Below, piece after piece: positions 1-64,000 of a stretch of 64,000 nt of DNA. The stretch lies in contig MOEB01000023.1 in the NCBI GenBank assembly GCA_001939945.1, positions 1 to 64,000 of the forward strand, written 5' to 3'. The notes beneath the pieces were generated by a model. The model worked only from the letters and a program-made list of their open reading frames with translations, had not been told where the DNA came from and ran no database searches. Position 1 is the stretch's first letter. Every line of letters begins with the position of its first letter. Source of the DNA: Aerophototrophica crusticola. GTDB taxonomy: Bacteria > Pseudomonadota > Alphaproteobacteria > Azospirillales > Azospirillaceae. The position numbers and the translations under genes are program-made.

Positions 1-417
1 GCCGCCGCTGCCCACGGCGCCGCTGGTCCCGACGCCCGTGCCGCCCGCGGCGCCGGCACCGGCCGCGACCTCGTTCTGGCCGGCCAGGATGTTGACCGTG
101 CGCTGCTCCACCACCCCTTGCGCCCGCTCATCCGGGGCGGGTTCGGTGGGGAGGCCGATGTCCTGGCCACCGGCGGTGGGGGTTTCCCGCCCCGGCAGGG
201 CGCCGGCGCCGGCCTGGTCGGTGCCGCCGCTGCCGCCGATGCCGCGGTGGCCCGAGGGGTCGGGCATGCCGCCGGCCCCCGCCGGCTCCCCGCCCCGCAC
301 CGTCTGGGACAGGTCGAAGGGTTCGCCCTTGAAGGGGCTGTCGCGCCGGTCGGTGGGGGCGCCGGTTCCCATGCCGCTTTCCCTGGGGCTGGGCTGGTCG
401 TCCGGTCTGTCGGCCAT
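1..417 (-). CDS. Gly/Pro-rich hypothetical protein (3' end outside window)
   Basis: The reading frame is open from an ATG at 417 down to the window edge, 139 codons with no stop, so the C-terminus is missing. The product begins MADRPDDQPSPRESG and is rich in Gly, Ala, Pro and Asp, with no membrane segment or signal peptide; its visible end is an Ala/Gly/Thr run. A GGGAG ribosome site lies 8 bases before the ATG. It is divergent from the acyl-CoA ligase gene. I recognise no family; the composition suggests a disordered protein. Codon position bias supports this strand over the overlapping plus-strand frames. Confidence 0.6.
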   Translation of the reverse strand, partial: MADRPDDQPSPRESGMGTGAPTDRRDSPFKGEPFDLSQTVRGGEPAGAGGMPDPSGHRGIGGSGGTDQAGAGALPGRETPTAGGQDIGLPTEPAPDERAQGVVEQRTVNILAGQNEVAAGAGAAGGTGVGTSGAVGSGG

Positions 418-606
418 GGCTAGCGCTCCCGCTCCTGTTGTCCGTTCGCTGTCCAACAGGCGGCGGGGGAGAAGCGTCACGGGCGCCTTTCCCGCGCCTC
501 AGGCCTTGTGCCGCCCCGCCCCCTCGGCCACCTTAGGCCCGCGCGGGGCTGCAACGCCCGGGTGAACGGGCCGGTTATCCGCGCTGGACTGCAAGGGGGA
601 AACGCC

Positions 607-2472
607 ATGGCACCAGCCACAGGCCTGCCGGCCACACGCTTCGACGCCGGCTTCGCGGCCTGGACCAGCCTGCCCGGCATGTTCATAGACCAAGCGGCCA
701 AGCTGGGGGACAAGCCCCTGCTGCGGGCCAAGCGCCAGGGGTCGTGGGAGCGACTTTCCTGGCGGGAGGTGCGGGCCCGGGTGGAGGCGGCGGCCCTGGG
801 CCTGGCCGCCCTGGGCGTGAAGCGCGGCGACCGGGTCTGCCTGGTGGCGGAGAACCGGCCGGAATGGCTGGTGGCCGACCTGGCCATCATGGCCCTGGGC
901 GCCATCACCGTGCCCGCCTACACCACCATCGGCACCCCGGACTATGCCCATGTCCTGCGGGACAGCGGGGCGGTGCTGGTCATCGTGTCCGGGCCCGCGC
1001 TGGGGCGGAAGGTCTTCGCGGCGGCCCATGAGGTGCCCACCTGCCGCACCCTGGTCAGCATCGGGGCGAGCAACCTGCCGTCCGACACCAAGCTGGCCGT
1101 GCTGGACTGGGACGGCATGCTGGCCGGCCGCGGCGCCCTGCCGGGGGCGGAGGGGGACGGCGCCACCCTGCTGCCCCCGCCGCCGGACATCCGCGGCACC
1201 ATCGCCGACCTGGCCCTGGATGACCCCGCCTGCATCATCTATACCTCCGGCACCGGCGGCGCGCCCAAGGGGGTTGTGCTGAGCCACCGGGCGGTGCTGG
1301 CCAACTGCCGCGGCGCCGTGGACGTGATTTCCGAGATCGGCATCGGGGACGAGCTGTTCCTGTCCTGCCTGCCCCTGTCCCACGCCTATGAGCATTCCTG
1401 CGGCCAGTTCTTCCCCCTGACCATCGGGGCGGAGATCGCGTATGTGGAGGGCATCGACAAGATCGGCGCCAACCTGCAGGAGGTGAAGCCCAGCATCGTC
1501 ATGGTGGTGCCGCGCCTGTGCGAGGTGGTGCAGCAGCGCATGCTGCGGGAGGTGGAGCGCCAGCCCGCCCTGAACCAGAAGATGTTCCGCCTGGCCCTGG
1601 AGCTAGGGCGGGAGCGGTACAAGCGGGGCGGGCGGCTGCCCCTGCACAAGGTGCCGCTGGACCGGCTGATGACCCGGCTGGTGCGGGAGAAGGTGCAGGC
1701 CAAGCTGGGCGGCCGGATCAAGGGGCTGATTTCCGGCGGGGCCGCCCTGAACCCGGAGGTGGGCATCTTCTTCGCCGCCTTGGGGTTTCCCCTGTTGCAG
1801 GGGTACGGGCAGACGGAAGCCGCACCCCTGATCAGCGTCAACCGCTTCAGCAACCCGCGGCATGAGACGGTGGGACCGCCGGTCCGGGGGTGCGAGGTGC
1901 GGGTGGCGCCGGACGGGGAGCTGCTGGTCCGCGGGCCCAACGTAATGCTGGGATACTGGAACGACCCGGCCAGCACCGAGCGGGCGCTGCATGACGGCTG
2001 GCTGCACACCGGCGACGTGGGGCATGTGGACGAGGGCGGGCGCATCGTCATCACCGACCGGAAGAAGGATTTGCTGGTGACCTCGGGCGGGGACAACGTC
2101 TCCCCCGCCCGCGTCGAGGGCCACCTGACCCTGGAGCCGGAGATCGCCCAGGCGGTGGTCTGCGGCGACCGGAAGCCCTATGTCACCGCCATCCTGGTGC
2201 CGGACGCGGAGATCGCCCGCGAGTGGGCCCAGCGCCGGGGCAAGCCGGAGACCCTGGCGGAGCTGGTCAAGGACCCCGACTTCCGCCGCCTGGTGTCCGA
2301 CGCGGTGGACCGGGCCAACCGCGGCCTGTCGGGGGTGGAGCGCATCCGCAAGTTCACCCTGGTGGCCGACCCCTTCAGCATGGACAACGGCCTGATGACC
2401 CCCACCCTGAAGATCAAGCGCACCCTGGTGCAGGGGGCATACCGGGAGCAGGTAGAGGCGCTGTACGAGTAG
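607..2472 (+). CDS. Long-chain fatty-acid--CoA ligase (AMP-forming)
   Basis: This 621-residue ANL-superfamily adenylating enzyme should activate a fatty acid to acyl-AMP and then acyl-CoA in the cytoplasm. The ATP-binding P-loop YTSGTGGAPKG lies near residue 212, a GYGQTEAAP A5-type motif near residue 400, and the hinge ITDRKKDLLVTSGGDNVSP near 480. Length and the late-inserted long helical segment (residues about 310-350) match the Faa1/FadD15-like long-chain group rather than short acetyl-CoA synthetases. I chose the ATG at 607 because AAGGGGGA lies just upstream and because family similarity begins there; the frame is open further upstream. It stands alone, followed by a palindromic repeat. 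The substrate is not shown by the sequence. Confidence 0.88.
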   Translation: MAPATGLPATRFDAGFAAWTSLPGMFIDQAAKLGDKPLLRAKRQGSWERLSWREVRARVEAAALGLAALGVKRGDRVCLVAENRPEWLVADLAIMALGAITVPAYTTIGTPDYAHVLRDSGAVLVIVSGPALGRKVFAAAHEVPTCRTLVSIGASNLPSDTKLAVLDWDGMLAGRGALPGAEGDGATLLPPPPDIRGTIADLALDDPACIIYTSGTGGAPKGVVLSHRAVLANCRGAVDVISEIGIGDELFLSCLPLSHAYEHSCGQFFPLTIGAEIAYVEGIDKIGANLQEVKPSIVMVVPRLCEVVQQRMLREVERQPALNQKMFRLALELGRERYKRGGRLPLHKVPLDRLMTRLVREKVQAKLGGRIKGLISGGAALNPEVGIFFAALGFPLLQGYGQTEAAPLISVNRFSNPRHETVGPPVRGCEVRVAPDGELLVRGPNVMLGYWNDPASTERALHDGWLHTGDVGHVDEGGRIVITDRKKDLLVTSGGDNVSPARVEGHLTLEPEIAQAVVCGDRKPYVTAILVPDAEIAREWAQRRGKPETLAELVKDPDFRRLVSDAVDRANRGLSGVERIRKFTLVADPFSMDNGLMTPTLKIKRTLVQGAYREQVEALYE

Positions 2473-2508
2473 GGGGCTCTTTCAACCTCACTTCTTCCAG
2501 CTTTTTTG

Positions 2509-2605
2509 CTTCCCCCGCAAAGGCGGGGGTCCACTGTTCCCTTATGGCGGCTGGGACGGGAAGCGGGTCAAAAACTGTGGACCCCCGCCTTCGCGGGGGA
2601 GGCAG
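2509..2605. repeat. Dispersed double-hairpin repeat, copy 1
   Basis: This is about 97 bp whose two ends are each a hairpin (CCCCCGC-aaa-GGCGGGGG and the matching right end), and the ends are also inverted repeats of each other, both reading into a GTCCAC/GTGGAC block. It starts 37 bases after the acyl-CoA ligase stop and lies between two plus-strand genes. Four other copies occur at 4914, 14784, 37581 and 57254. It may act as an mRNA 3' stabiliser or terminator, or be a small non-autonomous mobile element. Confidence 0.85.
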
Positions 2606-2719
2606 TCGGGCCTACGGTGAGCCGATTTCTGCAACGGCACCGGATCACCACTCCACCCGACGGAACCGTCTGCCCCCCTCCGCCTGTTCCCCCAAGCGAG
2701 CTAAACAGAGGGGGCAGGC

Positions 2720-3517
2720 ATGGATGCGGAGGTGGCGAACCGGACCCTGGCGTTCATCCGGGGGGCGTTCCTGCTGGGGTTCGCCTTCGGCGGGTTCTTC
2801 GACGGCATCCTGCTGCACCAGATCCTGCAATGGCACCACCTGCTGAGCGCGGTGGAGGGGGCGCCCTTCGACCGGTTGGAGGCGCAGGTGCTGGCGGACG
2901 GGCTGTTCCATGCCCTGATGTACGTGCTGGCCGCGGTGGGCTTGTGGCAGCTCTGGCGCGGGGCGCGGATGCCGGCGTCGCGCACGGCCCGGCTGGTGGG
3001 CTGGCTGCTGATCGGCTTCGGCGGCTGGCATATCGTGGACGCCATCGCCTTCCACTGGCTGCTGGGCATCCACCACATCCGCATGGACGGGCCGGTTTTC
3101 ATGCTGGACCTGGCCTTCTTCCTGCTGGGCGTGGCCAGCGTGGGCCTGGGCTGGGTGGCCCTGACAAGGGCGCCGCCGGGCGGGGGGATCGAGATGGGCG
3201 GCCTGGTCGGGTTGACGGCCCTGGCCTTCGCCGCCGGCACCCTGGCCGCCCTGCCCCCGGCGGGGGAGCAGACACTGAAGGTGGCCTTCCCCACCGGGAC
3301 CGGCACGGGCCAAGCCTATGTCATGCTGGCCGCCGCCGGGGGCACGCCGGTGGGCGGCGGCGGGGCGGGGGAGCCCTGGCTGGTCCGGGTGCCGGACGGG
3401 AACGCTGTGGCCGTGCTGCGAAAGGCGGGGGCCACGGTCAGCGCGGCGTCACCGTTCAGCTTCGGCTGCTTCGGCAGCCTGGCCGCCGTCACGGGCCTGC
3501 GCGGCGACGCGACGTGA
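2720..3517 (+). CDS. DUF2243 family membrane protein with C-terminal extension
   Basis: The N-terminal half carries the DUF2243 signature GGFFDGILLHQILQWHH (near residue 24) with His residues inside predicted membrane helices, and about four transmembrane segments over residues 12-155. The family is usually about 150-180 residues; this protein has 265. The extra C-terminal 90 or so residues (after a fifth hydrophobic segment) are Gly/Ala-rich with a single Cys near the end, and I cannot assign them. Function is unknown; the membrane His pattern suggests metal or redox chemistry, but that is inference. The ATG has a GAGGGGGCAGG ribosome site. Neighbours give no functional hint. Confidence 0.8.
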   Translation: MDAEVANRTLAFIRGAFLLGFAFGGFFDGILLHQILQWHHLLSAVEGAPFDRLEAQVLADGLFHALMYVLAAVGLWQLWRGARMPASRTARLVGWLLIGFGGWHIVDAIAFHWLLGIHHIRMDGPVFMLDLAFFLLGVASVGLGWVALTRAPPGGGIEMGGLVGLTALAFAAGTLAALPPAGEQTLKVAFPTGTGTGQAYVMLAAAGGTPVGGGGAGEPWLVRVPDGNAVAVLRKAGATVSAASPFSFGCFGSLAAVTGLRGDAT

Positions 3518-3660
3518 GGTGACATAAGGAGACCTTAAGGTGACCAAAGGTGACGCTTAAGGTGACGCGTGTCACATCCCAAGTGATTGGGATGGTTGGG
3601 GAAAACGGCTTAAGGAGACAAAGGTGACCGGGGTCGGTTCATGTCACCTTAAGGGCCGGT
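3518..3660. repeat. Clustered AAGGTGAC/AAGGAGAC direct repeats
   Basis: Immediately after the DUF2243 stop, units AAGGWGAC recur at least five times in the same orientation, with one inverted unit (GTCACCTT) near 3646. The two blocks are separated by a GC-rich 60-base spacer. No open frame with good codon bias covers it. The bases from 3661 to about 3890 hold no feature I can support; a short minus-strand frame there has no ribosome site or recognisable product. Confidence 0.6.
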
Positions 3661-3893
3661 TGCGTCAGGGGTGCTGACCTGTTGACGGCCGGGTGGGGCT
3701 GCTGGCTTGACCATGTCCAAGAACCGGGGCGCCATGGATGGCTCTCGGGTGATGGTGCCAGGATTTAGGAATTTTGTCCAGGAACTGACCTTTCCCTCTC
3801 CCTGGGGCTTGGACATTCACACATTTCTGGACGACGCCAGCTTTCGAAGCCAAATGGGGTGAGCATTTGGAGGATCGGCCTGGTCCTTCGGAG

Positions 3894-4086
3894 AGGTGTG
3901 TGGGGAAAACGGATTTGAACGGATCAGAACGGATTGTAACGGATAGAGTTAATGCTCAGAATACATTCTTCTATTATTGAACAATACTTATCAATCCAGA
4001 ATATTCAGAAATGAGCATTCGTTATTATTCAATAGTATCCGTTCAATCCGTTTTGATCCGTTAAAATCCGTTTTCCAAACACACCT
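3894..4086. repeat. Long inverted repeat with AACGGAT tandem arms
   Basis: Two arms of about 51 bases are imperfect inverted repeats. Each begins AGGTGTGT, then GGAAAACGGAT, then carries four AACGGAT-type units about 10 bases apart. They enclose an AT-rich centre (about 3946-4035) that itself holds shorter inverted repeats (AATGCTCA/TGAGCATT and CTATTATTGA/TATTCAATAG). It lies 34 bases beyond the alkB stop, in the convergent space between DUF2243 and alkB. It has the same architecture, with different arm sequence, as the CACGGA-type repeats elsewhere in the window. Confidence 0.8.
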
Positions 4087-4119
4087 AGCCCCAGGCACCT
4101 CGTTGCCCGATTGGACAGG

Positions 4120-4797
4120 CTAAGCTGTTGATCCAAAAGCTTGTTGGAATTGTGTGAATGCACAAGCTCCCTGGGGAGAGGGGACGGGAGGCGTCACCCT
4201 TCGCAACGTCAGGTTCACCCGCCCACCGCCGGGGACCAGGGTGCTGCTGCCGGGCAGGATGCGGTCGATGCCGTGGTAGGCGTGGCGAGCGGGGCCGGAG
4301 AACAGCATGACGGTGCCGCTGGACACGGTGAAGCTGCGTGTGGGGTCCTTGCGGGTGGCGCCGCCCAGGCGGAAGATCGCCGTGTCGCCGAGGGAGACGT
4401 TCAGGATGGGGGCGTCGGGGTCCTGCTCATCCTCATCCCGATGCAGGCCCAGCTTGGCGGCGGGGCCGCGGTAGAGGTTGACGAGGCAGCATTCAGGGTC
4501 GGCGCGGTAGCCCGCCACCTCCCGCCAGAGGGACAGGAGCGGGTCCGGGATGGGCGGCCAGGGCTGGCCGGTCTTCAGGTGGGTGGGGCTGTAGCGGTAG
4601 CCGGACTTGTCTGCCACCCAGCCCAGGGGGCCGGCGTTGGTCATGTCGATGGAGAAGGGGCGGCCGGAGCCCGGCATGACATAGCGGTCGAAGGGGGCGA
4701 CGGCGGTGATGTCGTCCACCAATGAGAGGAGTTGCGCCTGCGCGGCGCGGTCGAGGTGGTCCGGCAGCAGGGTGAAGCCGTCGATGCCGGTGCGCAT
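4120..4797 (-). CDS. alkB: Alkylated-DNA repair dioxygenase AlkB
   Basis: This 225-residue Fe(II)/2-oxoglutarate dioxygenase should oxidatively demethylate 1-methyladenine and 3-methylcytosine in DNA or RNA. The metal ligands are visible as H119 and D121 (LHRDEDE) and H175 (HAYHG), with the same 56-residue H-to-H spacing as E. coli AlkB. The NLYR motif before the HxD and the C-terminal R-x5-R (near 193 and 199) match the 2-oxoglutarate-binding residues. MPGSGRPFSI and GYRYSPTH match the nucleotide-recognition lid. No Ada or AlkA gene adjoins it. The N-terminus begins close to the expected length. Confidence 0.93.
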   Translation of the reverse strand: MRTGIDGFTLLPDHLDRAAQAQLLSLVDDITAVAPFDRYVMPGSGRPFSIDMTNAGPLGWVADKSGYRYSPTHLKTGQPWPPIPDPLLSLWREVAGYRADPECCLVNLYRGPAAKLGLHRDEDEQDPDAPILNVSLGDTAIFRLGGATRKDPTRSFTVSSGTVMLFSGPARHAYHGIDRILPGSSTLVPGGGRVNLTLRRVTPPVPSPQGACAFTQFQQAFGSTA

Positions 4798-4913
4798 GGG
4801 GTGTCCAATCCTGACTCAAGCACGGATAACGCAGTCCCAGGCACTTCTCGTCTTCCCAAAGGATGTACTGAAGCGCTGAAACAGCAGAAATCCGCCTCCG
4901 ACTCGCCCGATTG

Positions 4914-5010
4914 CCTCCCCTGCGAAAGCAGGGGTCCACGGTTTTTGACCCGATATTCAGCGTTACTGTGGTTAAAGAACTGTGGGCCCCTGCTTTCGCA
5001 GGGGAAACAG
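4914..5010. repeat. Dispersed double-hairpin repeat, copy 2
   Basis: This is the second subtype: the terminal hairpins read CCCCTGCGAAAGCAGGGG instead of CCCCCGCGAAGGCGGGGG, so both stem sides have changed together. It lies between two minus-strand genes (the PH-like membrane protein and alkB), 76 bases beyond the former's stop. Confidence 0.85.
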
Positions 5011-5085
5011 AAAAACCAAAACTCGGATCAACTCTCCAACAATGGGATTTCGCCGAGATGGCGATCTTGGCTCTGCTTCGATTGC

Positions 5086-5586
5086 CTACCCCTTCACCCC
5101 AGGCACGTAGAACCCCAAGGACAGGAAGTTCTCCCTTGTGTCCTCGCTGACCCGCAGGCGGTTCTCGGTGGCGGCCTGGGCGACGCGTTCGGCGATGGTG
5201 TCGAAGCCGTCCAGGGTGCTTTCCAGGGACAGCTTGCGGCCGCCGCCCTTCAGGACCAGGTGCAGCCAGCCGTCCTTCCGGTCCTTCTTGGTGCTGTAGT
5301 ATCTCAGGCTGACGTCACTCAGGTCGGCCCAGCGGATTGACCCGCCCAGGGGGCCTTCCGCCACCAGGCCCGTCTCATCCATCCAGACGCGGGTCATCTG
5401 GCGCTGCACGGTGCGGGCACCGAAGGCGCCGAACAGCAGGGCGGCGGCGGCGCAGGGCACGGCCACGACGGGGTGGGGGATGGTGATGGCGAAGGGGGCC
5501 AGCGTCAGGGCCAGCCCCGCCCCGGCCCGCAGATAATCCGCCTTCAACACGTCGGCGGGGTAACGGCCGGCTGCCATGCCCCTCAT
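5086..5586 (-). CDS. Small membrane protein with PH-like C-terminus
   Basis: This 166-residue protein has two closely spaced hydrophobic segments (about residues 19-60) followed by a soluble beta-rich part, with WMDETGLVAEGPLGGSIRWADLSDV typical in character of bacterial PH-type (YcxB/DUF304-like) membrane proteins. The ATG at 5586 overlaps the stop of the upstream oligopeptidase gene as ATGA, so the two are translationally coupled; a second ATG at 5577 is possible. Function is unknown, and coupling to the peptidase suggests co-expression only. Confidence 0.65.
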   Translation of the reverse strand: MRGMAAGRYPADVLKADYLRAGAGLALTLAPFAITIPHPVVAVPCAAAALLFGAFGARTVQRQMTRVWMDETGLVAEGPLGGSIRWADLSDVSLRYYSTKKDRKDGWLHLVLKGGGRKLSLESTLDGFDTIAERVAQAATENRLRVSEDTRENFLSLGFYVPGVKG

Positions 5587-7817
5587 TCCTTCCCGTGGGC
5601 CTTCAGCAGGAAGGCATAGGACAGCGCCACCTCCTTCAGCTTGTCGAACCGGCCGGTGGAGCCGCCATGGCCGGCGGTCATCTCCGTCCGCAGCAGCAGC
5701 ACGTTGTCGTCGGTCTTCAGGTCGCGCAGCCGGGCCACCCACTTGGCCGGCTCCCAATAAGTGACGCGGTAGTCGTTCAGGCCGGCGGTGACCAGGATGT
5801 GGGGATAGGGCCGCTTGGCCACGTTGTCATAGGGGCTGTAGGCCTTCATGGCCCGGTAGATTTCCGGGTCCGCGGGGTTGCCCCATTCCGGATAATCGCT
5901 GGCGGTCAGGGGCAGGCTTTCGTCCGACAGGGTGTTGATCACGTCCACGAAGGGCACGTGGGCCACGGCGGCCCGCCACATGCCGTCGGACGCCATGTTC
6001 AGCGCCGCCCCCATCAGGGTGCCGCCGGCGCTGCCCCCCTCGATGGAGATGTTGCCGGGGCTGGAATAGCCCTGGGCCACCAGGAACTGGGCCACGTCCA
6101 GGAAATCGTTGAAGGTGTTCAGCTTGTTGGCCAGCCGCCCGGCATCGTGCCAGGGCCGGCCCAGCTCGCTGCCGCCGCGGATATGGGCGATGGCGAAGGC
6201 GAAGCCGCGGTCCAGCAGGCTGATGCGGTTGGTGCTGAAGTTGGGGTCCATGGGGATGCTGTAGGACCCGTAGCCGTACAGGTGCAGCGGGCCCTTGCCG
6301 TCCCGCTTGAAGTCCTTGCGGTAGACGATGCTGACGGGGATGGGCGTGCCGTCCCGCGCCGGGGCCATCAGCCGCTCCGACGTGTAGAGGCTGGGGTCGT
6401 AGCCGCTGGGGATTTCCTGCACCTTGCGGGTAGCCAGGGTGCGGGCCTTCAAATCGTAGTCGAAGGTGGTGGGCGGGGTGACCAGGCTGCTGTAGCGCAG
6501 GCGCACCGTGTCCGTCTCGTACTCCGCGTTGTTCATGCCGGATACGGCGAAGACCGGGTCGGGGAAGGGGATGGTGTGGCTGCCACCGGCCGCGTCACGC
6601 ACCCAGACCTGCTGGGTCCCGTCCTGCCGGCCGAAGATGACCAGCCAGTCCCGCAGGGCCAGGATGCCGGTGAAATAGGTGCGCAGGTCGCCGGGCACCA
6701 CCTCCTGCCAGTTCTTCTCCGACCAGTCGGCGAGCGGCGCCTTGACCAGGCGGAAGTTGGGGTGGGTGTCGTTGGTCAGGATCCACAAATCGTCGCCCTG
6801 GTCGGCGACGCTGTACAGGTGGTCGTCCCGGCGGGGGATGACGACGCGGGGTGCGGCGTCCGGCTGGTCGGCGGGGATCAGGTGCGTCTCGCTCGCCACC
6901 AGGGTGCCGGTGCCCACCTCGATGAAGCGGCCGGACTGGGACTTGCCGATGCCCACCCACCAGGAAGGGTCCTTTTCCTCATAGACCAGGGTGGCGGCGT
7001 CTTGGCCCTTCCCGCGGGGGGTACGGTAGACGAACTTGGGGCGCTGGCTCTCATCCTTCAGCACATAGAACAGGGTGTTGCCGTCGGCCGACCACTCCAC
7101 CCCGCCCGAGGTGCCCGGGATGTCCGGGCCCACCTGCTCCCCCGTCTCCAGGTCCTTGACCCTGAGGGTGAAAAGCTCCGCGCCCGTGTCGTCCACGGTA
7201 TAGGCCAGGTAGCGGCCGTCGGGGCTGGGCTCCGCCACCTCCACGTCCATGAAGGGCTTGCCCTCCGCCAGCTGGTTCACGTCCAGGATGGGCGTCTCCG
7301 CCCCCTCCGGCGCGTCCAGGGGGCGGCGCAGATAGACCGGGTGGTCCTGGCCGGCGGAGAAGCGCACCTGGTACCAGAAGGCGCCGCGGCGGTAGGGCAC
7401 GCCGCTGTCGTCCTGCTTCACCCGTGCCTTCAGCTCCTCGAACAGCTTCTGGCGCAGGCCCTCGCCCTCCGGGCCCAGGACCGTGTCGGTATAGGCGTTC
7501 TCGGCCTTCAGGTAGTCCAGCACCTCCTGGTCGTCCACCTGGGGATAACCCCGGTCCCGCAGCCAGTCATAGGGGTCCACCCGGGTTTCCCCATGGCTGG
7601 TGTGCTCCACGGGGGCCTGCTTGGCGTCCGGCGCGGGCGGGAAGGCGCCCTGGCGGAAGGGGGTGGCGGGCGAGGCCGTGGGGGCGCTGGTCTGCTGCAT
7701 GGCGTTGTCACGCTTCTCCGGCAGGAAGGGGATGATGGCGGCTGCGGCCAATATGGCGATGGCGGCGACCAGCAACAGGGGGGCCCGGCTGCGGCCGGGT
7801 CTTGCTGTCTCAGGCAT
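5583..7817 (-). CDS. ptrB: Oligopeptidase B (prolyl oligopeptidase family, S9A), membrane-anchored or exported
   Basis: This 744-residue serine peptidase should cleave short peptides after basic residues. The N-terminal beta-propeller is followed by an alpha/beta-hydrolase domain. The catalytic triad is visible: Ser596 in GGSAGG, Asp682 in LNDYR, His717 in AGHGG. YGYGSYSIPMDP and HIRGGSELGR are characteristic of oligopeptidase B. Unlike cytoplasmic PtrB of E. coli (686 residues), this one begins with Arg/Pro residues and a hydrophobic segment (about residues 13-30), indicating export or membrane anchoring. It is divergent from the diguanylate cyclase and coupled to the downstream PH-like gene. 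Confidence 0.9.
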   Translation of the reverse strand: MPETARPGRSRAPLLLVAAIAILAAAAIIPFLPEKRDNAMQQTSAPTASPATPFRQGAFPPAPDAKQAPVEHTSHGETRVDPYDWLRDRGYPQVDDQEVLDYLKAENAYTDTVLGPEGEGLRQKLFEELKARVKQDDSGVPYRRGAFWYQVRFSAGQDHPVYLRRPLDAPEGAETPILDVNQLAEGKPFMDVEVAEPSPDGRYLAYTVDDTGAELFTLRVKDLETGEQVGPDIPGTSGGVEWSADGNTLFYVLKDESQRPKFVYRTPRGKGQDAATLVYEEKDPSWWVGIGKSQSGRFIEVGTGTLVASETHLIPADQPDAAPRVVIPRRDDHLYSVADQGDDLWILTNDTHPNFRLVKAPLADWSEKNWQEVVPGDLRTYFTGILALRDWLVIFGRQDGTQQVWVRDAAGGSHTIPFPDPVFAVSGMNNAEYETDTVRLRYSSLVTPPTTFDYDLKARTLATRKVQEIPSGYDPSLYTSERLMAPARDGTPIPVSIVYRKDFKRDGKGPLHLYGYGSYSIPMDPNFSTNRISLLDRGFAFAIAHIRGGSELGRPWHDAGRLANKLNTFNDFLDVAQFLVAQGYSSPGNISIEGGSAGGTLMGAALNMASDGMWRAAVAHVPFVDVINTLSDESLPLTASDYPEWGNPADPEIYRAMKAYSPYDNVAKRPYPHILVTAGLNDYRVTYWEPAKWVARLRDLKTDDNVLLLRTEMTAGHGGSTGRFDKLKEVALSYAFLLKAHGKE

Positions 7818-8088
7818 TCGGTCACGGATTCCGAAAGGTGGGACGTCCCACGACCATAGGGCAGCGGGCGGGGACTGCGCCAGTCCCGGCGGGGGTTAAG
7901 GAAACCCTTCGGACGCATCGGCGGCACGGTCGAAATGTTGGGCATCTCTGTCGAAAGTAGGTATCATGCCGTGCGAAACCCACCGGCGAGCGTCGGTGGG
8001 GTAGTGCGGGCATACCCGGGTTCCTGTCCTCGGCCGACCGGGCCGGACAGGCCGCCCTGGGGGATGGAGCAGGTGCGGGGGCGCGACC

Positions 8089-9705
8089 GTGGCGGATGAC
8101 AGTTTCCTGTTCGCGGCGGACGGCACGCTGAAGGGCGTGCCGACGACTGTGGCGGAATCCGTCCGTCCCGCGGGCCCCCCTTGGCGCGTGCTGGTGGTGG
8201 ACGACGATGAGGAGGTGCATAGCGTCACCCGCTATGCCCTGCGCAAGGTCAGTTTCCGCGACCGGCCGCTGGAACTGGTCTCAGCCCACTCCGCCGCGGA
8301 AGCCGAGGCGGTGCTGCGCGCCCGGCCCGACATGGCCCTGGTCCTGCTGGACGTGGTGATGGAAACGGAGGATGCGGGCCTGCGCCTGGTCCGCACCATC
8401 CGGGACGAGCTGAAGAACCATGCCGTCCGCATCATCCTGCGCACCGGCCAGCCCGGCCAGGCGCCGGAGGAGCGGGTGATCGTCGATTACGACATCAACG
8501 ACTACAAGGCCAAGACGGAGCTGACGGCCCAGAAGCTGTTCACCACGGTGATCGCGGCCCTGCGCAGCTTCGCCGACATCACCGCCATCGAGGCCAACCG
8601 CCGGGGCCTGCGCCAGATCATCCAGGCCCCCGACCTGCGGCTGGAGGACACGAGCCTGCCCGGCTTCGCCGCCGTGGCCCTGGCCCAGATGGAGGCGCTG
8701 CTGGAAGGGCCGATCCGCGGCCTGGTCTGCACCCCGCGGGGCGCCGCCGCGGCCGGGGCGGCGCCGGCCTTCGACGTGCTGGCGTCCAGCGGCTGTCCGG
8801 GCGCGCCCGCGGGCCAGCCGGACGGGACCGCCAGCCTGGCCTGGGGCATCGGCCCCGCCGGCCCGGCGGACGACCCCCAGGCCTGGGCGGCGCTGGTGGA
8901 GGTGCTGCAGACGGGGCAAAGCCGGTTCGGCCCGGACTGGGCGGCCCTGCGGGTGCCGGTGACCGGCGCGCCGGACCTGCTGGCCTGGGTGGCGTGCGAG
9001 CGGCGGCTGACCCCCATCGACCGCAACCTGCTGGAGGTGATGGCCGCCCGCATGTCCGCCAGCGCCGGCAACATCCTGCTCTATGGCCGGCTGCGGCAGG
9101 CCAACGCCGAGCTGCGCGCCATCACCCAGACGCTGGAGGCGCGGGTGGCGGAGCGGACGCGGGAGCTGATCGAGGCGAACACCAAGCTGGAGCGGCTGGC
9201 CAGCATCGACAGCCTGACCGGCATCCTGAACCGTCGCCGCTTCATGGAGCTGGCCACGGCGGAGCGTGACCGGGCGGCGCGGTACGGGCGCACCTTCTCG
9301 GTCCTGCTGCTGGACCTGGACCATTTCAAGAATGTCAACGACAGCCACGGCCACGCCGCCGGCGACACCGCCATCCGCCAAGCGGCGGAGCTGACCGCCC
9401 GCGCCCTGCGCACCACCGACACCCTGGCCCGCTATGGCGGGGAGGAGCTGGTGGCCCTGCTGCCGGAGACGGACTTGGCCTCCGCCCACCTGGTGGCGGA
9501 GCGGGTGCGCGCCCTGATCGGCGCCACCCCGGTGGCCCACGACGCCCTGGCCATCCCGCTGACCGCCAGCCTGGGCGTGGCGGAATGGGCCGGGCCGGAG
9601 GAAACCCTGGCCGGCCTGCTGAACCGCGCCGACCAGGCCTTGTACGCCGCCAAGCAGCTTGGCCGCAACCGGGTGGAGATGGCGGTCCGCGTCGTGGCGG
9701 CGTGA
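8089..9705 (+). CDS. REC-DUF3369-GGDEF response regulator (diguanylate cyclase)
   Basis: This 538-residue cytoplasmic signalling protein has an N-terminal receiver domain (VLVVDDDEEVH; phospho-acceptor Asp88 in LVLLDVV), a DUF3369 middle domain (about 160-340), a short coiled coil (ANAELRAITQTLEARVAERT) and a C-terminal GGDEF domain with GGEEL at 450-454. GGEEL is an active variant. An inhibitory-site RxxD (R441-TT-D444) lies five residues before it, so product feedback is expected. The start is a GTG at 8089 preceded by GGAG; the protein reads MADDSF from there. No partner histidine kinase adjoins it. Confidence 0.9.
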   Translation: MADDSFLFAADGTLKGVPTTVAESVRPAGPPWRVLVVDDDEEVHSVTRYALRKVSFRDRPLELVSAHSAAEAEAVLRARPDMALVLLDVVMETEDAGLRLVRTIRDELKNHAVRIILRTGQPGQAPEERVIVDYDINDYKAKTELTAQKLFTTVIAALRSFADITAIEANRRGLRQIIQAPDLRLEDTSLPGFAAVALAQMEALLEGPIRGLVCTPRGAAAAGAAPAFDVLASSGCPGAPAGQPDGTASLAWGIGPAGPADDPQAWAALVEVLQTGQSRFGPDWAALRVPVTGAPDLLAWVACERRLTPIDRNLLEVMAARMSASAGNILLYGRLRQANAELRAITQTLEARVAERTRELIEANTKLERLASIDSLTGILNRRRFMELATAERDRAARYGRTFSVLLLDLDHFKNVNDSHGHAAGDTAIRQAAELTARALRTTDTLARYGGEELVALLPETDLASAHLVAERVRALIGATPVAHDALAIPLTASLGVAEWAGPEETLAGLLNRADQALYAAKQLGRNRVEMAVRVVAA

Positions 9706-9721
9706 CCTGCCGTCGTGCCAA

Positions 9722-9870
9722 GGGACACGGATGACGCGGATGGTGTCCGGATGACCACGGATAGGGAACCGGACTGCGCGCCTGCGGCGCGCGGATGATG
9801 CTTGGTTTGGTGCGACGCTGGCCATTGCCATCCCCGGACATCCGGAACACATCCGTGTCATCCGTGTCCC
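9722..9870. repeat. Long inverted repeat with CACGGATGA arms
   Basis: The left arm (9722-9766) and right arm (9837-9870) match as inverted repeats over about 34 bases, both holding GGACACGGATGAC and TCCGGATG units. The centre contains the GC palindrome GCGCGCCTGCGGCGCGC next to GATGATG. It begins 17 bases after the diguanylate cyclase stop. Its arms closely resemble those at 56416-56571, so the two are a subfamily. Confidence 0.85.
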
Positions 9871-9952
9871 ATGGCCGCGACGCCTGGGAAGGCTGGACAA
9901 ACCCACCGGACCACCCCAGTTTCCCCGCCCCAGTCCCCTGACAGGACCCGCC

Positions 9953-10621
9953 ATGACCACGCTTCCCCGCCTGCCCCGGCCCGTCCATGCCGTGGTGTTC
10001 GACATGGACGGGTTGCTGATCGACACGGAAAGGCATGTGCGGGCGGCCACCTTCGCGGCGGCCGACTCGGTGGGCAAGCCCATGGACGAGGGGTTCTATG
10101 CCACCGTCATCGGCACCCCCTGGCCGGAGACCTGGGCCCGGCTGAAGGGCTATTTCGGGGAGCAGGGGGTGCGGGACTTCCGCGCCGCCTTCGAGGGGGA
10201 GATCAGGACGCACCTGCGGGAGATCACCCTGATGGCCGGGGTGGCGGAGCTGCTGGACCACCTTGACGCGGCCGGCCTGCCCATGGCCGTCGCCACCTCC
10301 ACCGGCCGGGCCAAGGCGGTGGAGCACCTTGGCAAGGTGGGCATCCTGGAGCGTTTCCGCGTGGTGATCACCAGGGACGAGGTGCAGAACGGCAAGCCCC
10401 ACCCGGAACCCTACCTGAAGGCAGCCGCGGCCCTGGGCATGGACCCGGCCCACTGCCTGGCGCTGGAGGACAGCCACAACGGCATCCGCGCCGCCCATGC
10501 CGCCGGGATGATGGCCGTGATGGTGCCGGACCTGCTGCCGGCCACGGAGGAGATCCGGGGCCTGTGCCTGCACGTGGCCGACGACCTGCACGGGGTGCGG
10601 GCGCTGCTGGCGGGGATCTAG
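9953..10621 (+). CDS. HAD-superfamily phosphatase (beta-phosphoglucomutase-like)
   Basis: This 222-residue haloacid-dehalogenase hydrolase carries the nucleophile motif FDMDGLLIDTE (Asp17, Asp19), motif II VATSTG near residue 107, Lys in GKPHPEPY (motif III) and LEDSHNGIRAA (motif IV). The cap insertion after motif I places it with CbbY/phosphoglycolate phosphatase/beta-PGM-like enzymes. The exact phosphate substrate cannot be read from sequence. It is a stand-alone gene, preceded by the long inverted repeat. Confidence 0.85.
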   Translation: MTTLPRLPRPVHAVVFDMDGLLIDTERHVRAATFAAADSVGKPMDEGFYATVIGTPWPETWARLKGYFGEQGVRDFRAAFEGEIRTHLREITLMAGVAELLDHLDAAGLPMAVATSTGRAKAVEHLGKVGILERFRVVITRDEVQNGKPHPEPYLKAAAALGMDPAHCLALEDSHNGIRAAHAAGMMAVMVPDLLPATEEIRGLCLHVADDLHGVRALLAGI

Positions 10622-10640
10622 TTTTCGCGTTCCTCAGGCG

Positions 10641-10681
10641 CCGGGACGGGCTTGCGGCGAGCGCAATCCCGCCCTGTCCCG
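10641..10681. terminator. Candidate bidirectional terminator
   Basis: An imperfect inverted repeat, GGGACGGGC...GCCCTGTCCC, sits in the 60-base gap between the convergent HAD and serine protease genes. The stem contains mismatches and has no clear T-run, so this is a position-based suggestion. Confidence 0.35.
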
Positions 10682-11596
10682 TCACCCCTTCTGCCGCAAC
10701 CGGCGGGTCTGGCCGATGGGCAGGGCTTCCTTGCGGTCGCAGATGACCTTCAGCACCCGCCGCTCCTCCCGCAGGCCCTTGCCCTGGGAGGCGATCTTCT
10801 CCGCCGTGGCGGGGGAGACGTCGGTGGGGGGCGGCAGGCCCTCGCGCGCCAGCAGGGCGGCGACGCTTTCCGGGGTGGCGGCCATGATCCGGCCCCGGCG
10901 CGGGCTGGCGCCCAGGGTGACGCCGATCACCTGGCCGTCGGCGGACAGGGTGGGGGCGCCGCTGGCCCCGCCCAGGGGCTCGAACTCCTTGGGGTCGCGG
11001 CCCCGCTCCGCCCAGATCAGAACCGGCTCCCGCCGGATGGTGCCCTCCACCCGCCTTCCCTTCTCCATACTGGACCAGGCGAGCAGGGAGGAGGTGGAGA
11101 CGCCCGGGTTGCCGTTGGGGAAGCCCACATGGAAACCGGACGTGCCCTGGCCCGGGGTGGTGGCCAGCATGGGCAGGGGCTCCAGCGGCTCATCCGCCTC
11201 CAGCAGGGCCAGGTCCGTGGCCCAGTCCAGGCTGCGCACCCGGACGGAGCGGTAGCTGAACAGCTTGCGGTCGGACAGGAACACGGTCTTGCAGCCCTGC
11301 ACCACATGGGCCGCCGTCATCACCACCCCCGTGGGGCCCACGGGGAAGGCGGAACCGCCGCCGAAGCCCGACTTGGGCTTGGCCAGCTCCACGTCCAGCT
11401 CCGCCTCCGGCAGGTGGGCGAGGTCGGGCCGGGGCTGGTCGGGGGCCGGGGCTGCCTGCCCCGGGACAACCCGCGTGTCGGCCGGGGCGGAGGCCGGGCG
11501 GCGGGCGCCGTCCAGCAGGCCCAGGGCCTGGGCCCCCAGCAGCAGGCCCAGCACCGCCAGGGCGATCCCCCCACCGATGATGCCGAGGCGAGGCAT
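10682..11596 (-). CDS. Membrane-anchored trypsin-like serine protease
   Basis: This 304-residue protein has an N-terminal signal or anchor (residues 4-26), a Pro/Ala linker and a chymotrypsin-fold protease domain. The triad is visible: His97 in TAAHVV, Asp128 in TDLALL, Ser212 in GGASGAPTL. There is no PDZ domain, so it is not a full DegP/HtrA. The C-terminal tail is basic. It should act in the periplasm. The next gene on the strand upstream (DUF350) lies 6 bases away, so the two are probably co-transcribed. Confidence 0.85.
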   Translation of the reverse strand: MPRLGIIGGGIALAVLGLLLGAQALGLLDGARRPASAPADTRVVPGQAAPAPDQPRPDLAHLPEAELDVELAKPKSGFGGGSAFPVGPTGVVMTAAHVVQGCKTVFLSDRKLFSYRSVRVRSLDWATDLALLEADEPLEPLPMLATTPGQGTSGFHVGFPNGNPGVSTSSLLAWSSMEKGRRVEGTIRREPVLIWAERGRDPKEFEPLGGASGAPTLSADGQVIGVTLGASPRRGRIMAATPESVAALLAREGLPPPTDVSPATAEKIASQGKGLREERRVLKVICDRKEALPIGQTRRLRQKG

Positions 11597-11602
11597 GGGC
11601 CG

Positions 11603-12016
11603 CTACCCGCCGATGGCGGCGGCGGTCAGGGCGGCCACCGCCAGCTTCACCGCGGCCAGGATGATGGCCGAGGCTTCCTGCCCGTCCTCGATCCGGCGGC
11701 GCAGGCCGCGCAGGGCCATGTCCGCCAGCCGCACGACGATGAGCTGCAGCACCAGGGCCACCACGCCCCACACCACCAGGTCCCACAGGTTGACGCTGGC
11801 GGCGAGGCAGGCGGCCAACGGGATGGCGATGCCCAGAAGTCCGCCGGCGCAGCTGATCGCGGCCGCGCGGTTGCCGCCGCGGATCAGCTCCATCTCCTCC
11901 ATGGGCGTGATGTACATGTAGGTCCAGGCGGCCAGCGACAGCATGGCCAGCGCCGCCAGCAAGTGCGCCAGCAGCACCGGCAGGCCGGTGAGCAGCGAAT
12001 CGAGTACCGCGTCCAT
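11603..12016 (-). CDS. DUF350 (YjfL-type) membrane protein
   Basis: About 137 residues with four predicted membrane helices; the motif TYMYITPMEEMELIRGGNRAAAIS is typical of the DUF350 family in the position between helices 1 and 2. Function is unknown. It is immediately upstream of the serine protease on the same strand. Start choice is uncertain: tandem ATGs at 12019 and 12016 follow GGAGGG very closely, while an ATG at 12031 has no ribosome site. Confidence 0.75.
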   Translation of the reverse strand: MDAVLDSLLTGLPVLLAHLLAALAMLSLAAWTYMYITPMEEMELIRGGNRAAAISCAGGLLGIAIPLAACLAASVNLWDLVVWGVVALVLQLIVVRLADMALRGLRRRIEDGQEASAIILAAVKLAVAALTAAAIGG

Positions 12017-12094
12017 CATCCCTCCGCGCATCTACTCGGGATGGTAAGGGAGGGGTGCCCGCGCTGGCAATGCCGGGGTTCCCCCTCCCTGGGC

Positions 12095-12625
12095 TCAGAC
12101 CCTCACCCGGCCCATGGCCAGGCAGTCCACGTAGCGGCCGTCGCGGAAGGCGTAGGCCCGGCAGCGGCCCTCGTCGGTGAAGCCGAACTTGCGGTAGAGC
12201 GCGATGGCCGGCTCATTGTCGGCGAAGACGTGCAGCTCCACCCGGCGGATGTCCAGCCAGTTGTCGGCCGTGTCCAGCAGGGCGGCCATCAGGGCGCTGC
12301 CGATGCCGCGGCCGGCGAAGTCGTCATGCACGCCGATGCCCAGCATGGCGGCGTGGGCCCGGCGGCCCTTGCCGCGGGCCAGGTCGGCGCAGCCCACCAC
12401 CTGGTCGCCGGCGCACGCGACGATGCTGGTGTCGTCGGGGTTCTTGCCTTCCAGCCAGCGCCGGGTGCCCTCCAGGCTGGGGAAGGGCACGCGCAGGGTG
12501 CCCCAGCGGAAGCGGGGCAGGTTGGCCATGGCGTTGATGGCCTCCGCGTCCGTCACGCGGGTGGCGCGCAGGGTGATGCCGGGCGGCAAGGGCCGGGCGG
12601 GGATGGGGGGTGTCGTCGCTTCCAT
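12095..12625 (-). CDS. GNAT-family N-acetyltransferase
   Basis: This 176-residue protein has the GNAT acetyl-CoA-binding signature: beta-4 LGIGVHDDFAGRGIGSALM with the R/Q-x-x-G-x-G/A loop near residue 105, and the C-terminal NEPAIALYRKFGFTDEGR motif. The overall pattern resembles YhhY-type amino-acid acetyltransferases. The acceptor is unknown. It is separated from the DUF350 gene by about 80 bases and follows the phn operon terminator. Confidence 0.85.
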   Translation of the reverse strand: MEATTPPIPARPLPPGITLRATRVTDAEAINAMANLPRFRWGTLRVPFPSLEGTRRWLEGKNPDDTSIVACAGDQVVGCADLARGKGRRAHAAMLGIGVHDDFAGRGIGSALMAALLDTADNWLDIRRVELHVFADNEPAIALYRKFGFTDEGRCRAYAFRDGRYVDCLAMGRVRV

Positions 12626-12676
12626 GCTGGGCTCCTTCTCAGCCCCGGCGGGAGAGGGGAGGGGCCTGGATACGCG

Positions 12677-12707
12677 AAGGGCCCCGTCCGTTCCCGGCGG
12701 GGCCCTT
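12677..12707 (-). terminator. Strong hairpin terminator downstream of phn operon
   Basis: A perfect 10-bp stem AAGGGCCCCG/CGGGGCCCTT with an 11-base loop lies between phnC and the acetyltransferase start. The A/T ends make it usable in either direction, but the nearest incoming transcript is the minus-strand phn operon. Confidence 0.65.
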
Positions 12708-12730
12708 TCGGTGTGTCGCGTGACCTTGCC

Positions 12731-12850
12731 TTACCGGCGCACGCCCACCCCGACCGGCCCGCCGTCGCGGGTCAGTACCAGGTGGATCTGCATCAGGGGC
12801 AAGGTCTTGCGCATGCGGTCGAGCGTGGCGGAAGCGCCGGGGCCTTGGCA
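12731..12850 (-). pseudogene. Possible small gene remnant
   Basis: In the space between the phn operon and the acetyltransferase gene, a minus-strand frame ends IHLVLTRDGGPVGVGVRR just before the terminator and has coding-like third-position bias. No start with a ribosome site exists: the frame runs back into the inverted repeat. It may be the 3' end of a gene whose 5' part was lost. No family recognised. Confidence 0.25.
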
Positions 12851-12895
12851 ACAGGCGATGGTTGCATGGGTGGGATGAGGGGGGTGGGGGGCCGC

Positions 12896-13074
12896 TTTTT
12901 CACGGACGGCACGGACACGCCACGGACGACACGGACAAAAAAAGGAAAGGGGAATGATGCCTGCGGCGCAACAAGGGCGCGCCGCAGGCGCAGTAAGCGT
13001 CAGTTCGGCAGATCGGCGTTTGGGCTTGGGCACCGTCCGTGTTGTCCGTGGAGTGTCCGTGTCGTCCGTGCAAA
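12896..13074. repeat. Long inverted repeat with CACGGAC arms and GCCTGCGGCGC core
   Basis: The left arm (12896-12936) and right arm (13035-13074) are inverted repeats over about 40 bases, each made of four CACGGAC-type units in the same order. The centre contains GATGCCTGCGGCGCAAC, a core also found at 17733 and, inverted, at 56505-56525. The outer edge is 29 bases beyond the phnC stop. Confidence 0.88.
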
Positions 13075-13102
13075 CGGCTCAACCGTCCAACCGTCCGACG
13101 GC

Positions 13103-13876
13103 CTAAATCACCCCGACCACGCTCGCCACCGGCAACTCCCGCCCGCCGAACAGGGTCCGCAACCGGTCGGGGGTGACGGCGGCGGGGGGAAGGTCGAAGG
13201 CGATGCGGCCGGCGGACAGGCCCAGCACACGGTCGGCGAAGGCCAGGGCCTGGTCCACCTGGTGCAGGCTGACCAGCACGGCGAGGCCCCGTTCCGCCGC
13301 CAGTTCCCGCAGCAGGGCCATGACGCCGCTCGCCGTCTCCGGGTCCAGGCTGGCCACGGGTTCGTCCGCCAGCAGCAGGGCCGCGTCCTGCACCAGGGCC
13401 CGGGCAAGGGCCACTCGCTGCTGCTGCCCGCCGGACAGCCGGTCGGCCCGGGCATAGGCCTTGTCCAGCAGGCCCACCCGGTCCAGGGCGCCCAGGGCCG
13501 CCTGCCGGTCCGCGTCGGGGAAGCGGCGCAGGGCCGCCCGCCACAGGGGGATGGTGTGCAGCCGCCCGGCCAGGACGTTGTCCAGGGCCGACAGGCGGCG
13601 CAGCAGGTTGAACTGCTGGTAGACCAGGGCCACCCGCCGCCGCGCCTGGGCCAGCGGCCTGCCGGCCAGCGCCGTCAGCTCCGCCCGGTCCACGGTCACC
13701 CGGCCGCCATCCGGCGCGTCAAGCCCGGCGACGCAGCGGAACAGGGTGGTCTTGCCGGCCCCGCTGGGCCCCAGCAGGGCCACCACCTCCCCCGGGCGGA
13801 CGGCCAGGTCCACCCCGGACAGGACGGGCCGGCCGCCGCGGGCCTTGTGCAGGGCATGGACGGACAGGCCGCTCAT
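13103..13876 (-). CDS. phnC: Phosphonate ABC transporter ATP-binding protein PhnC
   Basis: This 257-residue ABC ATPase energises uptake of phosphonate or a related phosphorus oxyanion. Walker A is GPSGAGKTT near residue 37, the Q-loop follows in LVYQQFNLL, the signature is LSGGQQQR near 147, Walker B LLLADEP near 166, and the H-loop LVSLHQVD near 200. Spacing and the QQFNLLRRLSALDNVL motif are typical of PhnC. The ATG at 13876 overlaps the phnE stop as ATGA. No C-P lyase or phosphonatase gene is adjacent. Confidence 0.88.
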   Translation of the reverse strand: MSGLSVHALHKARGGRPVLSGVDLAVRPGEVVALLGPSGAGKTTLFRCVAGLDAPDGGRVTVDRAELTALAGRPLAQARRRVALVYQQFNLLRRLSALDNVLAGRLHTIPLWRAALRRFPDADRQAALGALDRVGLLDKAYARADRLSGGQQQRVALARALVQDAALLLADEPVASLDPETASGVMALLRELAAERGLAVLVSLHQVDQALAFADRVLGLSAGRIAFDLPPAAVTPDRLRTLFGGRELPVASVVGVI

Positions 13877-14679
13877 CCCAGCCTCCGCCGGATCAGGGCG
13901 CCCAGCCGGTCGATGGCGGTGACAAGGGCCAGGATGACCAGCAGGATGGCGAACACCCGGTCGAAGGCCAGCAGGTCGATGGCGGACTTCAGCTCCTGCC
14001 CCAACCCGCCGGCCCCCACCACCCCCAGCACGGTGCTGGCCCGCACGTTGAACTCCCAGACATAGAGGGCGATGCTGGCCAGGCTGGGCAGCCGGTCCGG
14101 CAACAGGGCAAACAGGGCCACCCGCGCCCGGCCCGCCCCCGCTTGGCCCAGGGCCTCCAGCGGGCCGGGGTCGGCGGACTCCAGGTCCTCCGACCACAGC
14201 TTGGCGATGCTGCCGGCGGAGTGCAGCAGCACCCCCAGCATCCCGGCAAAGGGGCCCAAGCCGACGGCGGCCACGAAGACCAGGGCGAAGATGAAGCCGT
14301 CCACCCCGCGCAGCGCGTCCAGGAAGGCCCGCACCGGCTGCCGGACCAGCGGCGACGGCGTCAGCGGCCGGGCGGCCAGCAGGGCCAGGGGCAGGGCCAG
14401 GATGCAGGCGAAGCCGGTGCCCAGCGTGCCGATGGCCAACGTCTCCCCCGCCCGCAGCATCAGGGTGGGGAAGTCGCTGAAGTCCGGCGGCCAGGCGCGG
14501 CCCAGCCACATGCCCAACCGCGGCAGCCCGGCCCACAGGCGGGACAGGCTGGCATCCACCACCCACAGGCAGGCGGCCACCAGGGCGAGGAGCAGCGCCA
14601 CGCTTGCCCAAGCCGTGGCGGGCCAGGGCCGCGGCAGCTCGATGTACCGGCCGGAGGCGGGGTCGTGGACGGGGGTCAT
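13873..14679 (-). CDS. phnE: Phosphonate ABC transporter permease PhnE
   Basis: This 268-residue inner-membrane permease has about six hydrophobic segments. The EAA-type loop appears as ALGQAGAGRARVALFALLPDRLP and the C-terminal FNVRASTVLGVVGAGGLGQEL is a hallmark of PhnE/PtxC permeases. I chose the ATG at 14679 (MTPVHDPASGRY) because the open frame further upstream runs into the dispersed palindromic repeat. The stop overlaps phnC. It is separated from phnD by 291 bases holding that repeat, unusual spacing for this operon. Confidence 0.88.
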   Translation of the reverse strand: MTPVHDPASGRYIELPRPWPATAWASVALLLALVAACLWVVDASLSRLWAGLPRLGMWLGRAWPPDFSDFPTLMLRAGETLAIGTLGTGFACILALPLALLAARPLTPSPLVRQPVRAFLDALRGVDGFIFALVFVAAVGLGPFAGMLGVLLHSAGSIAKLWSEDLESADPGPLEALGQAGAGRARVALFALLPDRLPSLASIALYVWEFNVRASTVLGVVGAGGLGQELKSAIDLLAFDRVFAILLVILALVTAIDRLGALIRRRLG

Positions 14680-14783
14680 GGGGTCGGCTTCAAGGGATGT
14701 GGGGCGTCGGCAAGATTGACCGTTTTCCCGGCGAAGGACTCTGGGCGCTGAATCAAGGACGAATCCTCGTGACAGGCACGACT

Positions 14784-14880
14784 GCTTCCCCCGCGGAGGC
14801 GGGGGCCCACGGTTCTTGACCCGGCTTGCCCCGTCCATGTCGTTGAAAAACAGTGGACCCCCGCCTTCGCGGGGGAAACA
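14784..14880. repeat. Dispersed double-hairpin repeat, copy 3 (inside phn operon)
   Basis: CCCCCGCGGAGGCGGGGG and CCCCCGCCTTCGCGGGGG hairpins bound a spacer of about 50 bases; GGCCCAC and GTGGAC blocks flank the hairpins. It lies between phnD and phnE, 91 bases beyond the phnD stop, and could lower permease/ATPase expression relative to the binding protein. Confidence 0.85.
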
Positions 14881-14970
14881 CAAAAAGCTTCCGTCTCGGT
14901 CGACTCAGCGCCTTTCGGCCTCCGCCGGGATGACGACCATTGGGTAGGGGATGACCAGTGTGGCCCCCCC

Positions 14971-15855
14971 TCACGATGCCGGCTTCAGCTTGCCCACGGC
15001 GATGCCGGCGTCCTCGATCACCTTGTAGCTGGCATGGTCGGCGGGGACCCAGCCGGTGTAGTGGGGCGGCAGCAGGGTCTTGGCCTGGTCCTCCGTGATC
15101 GACGTGGCGGCGTCGCGGATGGCCGCCACGGTGGCGGGGTCCAGGCCCTTGCGGACGGCCAGGGCGTCGTTGGGCAGGGGGTCGCTGGTCCAGACCACCT
15201 TCACCTGGTCCGGCTTGATCAGGCCCTTGTCCAGCATGGCCCGCATGTTGCGGTCATAGTCGGTGGCCAGGTCCACTTGGCCGTTGGCCACGGCGATCTG
15301 GTTGGCCGGGTGGCTCGCCCCCTCCCGGTACTTGAAGAAGGCCTTGGGGTCGATGCCGCGGGCCTTGAACCAGTGGGTCGGCACCAGCCAGCCGCTGGTG
15401 GAGCCCACGTCGGCGAAGGAGATGCTGAGGCCCTTGGCGTCGTCCGGCCATTTCTGGATCGTCAGGTCCGGCCGGCCGACGATGATGGCGTGGTAGGTGG
15501 GCTTGCCGTCATATGTCACGGTGGCGACGGCCTGCGCGGCGCCCTGGTTGTTGGCCAGCACGTATCCCCACGGGCCCATCCAGGCGGCATCCACCGTGCC
15601 CGCCCCCAACGCCACGGCGATGCCGGCCCAATCGGTGGTGACCGTCAGCTCATAGGGGCGGCCCAGCCTGTCGGCGATGTGCTTGAAGAAGGGTTCGTAC
15701 GCCTTGCGGGTGTCGCCCGGGGTGGGCTGGAAGGGCCCCACGGCAAAGCGCAAGGGTTCGGTGTTCGTGGCCGCCCCCGCCGCCATGGCGCCGACGGAGG
15801 CGGCCCAGGTGGAAAGGGTCACGAGCAGGGCGGCGACCAGGGTCTTCAGCATCAT
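14971..15855 (-). CDS. phnD: Phosphonate ABC transporter substrate-binding protein PhnD
   Basis: This 294-residue periplasmic binding protein has a signal peptide (hydrophobic residues 3-22, Ala-x-Ala-like cleavage). Family motifs are visible: FAVGPFQPTPGDTRKAYEPF, then TDWAGIAVALGAGTVDAAWMGPWGYVLA, and ISFADVGSTSGWLVPTHW, the anion-binding Ser/Thr loop. Tandem ATGs at 15855 and 15852 follow ACAGGA. It is the first gene of a phnD-phnE-phnC operon and divergent from a metallophosphoesterase. The ligand could be a phosphonate, phosphite or phosphate ester. Confidence 0.88.
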   Translation of the reverse strand: MMLKTLVAALLVTLSTWAASVGAMAAGAATNTEPLRFAVGPFQPTPGDTRKAYEPFFKHIADRLGRPYELTVTTDWAGIAVALGAGTVDAAWMGPWGYVLANNQGAAQAVATVTYDGKPTYHAIIVGRPDLTIQKWPDDAKGLSISFADVGSTSGWLVPTHWFKARGIDPKAFFKYREGASHPANQIAVANGQVDLATDYDRNMRAMLDKGLIKPDQVKVVWTSDPLPNDALAVRKGLDPATVAAIRDAATSITEDQAKTLLPPHYTGWVPADHASYKVIEDAGIAVGKLKPAS

Positions 15856-15981
15856 GGGTCCTGTCGGGGGTGGGCGACGCAGCAACAGTGGCGCTAGCGC
15901 GGGGAGCCTCAAGTCACAATCCCGTCAGGGCCATCCCGAAACGGGGTGACAGGGAAGGGTACCCGCCCCATCCTTGTCGCC

Positions 15982-16833
15982 ATGAACGAACCTTCCCCCT
16001 GCTGGCCCCTGATCCGTGCCGACGGCCCCGTGCTGGTCTTCGGCGGGCCCTATTCGAACCTCCACGCCACCCAGGCCCTGTGGGCGGAGGCGGAGCGGCT
16101 GGGCATCCCGCCGTCCCGCACCATCTGCACCGGCGACGTGGTGGCCTATGGCGCCCATCCCGCGGAGACGGTGGCCCTGGTCCGGGCCTGGGGCATCCCC
16201 GTCGTGGCGGGGAACGTGGAGGAAAGCCTGGGCGCCGGGGCGGATGACTGCGGCTGCGGCTTCGCCGAGGGCACGGCCTGCGACCTGGCCTCCGTCCGCT
16301 GGTACCGGCACGCGGACAGGGCGCTGGGGCGAGGGGAGCGGGCCTGGATGCGGGACCTGCCGGGGCGGATCGACCTGGAGGTGGGGGGCAAGCGGCTGGC
16401 CGTGGTCCATGGGGCCCCCAGCGCGGTGAACCGGTTCCTGTTCCCGTCCGCCGGGGATGGGGAACTGGCGGCGGAGATCGCCCTGACCGGCTGCGACGGG
16501 GTGGTCGCCGGCCATTCCGGCATCCCCTTCACCCGGATCGTCGATGGGCGGGTCTGGCACAATGCCGGGGTGGTGGGCATGCCGGCGGATGACGGGACGC
16601 CGGAGGTCTGGTTTTCCCTGCTCGTTCCGGAAGCGGGCGGGTTGCGGCTGGAGCACCGGCGCCTGTCCTATGACTGGCGCGCCGCCCAGGCCGCGATGCG
16701 GGCGGCGGACCTGCCGGAAGGTTATGCCGCCGCGCTGGGGACGGGCATCTGGCCCAGCGACGACATCCTGCCGCCCATGGAACGATCCGTGCGCGGAATG
16801 AGGTGGGAGCCGGAGAGCATCCTCCTTGGCTGA
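15982..16833 (+). CDS. Metallophosphoesterase (calcineurin-like)
   Basis: About 283 residues with the metallophosphoesterase motifs in order: GGPYSNLHA (first motif), TGDVVAYGAHP (GD-x-x-x-x-G), GNVEES (the GNHD/E position), VVHGAP and AGHSGIP. The first motif has GPYSNLH where the family usually has GDIHGN, so the first metal-ligand Asp and His look substituted. The ATG at 15982 is preferred; a GTG at 15946 is in frame. It is divergent from phnD, so a role in releasing phosphate from imported compounds is plausible but inferred. Confidence 0.75.
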   Translation: MNEPSPCWPLIRADGPVLVFGGPYSNLHATQALWAEAERLGIPPSRTICTGDVVAYGAHPAETVALVRAWGIPVVAGNVEESLGAGADDCGCGFAEGTACDLASVRWYRHADRALGRGERAWMRDLPGRIDLEVGGKRLAVVHGAPSAVNRFLFPSAGDGELAAEIALTGCDGVVAGHSGIPFTRIVDGRVWHNAGVVGMPADDGTPEVWFSLLVPEAGGLRLEHRRLSYDWRAAQAAMRAADLPEGYAAALGTGIWPSDDILPPMERSVRGMRWEPESILLG

Positions 16834-16894
16834 GCGTGCCTGGGTCGGCGTGGCCGGTGTTGATCCCCCGGGCCGACAGCGGAAGGAGCCCCGG

Positions 16895-17632
16895 ATGGAT
16901 GCGCGGGCCTGCCGCCTCAGCAGCCTGGACCTGGCGAAGGGACTGGCCATCACCCTGATGGTGGTGGACCATGTGGGCAACTTCCTGTTCCCGGAGGCGG
17001 AATGGCTGCGCGTGCTGGGGCGCGGGGCCTTCCCCATCTTCGCCTTCCTGGCCGGGTTCCTGCCGGCCCGGGCGTTTCCATGGCGCATCCTGGTCGCCGG
17101 CCTTGTGTTGCAGCCCGTGCTGGGGGTGCTGGACGGCTGGTGGCTGCCCTTCAACGTGCTGGTGCCGCTGGCCCTGTGGCGGGCGCTGCTGTCCCAGCCG
17201 CAGGCAGAGGCTTTCCTGGCGGACACGTCGCGGCTGGTGCCCCTGGCGGTCGTCTGCCTGGTTCTGGCCCCCGTCACCGGGGCGGTGCTGGAGTATGGCA
17301 CGGCGGGCCTGATGTTCGGCGCCCTGGGCGTGGCCTGCCGGCAGGGGCGCCGGACGGAGCCGGGGACGCTGATGGGCCTGGTGGTGGCCCTGGCCGGCCA
17401 TATGGTGCTGCAGGCCACCGGCTTCGGCCTGGGCTGGGCAGGTGCCCTGGCCGTGCTGGCCGTGCTGCTGCCCGTCATGGTGATGCTGGCCAGCCTGGAG
17501 CGGCGCTGCGTGGAGACCACCCTGCCGGGGGTGATCCTGGCCCCCATCCGCCTGCTGGCCCGGCACAGCCTGTGGGTCTATGCGGTACATCTGCCGATGC
17601 TGATGGTGGTGCGGGACTGGCTGGGGCCTTGA
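16895..17632 (+). CDS. TraX-like polytopic membrane protein
   Basis: This 245-residue protein has seven to eight hydrophobic segments. The N-terminal motif SLDLAKGLAITLMVVDHVGN followed by FLFP and RGAFPIFAFLAGF matches the TraX family, integral membrane acetyltransferases named after F-pilin acetylation. Chromosomal relatives modify unknown substrates. No conjugation genes lie nearby. The ATG at 16895 has the ribosome site GGAAGGAG; the open frame upstream overlaps the phosphoesterase end and is unlikely to be used. Confidence 0.75.
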   Translation: MDARACRLSSLDLAKGLAITLMVVDHVGNFLFPEAEWLRVLGRGAFPIFAFLAGFLPARAFPWRILVAGLVLQPVLGVLDGWWLPFNVLVPLALWRALLSQPQAEAFLADTSRLVPLAVVCLVLAPVTGAVLEYGTAGLMFGALGVACRQGRRTEPGTLMGLVVALAGHMVLQATGFGLGWAGALAVLAVLLPVMVMLASLERRCVETTLPGVILAPIRLLARHSLWVYAVHLPMLMVVRDWLGP

Positions 17633-17647
17633 TGTCGGGCGGAGGGG

Positions 17648-17804
17648 ATTTTTCACGGACAGGCACGGACGTTCCACGGACGGACACGGACCGGACCTTT
17701 CACGGCAAGTCTTGTCAGCAATCTTTCGGGGGGGATGCCTGCGGCGCGAGGTTGGCCGGCGGCAAGGTCCGTGTCCGTCCGTGGCGTGTCCGTGCCGTCC
17801 GTGC
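17648..17804. repeat. Long inverted repeat with CACGGAC arms and GCCTGCGGCGC core
   Basis: The left arm (17648-17695) and right arm (17766-17804) hold CACGGACAGGCACGGACG-type units in inverted orientation. The centre has GGGATGCCTGCGGCGCGAGG, the same core as at 12957. It begins 16 bases after the TraX-like stop. Confidence 0.88.
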
Positions 17805-17893
17805 AAGGCGGCCCCTCCCCCGGATCAGGCGACGGTGGTTGACCACCAGGGCGGGCGTGCTATCTGCGGGGAGTGATTCCGAGAGGGGTGGTC

Positions 17894-18169
17894 ATGGAGC
17901 CGGGTTTGGCAGGGTGGCAGTTGGCGCTGCTGGTGCACGGGGTGCTGGCGCTGATCGGGCTGTGGCCCGCGCTCAGGCTGCTGGAACGGGCGGGCCTGCC
18001 CAGGGGCTGGGCCCTGTCGCTGGCCGTGCCCGTGCTGGGCTGGCCGGCCTTCGCCACCCTGCTCGCCTTCAAGGCCTGGCCGACCCTGCCCCCGCGGGAG
18101 GAGAAGCTGCACCCGCGGGAGCGGATGAGGCGGGAACGGGCGGCCATGGCCGCGAAGCAGGGGGGCTGA
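17894..18169 (+). CDS. Small two-helix membrane protein
   Basis: 91 residues with two hydrophobic segments (about 7-30 and 36-60) and a strongly basic C-terminal tail (PREEKLHPRERMRRERAAM). A GAGAGGGG ribosome site precedes the ATG at 17894. It is followed 3 bases after its stop by another small membrane protein, and then by the glycerophosphodiesterase, so the three form an operon. No family recognised. Confidence 0.6.
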   Translation: MEPGLAGWQLALLVHGVLALIGLWPALRLLERAGLPRGWALSLAVPVLGWPAFATLLAFKAWPTLPPREEKLHPRERMRRERAAMAAKQGG

Positions 18170-18172
18170 GCC

Positions 18173-18406
18173 ATGCCGCGCTATGGTGACCTGGTGGAGA
18201 TGCTGGGCTTCATGCCGCCCTGGGCCTCCACCCTTGTGGCGGTCCTGGCCATCACCTGGACGGCCTGCATGGCGGGCATCGTGCTGGGCAAGACGGGGCG
18301 CAACCCCTTGTGGGCGCTGCTGGTCTTCCTGTTCTTCCCGCTGCTGACGGCGGGGCTGTGGTTCCTGGCGCTGACGCCCTGGCCGCGGCAGCAGCCGAAG
18401 CCGTGA
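18173..18406 (+). CDS. Small two-helix membrane protein
   Basis: 77 residues with two membrane segments joined by a short basic loop (LGKTGRNPLWALL). Its stop overlaps the GTG start of the glycerophosphodiesterase as GTGA, indicating coupled translation. The loop resembles those of small membrane proteins found in many Proteobacteria, but I cannot name a family. A role in lipid metabolism is suggested by context only. Confidence 0.6.
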   Translation: MPRYGDLVEMLGFMPPWASTLVAVLAITWTACMAGIVLGKTGRNPLWALLVFLFFPLLTAGLWFLALTPWPRQQPKP

Positions 18407-19161
18407 GCGGGCACCCCTACCTGGACGCGGCCCGCCCCGTGCCCTTCGCCCACCGGGGCGGCGGGCTGGAGGCGGCGGAGAACACCCTGGCCGCCTTCGC
18501 CCATGCGGTGCGGCTGGGCTACCGGTACATCGAGACGGACGTGCACGCCACGCGCGACGGCGTGCTGCTGGTGTTCCATGACGACCGGCTGGAGCGGCTG
18601 ACCGGCCTGCCCGGCTGCCCCGGCGACCATCGCTGGGCGGAGCTGAAGGCCGCCAAGGTGCAGGGCGGGGAGGGCATCCCCCTGTTCGACGCCCTGCTGG
18701 AAAGCTTCCCCGACACCCGCTTCAACATCGACCCCAAGACCGACGCCGCGGCCGAGGCCCTGGCCACGGCGCTGGAACGGCACCAGGCCTTCGACCGGGT
18801 CTGCGTGGGCTCCTTCTCCGGCGCGCGGCTGGCCCGGTTGCGCAAGCGGTTCGGGCCCCGGCTCTGCACCTCCGCCGGGCCGCTGGGGGTGGCGCGGGCC
18901 TGGTTGGCGGGGAAGGGGCTGCCGTCCGGCCCGCTGGCGCCGGACTGCTTCCAGGTGCCGGTGCGGCAGTACGGGGTGGAGATCGTCACCCCGGGCTTCC
19001 TGCGCGCCGCCCATGCCCGCGGCAAGCAGGTGCATGTCTGGACCATCGACGACGCGGCGGAGATGGGCCGCCTGCTCGACCTGGGCGTGGACGGCATCAT
19101 GACCGACCGGCCCACCCTGCTGCGGCAGGTGATGGAGCGACGAGGCGTGTGGCGGGGCTAG
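18403..19161 (+). CDS. Glycerophosphodiester phosphodiesterase
   Basis: This 252-residue TIM-barrel enzyme should hydrolyse glycerophosphodiesters to sn-glycerol 3-phosphate and an alcohol. Motifs: [18 protein letters not shown] with the catalytic His-Arg and Glu, [27 protein letters not shown], and the C-terminal [19 protein letters not shown]. No signal peptide is visible, so it resembles cytoplasmic UgpQ. The start is the GTG at 18403 overlapping the preceding gene's stop; an upstream ATG in frame lies inside that gene. Its 3' end overlaps the next, convergent gene by 4 bases. Confidence 0.88.
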
Positions 19162-19427
19162 AACGGTCCCCCGTCCTCCGGCATGCGGCTGCGGGCCTCG
19201 TCATGCACGGCCTGGTCGTGGCCGCTGCGGTTGCTGATGAAGACCAGGGCCATCAGGCCGCCCCCCACCACCGCCGTGCCCAGGGCGCCCAGGCCCAGGG
19301 CGATGAAGCCGCGGACCGAGATGGTCACCGGCCCCTCCGTGCTGGTCCACATGATGACCGCCAGCACCACGGTCAGCGCCAGGATGCCCAGCAGAATGGC
19401 GACAAGGAACAGCGCGCCCCGGCCCAT
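19158..19427 (-). CDS. Small two-helix membrane protein
   Basis: 89 residues with two membrane segments (about 7-26 and 40-63) and a charged His/Asp-containing tail. The ATG at 19427 is preceded by GGGGA. It is divergent from argG across about 160 bases and convergent with the glycerophosphodiesterase gene. The family is not recognised. Confidence 0.55.
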
Positions 19428-19586
19428 AATCCAGTCCCCGAATGGTCTCGCGGCGAGCCTATCGCCCCGCCGGCAAAGCCTCAACCGCCGCATGCCTCCA
19501 TCGTGCCGCACCCATCTGGACAGGGCCGGGGGGCCGGGGCTAACGTCCGCACCCGGTTTCCCCCGCGTGGCGACAGGAAGTTACCC

Positions 19587-20804
19587 ATGAAGCAAGGTGT
19601 GAAGAAGGTCGTGCTCGCCTATTCCGGCGGCCTCGACACGTCGGTGATCCTGAAGTGGCTGCAGGAGACCTACCGATGCGAGGTGGTGACCTTCACGGCG
19701 GATTTGGGCCAGGGGGAGGAGCTGGAGCCCGCCCGCGCCAAGGCGCAGATGCTGGGCATCAAGCCGGAGAACATCTTCATCGACGACCTGCGCGAGGAGT
19801 TCGTGCGGGACTTCGTGTTCCCCATGTTCCGCGCCAACACCCTGTATGAGGGCACCTACCTGCTGGGCACCAGCATCGCCCGGCCGCTGATCGCCAAGCG
19901 CCAGGTCGAGATCGCCAACCAGGTGGGCGCCGATGCCGTGTCCCATGGTGCCACCGGCAAGGGCAACGACCAGGTCCGGTTCGAGCTGGGCTATTACGCC
20001 CTGAAGCCGGACGTGACCGTGATCGCCCCCTGGCGGGAATGGGACCTGAACAGCCGCACCGCCCTGCTGGAATTCGCGGAGAAGCACCAGATCCCCATCG
20101 CCAAGGACAAGCGCGGCGAGGCGCCCTACAGTACCGACGCCAACCTGCTGCACATCTCCTATGAGGGGAAGGCGCTGGAGGACCCCTGGGTCGAGCCGGA
20201 CGAGGACATGTTCACCCGCTCCGTCGCGCCGGAGAAGGCGCCGGACGAGGCGGAGTATGTGGAGATCGAGTTCGAGAAGGGCGACGCCGTGGCCGTCAAC
20301 GGCCAGAGGCTGTCCCCCGCCGCCCTGCTGACCGAGCTGAACCGCCTTGGCGGCAAGCACGGCATCGGCCGGCTGGACCTGGTGGAGAACCGCTTCGTCG
20401 GCATGAAGAGCCGCGGCGTCTATGAGACCCCCGGCGGCACCCTGCTGAACGTGGCCCACCGGGGCATGGAGAGCATCACCCTGGACCGGGAAAGCATGCA
20501 CCTGAAGGACGAGGTGATGCCCCGCTACGCCAAGCTGATCTACAACGGCTTCTGGTTCAGCCCGGAGCGGGAGGCCCTGCAGGCCCTGATCGACAAGACG
20601 CAGGAGCGGGTCAACGGCATGGTCCGCCTGAAGCTGTTCAAGGGCAGTGCCCGCGTGGTGGGCCGCAAGAGCCCCAACAGCCTGTACCGGCTGGACTACG
20701 TCACCTTCGAGGCGGACAGCGTCTATAACCAGAAGGACGCCGAAGGCTTCATCAAGCTGAACGCCCTGCGCCTGCGGCTGGGGACGATTGCCAAGGGAAT
20801 GTGA
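19587..20804 (+). CDS. argG: Argininosuccinate synthase
   Basis: This 405-residue enzyme joins citrulline and aspartate using ATP in arginine biosynthesis. The PP-loop [10 protein letters not shown] starts at residue 10. Other hallmarks: the citrulline-binding [15 protein letters not shown], the [15 protein letters not shown] block, and the C-terminal [16 protein letters not shown]. The length is standard. The ATG at 19587 is preceded by ACAGGAAG. It is convergent with ppsR, with a GGATTA repeat in the gap. Confidence 0.97.
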
Positions 20805-20814
20805 GGGGCGGGCT

Positions 20815-20945
20815 GTCGGATTACGCTTCGCTAATCCGACCTACGATGCGCCCTCGTAGGTCGGATTAGGCGCGGCAGCGCCGTAATCCGACGGCTCGTG
20901 CAACGACGGTTGGCTGTCGGATTACGCTTCGCTAATCCGACCTAC
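20815..20945. repeat. Two copies of a GTCGGATTA...TAATCCGAC palindromic repeat
   Basis: GTCGGATTACGCTTCGCTAA and its partner TAATCCGACCTACG occur twice in direct orientation (about 20815-20844 and 20913-20945). Between them is an inverted relative, CGTAGGTCGGATTAGGCGCG with CGTAATCCGACGG. Each copy folds into a hairpin with a GCTTCGC apex. This resembles REP-type sequences common in many Proteobacteria. It fills the convergent argG-ppsR gap and could terminate both transcripts. Confidence 0.85.
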
Positions 20946-20948
20946 GCC

Positions 20949-22340
20949 TCACTCCCCCTCGCCCTCGCTGTCGCCCAGGCCGTAGCGGCGGAGCTTGACG
21001 TACAGGCTCTGGCGGCTGAGGCCCAGGATCTCGGCCGCCGAGGCGCGGTTGTCGCCGGTCAGTTCCAGGGCGGCCTCGATGCAGAGCTGCTCCACCACGT
21101 CGGTGGTTTCCCGCACCAGGTCCTTCAGGGGCACCCGGCCCACCAGCTCCTTCAACTGCTGGACGGAGCGGGGCAGCTCGGTCTTGCGGCCCTCCGGCGC
21201 AAGGCGGCGGCCCACGTTGCGGATGGTGAAGCCGAAGCCGGGGCGGTCGCCGTCCGGCAGGGACGCGGCCGACACCTCGATGTCCACCGACCCGCCATAC
21301 TCCCCCCGCAGGGTGGTGGCGTAGAGGCGCACGGCCCCGTGCTGGCGCAGGTTGGCCACCAGCACGTTCAGGTCCACCCCCGGGCGGCCCAGCCAGCGCT
21401 CCAGCGACTCGCCCCGCGCCTGCTCCGCCGTGGCGAGCTGGGCCAGGTCCAGGAAGGCGGGGTTCGCCTCCAGGATGCGGCCGTCCGGGTCGGTGACGAC
21501 GAAGCCGTCGGGCATCCGCTCCAGCAGGGGCAGCAGGGCCGAGCCCTTGGCCGGCCGGGCGATGGCGTGCGCCTCCCGGCCCGCCAGGCGGACCAGGAAC
21601 AGGGCCGTCCCCTCATGCCGGAACAGGCTGGCGGAGACCCGGAACTCCTGCTCGCCCAGGGCGGCGCGGGCCACCACCTCCTCCGCCCGGCCGGTGGCGC
21701 GGACATGGGCCAGCAGGGCTTGCAGCGCCTCGGCGCCCGCCGCATCGAACCCTTCCAGCAGGCTTCGGCCCACGACCGGGTCCATGGCGCCGGACAGCAG
21801 GCCCATGGCGGCCGGGTTCGCCTCCGCCACCTTCAGGCTGGCGGCGTCCACGATCAGCACCGGGTCCGGCGTGGCATGGAACAGGATGCGGTAGCGCAGC
21901 TCCATCTGGCGCAGGCGGGAATAGTCCCGCTCCACCGCCTGCTGCGCGGCGACCAGCCGCTGCTGCAGGGCGGAGATACCGCGCAGGTCGCGGCCCACCG
22001 CCACGACCAACCCGTCCGGGCCCACCTGCACGGCGGTGTACTGCACGGGGATGTCGGCATCATGGGAAGAGGCGTGGTTCACGTGGCGCCAGCGGGGCGA
22101 CTCGGTCGCCGCGTCGCGCAGCAGCGCCTCCACCTTCGGGCGGCTTTCCACGGTCACCGTGTCGGCCCAGGCGCGGCCCAGCCACTGGCTGCCCCATTCC
22201 TGCATCAGCTCCGGGCTGCCATAGGCGATGTCCTGGATGGTCCCGCCCGGGTCCAGCACCAACGCCACGTCACCCGACGCCGCGATCAGGGCCGCGATGG
22301 CCTTCGCGTCCAGTGCGCCGAACGACTTGCTCGGGGCCAT
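20949..22340 (-). CDS. ppsR: Photosynthesis repressor PpsR/CrtJ
   Basis: This 463-residue regulator represses bch, crt and puc genes in response to oxygen and light. Layout: N-terminal domain, a linking helix (ALQQRLVAAQQAVERDYSRLRQMELR), two PAS domains (YRILFHATPDPVLIVDA near 150; LLERMPDGFVVTDPDGRILEANPAF near 270), and a C-terminal Fis-type helix-turn-helix (AAEILGLSRQSLYVKLRRYGL). Only one Cys is present, at the HTH position equivalent to the reactive Cys of CrtJ/PpsR; the partner Cys between the PAS domains is absent. The start ATG at 22340 gives the usual family length. It lies downstream of aerR on the same strand. Confidence 0.93.
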   Translation of the reverse strand: MAPSKSFGALDAKAIAALIAASGDVALVLDPGGTIQDIAYGSPELMQEWGSQWLGRAWADTVTVESRPKVEALLRDAATESPRWRHVNHASSHDADIPVQYTAVQVGPDGLVVAVGRDLRGISALQQRLVAAQQAVERDYSRLRQMELRYRILFHATPDPVLIVDAASLKVAEANPAAMGLLSGAMDPVVGRSLLEGFDAAGAEALQALLAHVRATGRAEEVVARAALGEQEFRVSASLFRHEGTALFLVRLAGREAHAIARPAKGSALLPLLERMPDGFVVTDPDGRILEANPAFLDLAQLATAEQARGESLERWLGRPGVDLNVLVANLRQHGAVRLYATTLRGEYGGSVDIEVSAASLPDGDRPGFGFTIRNVGRRLAPEGRKTELPRSVQQLKELVGRVPLKDLVRETTDVVEQLCIEAALELTGDNRASAAEILGLSRQSLYVKLRRYGLGDSEGEGE

Positions 22341-22446
22341 GAAGTGCGTCACGGCAGCCTCTCGTCCGCGCGGCACGGGAGACGCGCCGGGCATGTCGGG
22401 CGCCATCATAGGCATGTTTCGGGCCGGCCTTGTCAAGATTTGTTGA

Positions 22447-22464
22447 CGTCCATAATTATTGACA
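22447..22464 (-). promoter_or_regulatory. Candidate PpsR site upstream of ppsR
   Basis: On the minus strand this reads TGTCAATAATTATGGACG, i.e. TGT-N12-ACG, one base off the PpsR/CrtJ consensus TGT-N12-ACA. It lies about 107 bases before the ppsR ATG and just upstream of a TTGACA that could be a -35 element, so autorepression is plausible. The TTGACACTTTG stretch beside it is shared with the bchG upstream region. Confidence 0.5.
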
Positions 22465-22570
22465 CTTTGGCCCGTCCGACCAGTGGACAGGGTGTCGCCC
22501 TCAACCCCTTGACCTGACATATGGTCTTGAGCCATCCAAGCAGCCCGACACATTAGCACAACAGAATAAT

Positions 22571-22595
22571 TCGGGCGGCATTTCTGCCGTCCGGC
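22571..22595 (-). terminator. Weak hairpin between aerR and ppsR
   Basis: CGGCAGAAATGCCG with surrounding G/C bases forms a short stem about 40-65 bases past the aerR stop, followed on the minus strand by an AT-rich stretch. It is weaker than the other hairpins here; partial read-through into ppsR is possible. Confidence 0.3.
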
Positions 22596-22636
22596 AAAAA
22601 GGCCGCACCGCCATGGATGACGCGGCCCATCAGTTT

Positions 22637-23554
22637 TTATGCAATGAATTTCTCTGCCTGTACAGGGGCTTGCCGCCCGTCAACGGCACAGTCGTCGGCC
22701 CCCACCAGCCCGACATAGTCCGGGTGCAGCGTGAAGATGGGGCCGCCAACCATCACGCCCACTGAACGATTTCGCGAATTCTTGCGGACCGCGCGGATGC
22801 AGCCGGCCACCATGTCCAGCTTGGCGCCGCTGCCGCCGGACAGCCCCACCACCGCATACCATTGTTCGCGGACCAGGGCCGCCAGCTCGTCCCGTCCGGA
22901 CGGGTTGGCGGTGGTCACGTCCCACCCGGCCCGGCGGAAGAACTCCGCTACCATGAACAGGCCGAAGGAATGCTGGTCGCCCGGCGTGGGCAGCAGCAGC
23001 ACCCGCCGCCGCGGGTCCACCGGCTCCGCTTCCGCCAGCAGCAGGGAACTCATGTCCCGCATGATCGTGCGCAGGTGGCACATGCCCACGGTCACGTCAC
23101 CAAAATCGCAGAGGTCCTGTTCCCACAGATAGCCCAGATGGCGGGCGGCCGGGGCCAGCAGGTCGGTGAACAGGTGCTCCGGCCGGGCGCCCAGGCGGAC
23201 GCGCGCCTGCACGAACTCCTGCGCCGGGCCCATCTCCGGCGCCAGCAGCAGCCCGGCCAGGTTCACCACGTCGTCCCCGTGCAGGGGCGTGCGCACCGGG
23301 TTGGTGTGCAGCGTGGACGGACCACCGGTCTTCCCGGTGGCGCCATGCGCCAGGAGCAGGCGGGGGACCACCTCGGCCTCCACGGTGCCGCGCAGGCCGA
23401 GGGACAAGCTGTCCCCCTGCGGCCGCCGCACCTGCCTGGAACCCGGATCATCCCCGTCGGATGGTGGCTGGCCAGGGCAAGCCTGGACATCCGTTGGCCC
23501 TTCGGGACTGTTCCGGGCTGTTTCCCCCTCGATCTTATCGAGCGTGCCCGTCAT
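22637..23554 (-). CDS. aerR: Cobalamin-dependent antirepressor AerR/PpaA
   Basis: This 305-residue protein should bind a B12 derivative and antagonise PpsR in a light-dependent way. A variable, hydrophilic N-terminal region (about 95 residues) precedes a helical cap (ARHLGYLWEQDLCDFGDVTVGMCHL) and a Rossmann-type B12-binding domain with GDQHSFGLFM, which holds the DxHxxG motif, then LSGGSGAKLD and VMVGGPIFTLHPDYVGLVGADD. It lies immediately upstream of ppsR on the same strand and divergent from bchF, the arrangement seen for ppaA-ppsR in other purple bacteria. Confidence 0.92.
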   Translation of the reverse strand: MTGTLDKIEGETARNSPEGPTDVQACPGQPPSDGDDPGSRQVRRPQGDSLSLGLRGTVEAEVVPRLLLAHGATGKTGGPSTLHTNPVRTPLHGDDVVNLAGLLLAPEMGPAQEFVQARVRLGARPEHLFTDLLAPAARHLGYLWEQDLCDFGDVTVGMCHLRTIMRDMSSLLLAEAEPVDPRRRVLLLPTPGDQHSFGLFMVAEFFRRAGWDVTTANPSGRDELAALVREQWYAVVGLSGGSGAKLDMVAGCIRAVRKNSRNRSVGVMVGGPIFTLHPDYVGLVGADDCAVDGRQAPVQAEKFIA

Positions 23555-23687
23555 CTAAGGTCCCCAGGTTTAGGGATTTTTAACCCTACGCTTGCGTCCG
23601 GGATTGTCCAACACCGATTTCCGCATGGGCCGTGGGGGTCTCGGCTGCGTTCCCGGCACCCCTCAGCGGACTATAGCGGGGCTCGAC

Positions 23688-23721
23688 TGTCAACATAGAT
23701 TGACGTCTGATCCTGTTGACG
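23688..23721 (+). promoter_or_regulatory. Overlapping candidate PpsR sites upstream of bchF
   Basis: Two overlapping 18-base units are seen: TGTCAACATAGATTGACG (23688-23705, TGT-N12-ACG) and CGTCTGATCCTGTTGACG (23704-23721, CGT-N12-ACG). They share the ACG/CGT junction. They lie in the divergent aerR-bchF region about 120-150 bases before the bchF ATG, where control of the whole superoperon is expected. Confidence 0.55.
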
Positions 23722-23744
23722 GGTGCGTCCGGGGCGTCTACTCT
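23716..23744 (+). promoter_or_regulatory. Candidate superoperon promoter for bchF
   Basis: TTGACG (23716-23721), a 17-base spacer and TACTCT (23739-23744) form a sigma-70-like pair; the -10 is a weak match. The -35 overlaps the second PpsR-like unit, which would explain repression by occlusion. Confidence 0.4.
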
Positions 23745-23750
23745 TCCTGA

Positions 23751-25727
<1,977 letters not shown>

Positions 25728-25730
25728 GCC

Positions 25731-27288
25731 ATGCAGCTCACCCTCTGGACCTACGAAGGGCCGCCCCATGTGGGGGCCATGCGGGTCGCCACCGCGCTGA
25801 AGGACGTGCACTACGTGCTGCACGCGCCCCAGGGCGACACCTATGCCGACCTGCTGTTCACCATGATCGAGCGGCGGGACCGCCGCCCGCCGGTGACCTA
25901 CACCACCTTCCAGGCCCGGGACCTGGGCGGCGACACGGCGGAGCTGTTCAAGGAGGCGGCCCGCGACGCGGTGGCCCGGTTCAAGCCGGCGGCCCTGCTG
26001 GTGGGCGCGTCCTGCACGGGGGAGCTGATCCAGGACGATCCGGGCGGGCTGGCCCGGGCGCTGAACCTGCCCATCCCCGTCATCCCCCTGGAACTGCCCA
26101 GCTACCAGAAGAAAGAGAACTGGGGCGCCGCGGAGACCTTCTACCAGACGGTCCGGGCCCTGGCCGGCCCGTCCGCCCCCCAACCGGGCCGCCCCCGCCC
26201 GGCCCCGGCGGACGGGCCGCGCCCCAGCTGCAACATCCTGGGCCCCACCGCCCTGGGCTTCCGCCACCGCGACGACGTGGCGGAGGTGGTGAAGCTGCTG
26301 GGCACCCTGGGCATCCGCGTGGCCGTGGTGGCGCCGATGGGGGCCGCGGCGGACGACATCGCCCGGCTGGGCGAGGCCGACTTCAACGTGGTGCTGTACC
26401 CGGAACTGGCCCTGTCCGCGGCCCAATGGCTGAAGCGCACCTTCGGCCAGCCCTTCACGACCGTGGTCCCCATCGGCACCGGCGCCACCCGCGACTTCAT
26501 CGCGGAGGTGTGCGGACTGGCCGGCATCCCCGTCCCGCCGGGGCTGGAGGAGGGGGCAGCCCGGGCGCCCTGGTACAGCCGGTCGGTGGACTCCACCTAC
26601 CTGACCGGCAAGCGGGTCTTCATCTTCGGCGACGGCACCCACGCCGTGGCCGCCGCCCGCATCGCCACGGAGGAGCTGGGCTTCGAGGTGGTGGGCCTGG
26701 GCACCTACAGCCGCGAGATGGCGCGGGAGGTGCGGGCCGCCGCCGGTCGCCTCGGGATCGAGGCCCTCATCACCGACGACTACCTGGAGGTGGAGGCGAA
26801 GGTCGCCGAGCTGGCGCCGGAGCTAGTGCTGGGCACCCAGATGGAGCGGCACATCGCCAAGCGGCTGGGCGTGCCCTGCGCCGTCATCTCCGCCCCCGTG
26901 CATGTCCAGGACTTCCCCGCCCGCTACAGCCCGCAGATGGGGTTCGAGGGCGCCAACGTCATCTTCGACAGTTGGGTCCACCCCCTGATGATGGGGCTGG
27001 AGGAGCACCTGCTGGGCATGTTCCGGGAGGATTTCGAGTTCAACGACGGCGCCGCCCCGTCCCACCTTGGTCCCGGGTCGAAGGTCCCTGCCGCGGTGGC
27101 CAGGGCGACTGTCCCCGCCATCATCCCCGCCGCCAACGACCCCGCCCCGGCTGGCCCCTCCGGCTGGACCCTGGAGGCCGAAAGGGAACTGCAGAAGATC
27201 CCGTTCTTCGTCCGCGGCAAAGCCCGCCGCAACACCGAGCGCTTCGCCCAGGAACGGGGCGTGGCCCTCATCACCGTCGAGACGCTCT

Positions 27289-27317
<29 letters not shown>
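25731..27317 (+). CDS. bchB: Dark-operative protochlorophyllide reductase subunit BchB
   Basis: This 528-residue partner of BchN supplies the Asp ligand to the shared iron-sulfur cluster ([12 protein letters not shown], Asp near residue 36). The conserved [16 protein letters not shown] and [20 protein letters not shown] blocks are present. The C-terminal domain ([20 protein letters not shown] to the end) is the small PCP_red domain fused in BchB. Its last 29 bases overlap the preferred start of bchH. Confidence 0.96.
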
Positions 27318-31930
<4,613 letters not shown>

Positions 31931-31931
<1 letters not shown>

Positions 31932-32632
31932 TGCAGAGCGCCACCTATCTGCGCCGGCGCGACCGGCTGGAGACCTACTTCGACCGCACCGCGGCGGAGG
32001 CCTGGTCGCGCCTGACCTCCGACGCGCCCGTCAGCCGCATCCGCGCCACGGTGCGGGCGGGGCGGGACCGGATGCGGGCCACGCTGCTGTCCTGGCTGCC
32101 CCAGGACATGACCGGCCTGCGCCTGCTGGACGCCGGATGCGGCACCGGCGCCCTGGCGCAGGAGGCGGCCCGGCGCGGCGCCACCGTGGTGGCCGTGGAC
32201 ATCGCCCCCACCCTGGTCGATCTGGGGCAGGAACGGGCGGGCGGCGCCTTCGGCACCGGCAGCGTGGAGTACCGGGTGGGCGACATGCTGGACCCGAATC
32301 TTGGCAGCTTCGACCACGTCGTCGCCATGGACAGCCTGATCCACTACCCGGCGGCGGAGATCACGGCCGCCCTGGCCGGCCTTTCCGCCCGTACCCGCGG
32401 CAGCGTCCTGTTCACCTTCGCCCCGCGCACCCCGGCCCTGTCGGTCATGCACGCGGCGGGCAAGCTGTTCCCCCGCGGCGACCGCGCCCCGGCCATCGAG
32501 CCGGTGGGGGAAGGCCATTTGCGCGGCCGGCTGGGCACCGCCTTGTCGCCGTTGCGCTGGCAGGTGGGCCGGACGGAGCGGGTGGCCAGCGGCTTCTACA
32601 CTTCCCAGGCCATGGAGCTGGTCCCGAGATGA
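31931..32632 (+). CDS. bchM: Mg-protoporphyrin IX O-methyltransferase BchM
   Basis: This 233-residue SAM-dependent methyltransferase esterifies the C13 propionate of Mg-protoporphyrin IX. The SAM motif is LLDAGCGTGALAQEAARRGA near residue 67, with VVAVDIAPTLVDL following and VVAMDSLIHYP as motif III. The N-terminal YFDRTAAEAWSRLTSDAPVSRIRATVRAGR is a BchM hallmark. The ATG at 31931 shares one base with the bchL stop. Its own stop overlaps lhaA. Confidence 0.96.
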
Positions 32633-34077
32633 CCCGGAGAAGCTCCCCCCTGGTGACGGCGTTCATGCGGCTCGGCCCCGCCGTGCTGCCCTTCGCCGAC
32701 GCGGCCACGGCGGAGCTGCCCCTGTCGCGCTTGCTGCGGCTGGCCCTGTTCCAGGTGTCGGTGGGCATGGCGGTGGTGCTGCTGAACGGCACCCTGAACC
32801 GGGTGATGATCGTGGAGCTGGGGGTGCCCACCTGGCTGGTGGCGCTGATGGTCTCCCTGCCGCTGGTGTTCGCGCCGCTGCGGGCCCTGGTGGGCTTCAA
32901 GTCGGACACGCACCGGTCCTTCCTGGGCTGGCGGCGGGTGCCCTACATCTGGTTCGGCACGCTGCTGCAGTTCGGCGGCTTCGCCATCATGCCCTTCGCC
33001 CTGATCCTGCTGTCCGGCGACAGCAACGCGGCCCCCTGGGTGGGCACCGCGGCGGCGGCCCTGGCCTTCCTGCTGGTGGGCGCGGGCCTGCACACCACGC
33101 AGACCGCGGGCTTGGCGCTCGCCACCGACCTGGCGCCGGAAGCGGCCCGGCCGCGGGTGGTGGCCCTGCTCTATGTCATGCTGCTGCTGGGCATGGCGGG
33201 CAGCGCCTTCCTGTTCGGGGCCCTGCTGGCGGATTTCGGCCAGGTCCGGCTGATCCAGGTGATCCAGGGGGCCGCCCTGGCCACCATGGTGCTGAACGTG
33301 CTGGCCCTGTGGAAGCAGGAGCCGCGGCGCCCCCACCTGACCGCCCCCGGCAAGCCCCGCCCCCGCTTCGCCGAAGCATGGGGGGAGTTCCGGGCGCAAG
33401 GGCGCGCCACCCGCGTGCTGGTGGCCGTGGGCCTGGGGACCGCCGGGTTCAGCATGCAGGACATATTGCTGGAGCCCTATGGCGCCCAGGTGCTGCACCT
33501 GTCGGTGGGGCAGACCACCTTGCTGACCGCCCTCATGGCCTTGGGCACCCTGGCCGGCTTCGCCCTGGCCGCCAAGCGCCTGGCCGGCGGCGGCGACCCG
33601 TTCCGGCTGGCGGCCCTGGGCTGCCTGGTGGGCATCGCCGCCTTCTCCGCGGTGGTCTTCGCCTCCCCCCTCGCCTCCGCCGCCCTGTTCCGGGCGGGGA
33701 CCGTGCTGATCGGCGTCGGCGGCGGGCTGTTCGCCGTGGGCACCCTGACCGCGGCCATGGAATTGGCCGACGCCGCCGGCGGGCGCAGCGGCCTGGCGCT
33801 GGGCGCCTGGGGGGCCGTGCAGGCCACCGCCGCGGGCCTGGCCATCGCCTTCGGCGGCGCCCTCCGCGACATCATCGGCGGCTTGGCCCTGGACGGGCGG
33901 CTGGGACCCGCCTTGGCAGACCCGTCCGTCGGCTACTCCGCCGTGTACCACCTGGAGATCGCGTTCCTGTTCGCCACGCTCGTGGCGGTCGGGCCCCTCG
34001 TCCGCCGGAACCCAACCGGGTCCGACAGGCGGGACCGGCCGCCGGCCCGCTTCGGCCTGGCCGAGTTCCCCGGCTAG
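32629..34077 (+). CDS. lhaA: LhaA, light-harvesting complex 1 assembly protein (PucC family)
   Basis: This 482-residue, roughly 12-helix major-facilitator-like protein of the BCD/PucC family assists light-harvesting 1 assembly and possibly bacteriochlorophyll delivery. Hallmarks: NGTLNRVMIVELGVPTWLVA, LVGFKSDTHRSFLGWRRVPYIW and MQDILLEPYGAQVL. It sits at its conserved place between bchM and puhA, coupled to bchM by ATGA and 21 bases before puhA. A second family member lies at 59054. Confidence 0.93.
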   Translation: MTRRSSPLVTAFMRLGPAVLPFADAATAELPLSRLLRLALFQVSVGMAVVLLNGTLNRVMIVELGVPTWLVALMVSLPLVFAPLRALVGFKSDTHRSFLGWRRVPYIWFGTLLQFGGFAIMPFALILLSGDSNAAPWVGTAAAALAFLLVGAGLHTTQTAGLALATDLAPEAARPRVVALLYVMLLLGMAGSAFLFGALLADFGQVRLIQVIQGAALATMVLNVLALWKQEPRRPHLTAPGKPRPRFAEAWGEFRAQGRATRVLVAVGLGTAGFSMQDILLEPYGAQVLHLSVGQTTLLTALMALGTLAGFALAAKRLAGGGDPFRLAALGCLVGIAAFSAVVFASPLASAALFRAGTVLIGVGGGLFAVGTLTAAMELADAAGGRSGLALGAWGAVQATAAGLAIAFGGALRDIIGGLALDGRLGPALADPSVGYSAVYHLEIAFLFATLVAVGPLVRRNPTGSDRRDRPPARFGLAEFPG

Positions 34078-34098
34078 CCCCGTCCCCTGGAGGTTTCC

Positions 34099-34884
34099 AT
34101 GCCCACTGGCGCCATCACCGGATACATCGACGTCGCCCAGCTCGTGCTGTACGCCTTCTGGGTCTTCTTCGCGGGGCTGATCTGGTACCTGCACCGGGAG
34201 AACAAGCGGGAGGGCTACCCGCTGGTGGCGGAGGACCGCCGGACCGAGAGCCGGGTGCAGGTGCAGGGCTTCCCCGCCGTGCCGCCGGCCAAGACCTTCC
34301 TGCTGCGCGACGGCACCAGGTACCTGGCGCCCCCGGGCAACATCGACGACCGCGCCATCAACGCCGTGCCGGTGGCCAACTTCCCCGGCGCGCCGCTGCA
34401 ACCGCTGGGCAACCCCATGGTGGACGGCATCGGCACCGCGTCCTACGCCCTGCGCGAGGACATGCCCGACCTGACCGCCGAGGACCAGCCCCGCATCGTC
34501 CCCATCCGGGTGGACCCACACCATTACGTCTCACCGGAAGACCCCAACCCCATCGGCATGCCGGTGATCGCCGCGGACAACCGGGTGGCCGGCGTGGTGG
34601 TGGACCTCTGGGTCGACCGGTCGGAGCCGCGCGTCACCTACCTGGAGGTGGAGATCGAGGTGGCCGGTGGCTACCAGCGGGTGCTGCTGCCCTTCACCAT
34701 GGCCAAGGTGGACCGCCGCCGCGGCCAGGTGCGCACCGGCACCGTGCTGGCCGCCCAGTTCGTGGACGCGCCCCGGCTGAAGAACCCGGACGTCGTGACC
34801 AAGCTGGAGGAGGACAGGATCTGCGGCTACTTCGCCGGCGGCTACCTCTACGCCACCCCTGACCGGAAGGAGCCGCTGCTATGA
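34099..34884 (+). CDS. puhA: Photosynthetic reaction centre H subunit PuhA
   Basis: This 261-residue protein caps the cytoplasmic face of the reaction centre and tunes proton delivery to QB. A single N-terminal membrane helix (ITGYIDVAQLVLYAFWVFFAGLIWYL in outline) is followed by the soluble domain, with PMVDGIGTASYALR and GVVVDLWVDRSEPRVTYLEV typical of the PRC-barrel core. The C-terminal end KNPDVVTKLEEDRICGYFAG matches relatives. CTGGAGG precedes the ATG. Its stop overlaps puhB as ATGA. Confidence 0.97.
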   Translation: MPTGAITGYIDVAQLVLYAFWVFFAGLIWYLHRENKREGYPLVAEDRRTESRVQVQGFPAVPPAKTFLLRDGTRYLAPPGNIDDRAINAVPVANFPGAPLQPLGNPMVDGIGTASYALREDMPDLTAEDQPRIVPIRVDPHHYVSPEDPNPIGMPVIAADNRVAGVVVDLWVDRSEPRVTYLEVEIEVAGGYQRVLLPFTMAKVDRRRGQVRTGTVLAAQFVDAPRLKNPDVVTKLEEDRICGYFAGGYLYATPDRKEPLL

Positions 34885-35573
34885 TCGCGGAGCACGGGTC
34901 TGAGCCGGTCCTGGGCCTGCCTGGGCCCCTGCCGGCGGGGGAAAGGCTGCTGTGGCAGGGCCGGCCGGACTGGAAGGCGCTGGGCTTACGCGCCTACCGG
35001 GTGCGGGCGGTGAGCATCTATTTCGGCCTGCTGCTGGCCTGGCGGGGGGTGACCACCGTTTATGACGGCGGCACGCTCGGGGACGCGCTGGTGAACATGG
35101 CCTGGCTGCTGCCGCTGGCCCTGTCCGCCGTGCTGATCCTGGGCCTGCTGGCCTGGCTGGGGGCGCGGGCGACGGTTTACAGCGTCACCGACCGGCGGGT
35201 GGTGATCCGCTGCGGCGTGGCCCTGCCCATGGCCGTCAACCTGCCCTATGCCATCGTCGGTTCCGCCGCGGTGAAGACCTTCCGCGACGGGACCGGCGAC
35301 CTGCCGCTGAAGCCGGTGAAGGGCGCCCGCGTCTCCTACGTTGCCCTGTGGCCCCATGTCCGGCCCTGGAAGTTCGGCTGGCCGGAGCCGGCACTGCGGG
35401 CCGTGCCCGACGCAGCCCATGTGGCGGGCCTGCTGGGCCAGGCCCTGGCGGCGGCCGCGGAGGCCCGCCCGGCGGCCGAAATGGTGGCAGAGACGAAGCC
35501 GGCCGCCGCGGTGCAGGCCACCCCGTCCCGCCCGGCGCCCACGGGCGCCCTGCTCGGGGGGGCCGGGGCATGA
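34881..35573 (+). CDS. puhB: Photosynthetic complex assembly protein PuhB
   Basis: This 230-residue protein is needed for reaction-centre assembly in Rhodobacter relatives. It has three hydrophobic segments (about 42-60, 70-100 and a weaker one) and a PH-like region ending VYSVTDRRVVIRCGVALPM. The first 30 residues include LPAGERLLWQGRPDW, a family signature. The last 45 residues are an Ala/Pro-rich tail likely to be disordered. It is coupled on both sides by ATGA overlaps. Confidence 0.9.
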   Translation: MIAEHGSEPVLGLPGPLPAGERLLWQGRPDWKALGLRAYRVRAVSIYFGLLLAWRGVTTVYDGGTLGDALVNMAWLLPLALSAVLILGLLAWLGARATVYSVTDRRVVIRCGVALPMAVNLPYAIVGSAAVKTFRDGTGDLPLKPVKGARVSYVALWPHVRPWKFGWPEPALRAVPDAAHVAGLLGQALAAAAEARPAAEMVAETKPAAAVQATPSRPAPTGALLGGAGA

Positions 35574-36034
35574 CCACGCAGGCTCCCGACCCGTTCGTGC
35601 CGCGCGGCGTGCTGTTGGGCATTGGTTCCCTGCTGGCCGTGGCCATCCTCGGCGCCGGCCTGACCCGATCCCAGGGGCCGGCGGGCGGGGTTGGGGAGCC
35701 GGCGGCCACCATCCTGGAAAGCCGGTCCTTGCGCTTCGCCGACAGGAAGGACGGGGCCGTCACCGTCACCGACGCAAGCGACGGGAGCGATGTCGCCGTG
35801 CTGCCCCCGGGGGGCGACGGCTTCATCCGCGGCACCCTGCGCGGCCTGAACCGCGAACGGGTCCGCCGGGGCTTAAGCGACGAGGTGCCGCTGACCCTGG
35901 CGCTCCAGGCGGACGGGCGGCTGCTGCTGTCCGACCCGGCCACGGACCGCATCATCGAACTCGGTGCCTTCGGACATACCAACAAGGCGGCCTTCGCCCG
36001 GCTGCTCACCACCCAGACAGGGGGGACCCCATGA
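35570..36034 (+). CDS. puhC: Photosynthetic complex assembly protein PuhC
   Basis: This 154-residue protein has one N-terminal membrane helix (about 14-32) and a soluble domain with the conserved [18 protein letters not shown] and [18 protein letters not shown], as in PuhC proteins that support LH1-reaction centre organisation. The ATG at 35570 overlaps the puhB stop; the next gene starts within its own stop. Confidence 0.92.
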
Positions 36035-36393
36035 TCGGCATCCTCGCGAAGCCCTTCACGCCCATGACCAGCGCCATCGAGGCCCGCGCCCGCCGGCCGT
36101 CCGCCCAGACCGGCGTCGCCAGCCGCACCTACCCGTGCCTGGTGGACATCGAGAACACCGGCGACAGCCTGCACGCCCACGTGGACCTGTCCGGGGTGGA
36201 GGTGGGGCCGGGGGACACGGTGCTGGTGCATGGCGCCCCCACCCGCGTGGCCTTCGGGGAGAAGGGCACCTGGCGCTGCACCGCCACGGTGGTGAAGGCG
36301 GGCCGGTTCGGCCGGGCCTGGACCAAGCTGACGGCCTATCTCGGCCTCACCGAACTGTACGAAGTGTCCTTCAGCCCCGGGAGCGTGTCATGA
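36031..36393 (+). CDS. Conserved photosynthesis-cluster protein of unknown function
   Basis: This 120-residue soluble protein lies between puhC and acsF, overlapping both by ATGA. A gene in this position is found in other purple bacteria, but its role is not established. Seen here: a hydrophilic N-terminus, [26 protein letters not shown] and [23 protein letters not shown], suggesting a small beta-rich fold, and a C-terminal [18 protein letters not shown]. No membrane segment is present. Tight coupling suggests it serves AcsF or complex assembly; this is inference. Confidence 0.8.
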
Positions 36394-37469
36394 TCGCCAT
36401 GGAGGGCGGCGCCGCCCATGCCACCACCGTCACGGTGGACACGACCGAGATCGCCAAGACCGACACGCTGCTGAGCCCCCGCTTCTACACCACCGACTAC
36501 GCGGCCCTGGACAGCATCGACGTGTCCGCCGTGCGGGGGGAGTGGGACGCGCTGCTGGCGGAGCTGGAGCGGGACGAGAACCGCCGCCACTTCACCCGGA
36601 CGGAGGCGTTCCAGGAATCCTGGAAGACCATCCCGGACGATCTGCGGCTGGACTTCACCGACTTCCTGGTCAGCTCCCTGACGGCGGAATTCTCCGGTTG
36701 CGTGCTGTACGCGGAGGCCAAGAAGCGGGTGAAGAACCCGGACATGAAGCGGCTGTTCTCCTTCATGGCGCGGGACGAGTCCCGCCATGCCGGCTTCATC
36801 AACGAGTCGCTGAAGGATGTCGGCATCGGCGTCGACATGTCCTTCCTGACCAAGGCGAAGAAGTACACCTACTTCCAGCCCAAGTTCATCTTCTACGCCA
36901 CCTACCTGTCGGAAAAGATCGGCTACGCCCGCTACATCACCATCTTCCGCCATTTGGAGCGGAACCCGGACCGGCGCTTCCACCCGATCTTCAAATGGTT
37001 CGAGCAGTGGTGCAACGACGAGTTCAGGCATGGCGAGGCCTTCGCCCTGGTCATGCGGGCCAACCCGGCCCTGCTGTCGGGCCTGAACCGGCAGTGGATC
37101 AAGTTCTTCCAGCTCGCCGTTTTCGCCACGATGTATGTGCGCGACCACATGCGGCCCGCTTTCCACAAGGCGCTGGGGGTGGACCCCACCGACTATGACC
37201 GCACGGTCTTCCGCATCACCACGGAGATCTGCCGCCAAGTCTTCCCCCTGACCCTGGACATCGAGAACCCGGCCTTCCTGGCGGGGCTGGACCGGCTGTA
37301 CCAGCTGAACCTGGGCATCGCCGAGGCGAAGCGGCAGGGCGGCGTCGCCGGCAAGGGGCGGCAGGCGGCCCTGTCCGCCGCGGCCGCGGCCACCTTCCTG
37401 CGGCTGTACCTGATCCCCGCTGTGCCCAACGACCTGCCCGCCCAGGTCCGCCTGGCCCCGGCCTGGTGA
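36390..37469 (+). CDS. acsF: Aerobic Mg-protoporphyrin IX monomethyl ester (oxidative) cyclase AcsF
   Basis: This 359-residue di-iron enzyme uses O2 to form the fifth (E) ring of the tetrapyrrole. The ligand motifs are visible: [10 protein letters not shown] and [12 protein letters not shown], each an E-x-x-H type site, and [16 protein letters not shown] supplies an earlier Glu. The ATG at 36390 overlaps the preceding gene's stop. The gene is followed by a 268-base gap with a palindromic repeat before puhE. No anaerobic cyclase BchE is visible in the window. Confidence 0.95.
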
Positions 37470-37580
37470 GGGGACGGCGGATGGAACGGCTGCGGCATCC
37501 TTGCCTGGTGAAGTCCCAGCCCCCGCGTCGGGGATGGGAAGAGCCTGACCATCGCTTTGCCGCATCCGCCACCCTTTCCG

Positions 37581-37674
37581 CTTCCCCCGCGAAGGCGGGG
37601 GTCCACAGTTCCTTTGCGACGGTGGGGGCGGCGAACGGGTCAAAAACCGTGGGCCCCCGCCTTCGCGGGGGACG
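37581..37674. repeat. Dispersed double-hairpin repeat, copy 4 (inside puh superoperon)
   Basis: CCCCCGCGAAGGCGGGGG and CCCCCGCCTTCGCGGGGG hairpins bound a spacer of about 55 bases; GTCCACAGTT and its near-complement are the inner blocks. It lies between acsF and puhE, 112 bases after the acsF stop, in the only sizeable gap of the superoperon. Confidence 0.85.
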
Positions 37675-37737
37675 CGGGGTCTTTTGTGACATGCGTTGTG
37701 CGCCCCGGCAGCCGTGCCGGGTGGTGGGTGCCGCGCC

Positions 37738-38571
37738 ATGACCGAGCACGGCCTCCCCGTCCTCTACGCCCTGTTCGTCTGGTGGTTCAGCACCGGGCTG
37801 ATCGCCTGGCTGAACGGGCTGGACCGCTCCACCTTCCGCTGGACCCTGCTGGGCGCCTCCATCGTCGGGGCGGCGGGGTTGGGGGCGGTGGCCTGGGCGG
37901 CGGGGCAGGACAGCGTGGCGGGGGCCTATGCCGCCTTCACCGGGGCGCTCGCCGTCTGGGCCTGGAACGAGACGGCCTTCCTGCTGGGGGCCGTCACCGG
38001 GCCGCACCGCACCGCCTGCCCCCCCGGGGTTCAGGGGTGGGAACGCACCGGCTTCGCCCTGCGCGCCATCCTGTGGCACGAGCTGGCCATCCTGGCGGGC
38101 GGGCTGCTGATCCTGCTGGCGGGCTGGGACGCGCCGAACCAGGTGGCGGGCTGGACCTACCTGCTGCTCTGGGGCATGCGGATCAGCGCCAAGCTGAACG
38201 TCTTCCTGGGCGTGCCCAACCTGTCAGAGGCCTTCCTGCCCGGGCACATGGGCTATCTGGCCAGCTTCTTCCGCCGTCGGCCCATGAACGTGCTGTTCCC
38301 CGTCTCCGTCACCGGAGCCACCCTGGTGACGTGGCTGCTGGCGCAGGGGGCGGCCGACCCGTCGGCCGGGCCGATGCTGGCCACCGGCCTGACCCTTCTC
38401 GCGGCGATGGCGGCCCTCGCCCTCGTCGAGCATTGGCTCATGGTGCTGCCGCTGCCGTCGGCGGCCCTGTGGGCCTGGTACCTGGGGCAACGGCTGGACC
38501 GGCCGCCCCCGTCCCCCCAAGCGGGGCCCGGACCCAACCTGGCCCCATCCACCCCCTGGAGGCCGTCATGA
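37738..38571 (+). CDS. puhE: Photosynthetic complex assembly protein PuhE (DUF3623)
   Basis: This 277-residue membrane protein has about seven hydrophobic segments. [38 protein letters not shown] and [18 protein letters not shown] are recognisable PuhE/DUF3623 blocks. It is implicated in bacteriochlorophyll/complex assembly in relatives. I chose the ATG at 37738 because it opens directly into the first membrane helix. Its stop overlaps hemA as ATGA. Confidence 0.9.
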
Positions 38572-39794
38572 ACTACGAGGCGTTTTTCCGTCAGGAGCTG
38601 GACGGCCTGCACCAGGAGGGTCGGTACCGCGTCTTCGCCGACCTGGAGCGCCGGGCCGGGGACTTCCCCAAGGCGCTCCTGCACCGCGACGGCACGACGC
38701 GGGAGGTGACGGTCTGGTGCTCCAACGACTATCTGGGCATGGGCCAGCACCCGGACGTGCTGCGGGCCATGCACCAGGCCATCGACCTGTACGGGGCCGG
38801 GGCCGGCGGCACCCGCAACATCTCCGGCACCAACCATTCCCATGTGCTGCTGGAGCGGGAGCTGGCGGACCTGCACGGCAAGGAATCCGCCCTGCTGTTC
38901 ACGTCAGGCTACGTCTCAAACTGGGCGGCGCTGGGCACCCTGGCCGCCATGATGCCGGACTGCGTGGTGCTGTCCGACGCGGGCAACCATGCCAGCATGA
39001 TCGAGGGCATCCGCCACAGCCGGGCGGAAAAGAAGGTGTTCCGCCACAACGACACGGCCCACCTGGATGAGCTGCTGTCCCAGGTGGCCCCCGGCCGGCC
39101 CAAGCTGGTGGCGTTCGAGAGCGTCTATTCCATGGACGGCGACATCAGCCCCATCGCGGAGATCTGCGACGTGGCGGACAAGCATGGCGCCATGACCTAC
39201 CTGGACGAGGTGCACGCCGTGGGCCTGTACGGCCCCCGCGGCGGCGGCATCGCCGAGCGGGAGGGGCTGATGGACCGGTTGACGGTGATCGAGGGCACCC
39301 TGGGCAAGGCCTTCGGCGTGGTGGGCGGCTACATCGCCGCGTCGGACGCCCTGTGCGACTTCGTCCGCAGCTTCGCCAGCGGCTTCATCTTCACCACCTC
39401 CCTCCCGCCGGCGGTGGCGGCGGGGGCGCTGGCCAGCGTGCGGCACCTGAAGGCCAGCAGCGTGGAGCGGCGCCGCCACCAGGAACGGGTCGCCAGCTTC
39501 CGCCGCCGCCTGGACGAGGAAGGCCTGCCCCACATGGACAACCCCAGCCATATCGTGCCCGTGATGGTGGGGAACCCGGTCTGCTGCAAGATCATCAGCG
39601 ACCGGCTGCTGGACCTTCACGGCATCTATGTCCAGCCCATCAACTATCCCACCGTGCCGCGCAAGACCGAGCGCCTGCGCATCACCCCGTCGCCCCTGCA
39701 CAGCGACCAGGACATCGAGTGCCTGGTGGGCGCGCTCTGCGACATCTGGGGGGAGGTGGGCCTACTCCGCACCCGGGCGGTGGCGGCGGCCTGA
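38568..39794 (+). CDS. hemA: 5-aminolevulinate synthase
   Basis: This 408-residue PLP enzyme condenses glycine and succinyl-CoA, the first step of tetrapyrrole synthesis by the Shemin pathway. The PLP lysine is K247 in [12 protein letters not shown]; the glycine-rich [13 protein letters not shown] and [17 protein letters not shown] are present. The CTGGAGG ribosome site precedes the ATG, which overlaps the puhE stop, so precursor supply is co-expressed with the photosynthesis genes. A strong hairpin follows the stop. Confidence 0.97.
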
Positions 39795-39803
39795 GGGACC
39801 CTA

Positions 39804-39830
39804 CCCCCTCTCCCCGGTGGGGAGAGGGGG
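39804..39830. terminator. Strong bidirectional terminator after hemA
   Basis: A perfect 12-bp stem CCCCCTCTCCCC/GGGGAGAGGGGG with loop GGT lies 10 bases past the hemA stop and just beyond the convergent gene's stop. It should end the photosynthesis superoperon. Similar GGGGAGAGGG palindromes are frequent in bacterial genomes, so it may also be a repeat. Confidence 0.75.
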
Positions 39831-39835
39831 AAATG

Positions 39836-40333
39836 CTACTCCGCCGCCAGGGTCACCAGCGGCTTGCACAGGCGCAGCCCCTCGATGTGGTGGCCCAGCT
39901 TCTCGATCTTGGCGAGCTGGTCCGACTGGGGGTGCTGGGGCAGGGACAGGTGGATGGCGTCGCAACGCAGGGCGTGGGCAAGCCGCTCCATCTCCACCAG
40001 CAGCGCCTCCGCGGCGGATACGGGGTCGAACAGGTCCAGCGCCACCAGCATGTCCACCTGCAGCACCTTGCCGTGGCTCAGGCTGGGCACGGTCTGGTAG
40101 GTGAACAGGCCGTGGATGTAGCCATGGCCCAGTTGGGCTACCATCACCCCGCTGGGCTGGGCCGTCGGAAGGCGCACCACGTTGCGGCCCTTGGGCAGGG
40201 GCGGGCCCATCAGTTGCAGGGCATATTCCCGCCACCGTTCCACGGAGACCCGGGGAAACGCGGTCTGCACCACGGGGAACGCCTGGTCAACGCGTCGGGC
40301 GTCCAGCGGCTTGACGTCGAAAGAGTCGGGCAT
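39836..40333 (-). CDS. GNAT-like protein of unknown function
   Basis: This 165-residue protein resembles the GNAT fold in outline: an N-terminal VKPLDARRVDQAFPVVQTAF helix-turn pattern, a central GKVLQVDMLVALDLFDPVSAAEALLVEME that would form beta-4 and the following helix, and a C-terminal AIHLSLPQHPQSDQLAKIEK. The canonical R/Q-x-x-G-x-G/A acetyl-CoA loop is not evident, so catalysis is doubtful. The ATG at 40333 is preferred over an in-frame TTG at 40348. It is divergent from the FNR-type regulator, with an FNR-like box in between. Confidence 0.6.
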   Translation of the reverse strand: MPDSFDVKPLDARRVDQAFPVVQTAFPRVSVERWREYALQLMGPPLPKGRNVVRLPTAQPSGVMVAQLGHGYIHGLFTYQTVPSLSHGKVLQVDMLVALDLFDPVSAAEALLVEMERLAHALRCDAIHLSLPQHPQSDQLAKIEKLGHHIEGLRLCKPLVTLAAE

Positions 40334-40389
40334 GGGGAAATCCGGCAATCCTCAGACCACCTGTGTACGGCACCCGGCGCAAGGCTGCC

Positions 40390-40403
40390 TTGACGTGGAT
40401 CAA
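40390..40403. promoter_or_regulatory. Candidate FNR/FixK-type box
   Basis: TTGACGTGGATCAA matches the FNR-family consensus TTGAY-N4-ATCAA, with 9 of 10 half-site bases ideal. It lies 57 bases upstream of the GNAT-like ATG and about 335 bases before the fnr-type gene, so it more likely controls the former. The rest of 40404-40736 shows a GGCC-rich inverted repeat near 40441-40462 but no gene. Confidence 0.5.
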
Positions 40404-40736
40404 GGGCTCGGCGTGCCAAACCTATGCCCTTTTGGTGATCTTGGCCTGCCCGGACGGCCAGACCAAAGGAAATAGCACCCCTGCGATCCCATGCGTGCGA
40501 CGAATGGCGTCATACCCCTGTGGCGGCGGAACAGGCAGGAATCTCAAACGTTTTTGTTGCCGCACCCCGTGGCGGCGCGCCATGAATCACCGGGCCGTTG
40601 TCCGCCTTGCGGGCATTAGGCGTTGCAGATATGCGGTTTTGGGAGCATGATTTTCCCACCGACGCGGCTGGACATCTTTATGCCTTTTGGCGGGGGATGC
40701 TGGCCGCACGCGCGGGCCGCAGGGTAGGAGCCGGCT

Positions 40737-41474
40737 ATGCCGCCGTTCGATATGGGCCGTGTCCGTGACGTCAGCGCCCAGGCTGATGTCAACCCGTGCG
40801 GGGCCTGCCCGGTCCGGTCACTGACCGTCTGCGCCGCGCTGGAGGCGGAGGAGCTTCGCCGCTTGGCGGAGATCCTGCAGACCGTGCGGTTCGAGCCGGG
40901 CCACACCCTGTTCGGGGAAGGCGACAAGGCCGACACCCTGTACAACGTCACCGCCGGCACCATGAAGCTGTACAAGCTGCTGCCGGACGGGCGTCGCCAG
41001 ATCACCGGCTTCCTGCTGCCCGGCGACTTCCTGGGCCTTTCGGTGAACGAGACCTACGCCTATTCGGCGGAGGCGGTGACGCCGGTAACCCTGTGCCGCT
41101 TCCCCCGCCGCCGGATGGAAGCGCTGCTGGACGAGTTCCCGAAGATGCAGCGGCGCCTGTTCTCCATGGCGTCGAACGAGCTGGCAGCCGCCCAGGACCA
41201 GATGCTGCTGCTGGGCCGCAAGACGGCGAAGGAGAAGATCTGCTCCTTCCTGCTGATGCTCAGCCAGCGCGCCCAGCGCCGCGGCCACAAGGAAAACCCG
41301 GTCCACGTGCCCATGAGCCGGGCCGACATCGCGGACTACCTCGGCCTGACCACCGAGACGGTGAGCCGGACCTTCACCCAGCTGAAGACCAGCCGCGTGA
41401 TCGCCCTGCTGGAAGGCAACAAGGTCCAGATCCACGACATGGACCAGCTCTACGACTTGGCCGAGGGGTCGTGA
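40737..41474 (+). CDS. fnr: FNR-type oxygen-sensing transcriptional regulator
   Basis: This 245-residue Crp/Fnr protein should hold an oxygen-labile [4Fe-4S] cluster: Cys21, Cys24, Cys32 (C-x2-C-x7-C) and Cys120 are in the positions expected for FNR/FnrL. The cyclic-nucleotide-like barrel (GDKADTLYNVTAGTMKLYKLL) is followed by a dimer helix and a helix-turn-helix whose recognition helix TTETVSRTFTQLK has the E-x-x-S-R pattern that reads TTGAT half-sites. Location beside the photosynthesis cluster fits control of bch or puc genes at low oxygen. An ATG at 40752 is an alternative start. Confidence 0.9.
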   Translation: MPPFDMGRVRDVSAQADVNPCGACPVRSLTVCAALEAEELRRLAEILQTVRFEPGHTLFGEGDKADTLYNVTAGTMKLYKLLPDGRRQITGFLLPGDFLGLSVNETYAYSAEAVTPVTLCRFPRRRMEALLDEFPKMQRRLFSMASNELAAAQDQMLLLGRKTAKEKICSFLLMLSQRAQRRGHKENPVHVPMSRADIADYLGLTTETVSRTFTQLKTSRVIALLEGNKVQIHDMDQLYDLAEGS

Positions 41475-41520
41475 GGGCTTCCCGGTTCCGGGTTGCCATC
41501 CAACCCTGACGTGGGCAGAC

Positions 41521-41736
41521 ATTTTACACGGACGACACGGACCCCGCTTCGCGGGGACACGGACAAGCACGGACGGGGTGCGGCCTTCACTGGTTGTGTG
41601 CTTCCCCGGCGGGCCTGCCAAAGATGATTGCGCCGAAGGCGCGGTAAAGCCAAAAAGGCGCGAGCGCCCGTGACAGGCCATCGTCCGTGCCTGTCCGTGT
41701 CGCCGACGAAGTCGGCGTCCGTGTCGTCCGTGTCAA
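41521..41736. repeat. Long inverted repeat with CACGGAC arms and paired small hairpins
   Basis: The left arm (41521-41578) and right arm (41682-41736) are inverted repeats of GACACGGAC units. At matching places each arm carries a small extra hairpin: CCCCGCTTCGCGGGG on the left and CGCCGACGAAGTCGGCG on the right, different stems but the same CTTCG-type apex. The centre holds GATGATTGCGCCGAAGGCGC and GGTAAAG. It begins 47 bases after the fnr stop; the remaining bases to thrS hold nothing else I can name. Confidence 0.87.
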
Positions 41737-41875
41737 ACCGCACCGACGCCCGGCCGATGCATCCGCCACCCCCCATGCCCAAACCGCCCATCTCCCGCGC
41801 TTGCCCGCGCGCTTGACAGGGGGCATGCCGGTTCCCAAAGTCGCCGCCTGTTCCTGAAGCACCAAGAGGATCGCC

Positions 41876-43867
41876 ATGTCTTCGGCCGAACTGCCCGTCG
41901 CCGATGCCGCCCAGGTCGCCATCACGTTGCCCGACGGCAGCGTGCGGACCTATGCGCGCGGCACCACCGGGGCGGAGGTCGCGGCCAGCATCGCCAAGTC
42001 CCTGGCCAAGGCCGCCCTGGCGGTGAAGGTGGACGGCGCGGTCCGTGACCTGGCCCTGCCCATCGAGCGGGACGCTAGCCTGGAGATCGTGACGGACAAG
42101 AGCCCGGACAGCCTGGAGCTGATCCGCCACGACGCCGCCCACGTGATGGCCGAGGCGGTGCAGAGCCTGTACCCCGGCACGCAGGTCACCATCGGCCCGG
42201 CCATCGCCAACGGCTTCTACTACGACTTCGCCCGGGACGAGCCCTTCACGCCCGACGATCTGGTGAAGATCGAGGCGAAGATGCATGAGATCGTCAACGC
42301 CAACGCCCCCTTCACGCGGGAGGTGTGGGACCGGGACGAGGCGATCCGGCACTTCCTGTCCATCGGGGAGAAGTACAAGGCGGAGATCATCCGCGACCTG
42401 CCGGGGACGGAGACGATCACCATCTACCGCCAGGGGCAATGGTACGACCTTTGCCGCGGCCCGCACCTGCCCAGCACGGGCCGGGTCGGCCACGCCTTCA
42501 AGCTGATGAAGGTGGCGGGGGCCTATTGGCGCGGCGACCACCGCAACCCCATGCTCCAGCGCATCTACGGCACCGCCTGGCGGACGGAGAAGGAGCTGGC
42601 CGAGTACCTGCACCAGCTTGAGGAGGCGGAAAAGCGCGACCACCGCCGGCTGGGCAAGGAGATGGACCTGTTCCATGTGCAGGAGGAGGCGGCCGGCAGC
42701 GTCTTCTGGCACCCCAAGGGCTGGACCCTGTACCGCACGCTGGAACGCTACATCCGCGCCAAGCTGGACCATGCCGGCTATGTGGAGGTGCGGACGCCGC
42801 AGCTCTATGACAGCAGCCTGTTCAAGGCTTCCGGCCACTGGGACATGTATGGCGACAACATGTTCAAGATCCGGGAGAGCGTGGCGGAGGACGGGACGGA
42901 GAAGCTGCTGGGCGTGAAGCCCATGAACTGCCCCGCCCACGTCCAGATCTTCCGCCAGGGGCTGAAGAGCTACCGCGACCTGCCCATCCGCATGGCGGAA
43001 TTCGGCAACTGCCACCGCAACGAGCCGTCGGGCGCGCTGCACGGCATCCTGCGGGTGCGCAACTTCACCCAGGACGACGCCCACATCTTCTGCACCGAGG
43101 AGCAGGTGCCGGATGAGGCGGCGCAGTACTTCAAGCTGCAGCTCGGCGTCTACAAGGACCTCGGCTTCGACCGCATCGCCGTGAAGCTGGCCCTGCGGCC
43201 GGACGTGCGCGCCGGGTCGGACGAGGTCTGGGACAAGGCGGAGGAGGGGCTGCGCCAGGCCCTGCGCGCCAACGGGCTGGAGTTCGAGGAGCTGCCGGGC
43301 GAAGGCGCCTTCTATGGCCCGAAGGTGGAGTTCCACCTGACCGACGCCATCGGCCGGTCCTGGCAGTGCGGCACCCTGCAGCTGGACTTCGTGCTGCCGG
43401 AGCGGCTGGACGCCAGCTATATCGGCCAGGACGGCGCCCGCCACCGGCCGGTGATGCTGCACCGGGCCATCCTGGGCAGTTTCGAGCGCTTCATCGGCAT
43501 GATGATCGAGCACTATGCCGGCAAGTTCCCCCTGTGGCTGGCCCCGGTCCAGGCCGTGGTGGCCACCATCGTCAGCGACGCCGACCCCTGGGCGGCGGAG
43601 GTGGCGGCGGCCTGCCGCAAGGCGGGCCTGCGGGTGGAGGCCGACACGCGGAATGAGAAGATCAACCTGAAAGTGCGTGAGCACAGCCTGTCCAAGGTGC
43701 CGGTCATGCTGGTGGTCGGGGGGCGCGAGGCGGAAAACCGCACCGTCGCCATACGCCGACTGGGCAGCCAGCAACAGGAAGTGCTTGCCCTTGACGCCGC
43801 CATCGCTAATCTTATTGCGGAGGCGCGGCCCCCCGCGGGTGGCGATTCCATCGATTCAGCGTTCTAA
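41876..43867 (+). CDS. thrS: Threonyl-tRNA synthetase
   Basis: This 663-residue class II synthetase charges tRNA-Thr. The TGS domain ([21 protein letters not shown]) is followed by the editing domain ([13 protein letters not shown] with the HxxxH-type site, and GFYYDF), the catalytic core with motif 2 [18 protein letters not shown], the zinc Cys in KPMNCPAH, motif 3 [20 protein letters not shown] and the anticodon-binding domain. It is followed by infC, 108 bases downstream, the usual alphaproteobacterial pairing. Confidence 0.97.
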
Positions 43868-43962
43868 GTCCAACGATAACGTCACCAAGCCAGGTCGTCA
43901 CAGACGGGCACGCCGCCGCCCCGGCCGGACCAGGGGTCCCGCGGCGGCTGCCCCATAGTCAC

Positions 43963-43970
43963 AGGAGAAG
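43963..43970 (+). promoter_or_regulatory. Ribosome binding site fixing the infC start
   Basis: AGGAGAAG lies 5 bases before an ATA codon at 43976, with the AGGAG core 8 bases away. No ATG, GTG or TTG start is suitably placed, which supports ATA as the initiator. Confidence 0.75.
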
Positions 43971-43975
43971 GTTCC

Positions 43976-44515
43976 ATAGCCAGGCCGACCCCACAGGACC
44001 GCGAACCGCAACGCGACGGTCCCCGCATCAACCGTGAGATCAATGTCCGCTCCGTCCGCCTCGTCGATGCCAATGGCGAGATGGTCGGGGTGGTGAGCCT
44101 GCGTGACGCGCTTTACGCGGCAGAGGAAGCCGGCCTCGACCTGGTCGAGGTGTCGCCCAACGCCGACCCGCCCGTCTGCAAAATCCTCGACTATGGCAAG
44201 TACAAGTACGAGGCGCAGAAAAAGGCCAACGAGGCGCGCAAGAAGCAGAAGGTCATCGAGGTCAAGGAGATAAAACTCCGGCCCAACATCGACGATCACG
44301 ATTATGAGATCAAGATGAGGGCCATGCGCAAGTTCCTGGAGGAGGGCGACAAGGTCAAGGTGACCATGCGCTTCCGCGGCCGTGAGATGGCCCACCAGGA
44401 CATCGGCATGAACGTGCTGGTGAAGGTGCGCGACCAGCTCGAGGACCTGGGCAAGGTGGAGCAGATGCCCCGCCTGGAAGGCAAGCAGATGATCATGGTG
44501 CTGGCGCCCAAGTGA
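43976..44515 (+). CDS. infC: Translation initiation factor IF-3 (non-canonical ATA start)
   Basis: This 179-residue factor prevents premature 50S joining and polices start codons. From the ATA the sequence reads [19 protein letters not shown], then [21 protein letters not shown], the complete IF-3 N-domain; starting at the first ATG (44081) would remove 35 conserved residues. The C-domain includes [15 protein letters not shown] and [19 protein letters not shown]-3 genes classically use rare starts (ATT in E. coli) that let IF-3 repress its own translation. rpmI and rplT do not follow; a terminator does. Confidence 0.93.
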
Positions 44516-44545
44516 CCGCCGGCCCTGATCGCTGATACCCCACGA

Positions 44546-44582
44546 CCCCCGCCCGGCCCCGCCGCGGCGGGGGTTCGTGTTT
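44546..44582 (+). terminator. Terminator after infC
   Basis: CCCCCGCC pairs with GGCGGGGG around a GC-rich loop and is followed by TTCGTGTTT. It lies about 30 bases after the infC stop, separating infC from the repeat-rich region. Confidence 0.65.
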
Positions 44583-44601
44583 CAGGCGTCTTGCAAGCCA
44601 A

Positions 44602-45133
44602 CGGATGTCAGCCCGGGCTTGACCCGGGCACTTCGGGAAAGCGGGCATGCCAAGGGGCGGCAGGGGGCCTCCCCTTGGGTGCTGGTGCTGTGGCCAGCGG
44701 GTCTATTGAACGCAGAGGACACGGATGGCCGCAGAGGACGCAGAGAGGTCTGGACTTACTGGAACAGTGATGACGGTGATGGCCAGGGATGACGGTGATG
44801 GGATGGGCCTGGGGTGAGGTTTGGGCCTGAATTGGCGGTTGGTTTTGTTGGCGCCTTTGGCGCCGGTAAAGTGGGGGGGCGTTGGGCCCAACGGCGCCGC
44901 TGCGCCAACCCCTCCGTGTCCTCTGCGGCCATCTGCGTCCTCTGCGTTCCCAAATCAAAGCTGGCCACAGGCGCGGAGGAGCGGGGGTGGGGATGCATCA
45001 CTGTCATCCCTGGCCATCATTGTCATCACTGTTCCGGTAAGTGACCCTCGGTGCAGGGGGCCGGCGGGTGGGCTTTCGGTGATTGGCACGACGCGATCCC
45101 GAGGGCCCCGGGTCAAGCCCGGGGTGACGTCCG
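44602..45133. repeat. Compound inverted-repeat structure
   Basis: There are three pairs of inverted repeats. The outer pair (44602-44637 and 45098-45133) is 36 bases with the core CCCGGGCTTGACCCGGG. Pair A (44707-44748 and 44910-44949) is made of GCAGAGGAC and CACGGATGGCC units. Pair B (44754-44803 and 44996-45044) is made of CAGTGATGACGGTGATGG and CCAGGGATGAC units. A and B are interlocked (A-B-A'-B'), not nested. The centre has GCGCCTTTGGCGCCGGTAAAG. No coding frame is convincing across 44516-45203. Confidence 0.82.
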
Positions 45134-45203
45134 GTGCCCTGCATTCACGGGGCCGCGCGCCAGGGCCCTTGCCCCGCGGGGCGGGAGGGCTTACCTGAGG
45201 GGC

Positions 45204-45617
45204 ATGGTCAACCGCCTGCTCTCCCGTGTGCTGAGTCTGCTGGTCGCCCTGGCCCTGTTGGCCGGGACGGCGGTGCCGGCCGTTGCCGCGGGCCCGGTTG
45301 GTGGGCAGCACCACGCGGCCATAGCCACCCACGGCCACGGCAATGGCCATGCCTCGGCGGGGCATGACCACCACCAGGATATGGCCGTCATGGACGCCGC
45401 CCTGGGCTGCCCCCATTCCCCGGACGATGCGGACCATCCCGGCATGGCCGCGGACTGCCTGAAGGCCTGCCTGGGCATCACCCTGCTGTCCCAGGTGGAC
45501 CCGCTGCGCCTGCCGCCCCGCTGGCCGGCGGATTTCTTCCCGCCCCTGTCCGACGGGCTGTCCGGGTTGAAGCCGGAACCGGCGCTGGAGCCGCCAAGAC
45601 CCGCCCTCGCCGCCTGA
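45204..45617 (+). CDS. Exported His/Cys-containing small protein
   Basis: This 137-residue protein has a clear signal peptide (SRVLSLLVALALLAGTAVPAVAAG), a His-rich stretch (HHAAIATHGHGNGHASAGHD), then a region with LGCPHSP and DCLKACLGITLL, and a Pro-rich C-terminus. The His and three Cys residues suggest metal binding in the periplasm. It is 49 bases upstream of the DUF305 gene, which is likewise His-rich, so the pair probably handles copper or a similar metal. The ATG at 45204 follows CTGAGGGG. Family not identified. Confidence 0.7.
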   Translation: MVNRLLSRVLSLLVALALLAGTAVPAVAAGPVGGQHHAAIATHGHGNGHASAGHDHHQDMAVMDAALGCPHSPDDADHPGMAADCLKACLGITLLSQVDPLRLPPRWPADFFPPLSDGLSGLKPEPALEPPRPALAA

Positions 45618-45666
45618 ATCCCCGGCCTTCGCGCCGGGACCGGACATCCTGCGAGGGGACATACCC

Positions 45667-46764
45667 ATGAAGCCGACCCTTTTCGCGCTGGCCGCCCTGC
45701 TGGCCGCGCCCGCCCTGCTTGCCGATACCGCCGCCGCCCGGGCACGGGACGGCCACGACGCCCATGCCGGGCACGCCCCGGCCCCCGCTGCCGCCAAGGC
45801 CCCCATTCCCTATGCCGCCGAGTGGGCGGAGGGAATGGACGCCATGCACCGGGAGATGGACATCCGCCTGTCCGGCGACGCCGACCTGGATTTCCTGCTG
45901 GGCATGATGCCCCACCACCAGGGCGCCATCGCCATGGCCGAACTGGCCCTGAAACATGCCAAGGACCCGCTGGTCCTGACCCTGGCCCGGTCCATCCTGT
46001 GGGACCAGACCAAGGAGATCGAGGACATGGAGACCCTGGTGGTCCGCCGCCAGCTCGGCGCCTGGCCCGCCGTGGCGGAGGCCGCCCGCAAGCCCGCCCC
46101 CACGGGCGGGCACGGGACGCACGGGGCCGGCATGCACCATGCCGGCCACCCGGGCGCCGACGCCAACTCCGGCGACCACCACGCCATGCACCATGGCTCA
46201 GACACCGACCACGCCAAGCACCACGCCGCCCACCACGGCAGTGACGCCGACCATGCCAAGCACCACGCGGCACACCACGGCAGTGACGCCGGCCATGCCA
46301 AGCACCACGCCGCCCACCACGGCTCCGACACCGACCATGCCAAGCACCACGCGGCGCAGCACGGTTCCGGCGGCGGCCATGCCATGCAGCATGGCGGCGC
46401 GGGGAAGGGCGAAGGGCATGGGGGCCACCATGCCCAGCCCCAGGGTGGCCATGCCGGCCACGCGGGCCATGCCGGCGGCCCCATGATGGCGCCCGCGGCG
46501 GACGGTCCGGCCTACAAGGCGGAATGGGACAAGGCCATGGCACAGATGCACGGCGCCATGGACATCACCCTGACCGGCAACCCGGACGTGGATTTCCTGC
46601 GCGGCATGATCCCCCACCACCAGGGCGCCCTGGACATGGCGGACGTGGCCCTGGCCTATGGCGACGACCCCTTCGTCCAGGACATGGCGCGCGAAGTCAT
46701 CATCGCCCAGACCTGGGAAATCGACCACATGCGCAAGCTGCTGAAGCGGCTGGGTGACCAGTAG
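45667..46764 (+). CDS. Exported tandem DUF305 protein with His-rich repeat linker
   Basis: This 365-residue protein has a signal peptide (residues 1-24) and two DUF305 domains (about 49-135 and 276-362), each with the MMPHHQGAIAMAEL / MIPHHQGALDMADV signature and a later W-x-x-E/EIDHMRKL helix. Between them, residues 175-230 are four exact-length 14-residue repeats HHGSDTDHAKHHAA and a degenerate fifth, then more His/Gly. DUF305 proteins are associated with copper handling. The ATG has a GAGGGG ribosome site. Confidence 0.88.
   Translation: MKPTLFALAALLAAPALLADTAAARARDGHDAHAGHAPAPAAAKAPIPYAAEWAEGMDAMHREMDIRLSGDADLDFLLGMMPHHQGAIAMAELALKHAKDPLVLTLARSILWDQTKEIEDMETLVVRRQLGAWPAVAEAARKPAPTGGHGTHGAGMHHAGHPGADANSGDHHAMHHGSDTDHAKHHAAHHGSDADHAKHHAAHHGSDAGHAKHHAAHHGSDTDHAKHHAAQHGSGGGHAMQHGGAGKGEGHGGHHAQPQGGHAGHAGHAGGPMMAPAADGPAYKAEWDKAMAQMHGAMDITLTGNPDVDFLRGMIPHHQGALDMADVALAYGDDPFVQDMAREVIIAQTWEIDHMRKLLKRLGDQ
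46189..46356 (+). repeat. Four 42-bp tandem coding repeats in the DUF305 gene
   Basis: Four in-frame 42-base units encode HHGSDxxHAKHHAA. Variation is confined to the two residues after Asp and to silent positions, so copy number could change by slippage or recombination. Confidence 0.9.
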
Positions 46765-46790
46765 GGCAAGGCTGCCGGTTCTGCTATCCT

Positions 46791-46814
46791 CCTCCCCCGC
46801 AAGGACGGGGGAGG
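46791..46814 (+). terminator. Hairpin overlapping the next gene's ribosome site
   Basis: CCTCCCCCG and CGGGGGAGG form a perfect 9-bp stem with a 6-base loop, 26 bases after the DUF305 stop. The 3' strand contains the GGGAGG ribosome site of the PH-domain gene starting at 46820, so the hairpin could terminate transcription or hide that site. Confidence 0.45.
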
Positions 46815-46819
46815 GACGG

Positions 46820-47413
46820 ATGGCGGATGGTGGGTCGAAGCCGGTGCAGGATCTGGACCTGATGGTGGTGGCGCGCTTCGACCCGAAGGTGCGCCTCTAC
46901 CTGTTCCTGAAGGCCCTGGGACTGCTGGCCGTCACTGGCGTGGGCCTGGTGCTGCTGCCATTTTCCGCTTGGGTGGCCTGGTGGTGGTCCGGGCATTTCT
47001 ATGACACGCTGCGCTGTGCCCTGACCCGGCGGCGCCTGCGCTTCAGCTATGGCATCGTGTTCCAGCGGGAACGCACCATCCCGCTGGACAAGATCCAGGA
47101 CCTGTCCCTGATCAAGGGCCCGCTGCTGACCAAGCTGGGCCTCTGCACCCTGCGGGTGGAGACGGCGGGCGGGGGCGGCAGCGACGGCAGCGGGTCCGTG
47201 GACCTGATCGGCATCGTGGATGCCAAGGCCTTCCAGGAGCTGGTGCTGGCCCAGCGGGACAAGGAACTGGCCGCGGCGGAGGCCGCCCAGGCACCGCCAC
47301 CCACCCCCGCTGCCACCGCCACGGAGACGGAGGCGGTGCTGCGTGACATCCGTGACATCCTGGGCCGCATCGAACAGCATCTGGACTCACGGTCCCCACT
47401 GACCCCTTCTTAA
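46820..47413 (+). CDS. PH-domain (YdbS/DUF304-like) membrane protein
   Basis: This 197-residue protein has two membrane segments (about 32-62) followed by a bacterial PH domain: RRRLRFSYGIVFQRERTIPLDKIQDLSLIKGPLLTKLGL is typical of the DUF304/bPH2 family. A C-terminal helical tail (EAVLRDIRDILGRIEQHLD) may form a coiled coil. The ATG at 46820 follows GGGAGGGACGG. Function is unknown. Confidence 0.75.
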   Translation: MADGGSKPVQDLDLMVVARFDPKVRLYLFLKALGLLAVTGVGLVLLPFSAWVAWWWSGHFYDTLRCALTRRRLRFSYGIVFQRERTIPLDKIQDLSLIKGPLLTKLGLCTLRVETAGGGGSDGSGSVDLIGIVDAKAFQELVLAQRDKELAAAEAAQAPPPTPAATATETEAVLRDIRDILGRIEQHLDSRSPLTPS

Positions 47414-47461
47414 GGGGCCGGGGCTATCGACCGGCGTCCGCACGGGATCATCGGAGCAGGC

Positions 47462-49081
47462 ATGGCAGCCGGGCATTGGCTGGACGGGGCGGCTTTGTAC
47501 CAGGTCTACCCCCTGTCCTTCCGCGACGGGAACGGGGACGGCTGGGGCGACCTGGCCGGGGTGGCGGCGGGGCTGGACCACATCGCCGGGCTGGGGGTGG
47601 ACGGCATCTGGCTGTCGCCCTTCTATATCTCCCCCCTGGCCGACTTCGGCTATGACGTGGCCGACCACAAGGCGGTGGACCCGCGGCTGGGGGACCTGGC
47701 CGCCTTCGACCGGGTGGTGGACAAGGCGCACCGGCTGGGCCTGCGGGTGCTGCTGGACCTGGTCATCGGCCACACCAGCGACCGGCACCCCTGGTTCGTG
47801 GAAAGCCGCGCGGGCAAGGCCGGCGGCAAGGCCGACTGGTACGTCTGGGCCGACCCCAGGCCGGACGGCACCCCGCCCACCAACTGGCTGTCCGTCTTCG
47901 GCGGCTCCGCCTGGAGCTGGGAGCCGCGGCGGCGCCAATACTACCTGCACCATTTCCTGAAACAGCAGCCCAGCCTGAACCTGCGCGACCCCTGCGCCCT
48001 GGCGGCCATCTGCGACGTGGCCCGCTTCTGGCTGGAGCGGGGGGTGGACGGGTTCCGGGTGGACGCGGTGGATCACCTGATGCACGACCCGCTGCTGCGG
48101 GACAACCCGCCGGCGGACCCGCACCCCTTCGACTTCCCGGCCAAGCTGTTCGGCATGCAGGTCCATGCCCACGACATGGTGTTCGGCGACGTGCCCCCGG
48201 TGCTGGAGGCGCTGCGCCGGGTGGTGGACGATTACCCCGGCGCCGTCCTGCTGGGGGAGCTGTCCAGCCAACCCGGGGCGGGGGAGCGCATCGCCCTCTA
48301 CACCCGCCCCGGCCGCCTGCACACGGCCTATGCCCTGGATTTGCCCAAGCGGCCCTTCACGGCCCAGGCCCTGCGCGGCGCCCTGGTGGCCGCGGCTGAC
48401 CGGGGCGCCACCTGCTGGTCCTTCAGCAACCATGACGTGGCCCGCGCCGCCAGCCGCTGGTGCCCGGCGGGCGCGGACCCGGCGCAGGCCAGCGCCCTGC
48501 ATGCCCTGCTGCTGGCCTGCCTGCCCGGCACCGTCTGCGTCTACCAGGGGGAGGAGCTGGGCCTGACCCAGGCCGACCTGCCGTTCGAGGCGCTGCGCGA
48601 CCCGTTCGGCCTGGCATATTGGCCGGAGTTCCCGGGCCGCGACGGCAGCCGCACCCCCATTCCCTGGACCCCCGCCGTGCCCAATGGCGGCTTCTGCCCC
48701 GCCGAGTCGGTCCCCTGGCTGCCCCTGGCGGCGGACCATTTGTCCAAGGCCGTGGCGGTGCAGGATCGCCGCGGCGGCTCCCCCCTCGCCACTTGGCGGG
48801 CGGCCATCGCCCTGCGGCAGAAGACCGAGGCCCTGCGCAACGGCCTGCTGTCCTCGGTGGACGAGGACGGGCCCGTGCTGGCCTTCACCCGGGTGGGGGC
48901 GAAGGATCGGGTGGCCTGCGTCTTCAACCTGTCCGCCGAGCCCGCGACCTATGTGCTGGACGAGGCCGACGGATGGACCCCCATCCCCCTGCCCCGCCCG
49001 CCGGGCGGGGGTGAGGCGGCGCTGGCCATGGACGGCACGCTGACCCTGCCCCCGCTGGGGGCGTGGCTGGGGCGGCGGTGA
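47462..49081 (+). CDS. GH13 alpha-glucosidase
   Basis: This 539-residue glycoside hydrolase family 13 enzyme should act on short alpha-glucosides. Conserved region I is VLLDLVIGHTSDRHPWF, region II GFRVDAVDHL (nucleophile Asp201), region III LLGELS (acid/base Glu266), region IV SFSNHD (Asp325). The N-terminal ALYQVYPLSFRDGNGDGWGDLAGV and FYISPLADFGYDVADH match oligo-1,6-/alpha-glucosidases and trehalose-synthase relatives. No signal peptide, so it is cytoplasmic. A glucosyltransferase activity is possible. No sugar transporter adjoins it. Confidence 0.9.
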   Translation: MAAGHWLDGAALYQVYPLSFRDGNGDGWGDLAGVAAGLDHIAGLGVDGIWLSPFYISPLADFGYDVADHKAVDPRLGDLAAFDRVVDKAHRLGLRVLLDLVIGHTSDRHPWFVESRAGKAGGKADWYVWADPRPDGTPPTNWLSVFGGSAWSWEPRRRQYYLHHFLKQQPSLNLRDPCALAAICDVARFWLERGVDGFRVDAVDHLMHDPLLRDNPPADPHPFDFPAKLFGMQVHAHDMVFGDVPPVLEALRRVVDDYPGAVLLGELSSQPGAGERIALYTRPGRLHTAYALDLPKRPFTAQALRGALVAAADRGATCWSFSNHDVARAASRWCPAGADPAQASALHALLLACLPGTVCVYQGEELGLTQADLPFEALRDPFGLAYWPEFPGRDGSRTPIPWTPAVPNGGFCPAESVPWLPLAADHLSKAVAVQDRRGGSPLATWRAAIALRQKTEALRNGLLSSVDEDGPVLAFTRVGAKDRVACVFNLSAEPATYVLDEADGWTPIPLPRPPGGGEAALAMDGTLTLPPLGAWLGRR

Positions 49082-49087
49082 GGGCCC

Positions 49088-49489
49088 TTACCCCGCCTTG
49101 CAGGCCTTCACGGCCTCCGGGTTGGCGGTGACGGCGGGGGCGTCCCGTTCCGCGGCGGCGACCTTTTCCTTCATGTCGGGGCCGCCGCTTTCCAGCAGCA
49201 TCTTCAGCGTCTCCGGGTCGACGGCCTGGATGCTTTCCACGTTCATCACCCGCAAGCCGATGGCCATCACCTCCTGCGCGTCCTTGAAGCCGTGCTTGCG
49301 GGGGATGGCGTCCAGGTCCACGCCGCGCAGGGATTCCACGCTCTGCGGCTTGCCGGCGTTGGCCTGCTTGGATTCCAGGCAGGCGGCCCCGTAGCGCTTC
49401 ATCAACGCGTCCGTCAGGGGCGGCTCCGCCTGGGCCAGGGCAGGGGTCGCGGCCAGCAGGGCCAGGGCCGCGAGGGTCGGGACGCGCAT
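49088..49489 (-). CDS. Exported small protein of unknown function
   Basis: This 133-residue protein begins with a signal peptide ending ATPALAQA, so the mature protein of about 113 residues is periplasmic. It is helical, with two Cys (AACLESKQ and VKACKAG) that could form a disulfide. The ATG at 49489 is preceded by GGAGAG; the longer frame upstream lacks a ribosome site. It is convergent with the glucosidase gene. Not recognised. Confidence 0.7.
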   Translation of the reverse strand: MRVPTLAALALLAATPALAQAEPPLTDALMKRYGAACLESKQANAGKPQSVESLRGVDLDAIPRKHGFKDAQEVMAIGLRVMNVESIQAVDPETLKMLLESGGPDMKEKVAAAERDAPAVTANPEAVKACKAG

Positions 49490-49671
49490 CGGTAACTCTC
49501 CAGCATCGTTCTCTATCGAACCAAGGCGCGCAGGCTGCCAGGGCGGCACGCCCGCCGCCATTCCCCCTCGGTACAGGCCCGCTACCCCCTTCGCCGCGAT
49601 CAGAGATGCGGCGGCAGGCCGGCCGTGGCATAAGGGCCGCCTGCCCCGGCCACAAGCCACAGGATGACCGC

Positions 49672-50019
49672 ATGCCCCTGTCGCCCGACATCCTGGTCCC
49701 CCTGCTGGGTATCGCCTGGCTGGCCTACACGGCCGTCTACATCACCGGCCGTACCCGGGCGGAGCCCATGCTGCGGCGCTGGGCGGAGCGGGAAGGGCTG
49801 CGCATCCTGCGGGCCCGGCCGCGCCGGATCTCCGTCTTCAATGCCGAGCTGCTGCTGAAGGTCAGCCCCCTGCAACGGGTGTATGAGGCCATCGGCACCC
49901 GCGGGTCCCGCACCGTGCTGCTGGTGGTGCGGCTGGGCCACCCCTGGCTGGGCTGCCTGCGGGATGAGGTGGCGGTGATCACCGAGGCGCCCTGGGATGG
50001 CATCCTGGACGCGCGCTGA
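49672..50019 (+). CDS. Small membrane-anchored protein of unknown function
   Basis: 115 residues with one N-terminal membrane helix (about 6-25) and a basic cytoplasmic part (RRWAEREGLRILRARPRRISVFNAELLLKVSP) ending in a beta-rich segment. CAGGA precedes the ATG at 49672. It is followed after about 70 bases by an alpha/beta hydrolase. No family named. Confidence 0.65.
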   Translation: MPLSPDILVPLLGIAWLAYTAVYITGRTRAEPMLRRWAEREGLRILRARPRRISVFNAELLLKVSPLQRVYEAIGTRGSRTVLLVVRLGHPWLGCLRDEVAVITEAPWDGILDAR

Positions 50020-50090
50020 GGGATGGGGCGGCTGGCCGGGCGGCCCGGCGACCCTATGTCCAGCGGGGGGAAGCCCGTGAAGGAAGGCCG

Positions 50091-51011
50091 ATGAAGCGCG
50101 TGCTGCTGGTCCTGTTGGTGCTGGTGCTGGCCCTGGCCGGGGCCGGCGTCGCCTGGCTTTATACCCCCGACATCCCGCGGGGGGAGCTTGAGGCCAAGTA
50201 TCTGCGCGGGCCCCAGGATTATGTGGAGGTGGACGGGCTGCGCGCCCATGTGCGCGACGACGGGCAGGGGCCGGCCATCATCCTGGTGCATGGCTTCGCC
50301 AGCCACCTGATGACCTGGGATGCCTGGGCCAAGGACCTGTCCCGCGACCACCGGGTGGTGCGCTTCGACCTGCCGGGCCATGGGCTGACGGGGCCGGACC
50401 CCCAGGGCTACGCCATGGACCGGCTGCCCCGGTTCGTCGTGGCGGTGATGGACCGGCTGGGCATCGACAAGGCCACGGTCGTGGGCAACTCCCTCGGCGG
50501 CTACACGGCGTGGCGGGTGGCGGCAGAGCATCCGGACCGGGTGGAGAAGCTGGTGCTGATCGCCGCCGGCGGCTTCCTGCGGGAAGGTTATGCCTATGGC
50601 GACGCGCCGGACCTGCCCTTCTACGCCGCCGTCATGACCTGGGCCACCCCGCCCAGCCTGGTCCGCCTGACCACCGCCCGCCTCTATGCCGACCCGGCCC
50701 GGCTGACCGACGCGGCGGCGGAGACCTATAGCGACATGATGCGGGCGCCGGGGGTGCGGCGGGCCCTGTTGGACCGGCTGGACAGCTTCAGCGTGGCTGA
50801 CCCGCTGCCCGCCCTGCGATCCATCCGCGCGCCCACCCTGCTGATGTGGGGCGCGAAGGACCCCATGGTGCCCCTGGCGGACGCCGAGAAGTTCCGCCAG
50901 GCCATCCCCGACGCCACCCTGGTGACCTATCAGGACGCCGGCCACATGCCCATGGAGGAAATCCCGGAACGCACGCTGAAGGACTTACGGGCGTTCCTGG
51001 GCAGGGATTGA
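50091..51011 (+). CDS. Alpha/beta hydrolase with N-terminal membrane anchor
   Basis: This 306-residue protein has a strongly hydrophobic N-terminus (residues 3-22) and an alpha/beta-hydrolase fold. Visible motifs: ILVHGFASHLMTWDAW (oxyanion HG), the nucleophile elbow GNSLGG, the acid in LMWGAKDPMVP, and the catalytic His in DAGHMPMEE. The substrate is unknown; it could be an esterase or lipase of the inner membrane or periplasm. It is followed after 61 bases by an amidohydrolase gene. Confidence 0.85.
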   Translation: MKRVLLVLLVLVLALAGAGVAWLYTPDIPRGELEAKYLRGPQDYVEVDGLRAHVRDDGQGPAIILVHGFASHLMTWDAWAKDLSRDHRVVRFDLPGHGLTGPDPQGYAMDRLPRFVVAVMDRLGIDKATVVGNSLGGYTAWRVAAEHPDRVEKLVLIAAGGFLREGYAYGDAPDLPFYAAVMTWATPPSLVRLTTARLYADPARLTDAAAETYSDMMRAPGVRRALLDRLDSFSVADPLPALRSIRAPTLLMWGAKDPMVPLADAEKFRQAIPDATLVTYQDAGHMPMEEIPERTLKDLRAFLGRD

Positions 51012-51072
51012 CGCGGGGCGGGGCGGCCATGTTCAATCGCCCCCCGCACCGTCCCACCCAGAAGGACCGATC

Positions 51073-52326
51073 ATGACCGATCCCACCCTGTTCGCCGGCG
51101 GCCTGCTGTTCGATGGGGAGACGGCGCCCAGGCCGGGGCTGGGGGTGATGGTGGCGGACGGGCGCGTCACCCGGGTGGCGCCGGCGGGGGAGTTCGCTGG
51201 CTTCGCCGGCCCGCGGGTGGACACGTCGGGCGGCACGTTGATGCCGGGCCTGATCGACGCCCATATCCATCTGGGGCTGGAGGCGACGGGTGACGTGGTG
51301 ACCACCCTGCGCGCCCGGCCCCATGGCGACCTGACCCTGAAGATGCTGGAGAATGCCCAGGCCAGCTTGCGGGGCGGCATCACCGCGGCCCGGGACTTAG
51401 GGGGAGTGGAGTGGCTGGAGATCAGCTTGCGCAACGCCATCGCGGCCGGGCGGCACCTGGGCCCCACCCTGCGCTGCGCCGGCAAGGTGCTGACCATCAC
51501 CGGCGGCCATGGCGCCTGGATCGGTCAGGAATGCGACGGGGAAACGGCCTATGTCCACGGCGTCCGGCTGAACGTGAAGCACGGGGCGGACGCCATCAAG
51601 CTGATCGCCACCGGGGGCGTGTTGACCGGCGGGGTGGACCCCATGGCCCCCCACCCCACGGCGGCGGAGATGGGGGCGGCCGTGCGCACGGCCCATGATT
51701 TCGGCCTGAAGGTGGGCGTCCATGCCCAGGGCGCCCGCGGCATCGCCCGCGCGCTGGAGGCCGGGGCCGACAGCATCGAGCACGGCTTCGAGCTGACCGA
51801 TGAGCTGATCCAACGGATGATCGACCAGGGCACGGTGCTGGTGCCGACCCTGTCCGCGATGGCGGCCCTGCTGGCCATGGCCGACAATTTGCCCGCCTTC
51901 GTCCGCGACAAGGCCAAGCGCTTCGGCGCCATGCACTACGACAGCTTCAGCCGCTACGTGGCCGCAGGGGGCATGGTGGCCTTGGGCACCGATGCCGGCA
52001 CCCCCGGCAACCGCCATGGGGAGAACGCTCAGGAACTGGCCCACATGGTCCGGCTGGGCATGGACCCCCTGGCCGCCCTGGTGGCGGGCACCGCCACCGC
52101 CGCACGGCTGCTGGACTTGAAGGACCAGGGGCGGGTGCGCGAAGGCAGTGCCGCCGACCTGCTGCTGGTCCCCGGCGACCCGACGCAGGACATCCTGGCC
52201 GCCGCCGACGCCAATCGGCACCGCGGCGTGTGGAAGGGCGGCGTGGACGTGCGCGCCGCCCTGGGCGCCCCCCTGTCCGGCGCCCCGGCCTTCGCCTTCA
52301 GCAGCCCGGCGGAGGCGGGATTTTGA
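51073..52326 (+). CDS. Metal-dependent amidohydrolase (imidazolonepropionase/prolidase-like)
   Basis: This 417-residue amidohydrolase-superfamily protein has the metal motif GLIDAHIHLGL, a Lys that would be carboxylated in NVKHGADAIKL, His ligands in VGVHAQG and SIEHG, and the Asp in ALGTDAGTPGNRHG. This pattern matches the group containing Xaa-Pro dipeptidases and aryldialkylphosphatase-like enzymes. No signal peptide, so cytoplasmic. The natural substrate cannot be inferred. GAAGGACCGATC precedes the ATG. Confidence 0.85.
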   Translation: MTDPTLFAGGLLFDGETAPRPGLGVMVADGRVTRVAPAGEFAGFAGPRVDTSGGTLMPGLIDAHIHLGLEATGDVVTTLRARPHGDLTLKMLENAQASLRGGITAARDLGGVEWLEISLRNAIAAGRHLGPTLRCAGKVLTITGGHGAWIGQECDGETAYVHGVRLNVKHGADAIKLIATGGVLTGGVDPMAPHPTAAEMGAAVRTAHDFGLKVGVHAQGARGIARALEAGADSIEHGFELTDELIQRMIDQGTVLVPTLSAMAALLAMADNLPAFVRDKAKRFGAMHYDSFSRYVAAGGMVALGTDAGTPGNRHGENAQELAHMVRLGMDPLAALVAGTATAARLLDLKDQGRVREGSAADLLLVPGDPTQDILAAADANRHRGVWKGGVDVRAALGAPLSGAPAFAFSSPAEAGF

Positions 52327-52519
52327 GCGTAGGCTGAACTCGGCCGCAGAAACAGGGAAGGCCGGGCTTGCGGCCCGGCCCCCTCCCTACTACCCGCGTC
52401 GCGCAGGGATGGCGGCGGGCCGCCTCGGGGCACCTGTCGGGAAGCGCGCTTCCCATGTCCCAAGTGCACCTTGGACGATAGAAGAGCCGTCCTGCCAACG
52501 CAATGGTCCGTCACCTTCG

Positions 52520-52870
52520 TCAGTGGCAGGGCCCCACCCTGGTGATCCCAGGACCTGAGAGGATGATTTCCGGGTCCATGCTCAAGGTCGTGGCCCCATC
52601 GGTATAGGTTTCGGTCAGCAAGCGGGTCCCGGCGAATTGCAGGACGGCTGACAAGCTTCCCGCTTGGACCGCGACTGTCCTGCCCGCGTCCGAGAAATCC
52701 AGGTACACAGGCACGGACTGCCCGGCTTCGTCCTCACAATGGATGGTCCGCGGGCCATCGGTCCGGAAGAAGACCGGGTCATTCTCCCCCATCCAGGCCG
52801 TCATGAACAAGGCAGCGAAGACGACCAGGATTGTCAGGGCGAACACCTTAGTGCGCGGCGTCACTGCCAT
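52520..52870 (-). CDS. Small exported protein, possibly lysozyme-inhibitor-like
   Basis: 116 residues with an N-terminal hydrophobic segment (about 9-26) and a beta-rich domain bracketed by two Cys (IHCEDEAG and VGPCH). This spacing is reminiscent of MliC-type lysozyme inhibitors, but the family's SGA motif is not present, so the match is weak. It is more AT-rich than its neighbours, which hints at acquisition. The 190 bases on its 3' side up to the amidohydrolase stop hold nothing I can support. Confidence 0.55.
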   Translation of the reverse strand: MAVTPRTKVFALTILVVFAALFMTAWMGENDPVFFRTDGPRTIHCEDEAGQSVPVYLDFSDAGRTVAVQAGSLSAVLQFAGTRLLTETYTDGATTLSMDPEIILSGPGITRVGPCH

Positions 52871-52895
52871 GTTTCACCCCAACCAAGCCGCCGAC

Positions 52896-53588
52896 CTACG
52901 ACACATAATCCTTCACCGCCGCGTGCGCGCGGGAGGCGAATTGGCGGCGCCAGAGGACGGCGGTGACCCAGGTGACCAGGGCGATGAACAGGCCGGGGTG
53001 CACCAGCCAGCCCAGGGTGGCGAAGGCGAAGTAATAGGCGCGCAGGCCCTTGTTGAAGGCGATCACCGCCAAGGACAGCATGGCGGCGGCGGACTTGGCC
53101 AGCTGCTCCGCCTTTTCCCCCGGCTCCAGCGGCGTGGCGCCCACCAGGGCGACGGTGTAGTTGAACTGCCGCACCGACCAGGTGAACTTGAAGAAGCCAT
53201 AGATCAGGATGGCGATCAGCAGCAGCAGCTTCAGCTCGAACAGGCCACGGCTGGTGCGCTGGGCGAAGCCGATGTCCATGATCACCTGGTAGGCCTGGTC
53301 CACCGCGGCCAGCGCGCCCACCAGGCCCGCCAGCAACAGGACCGTGGTGCTGGCGAAGAAGGACACGCTGTTGATCAAATGGCCCAGCAGCATGCCGTCC
53401 AGCATGCGGTTTTCCCGCTTCACCATGGTGCGCATCCAGTCCAGCCGGATGACGCCCATGTGGGAGTTCAGGTGCCCACGGTCGGTGCGCAGCCGGTCCA
53501 CGAACAGGCTGTAGCCGCACCAGACGAACAGGAACCAGCCCAACGCGACCAGGTCCAGCGGCGAGAGGCCTTCCAGGATCGCCTGCAT
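52896..53588 (-). CDS. DUF599 family membrane protein
   Basis: This 230-residue protein has four hydrophobic segments (about 11-30, 66-95, 115-140, 190-215). NSHMGVIRLDWMRTMVKRENRMLDG and FAQRTSRGLFELKLLLLIAILIYGFFKFTWSVRQFNY are characteristic DUF599 blocks. Function is unknown. It lies 10 bases downstream of the pentapeptide-PilZ gene on the same strand, so the two may be co-transcribed. Confidence 0.8.
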   Translation of the reverse strand: MQAILEGLSPLDLVALGWFLFVWCGYSLFVDRLRTDRGHLNSHMGVIRLDWMRTMVKRENRMLDGMLLGHLINSVSFFASTTVLLLAGLVGALAAVDQAYQVIMDIGFAQRTSRGLFELKLLLLIAILIYGFFKFTWSVRQFNYTVALVGATPLEPGEKAEQLAKSAAAMLSLAVIAFNKGLRAYYFAFATLGWLVHPGLFIALVTWVTAVLWRRQFASRAHAAVKDYVS

Positions 53589-53598
53589 GCCGCCCCCG

Positions 53599-55089
53599 TC
53601 AGGCCAGCCGGTAGCGCTCGGCCACCAACCCGTTGAGATAGGCCTTCAGCTCCGGCGTCAGCGGGTCGAAGCTGATGGAGACGCTGGCCGCCCCCGAGTC
53701 CACCGCCAGCACCTTGGCCTGGACCGGCACCGGTTCCCCCGCCCCTGGGGCGGCCACCAGCAGGGTCACCACCTCCCCCGGCTGGTAGCTGTCGGGCTTG
53801 GCCTCCAGCGACATGCCGCCGAAGGACCAGTTGCGGGTGCGGGCCATGCCCTTGCGGCTGCCCACGGCCAGCACGGGCTTCATGAAGCGGCGCAGGCGGC
53901 GGCGCTGCTTCACCGGCTTGCCGCCGGGGGCCTCCGTCCGCTTGGCCCCGGCCAGGTCGGCGCCGCGCATGTTGATGCCGGTGACGATGGCGCCGACCAT
54001 GTCCACGCCGCGCAGGATGGCGCCGGACAGGTTGGCGTTGGTCAGGTCCGCCTCATGCAGGCTGGCGCCCTCCAAATTGGCGGGCCAGGTGCGCCCGCCG
54101 GTGATGGGCTGCGCCTCGAAGCTGGCGCCCACCAGGTGGGCCTGCTGGAAGAACGTGCGGCGCAGGGTGGCGCCGCGGAAGCTGGCGCCGTCCAGCACCA
54201 TGCCGCGCAGGGTGCTGTAGGACAGGTCGGCCATCTCGAACTGCGCCTCCGTCCAGTCCGCCGGGGCGAAGCGGCAGCGGCGCAGGCGGGCGCCGGACAG
54301 GGTGCGGCCCTTCAGGCTGACGGCGGGCACGTCCGCCATGTCCAGGTCCAGCCGTTTGCCCTTGGCGCCGCTGCTGTCCACCAGCGCCTCATGCTCCGCC
54401 ACCAGGGCCAGGAAGGCCTCCGCCGACAAGGCCTTGCGCGGCGGCTCGGTGATCTGGGCAAGGCCGCCGGTGGGCAGGTTCTTGGCCTCTGCCAACACCT
54501 CGCAGTCCACCAGCGTGCCGGCAAGCTGGGCGCCGGCCAGGTTGGCCCCGGTCAGGTCCACCCCCAGCAGCACGCAGCGGGACAGGTCGGCCCCCGACAG
54601 GTCCGCGTCTAGCAGGTCGGCACCGGACAGGTCGCAGCCCGTCAGCTTGGCGCTGCACAGGATGGCGCGCTCCATCCGCGCCTCCGTCAGCACGGCGGGG
54701 CCGTCGCGGCCCGTGCTGCCGTCGGCGGTGGCCAGTTGCCCGGCGCGGAAGTCCGCCCCGCGCAGCACCACATCGTTCATGGTCGCCCGGTGCAGGTTTG
54801 CCCCGCGCAGGTCGGCGCCCGACAGGTCCGCCCCGGTCAGGTCCGCCCCCTCCAGGTCCGCGCCGAAAAGGTCCGCCCGGGACAGGTCGGCGCCCGGCAG
54901 CTTGGCCCCTGCCAGGCTGGCGCCGGCCAGCTTTGCCTCCGCCAGCTTCACCCCGGCTAGGGACAGGCCCGACAGATCCTGGAACGGCAGCTCCGCCCGC
55001 CGGCCGCCCTTGCCCTCCACCCACTGGCGGTGGAGCTGGAGCTCCTTGCGGATGCGGTCCAGGTCGCGGGTGGGCTGGGGCTCGCTCAT
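53599..55089 (-). CDS. Pentapeptide-repeat protein with C-terminal PilZ domain
   Basis: This 496-residue protein contains two blocks of A(D/N)LxG-type pentapeptide repeats (about residues 40-190 and 260-390, e.g. [14 protein letters not shown]) that should form a right-handed beta-helix. A basic stretch [11 protein letters not shown] and [12 protein letters not shown] follow, the R-x3-R and (D/N)-x-S-x-x-G elements of a c-di-GMP-binding PilZ domain (about 400-496). The ATG at 55089 is chosen because the frame upstream has poor coding bias. This could be a c-di-GMP-controlled scaffold; partner unknown. Confidence 0.8.
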
Positions 55090-55265
55090 CTTGGGAACCG
55101 GCGGTGGGGGCGGGGCAGGTCGGGAGACTAGAAGCAAGGGGGCGCGAAAGCAACCGGGGGGCGACCACCAGGCCCCGATTTTGCCCGTCCCCCGCCCGCC
55201 CCCTTGACCCGGGGCGGTGGGGTGTGCCGAGACTGCGGCAGCGAAGCGGAACGGGCCAGCAAACC

Positions 55266-56393
55266 ATGCGGGTGGACGGGACACGGCGCCGGACGATCTG
55301 GCTGGAAGGGGATGGCCGCACGGTCGGCATCATCGACCAGACCAGCCTGCCTTTCGGCTTCCGTACGGCAAGGCTGACCCGGCTTGACGAGGCGGAGGAG
55401 GCGATCCGCGCCATGCGGGTGCGCGGCGCCCCGTTGATCGGCGTCACCGCCGCCTATGGCATGGCCCTGGCGATGGCGGAAAGCGCGTCCGACTGGTCGG
55501 TGGACCTGGCCTATGGCAGGCTGCTGGCGGCCCGGCCCACGGCGGTGAACCTGCGCTGGGCCCTGGACCGCATGCGGGAGGTGCTGGACATCACCCCGCC
55601 GGGGGAGCGCATGGCCCGCGCCTATGCCGAGGCGGCTTCCATGGCGGAGGAGGACGTGGCGACGTGCGAGGCCATCGGCCGCCACGGGCTGCGGCTGGTG
55701 AAGGACATGCAGGCCCTGCACCCGGACCGGCCCCTGAACATCCTGACCCATTGCAATGCCGGCTGGCTGGCCACGGTGGACTGGGGCACGGCCACGGCAC
55801 CCATCTACCAGGCCCACCAGCAGGGCATCCCCGTCCATGTCTGGGTGGATGAGACGCGGCCCCGCAACCAGGGCGCCTTCCTGACGGCGTGGGAGCTGGG
55901 GCAGGAGGGCGTGCCCCACACGGTCATCCCCGACAACACGGGCGGCCATTTGATGCAGCGGGGGATGGTGGACCTCTGCATCGTCGGCACCGACCGGGTG
56001 ACGGCGGAAGGGGACGTGGCCAACAAGATCGGCACCTACCTGAAGGCCCTGGCGGCCAAGGACACGGGCGTGCCCTTCTGGGTGGCGCTGCCCGGCAGCA
56101 CCATCGACTGGACCCTGGAGGACGGCGTCCGCGACATCCCCATCGAGCAGCGCGGCGGGGAGGAGGTGTCCGACCTGACCGGCCAGACCCGGGACGGGCG
56201 GGTGGAGACTGTGCGGGTGGTCAGCCCCGGCAGCCCCGTCGCCAACTACGCCTTCGACGTCACCCCGGCCCGCCTGGTCAGCGGCTTCATCACCGAACGC
56301 GGCCTGTGCGAGGCGACGCGGGACGGCCTGTCCGGCCTGTTCCCCGACCAGGACGACCGCACCCGGCCCAGGAACGCGGCGAACGACGCTTGA
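55266..56393 (+). CDS. mtnA: 5-methylthioribose-1-phosphate isomerase
   Basis: This 375-residue enzyme isomerises methylthioribose 1-phosphate to methylthioribulose 1-phosphate in methionine salvage. Family motifs: [16 protein letters not shown], the catalytic Cys in [12 protein letters not shown] and the Asp in [20 protein letters not shown]. The length is standard. No other mtn gene is adjacent. The ATG at 55266 fits the family start. A long inverted repeat begins 23 bases after its stop. Confidence 0.94.
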
Positions 56394-56415
56394 TGGCTGG
56401 TGGCGGGGCGGATTG

Positions 56416-56571
56416 GGGACACGGATGAACGGGATGGTGTCCGGATGTACGCGGATGTGGGCGTGCCACGGGACATGTCGCGGGAGATAACTAGAAGCGA
56501 TCATCGCGGCTGCGCCGCAGGCATCAATCCTTATCCGTGATCATCCGGAATGATCCCGTTCATCCGTGTCC
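56416..56571. repeat. Long inverted repeat with CACGGATGA arms
   Basis: The left arm (56416-56459) and right arm (56531-56571) share GGACACGGATGAACGGGAT and a CCGGATG unit in inverted order. The centre contains GCTGCGCCGCAGGCATC, the inverse of the GATGCCTGCGGCGC core at 12957 and 17733. It fills the convergent mtnA-coq7 gap. It belongs with the copy at 9722. Confidence 0.87.
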
Positions 56572-56598
56572 AAAGAACATCCGCACCCGCACCACCCC

Positions 56599-57108
56599 TC
56601 ACACCCGCCTTGCCGCCGCCACGGCCAGTTCGGAGCCGCGTTCGACCACCCAGCCCCAGGCCTTCAGCGGCCAGGGCACCGGGCCGCCCAGGGCGGCGGC
56701 CTCGTCCCGGTGGTGCACCTCGTCCCCCTGCAGGCGGGCCAGCAGGTCGGCCAGGGCGGGGTCGGCGGCGCGGGCGCGGGCCATCTGGTCCTCATAATGC
56801 CGGTCCACGAAACTCTCCACCGCCGCCACGGTGGCAAAGGCGGCGCGGGGGCCCAGCAGGGCGGGCAGGGCGCCGGTGACGAACCCCGCCACCTTCCACA
56901 AGGGGATCAGGCGGCTGCGGTGCCGGGGCGGCACCAGCTCCCCCATCCGCTCCAGGTGTTCCGACTCGGTGGCCAGGTGCCGCTCGGCGAAGGCGCGCAC
57001 CCCTTGGTCGCGGCTGACCGCCAGCATGCCGCGGTAGATCCACACCGCCCCCGTCTCCCCCGCATGGTCGGTGCGCAGGTCCGCCATTACCGCGTCCGGC
57101 AAGGGCAT
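56599..57108 (-). CDS. coq7: Ubiquinone biosynthesis hydroxylase Coq7
   Basis: This 169-residue di-iron monooxygenase hydroxylates 3-demethoxyubiquinol in ubiquinone synthesis. The iron ligands are visible: Glu in DHAGETGAVWIYRG, the E-x-x-H in ATESEHLERM, Glu in AAVESFVDRHY and the E-x-x-H in GDEVHHRDEA. The ATG at 57108 has the ribosome site GGGAGGAGAG. Its quinone product serves both respiration and photosynthesis. Confidence 0.93.
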   Translation of the reverse strand: MPLPDAVMADLRTDHAGETGAVWIYRGMLAVSRDQGVRAFAERHLATESEHLERMGELVPPRHRSRLIPLWKVAGFVTGALPALLGPRAAFATVAAVESFVDRHYEDQMARARAADPALADLLARLQGDEVHHRDEAAALGGPVPWPLKAWGWVVERGSELAVAAARRV

Positions 57109-57253
57109 GTCTCTCCTCCCGTCGTCCTGGGCTGATGAACCTGAGGGGGATCGGGCCGGCGGCAAGGGGCAGGGTGACGCGGGGGGTGATCCCCAGCTTC
57201 ACCCACGCAGTCGCATCAGCGTTGGTAAAGCTCCACGCTCCCACCCTTACTGC

Positions 57254-57351
57254 CTCCCCTGCGAAAGCAGGGGTCCACAGTTCTTTTACTGGGCTGACGT
57301 TGGACGGCGGCTCAAAAACCGTGGGGCCCCTGCTTTCGCAGGGGAGGCGGT
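57254..57351. repeat. Dispersed double-hairpin repeat, copy 5
   Basis: This is the CCCCTGCGAAAGCAGGGG subtype, as at 4914, with GTCCACAGTTCTTTT and a partner GGGGCC block. It lies between idi and coq7 (both minus strand), 79 bases past the idi stop. The rest of the 321-base gap holds no other feature I can support. Confidence 0.85.
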
Positions 57352-57429
57352 CGTTTTTGCAAACAACGTGTTGCTGCTATGTCAGTGCCTATGTGGAGGA
57401 TGCCGTAAGAGGGAAGGTCACCCCACCCC

Positions 57430-57999
57430 TCACGCCGCCTGCTGGAAAAGCGGCAAATGGTCGGTCAGGTACAGGCGGAACCAGTAGGTATAGGCGTCGG
57501 GCCGTTCCGCCACGTCGGCCAGCAGGGAGGCCAAGTCCAGCCAGGCGACCATGCCGACCTCCGCCGGGTCGGGCAGGATGGGGCCGGCGTGGTGGCCGGT
57601 GAAGACGCTCACCACCTCGTTCTCCGCCAGGCCGTTGTCGAAGCGCACGGCATAGTCCACCCGCCCCACCCGGGTCAGGGGGCAGGCGAAGCCCAGCTCC
57701 TCCCCCAGCCGCCGGGACGCGGCAGCGGCCGTGTCCTCCCCTGGCCGGGGATGGCCGCAGCAGGCGTTGGACCAGAGGCCGGGCGAGTGGTACTTGCCCG
57801 CCGCCCGCCGTTGCAGCAACAACCGCCCCGTCCCGTCCCGGATGATGACGGAAAAGGCACGGTGGCGCAGCCCCTCCCGGTGGGCCAGCAGCTTGGGCAT
57901 GGTGCCCAGGGGACGGTCCTGCTCATCCACCAGCACCACCTGCTCGGCCGCGTCGTCCTGGGGGGTGGGCCGGTGGGCGGTCTGCCGGGCAGGGGGCAT
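57430..57999 (-). CDS. idi: Isopentenyl-diphosphate delta-isomerase (type I)
   Basis: This 189-residue Nudix-fold enzyme interconverts IPP and DMAPP, feeding geranylgeranyl for bacteriochlorophyll tails and carotenoids. The catalytic Cys is in SNACCGHPRPGE and the Glu in LAENEVVSVF; RAFSVIIRDGTGRLLLQRR is the typical N-terminal block. In Rhodobacter a type I idi also lies in the photosynthesis cluster near bchG/P, as here where it is divergent from bchG. Confidence 0.94.
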   Translation of the reverse strand: MPPARQTAHRPTPQDDAAEQVVLVDEQDRPLGTMPKLLAHREGLRHRAFSVIIRDGTGRLLLQRRAAGKYHSPGLWSNACCGHPRPGEDTAAAASRRLGEELGFACPLTRVGRVDYAVRFDNGLAENEVVSVFTGHHAGPILPDPAEVGMVAWLDLASLLADVAERPDAYTYWFRLYLTDHLPLFQQAA

Positions 58000-58093
58000 G
58001 GGGCAACTCCTTCACGGGCGGGAGCCGGGACAGGTGGGCACGGGCCCCGGCGTCGCACAGGGTATGCGGCACCGGAAGAGTGACGGCCACCAC

Positions 58094-58111
58094 TGTAAAT
58101 TCAGATTGACA
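58094..58111 (+). promoter_or_regulatory. PpsR site (TGT-N12-ACA) upstream of bchG
   Basis: TGTAAATTCAGATTGACA fits the PpsR/CrtJ consensus exactly. It ends 28 bases before the bchG ATG. Its right half is also a TTGACA -35-like element, and a second semi-palindrome, TGACACTTTGTTCTGTCA, overlaps it. It lies in the idi-bchG divergent region. Confidence 0.7.
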
Positions 58112-58134
58112 CTTTGTTCTGTCAAGCGAAGATA
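58106..58134 (+). promoter_or_regulatory. Candidate bchG promoter
   Basis: TTGACA, 17 bases, then AAGATA. The -35 is perfect and the -10 is weak. The predicted start of transcription would fall at or next to the bchG ATG, implying a leaderless or very short leader; the gene also lacks a clear ribosome site. Confidence 0.4.
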
Positions 58135-58139
58135 CAGGC

Positions 58140-59057
58140 ATGGCTTACCCGCGCCCCGCCACTGTGCTGGAGTTGCTGAAGCCCATCACCTGGTTCCCAC
58201 CCATGTGGGCCTTCGGGTGCGGGGTGGTCTCCTCCGGCGTGTCGGCGGAGGGGCGCTGGCCGTTCGTGGTCGCCGGGGTCCTGCTGGCGGGCCCGCTGGT
58301 CTGCGCCACCAGCCAGGCGGTGAACGACTGGTTCGACCGGGAGGTTGACGCCATCAACGAGCCGCACCGGCCCATCCCCTCCGGCCGCATGCCGGGCCGC
58401 TGGGGCCTGTACATCGCCATCGCCTGGACGCTGCTGTCCCTGTTCGCCGCCGCCAGCCTGGGGACCTTCGTGCTGGGGGCCGCCGTGCTGGGACTGGCGC
58501 TGGCCTGGGCTTACAGCGCGCCGCCCTTCCGGCTGAAGCGCAATGGCTGGTGGGGCAATACGGCGGTGGCCGCCTGCTACGAGGGGCTGCCTTGGCTGAC
58601 CGGGGCGGCCGTGATGGCCGCCGCCAACCCGGACGCGCGGGTCTTCGCCCTGGCGGGCCTCTACAGCCTGGGCGCCCACGGGATCATGACCCTGAACGAC
58701 TTCAAGTCGGTGGAGGGGGACCGCCGCATCGGCATCGCCAGCCTGCCGGCCAGCCTGGGCGTGGACCGGGCGGCCAAGCTCGCCTGTGCGGTGATGGCCG
58801 TGCCGCAGGTGGCGGTGGTGGGCCTGCTGCTGGCCTGGGGCCTGCCCCTCTATGCCGGGATCATCGCCCTGTCCCTGGCGGTGCAGCTTGTCCTGATGGC
58901 CCGGCTGCTGAAGCGCCCGCGGGAGCTGGCGCCCTGGTACAACGGCACCGGCGTCACCCTCTACGTCCTGGGCATGCTGGCCAGCGCCATCGCGCTGGGC
59001 CACGCCACCCCCGACCCCGAATTCGCCGCCGCCCTCGCCAATCTGGTGACGCCATGA
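58140..59057 (+). CDS. bchG: Bacteriochlorophyll synthase BchG
   Basis: This 305-residue membrane prenyltransferase attaches geranylgeranyl or phytyl to bacteriochlorophyllide. The substrate motifs are NDWFDREVDAINEPHRPIPSG (near 62) and NDFKSVEGDRRIGIASLP (near 185). About eight or nine hydrophobic segments are present. LLKPITWFPPMWAFGCGVVS is the conserved N-terminal block; the ATG at 58140 leaves a shorter leader than in many relatives. Its stop overlaps the next gene as ATGA. Confidence 0.95.
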   Translation: MAYPRPATVLELLKPITWFPPMWAFGCGVVSSGVSAEGRWPFVVAGVLLAGPLVCATSQAVNDWFDREVDAINEPHRPIPSGRMPGRWGLYIAIAWTLLSLFAAASLGTFVLGAAVLGLALAWAYSAPPFRLKRNGWWGNTAVAACYEGLPWLTGAAVMAAANPDARVFALAGLYSLGAHGIMTLNDFKSVEGDRRIGIASLPASLGVDRAAKLACAVMAVPQVAVVGLLLAWGLPLYAGIIALSLAVQLVLMARLLKRPRELAPWYNGTGVTLYVLGMLASAIALGHATPDPEFAAALANLVTP

Positions 59058-60397
59058 AGGCCGATGCGAGACAGTTCCTGGGATGGCTGGGCATGGTCCG
59101 GTTCGGGCTGGTGCAGGCGGCCTTGGGCGCCATCGTGGTGCTGACCACCAGCACCATGAACCGGGTGATGGTGGTGGAGCTGGCCCTGCCGGCCATGCTG
59201 CCCGGCGCCCTGGTGGCGCTGCACTTCGCCGTGCAGGTGACCCGGCCCCGCATGGGCCACGGGTCCGACGTGGGCGGGCGGCGCACCCCCTGGATCATCG
59301 GCGGCATGGCGGTGCTGGCCCTGGGCGGCGTGCTGGCCGCCCTGTCCATCGGCTGGCTGGCGACGGACCCGGCCTGGGGCACGGCCCTGGCGGTGCTGGC
59401 GTTCCTGATGATCGGGCTGGGCGTGGGGGCCGCCGGCACCTCCCTGCTGGTGCTGATGGCAAGCCGCGTGGCCTCGGGACGCCGGGCCGCGGCGGCCACG
59501 GTCACCTGGGTGATGATGATCGTCGGCTTCATCGTGACCACCGCCATCGTCGGCAGCCTGCTGGACCCGTTCAGCCCGGCCCGCCTGCTGTCCATCACCG
59601 CGTCCGTCGCTGCCATCGCGCTCGCGGTCAGCACCCTGGCGGTCTGGGGCCTGGAAGGCCGCCCGGCCAAGCCCATGGCGCGGGCTCAAGCCCCGGCGAA
59701 GGTGCCCTTCCGCGCCGCCCTGGCCCAAGTGTGGGGGGAGCCGGCGGCCCGCGGCTTCGCGGTCTTCGTCTTCCTGTCCATGCTGGCCTACAGCGCCCAG
59801 GATTTGATCCTGGAGCCCTTCGCCGGCGCCGTCTTCGGCCTGACGCCGGGGGAGACGACCAAGCTGTCCAGCCTGCAGCATGGCGGCGTGCTGGCGGGGA
59901 TGATCCTGGTAGCCATCGTCGGCAGCCTGTCCCGCGGCAAGGGCCCGGGGTCCCTGCGCGCCTGGACGGTGGGGGGCTGCGTCGCCTCCGCCCTCACCCT
60001 CGCCAGCCTGGGGCTGGGCGGGCTGATGGCGCCGGCCTGGCCGCTGAAGGCCTGCGTCTTCGCCCTGGGCATCGCCAACGGCGCCTTCGCCGTGGCGGCC
60101 ATCGGCTCGATGATGGAACGGGTGGGGGCGGGGTCCCAGGGGCGCGACGGGGTGCGCATGGGGCTGTGGGGGGCGGCGCAGGCCATCGCCTTCGGCCTGG
60201 GCGGGTTCCTGGGCACCGCGGCGGCGGATTTGGCGCGGGCGGTCTTCGCCGACCCCGGCACCGCCTATGCCGCCGTCTTCCTGGCAGAGGGCGTGCTGTT
60301 CCTCGCGGCGGCGCAGATGGCGCTGCGGCTGGACTTCGACCGGGCGGCCCCGGTCGAACCTGTGCGGACGGAACTGGTGGGAATCAGCCGGGCCTGA
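59054..60397 (+). CDS. PucC-family (BCD) membrane carrier downstream of bchG
   Basis: This 447-residue, roughly 12-helix protein is homologous to LhaA/PucC: STMNRVMVVELALPAMLPGALVALH and SAQDLILEPFAGAVFGLTPGE are family blocks. Its position between bchG and bchP matches the ORF428-type gene of Rhodobacter. It may help bacteriochlorophyll delivery or light-harvesting assembly. It is translationally coupled to bchG and 23 bases upstream of bchP. Confidence 0.92.
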   Translation: MKADARQFLGWLGMVRFGLVQAALGAIVVLTTSTMNRVMVVELALPAMLPGALVALHFAVQVTRPRMGHGSDVGGRRTPWIIGGMAVLALGGVLAALSIGWLATDPAWGTALAVLAFLMIGLGVGAAGTSLLVLMASRVASGRRAAAATVTWVMMIVGFIVTTAIVGSLLDPFSPARLLSITASVAAIALAVSTLAVWGLEGRPAKPMARAQAPAKVPFRAALAQVWGEPAARGFAVFVFLSMLAYSAQDLILEPFAGAVFGLTPGETTKLSSLQHGGVLAGMILVAIVGSLSRGKGPGSLRAWTVGGCVASALTLASLGLGGLMAPAWPLKACVFALGIANGAFAVAAIGSMMERVGAGSQGRDGVRMGLWGAAQAIAFGLGGFLGTAAADLARAVFADPGTAYAAVFLAEGVLFLAAAQMALRLDFDRAAPVEPVRTELVGISRA

Positions 60398-60420
60398 CGG
60401 TCCGGGGAAGGGGGCGACCC

Positions 60421-61617
60421 ATGCTGGCGATGGTGACCCGTGACGTGGTGGTGGTGGGCGGGGGCCCCGCGGGCGCCACTGCCGCCGCCGACCTGGCCCG
60501 CGCCGGGAAGGACGTGGTGCTGCTGGACAAGGCCGGGCGGATCAAGCCCTGCGGCGGGGCCATCCCGCCCCGGTTGATCCGCGACTTCCAGATCCCCGAC
60601 GGGCTGCTGGTGGCCAAGATCACCTCCGCCCGCATGGTGGCGCCCAGCGAGAAGCGGGTGGACATGCCCATCGACGACGGCTTCGTCGGCATGGTGGACC
60701 GGGGCATGTTCGACGAATGGCTGCGGGGCCGCGCCGCCGCCGCGGGGGCGGAGCGGCAGTCGGGCAGCTTCCTGCGGCTGGAGCGGGACCGGGACGGCAC
60801 CGCCATCGTCGTCTACCACCCCAAGGACGCCCCCGACGGGACGGAGGCGCGGCTGCGGACGCGTCTGGTGATCGGGGCGGACGGCGCCAACTCCGCCGTC
60901 GCGCGGCAGGCCCTGCCGGGGGTGGAGGCGCCGTTCGTGTTCGCCTACCATGAGATCATCCGCGCCCCCGCCCCCCAGACCGGGGCGGACATGGACGGGC
61001 GGCGTTGCGACGTCTACTACCAGGGCCGCCATTCCCCCGACTTCTACGCCTGGGTCTTCCCCCACGGGGACACGGTCAGCGTCGGCACCGGCAGCGCGGT
61101 CAAGGGCTATTCCCTGCGCAAGTCCATCGCCGACCTCCGGGACCGGGCGGGCCTGGCGGGGTGCGAGACGATCCGCAAGGAGGGTGCGCCCATCCCCATG
61201 CGGCCCCTGAAGCGCTGGGACAACGGCCTGGACGTGCTGCTGGCCGGCGACGCCGCCGGGGTGGTGGCGCCCGCGTCGGGGGAGGGGATCTACTACGCCA
61301 TGGTGGGCGGCCGCTTGGCGGCGGAGGCGGGGGTGGCCTTCCTGGAGACGGGCCGTGCCGCGGAGCTGGCCCAGGCCCGCAAGCGCTTCCTGAAGGCCCA
61401 TGGCCGGGTGTTCTGGGTGCTGGGGCTGATGCAGCGCTTCTGGTACGGCAGCGACAAGCGCCGCGAACGCTTCGTCAGCATGTGCCGCGACCGGGACGTG
61501 CAGAAGCTGACCTGGGACGCCTATATGAACAAGGAGCTGGTGCGCGCCAAGCCCGTCGCGCACGTCCGCATCTTCTTCAAGGATCTGGCCCACCTGTTCG
61601 GCCTGGTCCCGCCCTGA
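60421..61617 (+). CDS. bchP: Geranylgeranyl reductase BchP
   Basis: This 398-residue flavoprotein reduces the geranylgeranyl tail to phytyl. The FAD dinucleotide fold VVVVGGGPAGATAAADLARAG begins near residue 9, GRIKPCGGAIPPRL is family-specific, VIGADGANSAVARQAL is the DG motif, and LLAGDAAGVVAPASGEGIYYAM binds FAD near the C-terminus. ATGs at 60421 and 60430 are both possible. bchI follows after 30 bases. Confidence 0.95.
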   Translation: MLAMVTRDVVVVGGGPAGATAAADLARAGKDVVLLDKAGRIKPCGGAIPPRLIRDFQIPDGLLVAKITSARMVAPSEKRVDMPIDDGFVGMVDRGMFDEWLRGRAAAAGAERQSGSFLRLERDRDGTAIVVYHPKDAPDGTEARLRTRLVIGADGANSAVARQALPGVEAPFVFAYHEIIRAPAPQTGADMDGRRCDVYYQGRHSPDFYAWVFPHGDTVSVGTGSAVKGYSLRKSIADLRDRAGLAGCETIRKEGAPIPMRPLKRWDNGLDVLLAGDAAGVVAPASGEGIYYAMVGGRLAAEAGVAFLETGRAAELAQARKRFLKAHGRVFWVLGLMQRFWYGSDKRRERFVSMCRDRDVQKLTWDAYMNKELVRAKPVAHVRIFFKDLAHLFGLVPP

Positions 61618-61647
61618 CCCGCGTCCCCCGCGGGGGGAGGAGTTGCC

Positions 61648-62754
61648 ATGACCATCGACGCCCTTGCCCCGGTGGCACCCAAGCGGACGGCCAAGGCACC
61701 CGTGCCCCCGCCCGGCATCCCCACCGGCCGCCGCGCCCCCTTCCCCTTTGCCGCCATCGTGGGGCAGGAGGAGATGCGCCAAGCCCTGCTGGTGGCCGCG
61801 GTGGACCCGGGCATCGGCGGGGTGATGGTGTTCGGCGACCGCGGCACAGGCAAGTCCACCGCCGTGCGCGCCCTGGCCGCCCTGCTGCCGCAGATGCCGG
61901 TCGTGGCAGGCTGCCGTTATGGCTGCGCGCCGGACGGCACCGGCGGCCTGTGCGCGGAGTGCCGGGACCGGGCCGCCGCCGGGCCCCTGCCGGTCGCCGC
62001 CGCGCCGGTGCCCGTGGTGGACCTGCCCCTGGGCGCCACGGAGGACCGGGTGGTGGGCGCCCTGGACCTGGAGCGCGCCCTGTCCAAGGGGGAGAAGGCG
62101 TTCGAGCCCGGCCTGCTGGCCAAGGCCCACCGCGGGTTCCTGTACATCGATGAGGTCAACCTGCTGGAGGACCACTTGGTGGACCTGCTGCTGGACGTGG
62201 CAGCGTCGGGCGAGAACGTGGTGGAGCGGGAGGGGTTGAGCATCCGCCACCCCGCCCGCTTCGTGCTGGTGGGCAGCGGCAACCCGGAGGAGGGGGAACT
62301 GCGGCCCCAGCTGCTGGACCGGTTCGGCCTGTCGGTGGACGTGCGCACCCCCACCGACCTGGCCCAGCGGGTGGAGGTGGTGAAGCGCCGCGACGCCTAT
62401 GAGCGGGACCCCGCCGGCTTCACCGCCCGCTGGGGGCGGGAAGACGCGAAGCTGCGGAAACAGGTGGAGGGCGGCCGGGCCGGCCTGTCCGCCGTGAAGG
62501 TGCCGGACAAGGCGCTGGAGAACATCGCCCGGCTGTGCATCGCGCTCGGCGCCGACGGTCTGCGTGGGGAGCTGACCCTGATGCGCGCCGCCCGCGCCCT
62601 GGCGGCGCTGGAGGGGGGCGCCAAGGTGGACAATGGCCACATCCGCCGCATGGCCCCCGCCGCCTTACGCCACCGCCTGCGCCGCAACCCCCTGGACGAG
62701 GCCGGGTCCGGCGTGCGGGTGGAACGGGCCCTGGAAGAGGTGTTCGGCAAATGA
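61648..62754 (+). CDS. bchI: Magnesium chelatase ATPase subunit BchI
   Basis: This 368-residue AAA+ ATPase forms the motor of Mg chelatase with BchD. Walker A is GDRGTGKST near residue 64, the Walker B is GFLYIDEVNLLEDHLVDLLL, and sensor/arginine residues follow in LVGSGNPEEGELRPQLLDRFG. Four Cys around residues 90-107 occur as in other BchI/ChlI proteins. GGGGGGAGGAG precedes the ATG. Its stop overlaps bchD as ATGA. Confidence 0.96.
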   Translation: MTIDALAPVAPKRTAKAPVPPPGIPTGRRAPFPFAAIVGQEEMRQALLVAAVDPGIGGVMVFGDRGTGKSTAVRALAALLPQMPVVAGCRYGCAPDGTGGLCAECRDRAAAGPLPVAAAPVPVVDLPLGATEDRVVGALDLERALSKGEKAFEPGLLAKAHRGFLYIDEVNLLEDHLVDLLLDVAASGENVVEREGLSIRHPARFVLVGSGNPEEGELRPQLLDRFGLSVDVRTPTDLAQRVEVVKRRDAYERDPAGFTARWGREDAKLRKQVEGGRAGLSAVKVPDKALENIARLCIALGADGLRGELTLMRAARALAALEGGAKVDNGHIRRMAPAALRHRLRRNPLDEAGSGVRVERALEEVFGK

Positions 62755-64000
62755 CCGACGGGGCGGACAGCGGCGACCATCCTTGGGACAGTGCCGCCCG
62801 GGCCGCCGCCCTGTTCGCCGTCGATCCCCATGGGTTGGGCGGGGTGCTGCTGCGGGCCGCCCCTGGGCCGGCGCGGGACCGCTGGCTGGGCTGGCTGGCA
62901 CGGCTGCTGCCCCAGGGGCCGCCCCTGCGCCGGCTGCCGGTGGGGGTGGACGATGCCGGGCTGCTGGGCGGGCTGGACCTGGCCGCCACCCTGAACGCGG
63001 GCCGCCCGGTGGTCAGCCGCGGCGCCCTGGCGGAGGCGGATGGCGGCGTGCTGCTGCTGGCCATGGCCGAGCGCCTGCCCCACGGCACCGCCGCCCGGCT
63101 CGCCGCCGCCCTGGACGAGGGAGAGGTGGTGCTGGAGCGCGATGGCCTCGCCCGCCGCTTCCCCGCCCGGGTGGGCGTCGTGGCCCTGGACGAAGGCATC
63201 GGGCCGGAGGAGCGCCCGCCCGCCGCCCTGGCCGACCGGCTGGCCTTCCCCCTTGACCTGGAGGGCCTGCCCGCCCGCGACCCCGACCCCGCCTTGCCCG
63301 ACCACCGGGCGGTGGAGGGGGCGCGGCGCCTGATGCCGCTGGTGACGGCGGACGGCAAGGTGGCAGAGGCCCTGTGCGCCGCCGCCCTGGCCCTGGGCAT
63401 CTACAGCCTGCGCGCCCCCTTGCAGGCCCTGCGCGCCGCCCGCGCGGCGGCGGCCCTTGATGGGCGGGTGGTGGTGCTGGCGGAGGACGCATCCCTGGCC
63501 GCCCGGCTGGTGCTTGCCCCGCGGGCGACGCAGGTCCCAGCGACGGAGGATACCGCCGACGACCCGCCCCCCGACCCGCCCCCAACGGGGGAGGCGGAGG
63601 AGGGCAGCGCCGATCCCCTGGACGCCCCGCCGCTGGACGATTTGGTGCTGGCCGCGGCCCAGGCGGCCATCCCGGCGGGGCTGTTGGCCCTGCTACGGGC
63701 CGGGCTGGCGCCGAAAGGCTCAACCTCCCAAGGCAGCCGGGCCGGGGCGCTGCAATCCGGCAAGGGGCGGGGCCGGCCGGCGGGGGTGCGCCGCGGGTCG
63801 CCCAAGTCCGGCCTGCGGTTGAGCGTGATCGAGACCCTGCGCGCCGCCGCTCCCTGGCAGGCCCTGCGCCGGGCGGAAGCGCAAGACGACCGTATCCAGG
63901 TGCGGCGGGACGATTTCCGCGTCGCCAAGCTGAAGCGACGGTCCCAGACCACCACCATCTTCGTCGTGGACGCAAGCGGGTCCGCGGCGTTCCAGCGGCT
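62751..64000 (+). CDS. bchD: Magnesium chelatase subunit BchD (3' end outside window)
   Basis: 416 codons are visible. The N-terminal part is a degenerate AAA+ domain without a Walker A, as expected for BchD, followed by an acidic Pro-rich linker (DDPPPDPPPTGEAEEG region, about 265-290) and the start of a von Willebrand A domain with the metal-site motif VDASGSAAFQ at the window edge. It bridges BchI and BchH. It is translationally coupled to bchI; the stop and downstream genes are not in the window. Confidence 0.94.
   Translation, partial: MTDGADSGDHPWDSAARAAALFAVDPHGLGGVLLRAAPGPARDRWLGWLARLLPQGPPLRRLPVGVDDAGLLGGLDLAATLNAGRPVVSRGALAEADGGVLLLAMAERLPHGTAARLAAALDEGEVVLERDGLARRFPARVGVVALDEGIGPEERPPAALADRLAFPLDLEGLPARDPDPALPDHRAVEGARRLMPLVTADGKVAEALCAAALALGIYSLRAPLQALRAARAAAALDGRVVVLAEDASLAARLVLAPRATQVPATEDTADDPPPDPPPTGEAEEGSADPLDAPPLDDLVLAAAQAAIPAGLLALLRAGLAPKGSTSQGSRAGALQSGKGRGRPAGVRRGSPKSGLRLSVIETLRAAAPWQALRRAEAQDDRIQVRRDDFRVAKLKRRSQTTTIFVVDASGSAAFQR

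Follow-up and report, generated by a model that had tools for sequence, protein, structure and literature searches.

What are the long palindromes that stand between the genes of Aerophototrophica crusticola, and how can different arm sequences follow one and the same plan? The question is raised by an element at 12897-13074 of the window, by which we mean the whole 64,000-nucleotide stretch of contig MOEB01000023.1 that was analyzed. The preliminary description listed seven elements with inverted arms, and all seven were found again within the 64-kb window, at the positions claimed. It had presented the arms as runs of 7-12 base units; the arms were recovered, and the loose run gave way to a stricter order of mostly four units, spaced by approximately 9-11 nt.

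The element at 12897-13074 holds no gene and carries four CACGGAC units per arm, with left spacers of 2, 4 and 2 nt, and a core hairpin with GATGCCTGCGGCGC; its arms (12897-12936 and 13035-13074) are 90% complementary. CACGGAC is also present four times in both arms of a gene-less element at 17654-17803 (arms 17662-17692 and 17766-17796, 90% complementary), the core of which again contains GATGCCTGCGGCGC. A third element with CACGGAC arms, at 41522-41737 (arms 41522-41546 and 41713-41737, 92% complementary), had been reported at 41521-41736, and each arm was found to hold an extra small hairpin between units 2 and 3: CCCGC-TTC-GCGGG in the left arm and GCCGAC-TTC-GTCGGC in the right. This form was designated type B. 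The gene-less element at 3894-4086 (arms 3894-3936 and 4044-4086, 91% complementary) has AACGGAT four times in each arm, the word that also surrounds a GxxExxY gene at C1:64681-65019. Two further gene-less elements are located at about 9717-9875 (arms 9717-9762 and 9830-9875, 83% complementary), with four units per arm by eye (CACGGAT, CGCGGAT or CCGGATG type) and a GC hairpin core, and at 56416-56571 (recovered as 56422-56583 in the cluster search), with CGGATG-type units and the reverse complement of GATGCCTGCGGCGC in the core.

The remaining element, previously given as a single one at 44707-45044, is present as a compound (44708-45042) of two interleaved arm pairs rather than one: GCAGAGG-type arms (44708-44749 and 44908-44949, 88% complementary) and GTGATGA-type arms (44754-44800 and 44996-45042, 91% complementary). 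A homologous second copy was identified at C1:59415-59752. The A-B-A'-B' order of the arms is kept in both copies, and forming both stems together requires a pseudoknot. An outer inverted repeat, GTCAGCCCGGGCTTGACCCGGGC (44592-44638 and 45097-45143), encloses the compound element, and a similar one was observed at C1:314061-314230.

Inverted clusters of 7-mers numbered 5 in the window, compared to 0 in both the reversed and the complemented control, and inverted 6-mer clusters 10, compared to 4 and 4. In 800 kb of contig C1 there were 7 inverted 7-mer clusters (controls 4 and 1), and the blind 6-mer test was not significant there (17, controls 19 and 14), because GC-rich coding noise probably swamps the signal. 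Folding as single-stranded DNA gave z values of -6.8 (9722-9870), -5.9 (17658-17804) and -4.7 (56422-56571) for three stretches comprising nearly whole elements, and -1.8 for a fourth stretch, which ends early, at the second arm.

The doubled arm word, CACGGACNNCACGGAC, matched 39+39 times in the 6.06-Mb genome (reversed pattern, 0+0), and in ten genus mates it was found once in each of two and not at all in eight; it is thus abundant in one of 11 genomes of the genus. Copies in the own genome were taken from 1.46 Mb, comprising the window, the 800 kb of C1, picked irrespective of matches, and 32 stretches, most of them centered on matches. The layout of the CACGGAC family is mostly four units per arm (separated, in its simple form, by 2-3, 4-5 and 2-3 nt), a core, and then the mirror image. 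When one arm had at least three exact units, its partner had four exact units in 36 of 61 arm views and three in 14, many elements being entered once per side; five views with zero units represent two of a gene-bearing copy, whose second arm lies past the search range, and three of two inside-out copies. In the latter (L113 9229-9398 and L129 10577-10707), GTCCGTG units precede the CACGGAC units. The type B hairpin between units 2 and 3 had a stem of at least 4 bp in 17 of 23 pattern-found inserts, compared to 12% of shuffles, with 16 distinct best stems among the 23 and a loop of mostly TTC or TGC. The longest closed reading frame in the gene-less CACGGAC spans (n = 31, pattern-trimmed) was 45 codons. 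No excess of a GTAG or CGTC tag was found within 15 bp outside 26 CACGGAC elements (GTAG 2, CGTC 6; random expectation 1.5 and 7.0).

In two instances in the genome (L106 9901-10305 and L112 10825-11152), an element with ACACGAAT units and GCCTACGGCGT at its end is nested near the center of a CACGGAC element. Judged by eye, the core seems to be common to different unit families. One core hairpin, GCCTGCGGCGC, belonging to an arrayed element at L033 1240-1851, recurs in other families; a GxxExxY gene adjoins this element without lying within it.

Six of the seven elements had been stated to start 16-47 bases past a stop codon. Their placement near stops was upheld statistically, and some of the stops assigned to individual copies were not. 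For the element at 12897-13074, Pfam gave no match to the plus-strand ORF that stops at 12878, which also overlaps a GNAT gene; the stop that has support is that of an ABC-transporter gene on the other (minus) strand, at 13103, 29 bp from the element. The nearest supported stop to the copy at 3894 is at 4120 (2OG-Fe(II) oxygenase, minus strand). The element at 9717-9875 starts 12 bp past the stop of a GGDEF gene (9705), that at 17654-17803 lies 21 bp past a stop at 17632, the first unit of the type B element lies 52 bp past the stop of a Crp-family gene, and the element from 56416 lies 23 bp past the stop of an IF-2B-family gene (56393). The first unit of the compound element (44712) is 196 bp from the nearest called stop.

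The proposed comparison with random intergenic placement was performed on 44 elements of the own genome, using a home-made gene caller and leaving out two more elements inside predicted genes. Tandem gaps held 29 elements, convergent gaps 12 and divergent gaps 3 (22-26% expected; p = 0.006 and 0.001). The median distance to the nearest flanking stop was 32 bp, compared to 176 bp by random placement, and 31 of 41 elements were within 60 bp of a stop (23.5% by random placement), which confirmed the enrichment. Within tandem gaps, 21 of 29 elements were closer to the stop (p = 0.024). Several of the flanking genes are protein genes with Pfam matches.

Repeats of this kind often adjoin GxxExxY genes, which served as a starting lead and is not counted as evidence. 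A PF13366 search of the own genome identified three such genes. The first (L031, which also matches TIGR04256) is bracketed by CACGGAC arms and the second (L032, C1:64681-65019) by AACGGAT arms; both words are also those of gene-less families in the window, and in this respect gene-less and gene-bearing copies share their terminal inverted repeats, as expected of MITEs and their relatives. No arms bracket the third gene (L033), and none of the three PF13366 genes of the genome matched the GCAGAGG, CGGATG and CACGAAG families. The GxxExxY family matches TIGR04256 and has a nuclease-like fold; its predicted PD-(D/E)XK nuclease residues are conserved, and purifying selection was detected in two pairs. 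This fold is common to Cas4 and Holliday junction resolvases. A sequence search of the PDB gave only one weak match (E 0.32), and PADLOC weak matches only (E 5.5e-4 and 7.1e-4, the latter to Cas4). Relatives of the L031 gene were present in 7 of 72,556 plasmid records at E 1e-5, and plasmids were therefore left out of the empty-site comparison.

The association of gene and arms was examined by aligning the 350-bp flanks of each gene to each other in inverted orientation, a score of at least 15 being taken as arms and flanks 390 bp further out serving as the distal control. The first set of 33 PF13366 loci comprised the three own genes and 30 loci from a sample of the phylum (best match per genome, 30 genomes); arms were present in 23 of 32 usable loci, compared to one at the distal flanks. 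A scan of a one-genome-per-species collection with an alignment of one GxxExxY subfamily only (A2) gave at least 575 relatives. Among the best 80 of these, five of which were too near a contig end, arms were found around 60 of 75 usable genes, compared to 1 of 72 at the distal flanks; arms of different loci paired in this way scored at least 15 in 32 of 370 cases. The arm-bearing loci among these best 80 represent at least ten phyla by the taxon names in the sequence records: alpha-, beta-, gamma-, delta- and zetaproteobacteria, Acidobacteria, Planctomycetes, Verrucomicrobia, Bacteroidetes, Ignavibacteria, Spirochaetota, Chloroflexota, Cyanobacteria, Gemmatimonadetes and one Methanosarcinales archaeon. 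It should be noted that single placements may be wrong, because nearly all are metagenome bins.

Left arms of GxxExxY loci with a clear best period (at least 60% match; 30 of 79 qualify) showed a period of 8-10 nt, and CRCNRAG is the general word of these arms. Agreement between both arms of an element at the variable positions was 0.94, 0.76 and 0.96, and permutation among 143 units of 54 elements gave 0.53, 0.40 and 0.52; the observed agreement is inflated because the loci were chosen by arm similarity. Nearest protein neighbors shared the last unit letter in 79 of 94 cases (67 by permutation, maximum 78), and for positions 2, 4 and 5 the counts (53, 55 and 48 of 94) were inside the permutation range. 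Strict recognition of the unit word by the GxxExxY protein was accordingly not adopted, the link being a weak one that exceeds permutation at the last letter only.

The same test was applied to two other gene families, with 30 loci fetched for each. Genes of PF05635 (four-helix bundle, 23S_rRNA_IVP) had arms in 17 of 27 usable loci (distal, 0), and the ParE control, PF05016, in 1 of 25 (distal, 1). The four-helix-bundle genes (L144-L173) often stand between inverted arms of mostly 7-nt units: 15 of 16 left arms with a clear period had one of 7 or 14 nt. Their tandem-unit score of 0 of 27 arose because only spacings of 8-12 nt were scored, and one of the 17 arm pairs (L164) resembles coding sequence, not arms. 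On this comparison, the four-helix-bundle elements form a putative class parallel to the GxxExxY elements. PF05635 matched 43 of 249 genomes of the phylum and was not matched in the own genome, where the controls of the same search also matched nowhere.

Array excess was defined as the count of CRCRRAGNNCRCRRAG minus that of a reversed control in 249 genomes of the phylum. An excess of at least 10 was observed in 28 of 47 PF13366-positive and 7 of 202 negative genomes, kinship being ignored, and the medians were 15 and -1; within one family (f25) they were 20 (39 genomes) and 0 (24 genomes). Bracketed GxxExxY genes add arrays of their own to these counts. Eleven positive genomes had an excess of 2 or less, and CRCRRAGNNCRCRRAG undercounts because other words, such as CACGGAC and AACGGAT, escape the pattern. 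Some genomes without a PF13366 match are rich in arrays (G037 with 53 matches and 2 in the control, G005 with 32 and 0), and at 16 loci from four of the seven array-rich negatives (G037, G005, G156 and G108) we found short inverted pairs without an obvious gene, those of G156 additionally holding other repeats. Three G037 loci (L324, L340 and L352) are gene-less CACAGAG palindromes, and two of them (L340 and L352) have about 60 bp of flank in common.

Orthologous sites with and without an element could be compared among relatives belonging to two other genera. Within the genus of the window, divergence is too great (identity of alignable DNA mostly 70-80%) for empty sites of the window copies to be recovered. 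A four-helix-bundle element (L148) was traced in 61 genomes of its genus, 18 of which, including that of the query, align across. Among 20 other genomes, the site was empty in ten (44-49 bp between anchors), and held gene and arms in eight (471-576 bp); of the remaining two, one has an element that lacks the gene and is built of another unit (165 bp), and the other a gene with an internal deletion (337 bp). Exact unit numbers ranged from 2 to 11 on the left and from 3 to 15 on the right. In the copy with the deleted gene (G272), the unit spacing is 8 nt throughout, for the 9 units on the left and the 10 on the right, compared to 7 nt in the gene-bearing copies; the two arms thus differ in like manner, either by change in place or via the separate arrival of an element with an 8-nt word. 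In 8 of 10 readable filled copies the upstream reading frame stops at a TAG of the unit array, and at the ten empty sites the frame is closed by a TGA or TAA of its own. Inspection by eye of the L148 site, where divergence hides the exact ends, gave no clear target-site duplication.

The site of a GxxExxY element (L053) was read in 14 of 23 genomes of its genus. It holds a full gene in G025, where the stop (TAA) of the adjacent gene is inside the arm, and a near-full gene in G017, which is probably frameshifted near its start because the PF13366 match covers 17-116. Large deletions were found in G048, G160 and G184, and short forms with a gene remnant in G124, G132, G040 and G206; no such element was present in G009, G021, G112, G044 and G313. 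A different word, of the CGCAGAG type, makes up the arms of G124 and G132 and one arm, the left, of G040, whose two arms are unlike each other; those of G206 are degenerate. Together with the copies that have deleted genes, these filled and empty sites show insertion as well as a decay that leads to gene-less forms.

The palindromes of the window are therefore probably gene-less, MITE-like members of a class of mobile elements carrying a GxxExxY gene, settled at the 3' ends of genes. The suggestion that they are mobile is borne out by the filled and empty sites of relatives, the nested copies, the species-level expansion within the genus and the gene-bearing copies with the same arms. Different arms with one plan are accounted for by the existence of many related elements that differ in their unit words; convergent maintenance by one machinery, the alternative once offered, is not needed, although GxxExxY and four-helix-bundle elements share the arm plan. 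The notion of a template-copied element is compatible with the 8-nt units in both arms of the G272 copy, and goes no further than that.

The full form of the proposed element, approximately 0.45 kb, would comprise a GxxExxY gene (TIGR04256/PF13366, predicted PD-(D/E)XK nuclease) flanked on both sides by inverted arms; an arm would consist of 3-4 tandem units with about seven conserved letters and a few spacer letters. The protein may bind the unit arrays, which here would offer eight sites, roughly one per DNA turn, and may cut an extruded hairpin or the ends of the element, or close to either. Copies with and without the gene would thereby be moved into the gaps that follow genes, places presumably tolerant of insertion; at such places the unit array sometimes provides the stop of the adjacent gene. 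The arms may remain alike by copying from one another, through fold-back synthesis or conversion, and such copying is a possible origin of new unit words on both arms together. That the nuclease itself moves the elements is what we infer; the gene could instead be cargo, because an unrelated four-helix-bundle gene occupies arms of the same plan. More tentatively, and at somewhat less than even odds in our judgment, GxxExxY proteins may be mobility enzymes of an unrecognized single-gene class that reads arrays of short words, with the four-helix-bundle elements as a parallel 7-nt class including the rRNA intervening sequences, and with arms and words that renew themselves by mutual copying. There is a substantial chance that the GxxExxY elements are a class of their own.

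Both small genes might alternatively be passengers captured in the loop, the arms being mobilized in trans, for example by an HUH (Y1/RAYT-like) transposase acting on hairpins. Two unrelated genes in arms of one plan and the abundance of gene-less arrays in some genomes without a PF13366 match would fit this explanation, as would the published REPtrons and TIRtrons with their HUH transposases and TIR families (PMC3733652). Array abundance nevertheless follows GxxExxY presence (28 of 47 compared to 7 of 202 genomes, kinship ignored), and the conserved nuclease residues and purifying selection in two pairs also speak against mere cargo; we regard the passenger explanation as rather unlikely, though a serious competitor.

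A function at the RNA level, with the elements selected behind genes as bidirectional terminators or stabilizers of mRNA 3' ends, would account for their closeness to stop codons, their rarity in divergent gaps, the long stems (z of -4.7 to -6.8 in three nearly whole elements) and the type B hairpins, which retain stems despite differing sequence. It is improbable given the many orthologous sites without an element, the abundance of CACGGACNNCACGGAC in only one of 11 genomes of the genus, and the arm mismatches, in which G-U pairs are not in excess over A-C. Counted on the gene-sense strand, these were 89 G-U and 97 A-C in 83 GxxExxY elements, and 27 and 24 in 19 elements of the own genome. 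Pairing of GxxExxY arms as RNA was rejected on these counts, and the lack of a wobble signature favors recognition or copying at the DNA level. The four-helix-bundle set showed an opposite bias (8 G-U, 24 A-C; 20 elements, p = 0.007), for which we have no explanation. It is very unlikely that the arms are immobile and formed where they stand, through slippage during replication and template switches at hairpins, and that the bracketed genes are incidental: the widely varying unit numbers at the L148 site and the 8-nt units in both G272 arms could have arisen in this way, but whole gene-bearing elements are present or absent at single sites, and bracketing is found in two gene families and is absent for ParE.

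The closest published idea is the REPtron or TIRtron, in which RAYT and TIRYT tyrosine transposases occur with REP or TIR families (PMC3733652). As described in the part of that source available to us, these resemble the present class in the single small gene flanked by inverted repeats, in the intergenic repeats of like kind that lack the gene, and in the presence of several families per genome. Instead of an HUH transposase, the gene here encodes a protein predicted to be a PD-(D/E)XK nuclease, or else a four-helix bundle, and both gene-bearing copies of the own genome carry GxxExxY between the repeats. A further difference is that the GTAG or CGTC tag expected at the base of a REP palindrome is no more frequent beside the CACGGAC elements than at random places. 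Some TIRs contain a GGGGWSAS motif, and runs of units, which make up the arms here, are not described for TIRs in that part (PMC3733652).

MITEs and intergenic palindromes such as ERIC, Correia and RIME are short, gene-less, inverted and intergenic, and are expanded in single lineages. The present elements are like them in all these respects, and differ in that the arms are tandem arrays of a unit whose word varies between families and matches within an element, and in that the putative full form carries GxxExxY and no known transposase.

Long inverted repeats that enclose a small gene in their loop are also known from 23S rRNA intervening sequences with an S23/IVP gene, for which mobility has been proposed as a hypothesis; in the part of the source consulted, this family is PF05635, the one found here in arms of 7-nt units, and the intervening sequences lie within 23S rRNA helices (PMC4990558). 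The L148 site lies between protein genes. No insertion in an rRNA gene was detected in the window, where Rfam gave no match at its gathering threshold, and no PF05635 gene was found in a loop in the own genome.

Mobility has likewise been considered for the TAACTGA heptamer repeats of Beggiatoaceae and others, which are intergenic runs of 7-nt units, some across the stop codon of the upstream gene (PMC4679880). Unlike the present arms, they are direct, mostly right before start codons, with one inverted case, and the accessible part of that report describes no associated gene of the GxxExxY or four-helix kind (PMC4679880). Non-CRISPR regularly interspersed repeat arrays are similarly linked to nuclease genes, one of them an AddB-like PD-(D/E)XK nuclease/helicase; they differ in being CRISPR-like, with hypervariable spacers and expressed small RNAs, and in the portion consulted no inverted arms around a single gene are described (PMC10910872). 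The association of GxxExxY genes with arms was not found described in the open-access literature, including the parts consulted of PMC10910872 and PMC11270868; in those of PMC8934634, GxxExxY is mentioned incidentally.

If the proposed explanation is true, GxxExxY and the four-helix bundle, both widespread families of small proteins, would acquire a role, and a kind of intergenic repeat that is common among environmental genomes would be accounted for. Pairs of gene-bearing and gene-less palindromes would then reach past HUH transposases to a nuclease fold of the Cas4 and Holliday resolvase type, and the old question of the mobility of rRNA intervening sequences would become testable through intergenic relatives.

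Other repeats were observed in the same genome. A second dispersed palindrome family of approximately 100 bp (TTCCCCCGC..GCGGGGG.CCACNGTT and close variants) has window copies at 2507-2604, 4916-5005, 14783-14880, 37578-37677 and 57249-57351, and is also present in several other contigs. A dispersed repeat of approximately 130 bp, at about 3518-3650 of the window, has copies at 78-96% identity in many contigs, and a 42-bp tandem repeat occupies 46189-46388 in four to five copies. Another dispersed inverted repeat, CGTCCCCTCCCCC..GGGGGAGGGACAGGGAGAGGGGT with its variants, is located in contig C1 at 5423, 88856, 170494, 306061, 352783, 432830, 442396 and 575633.
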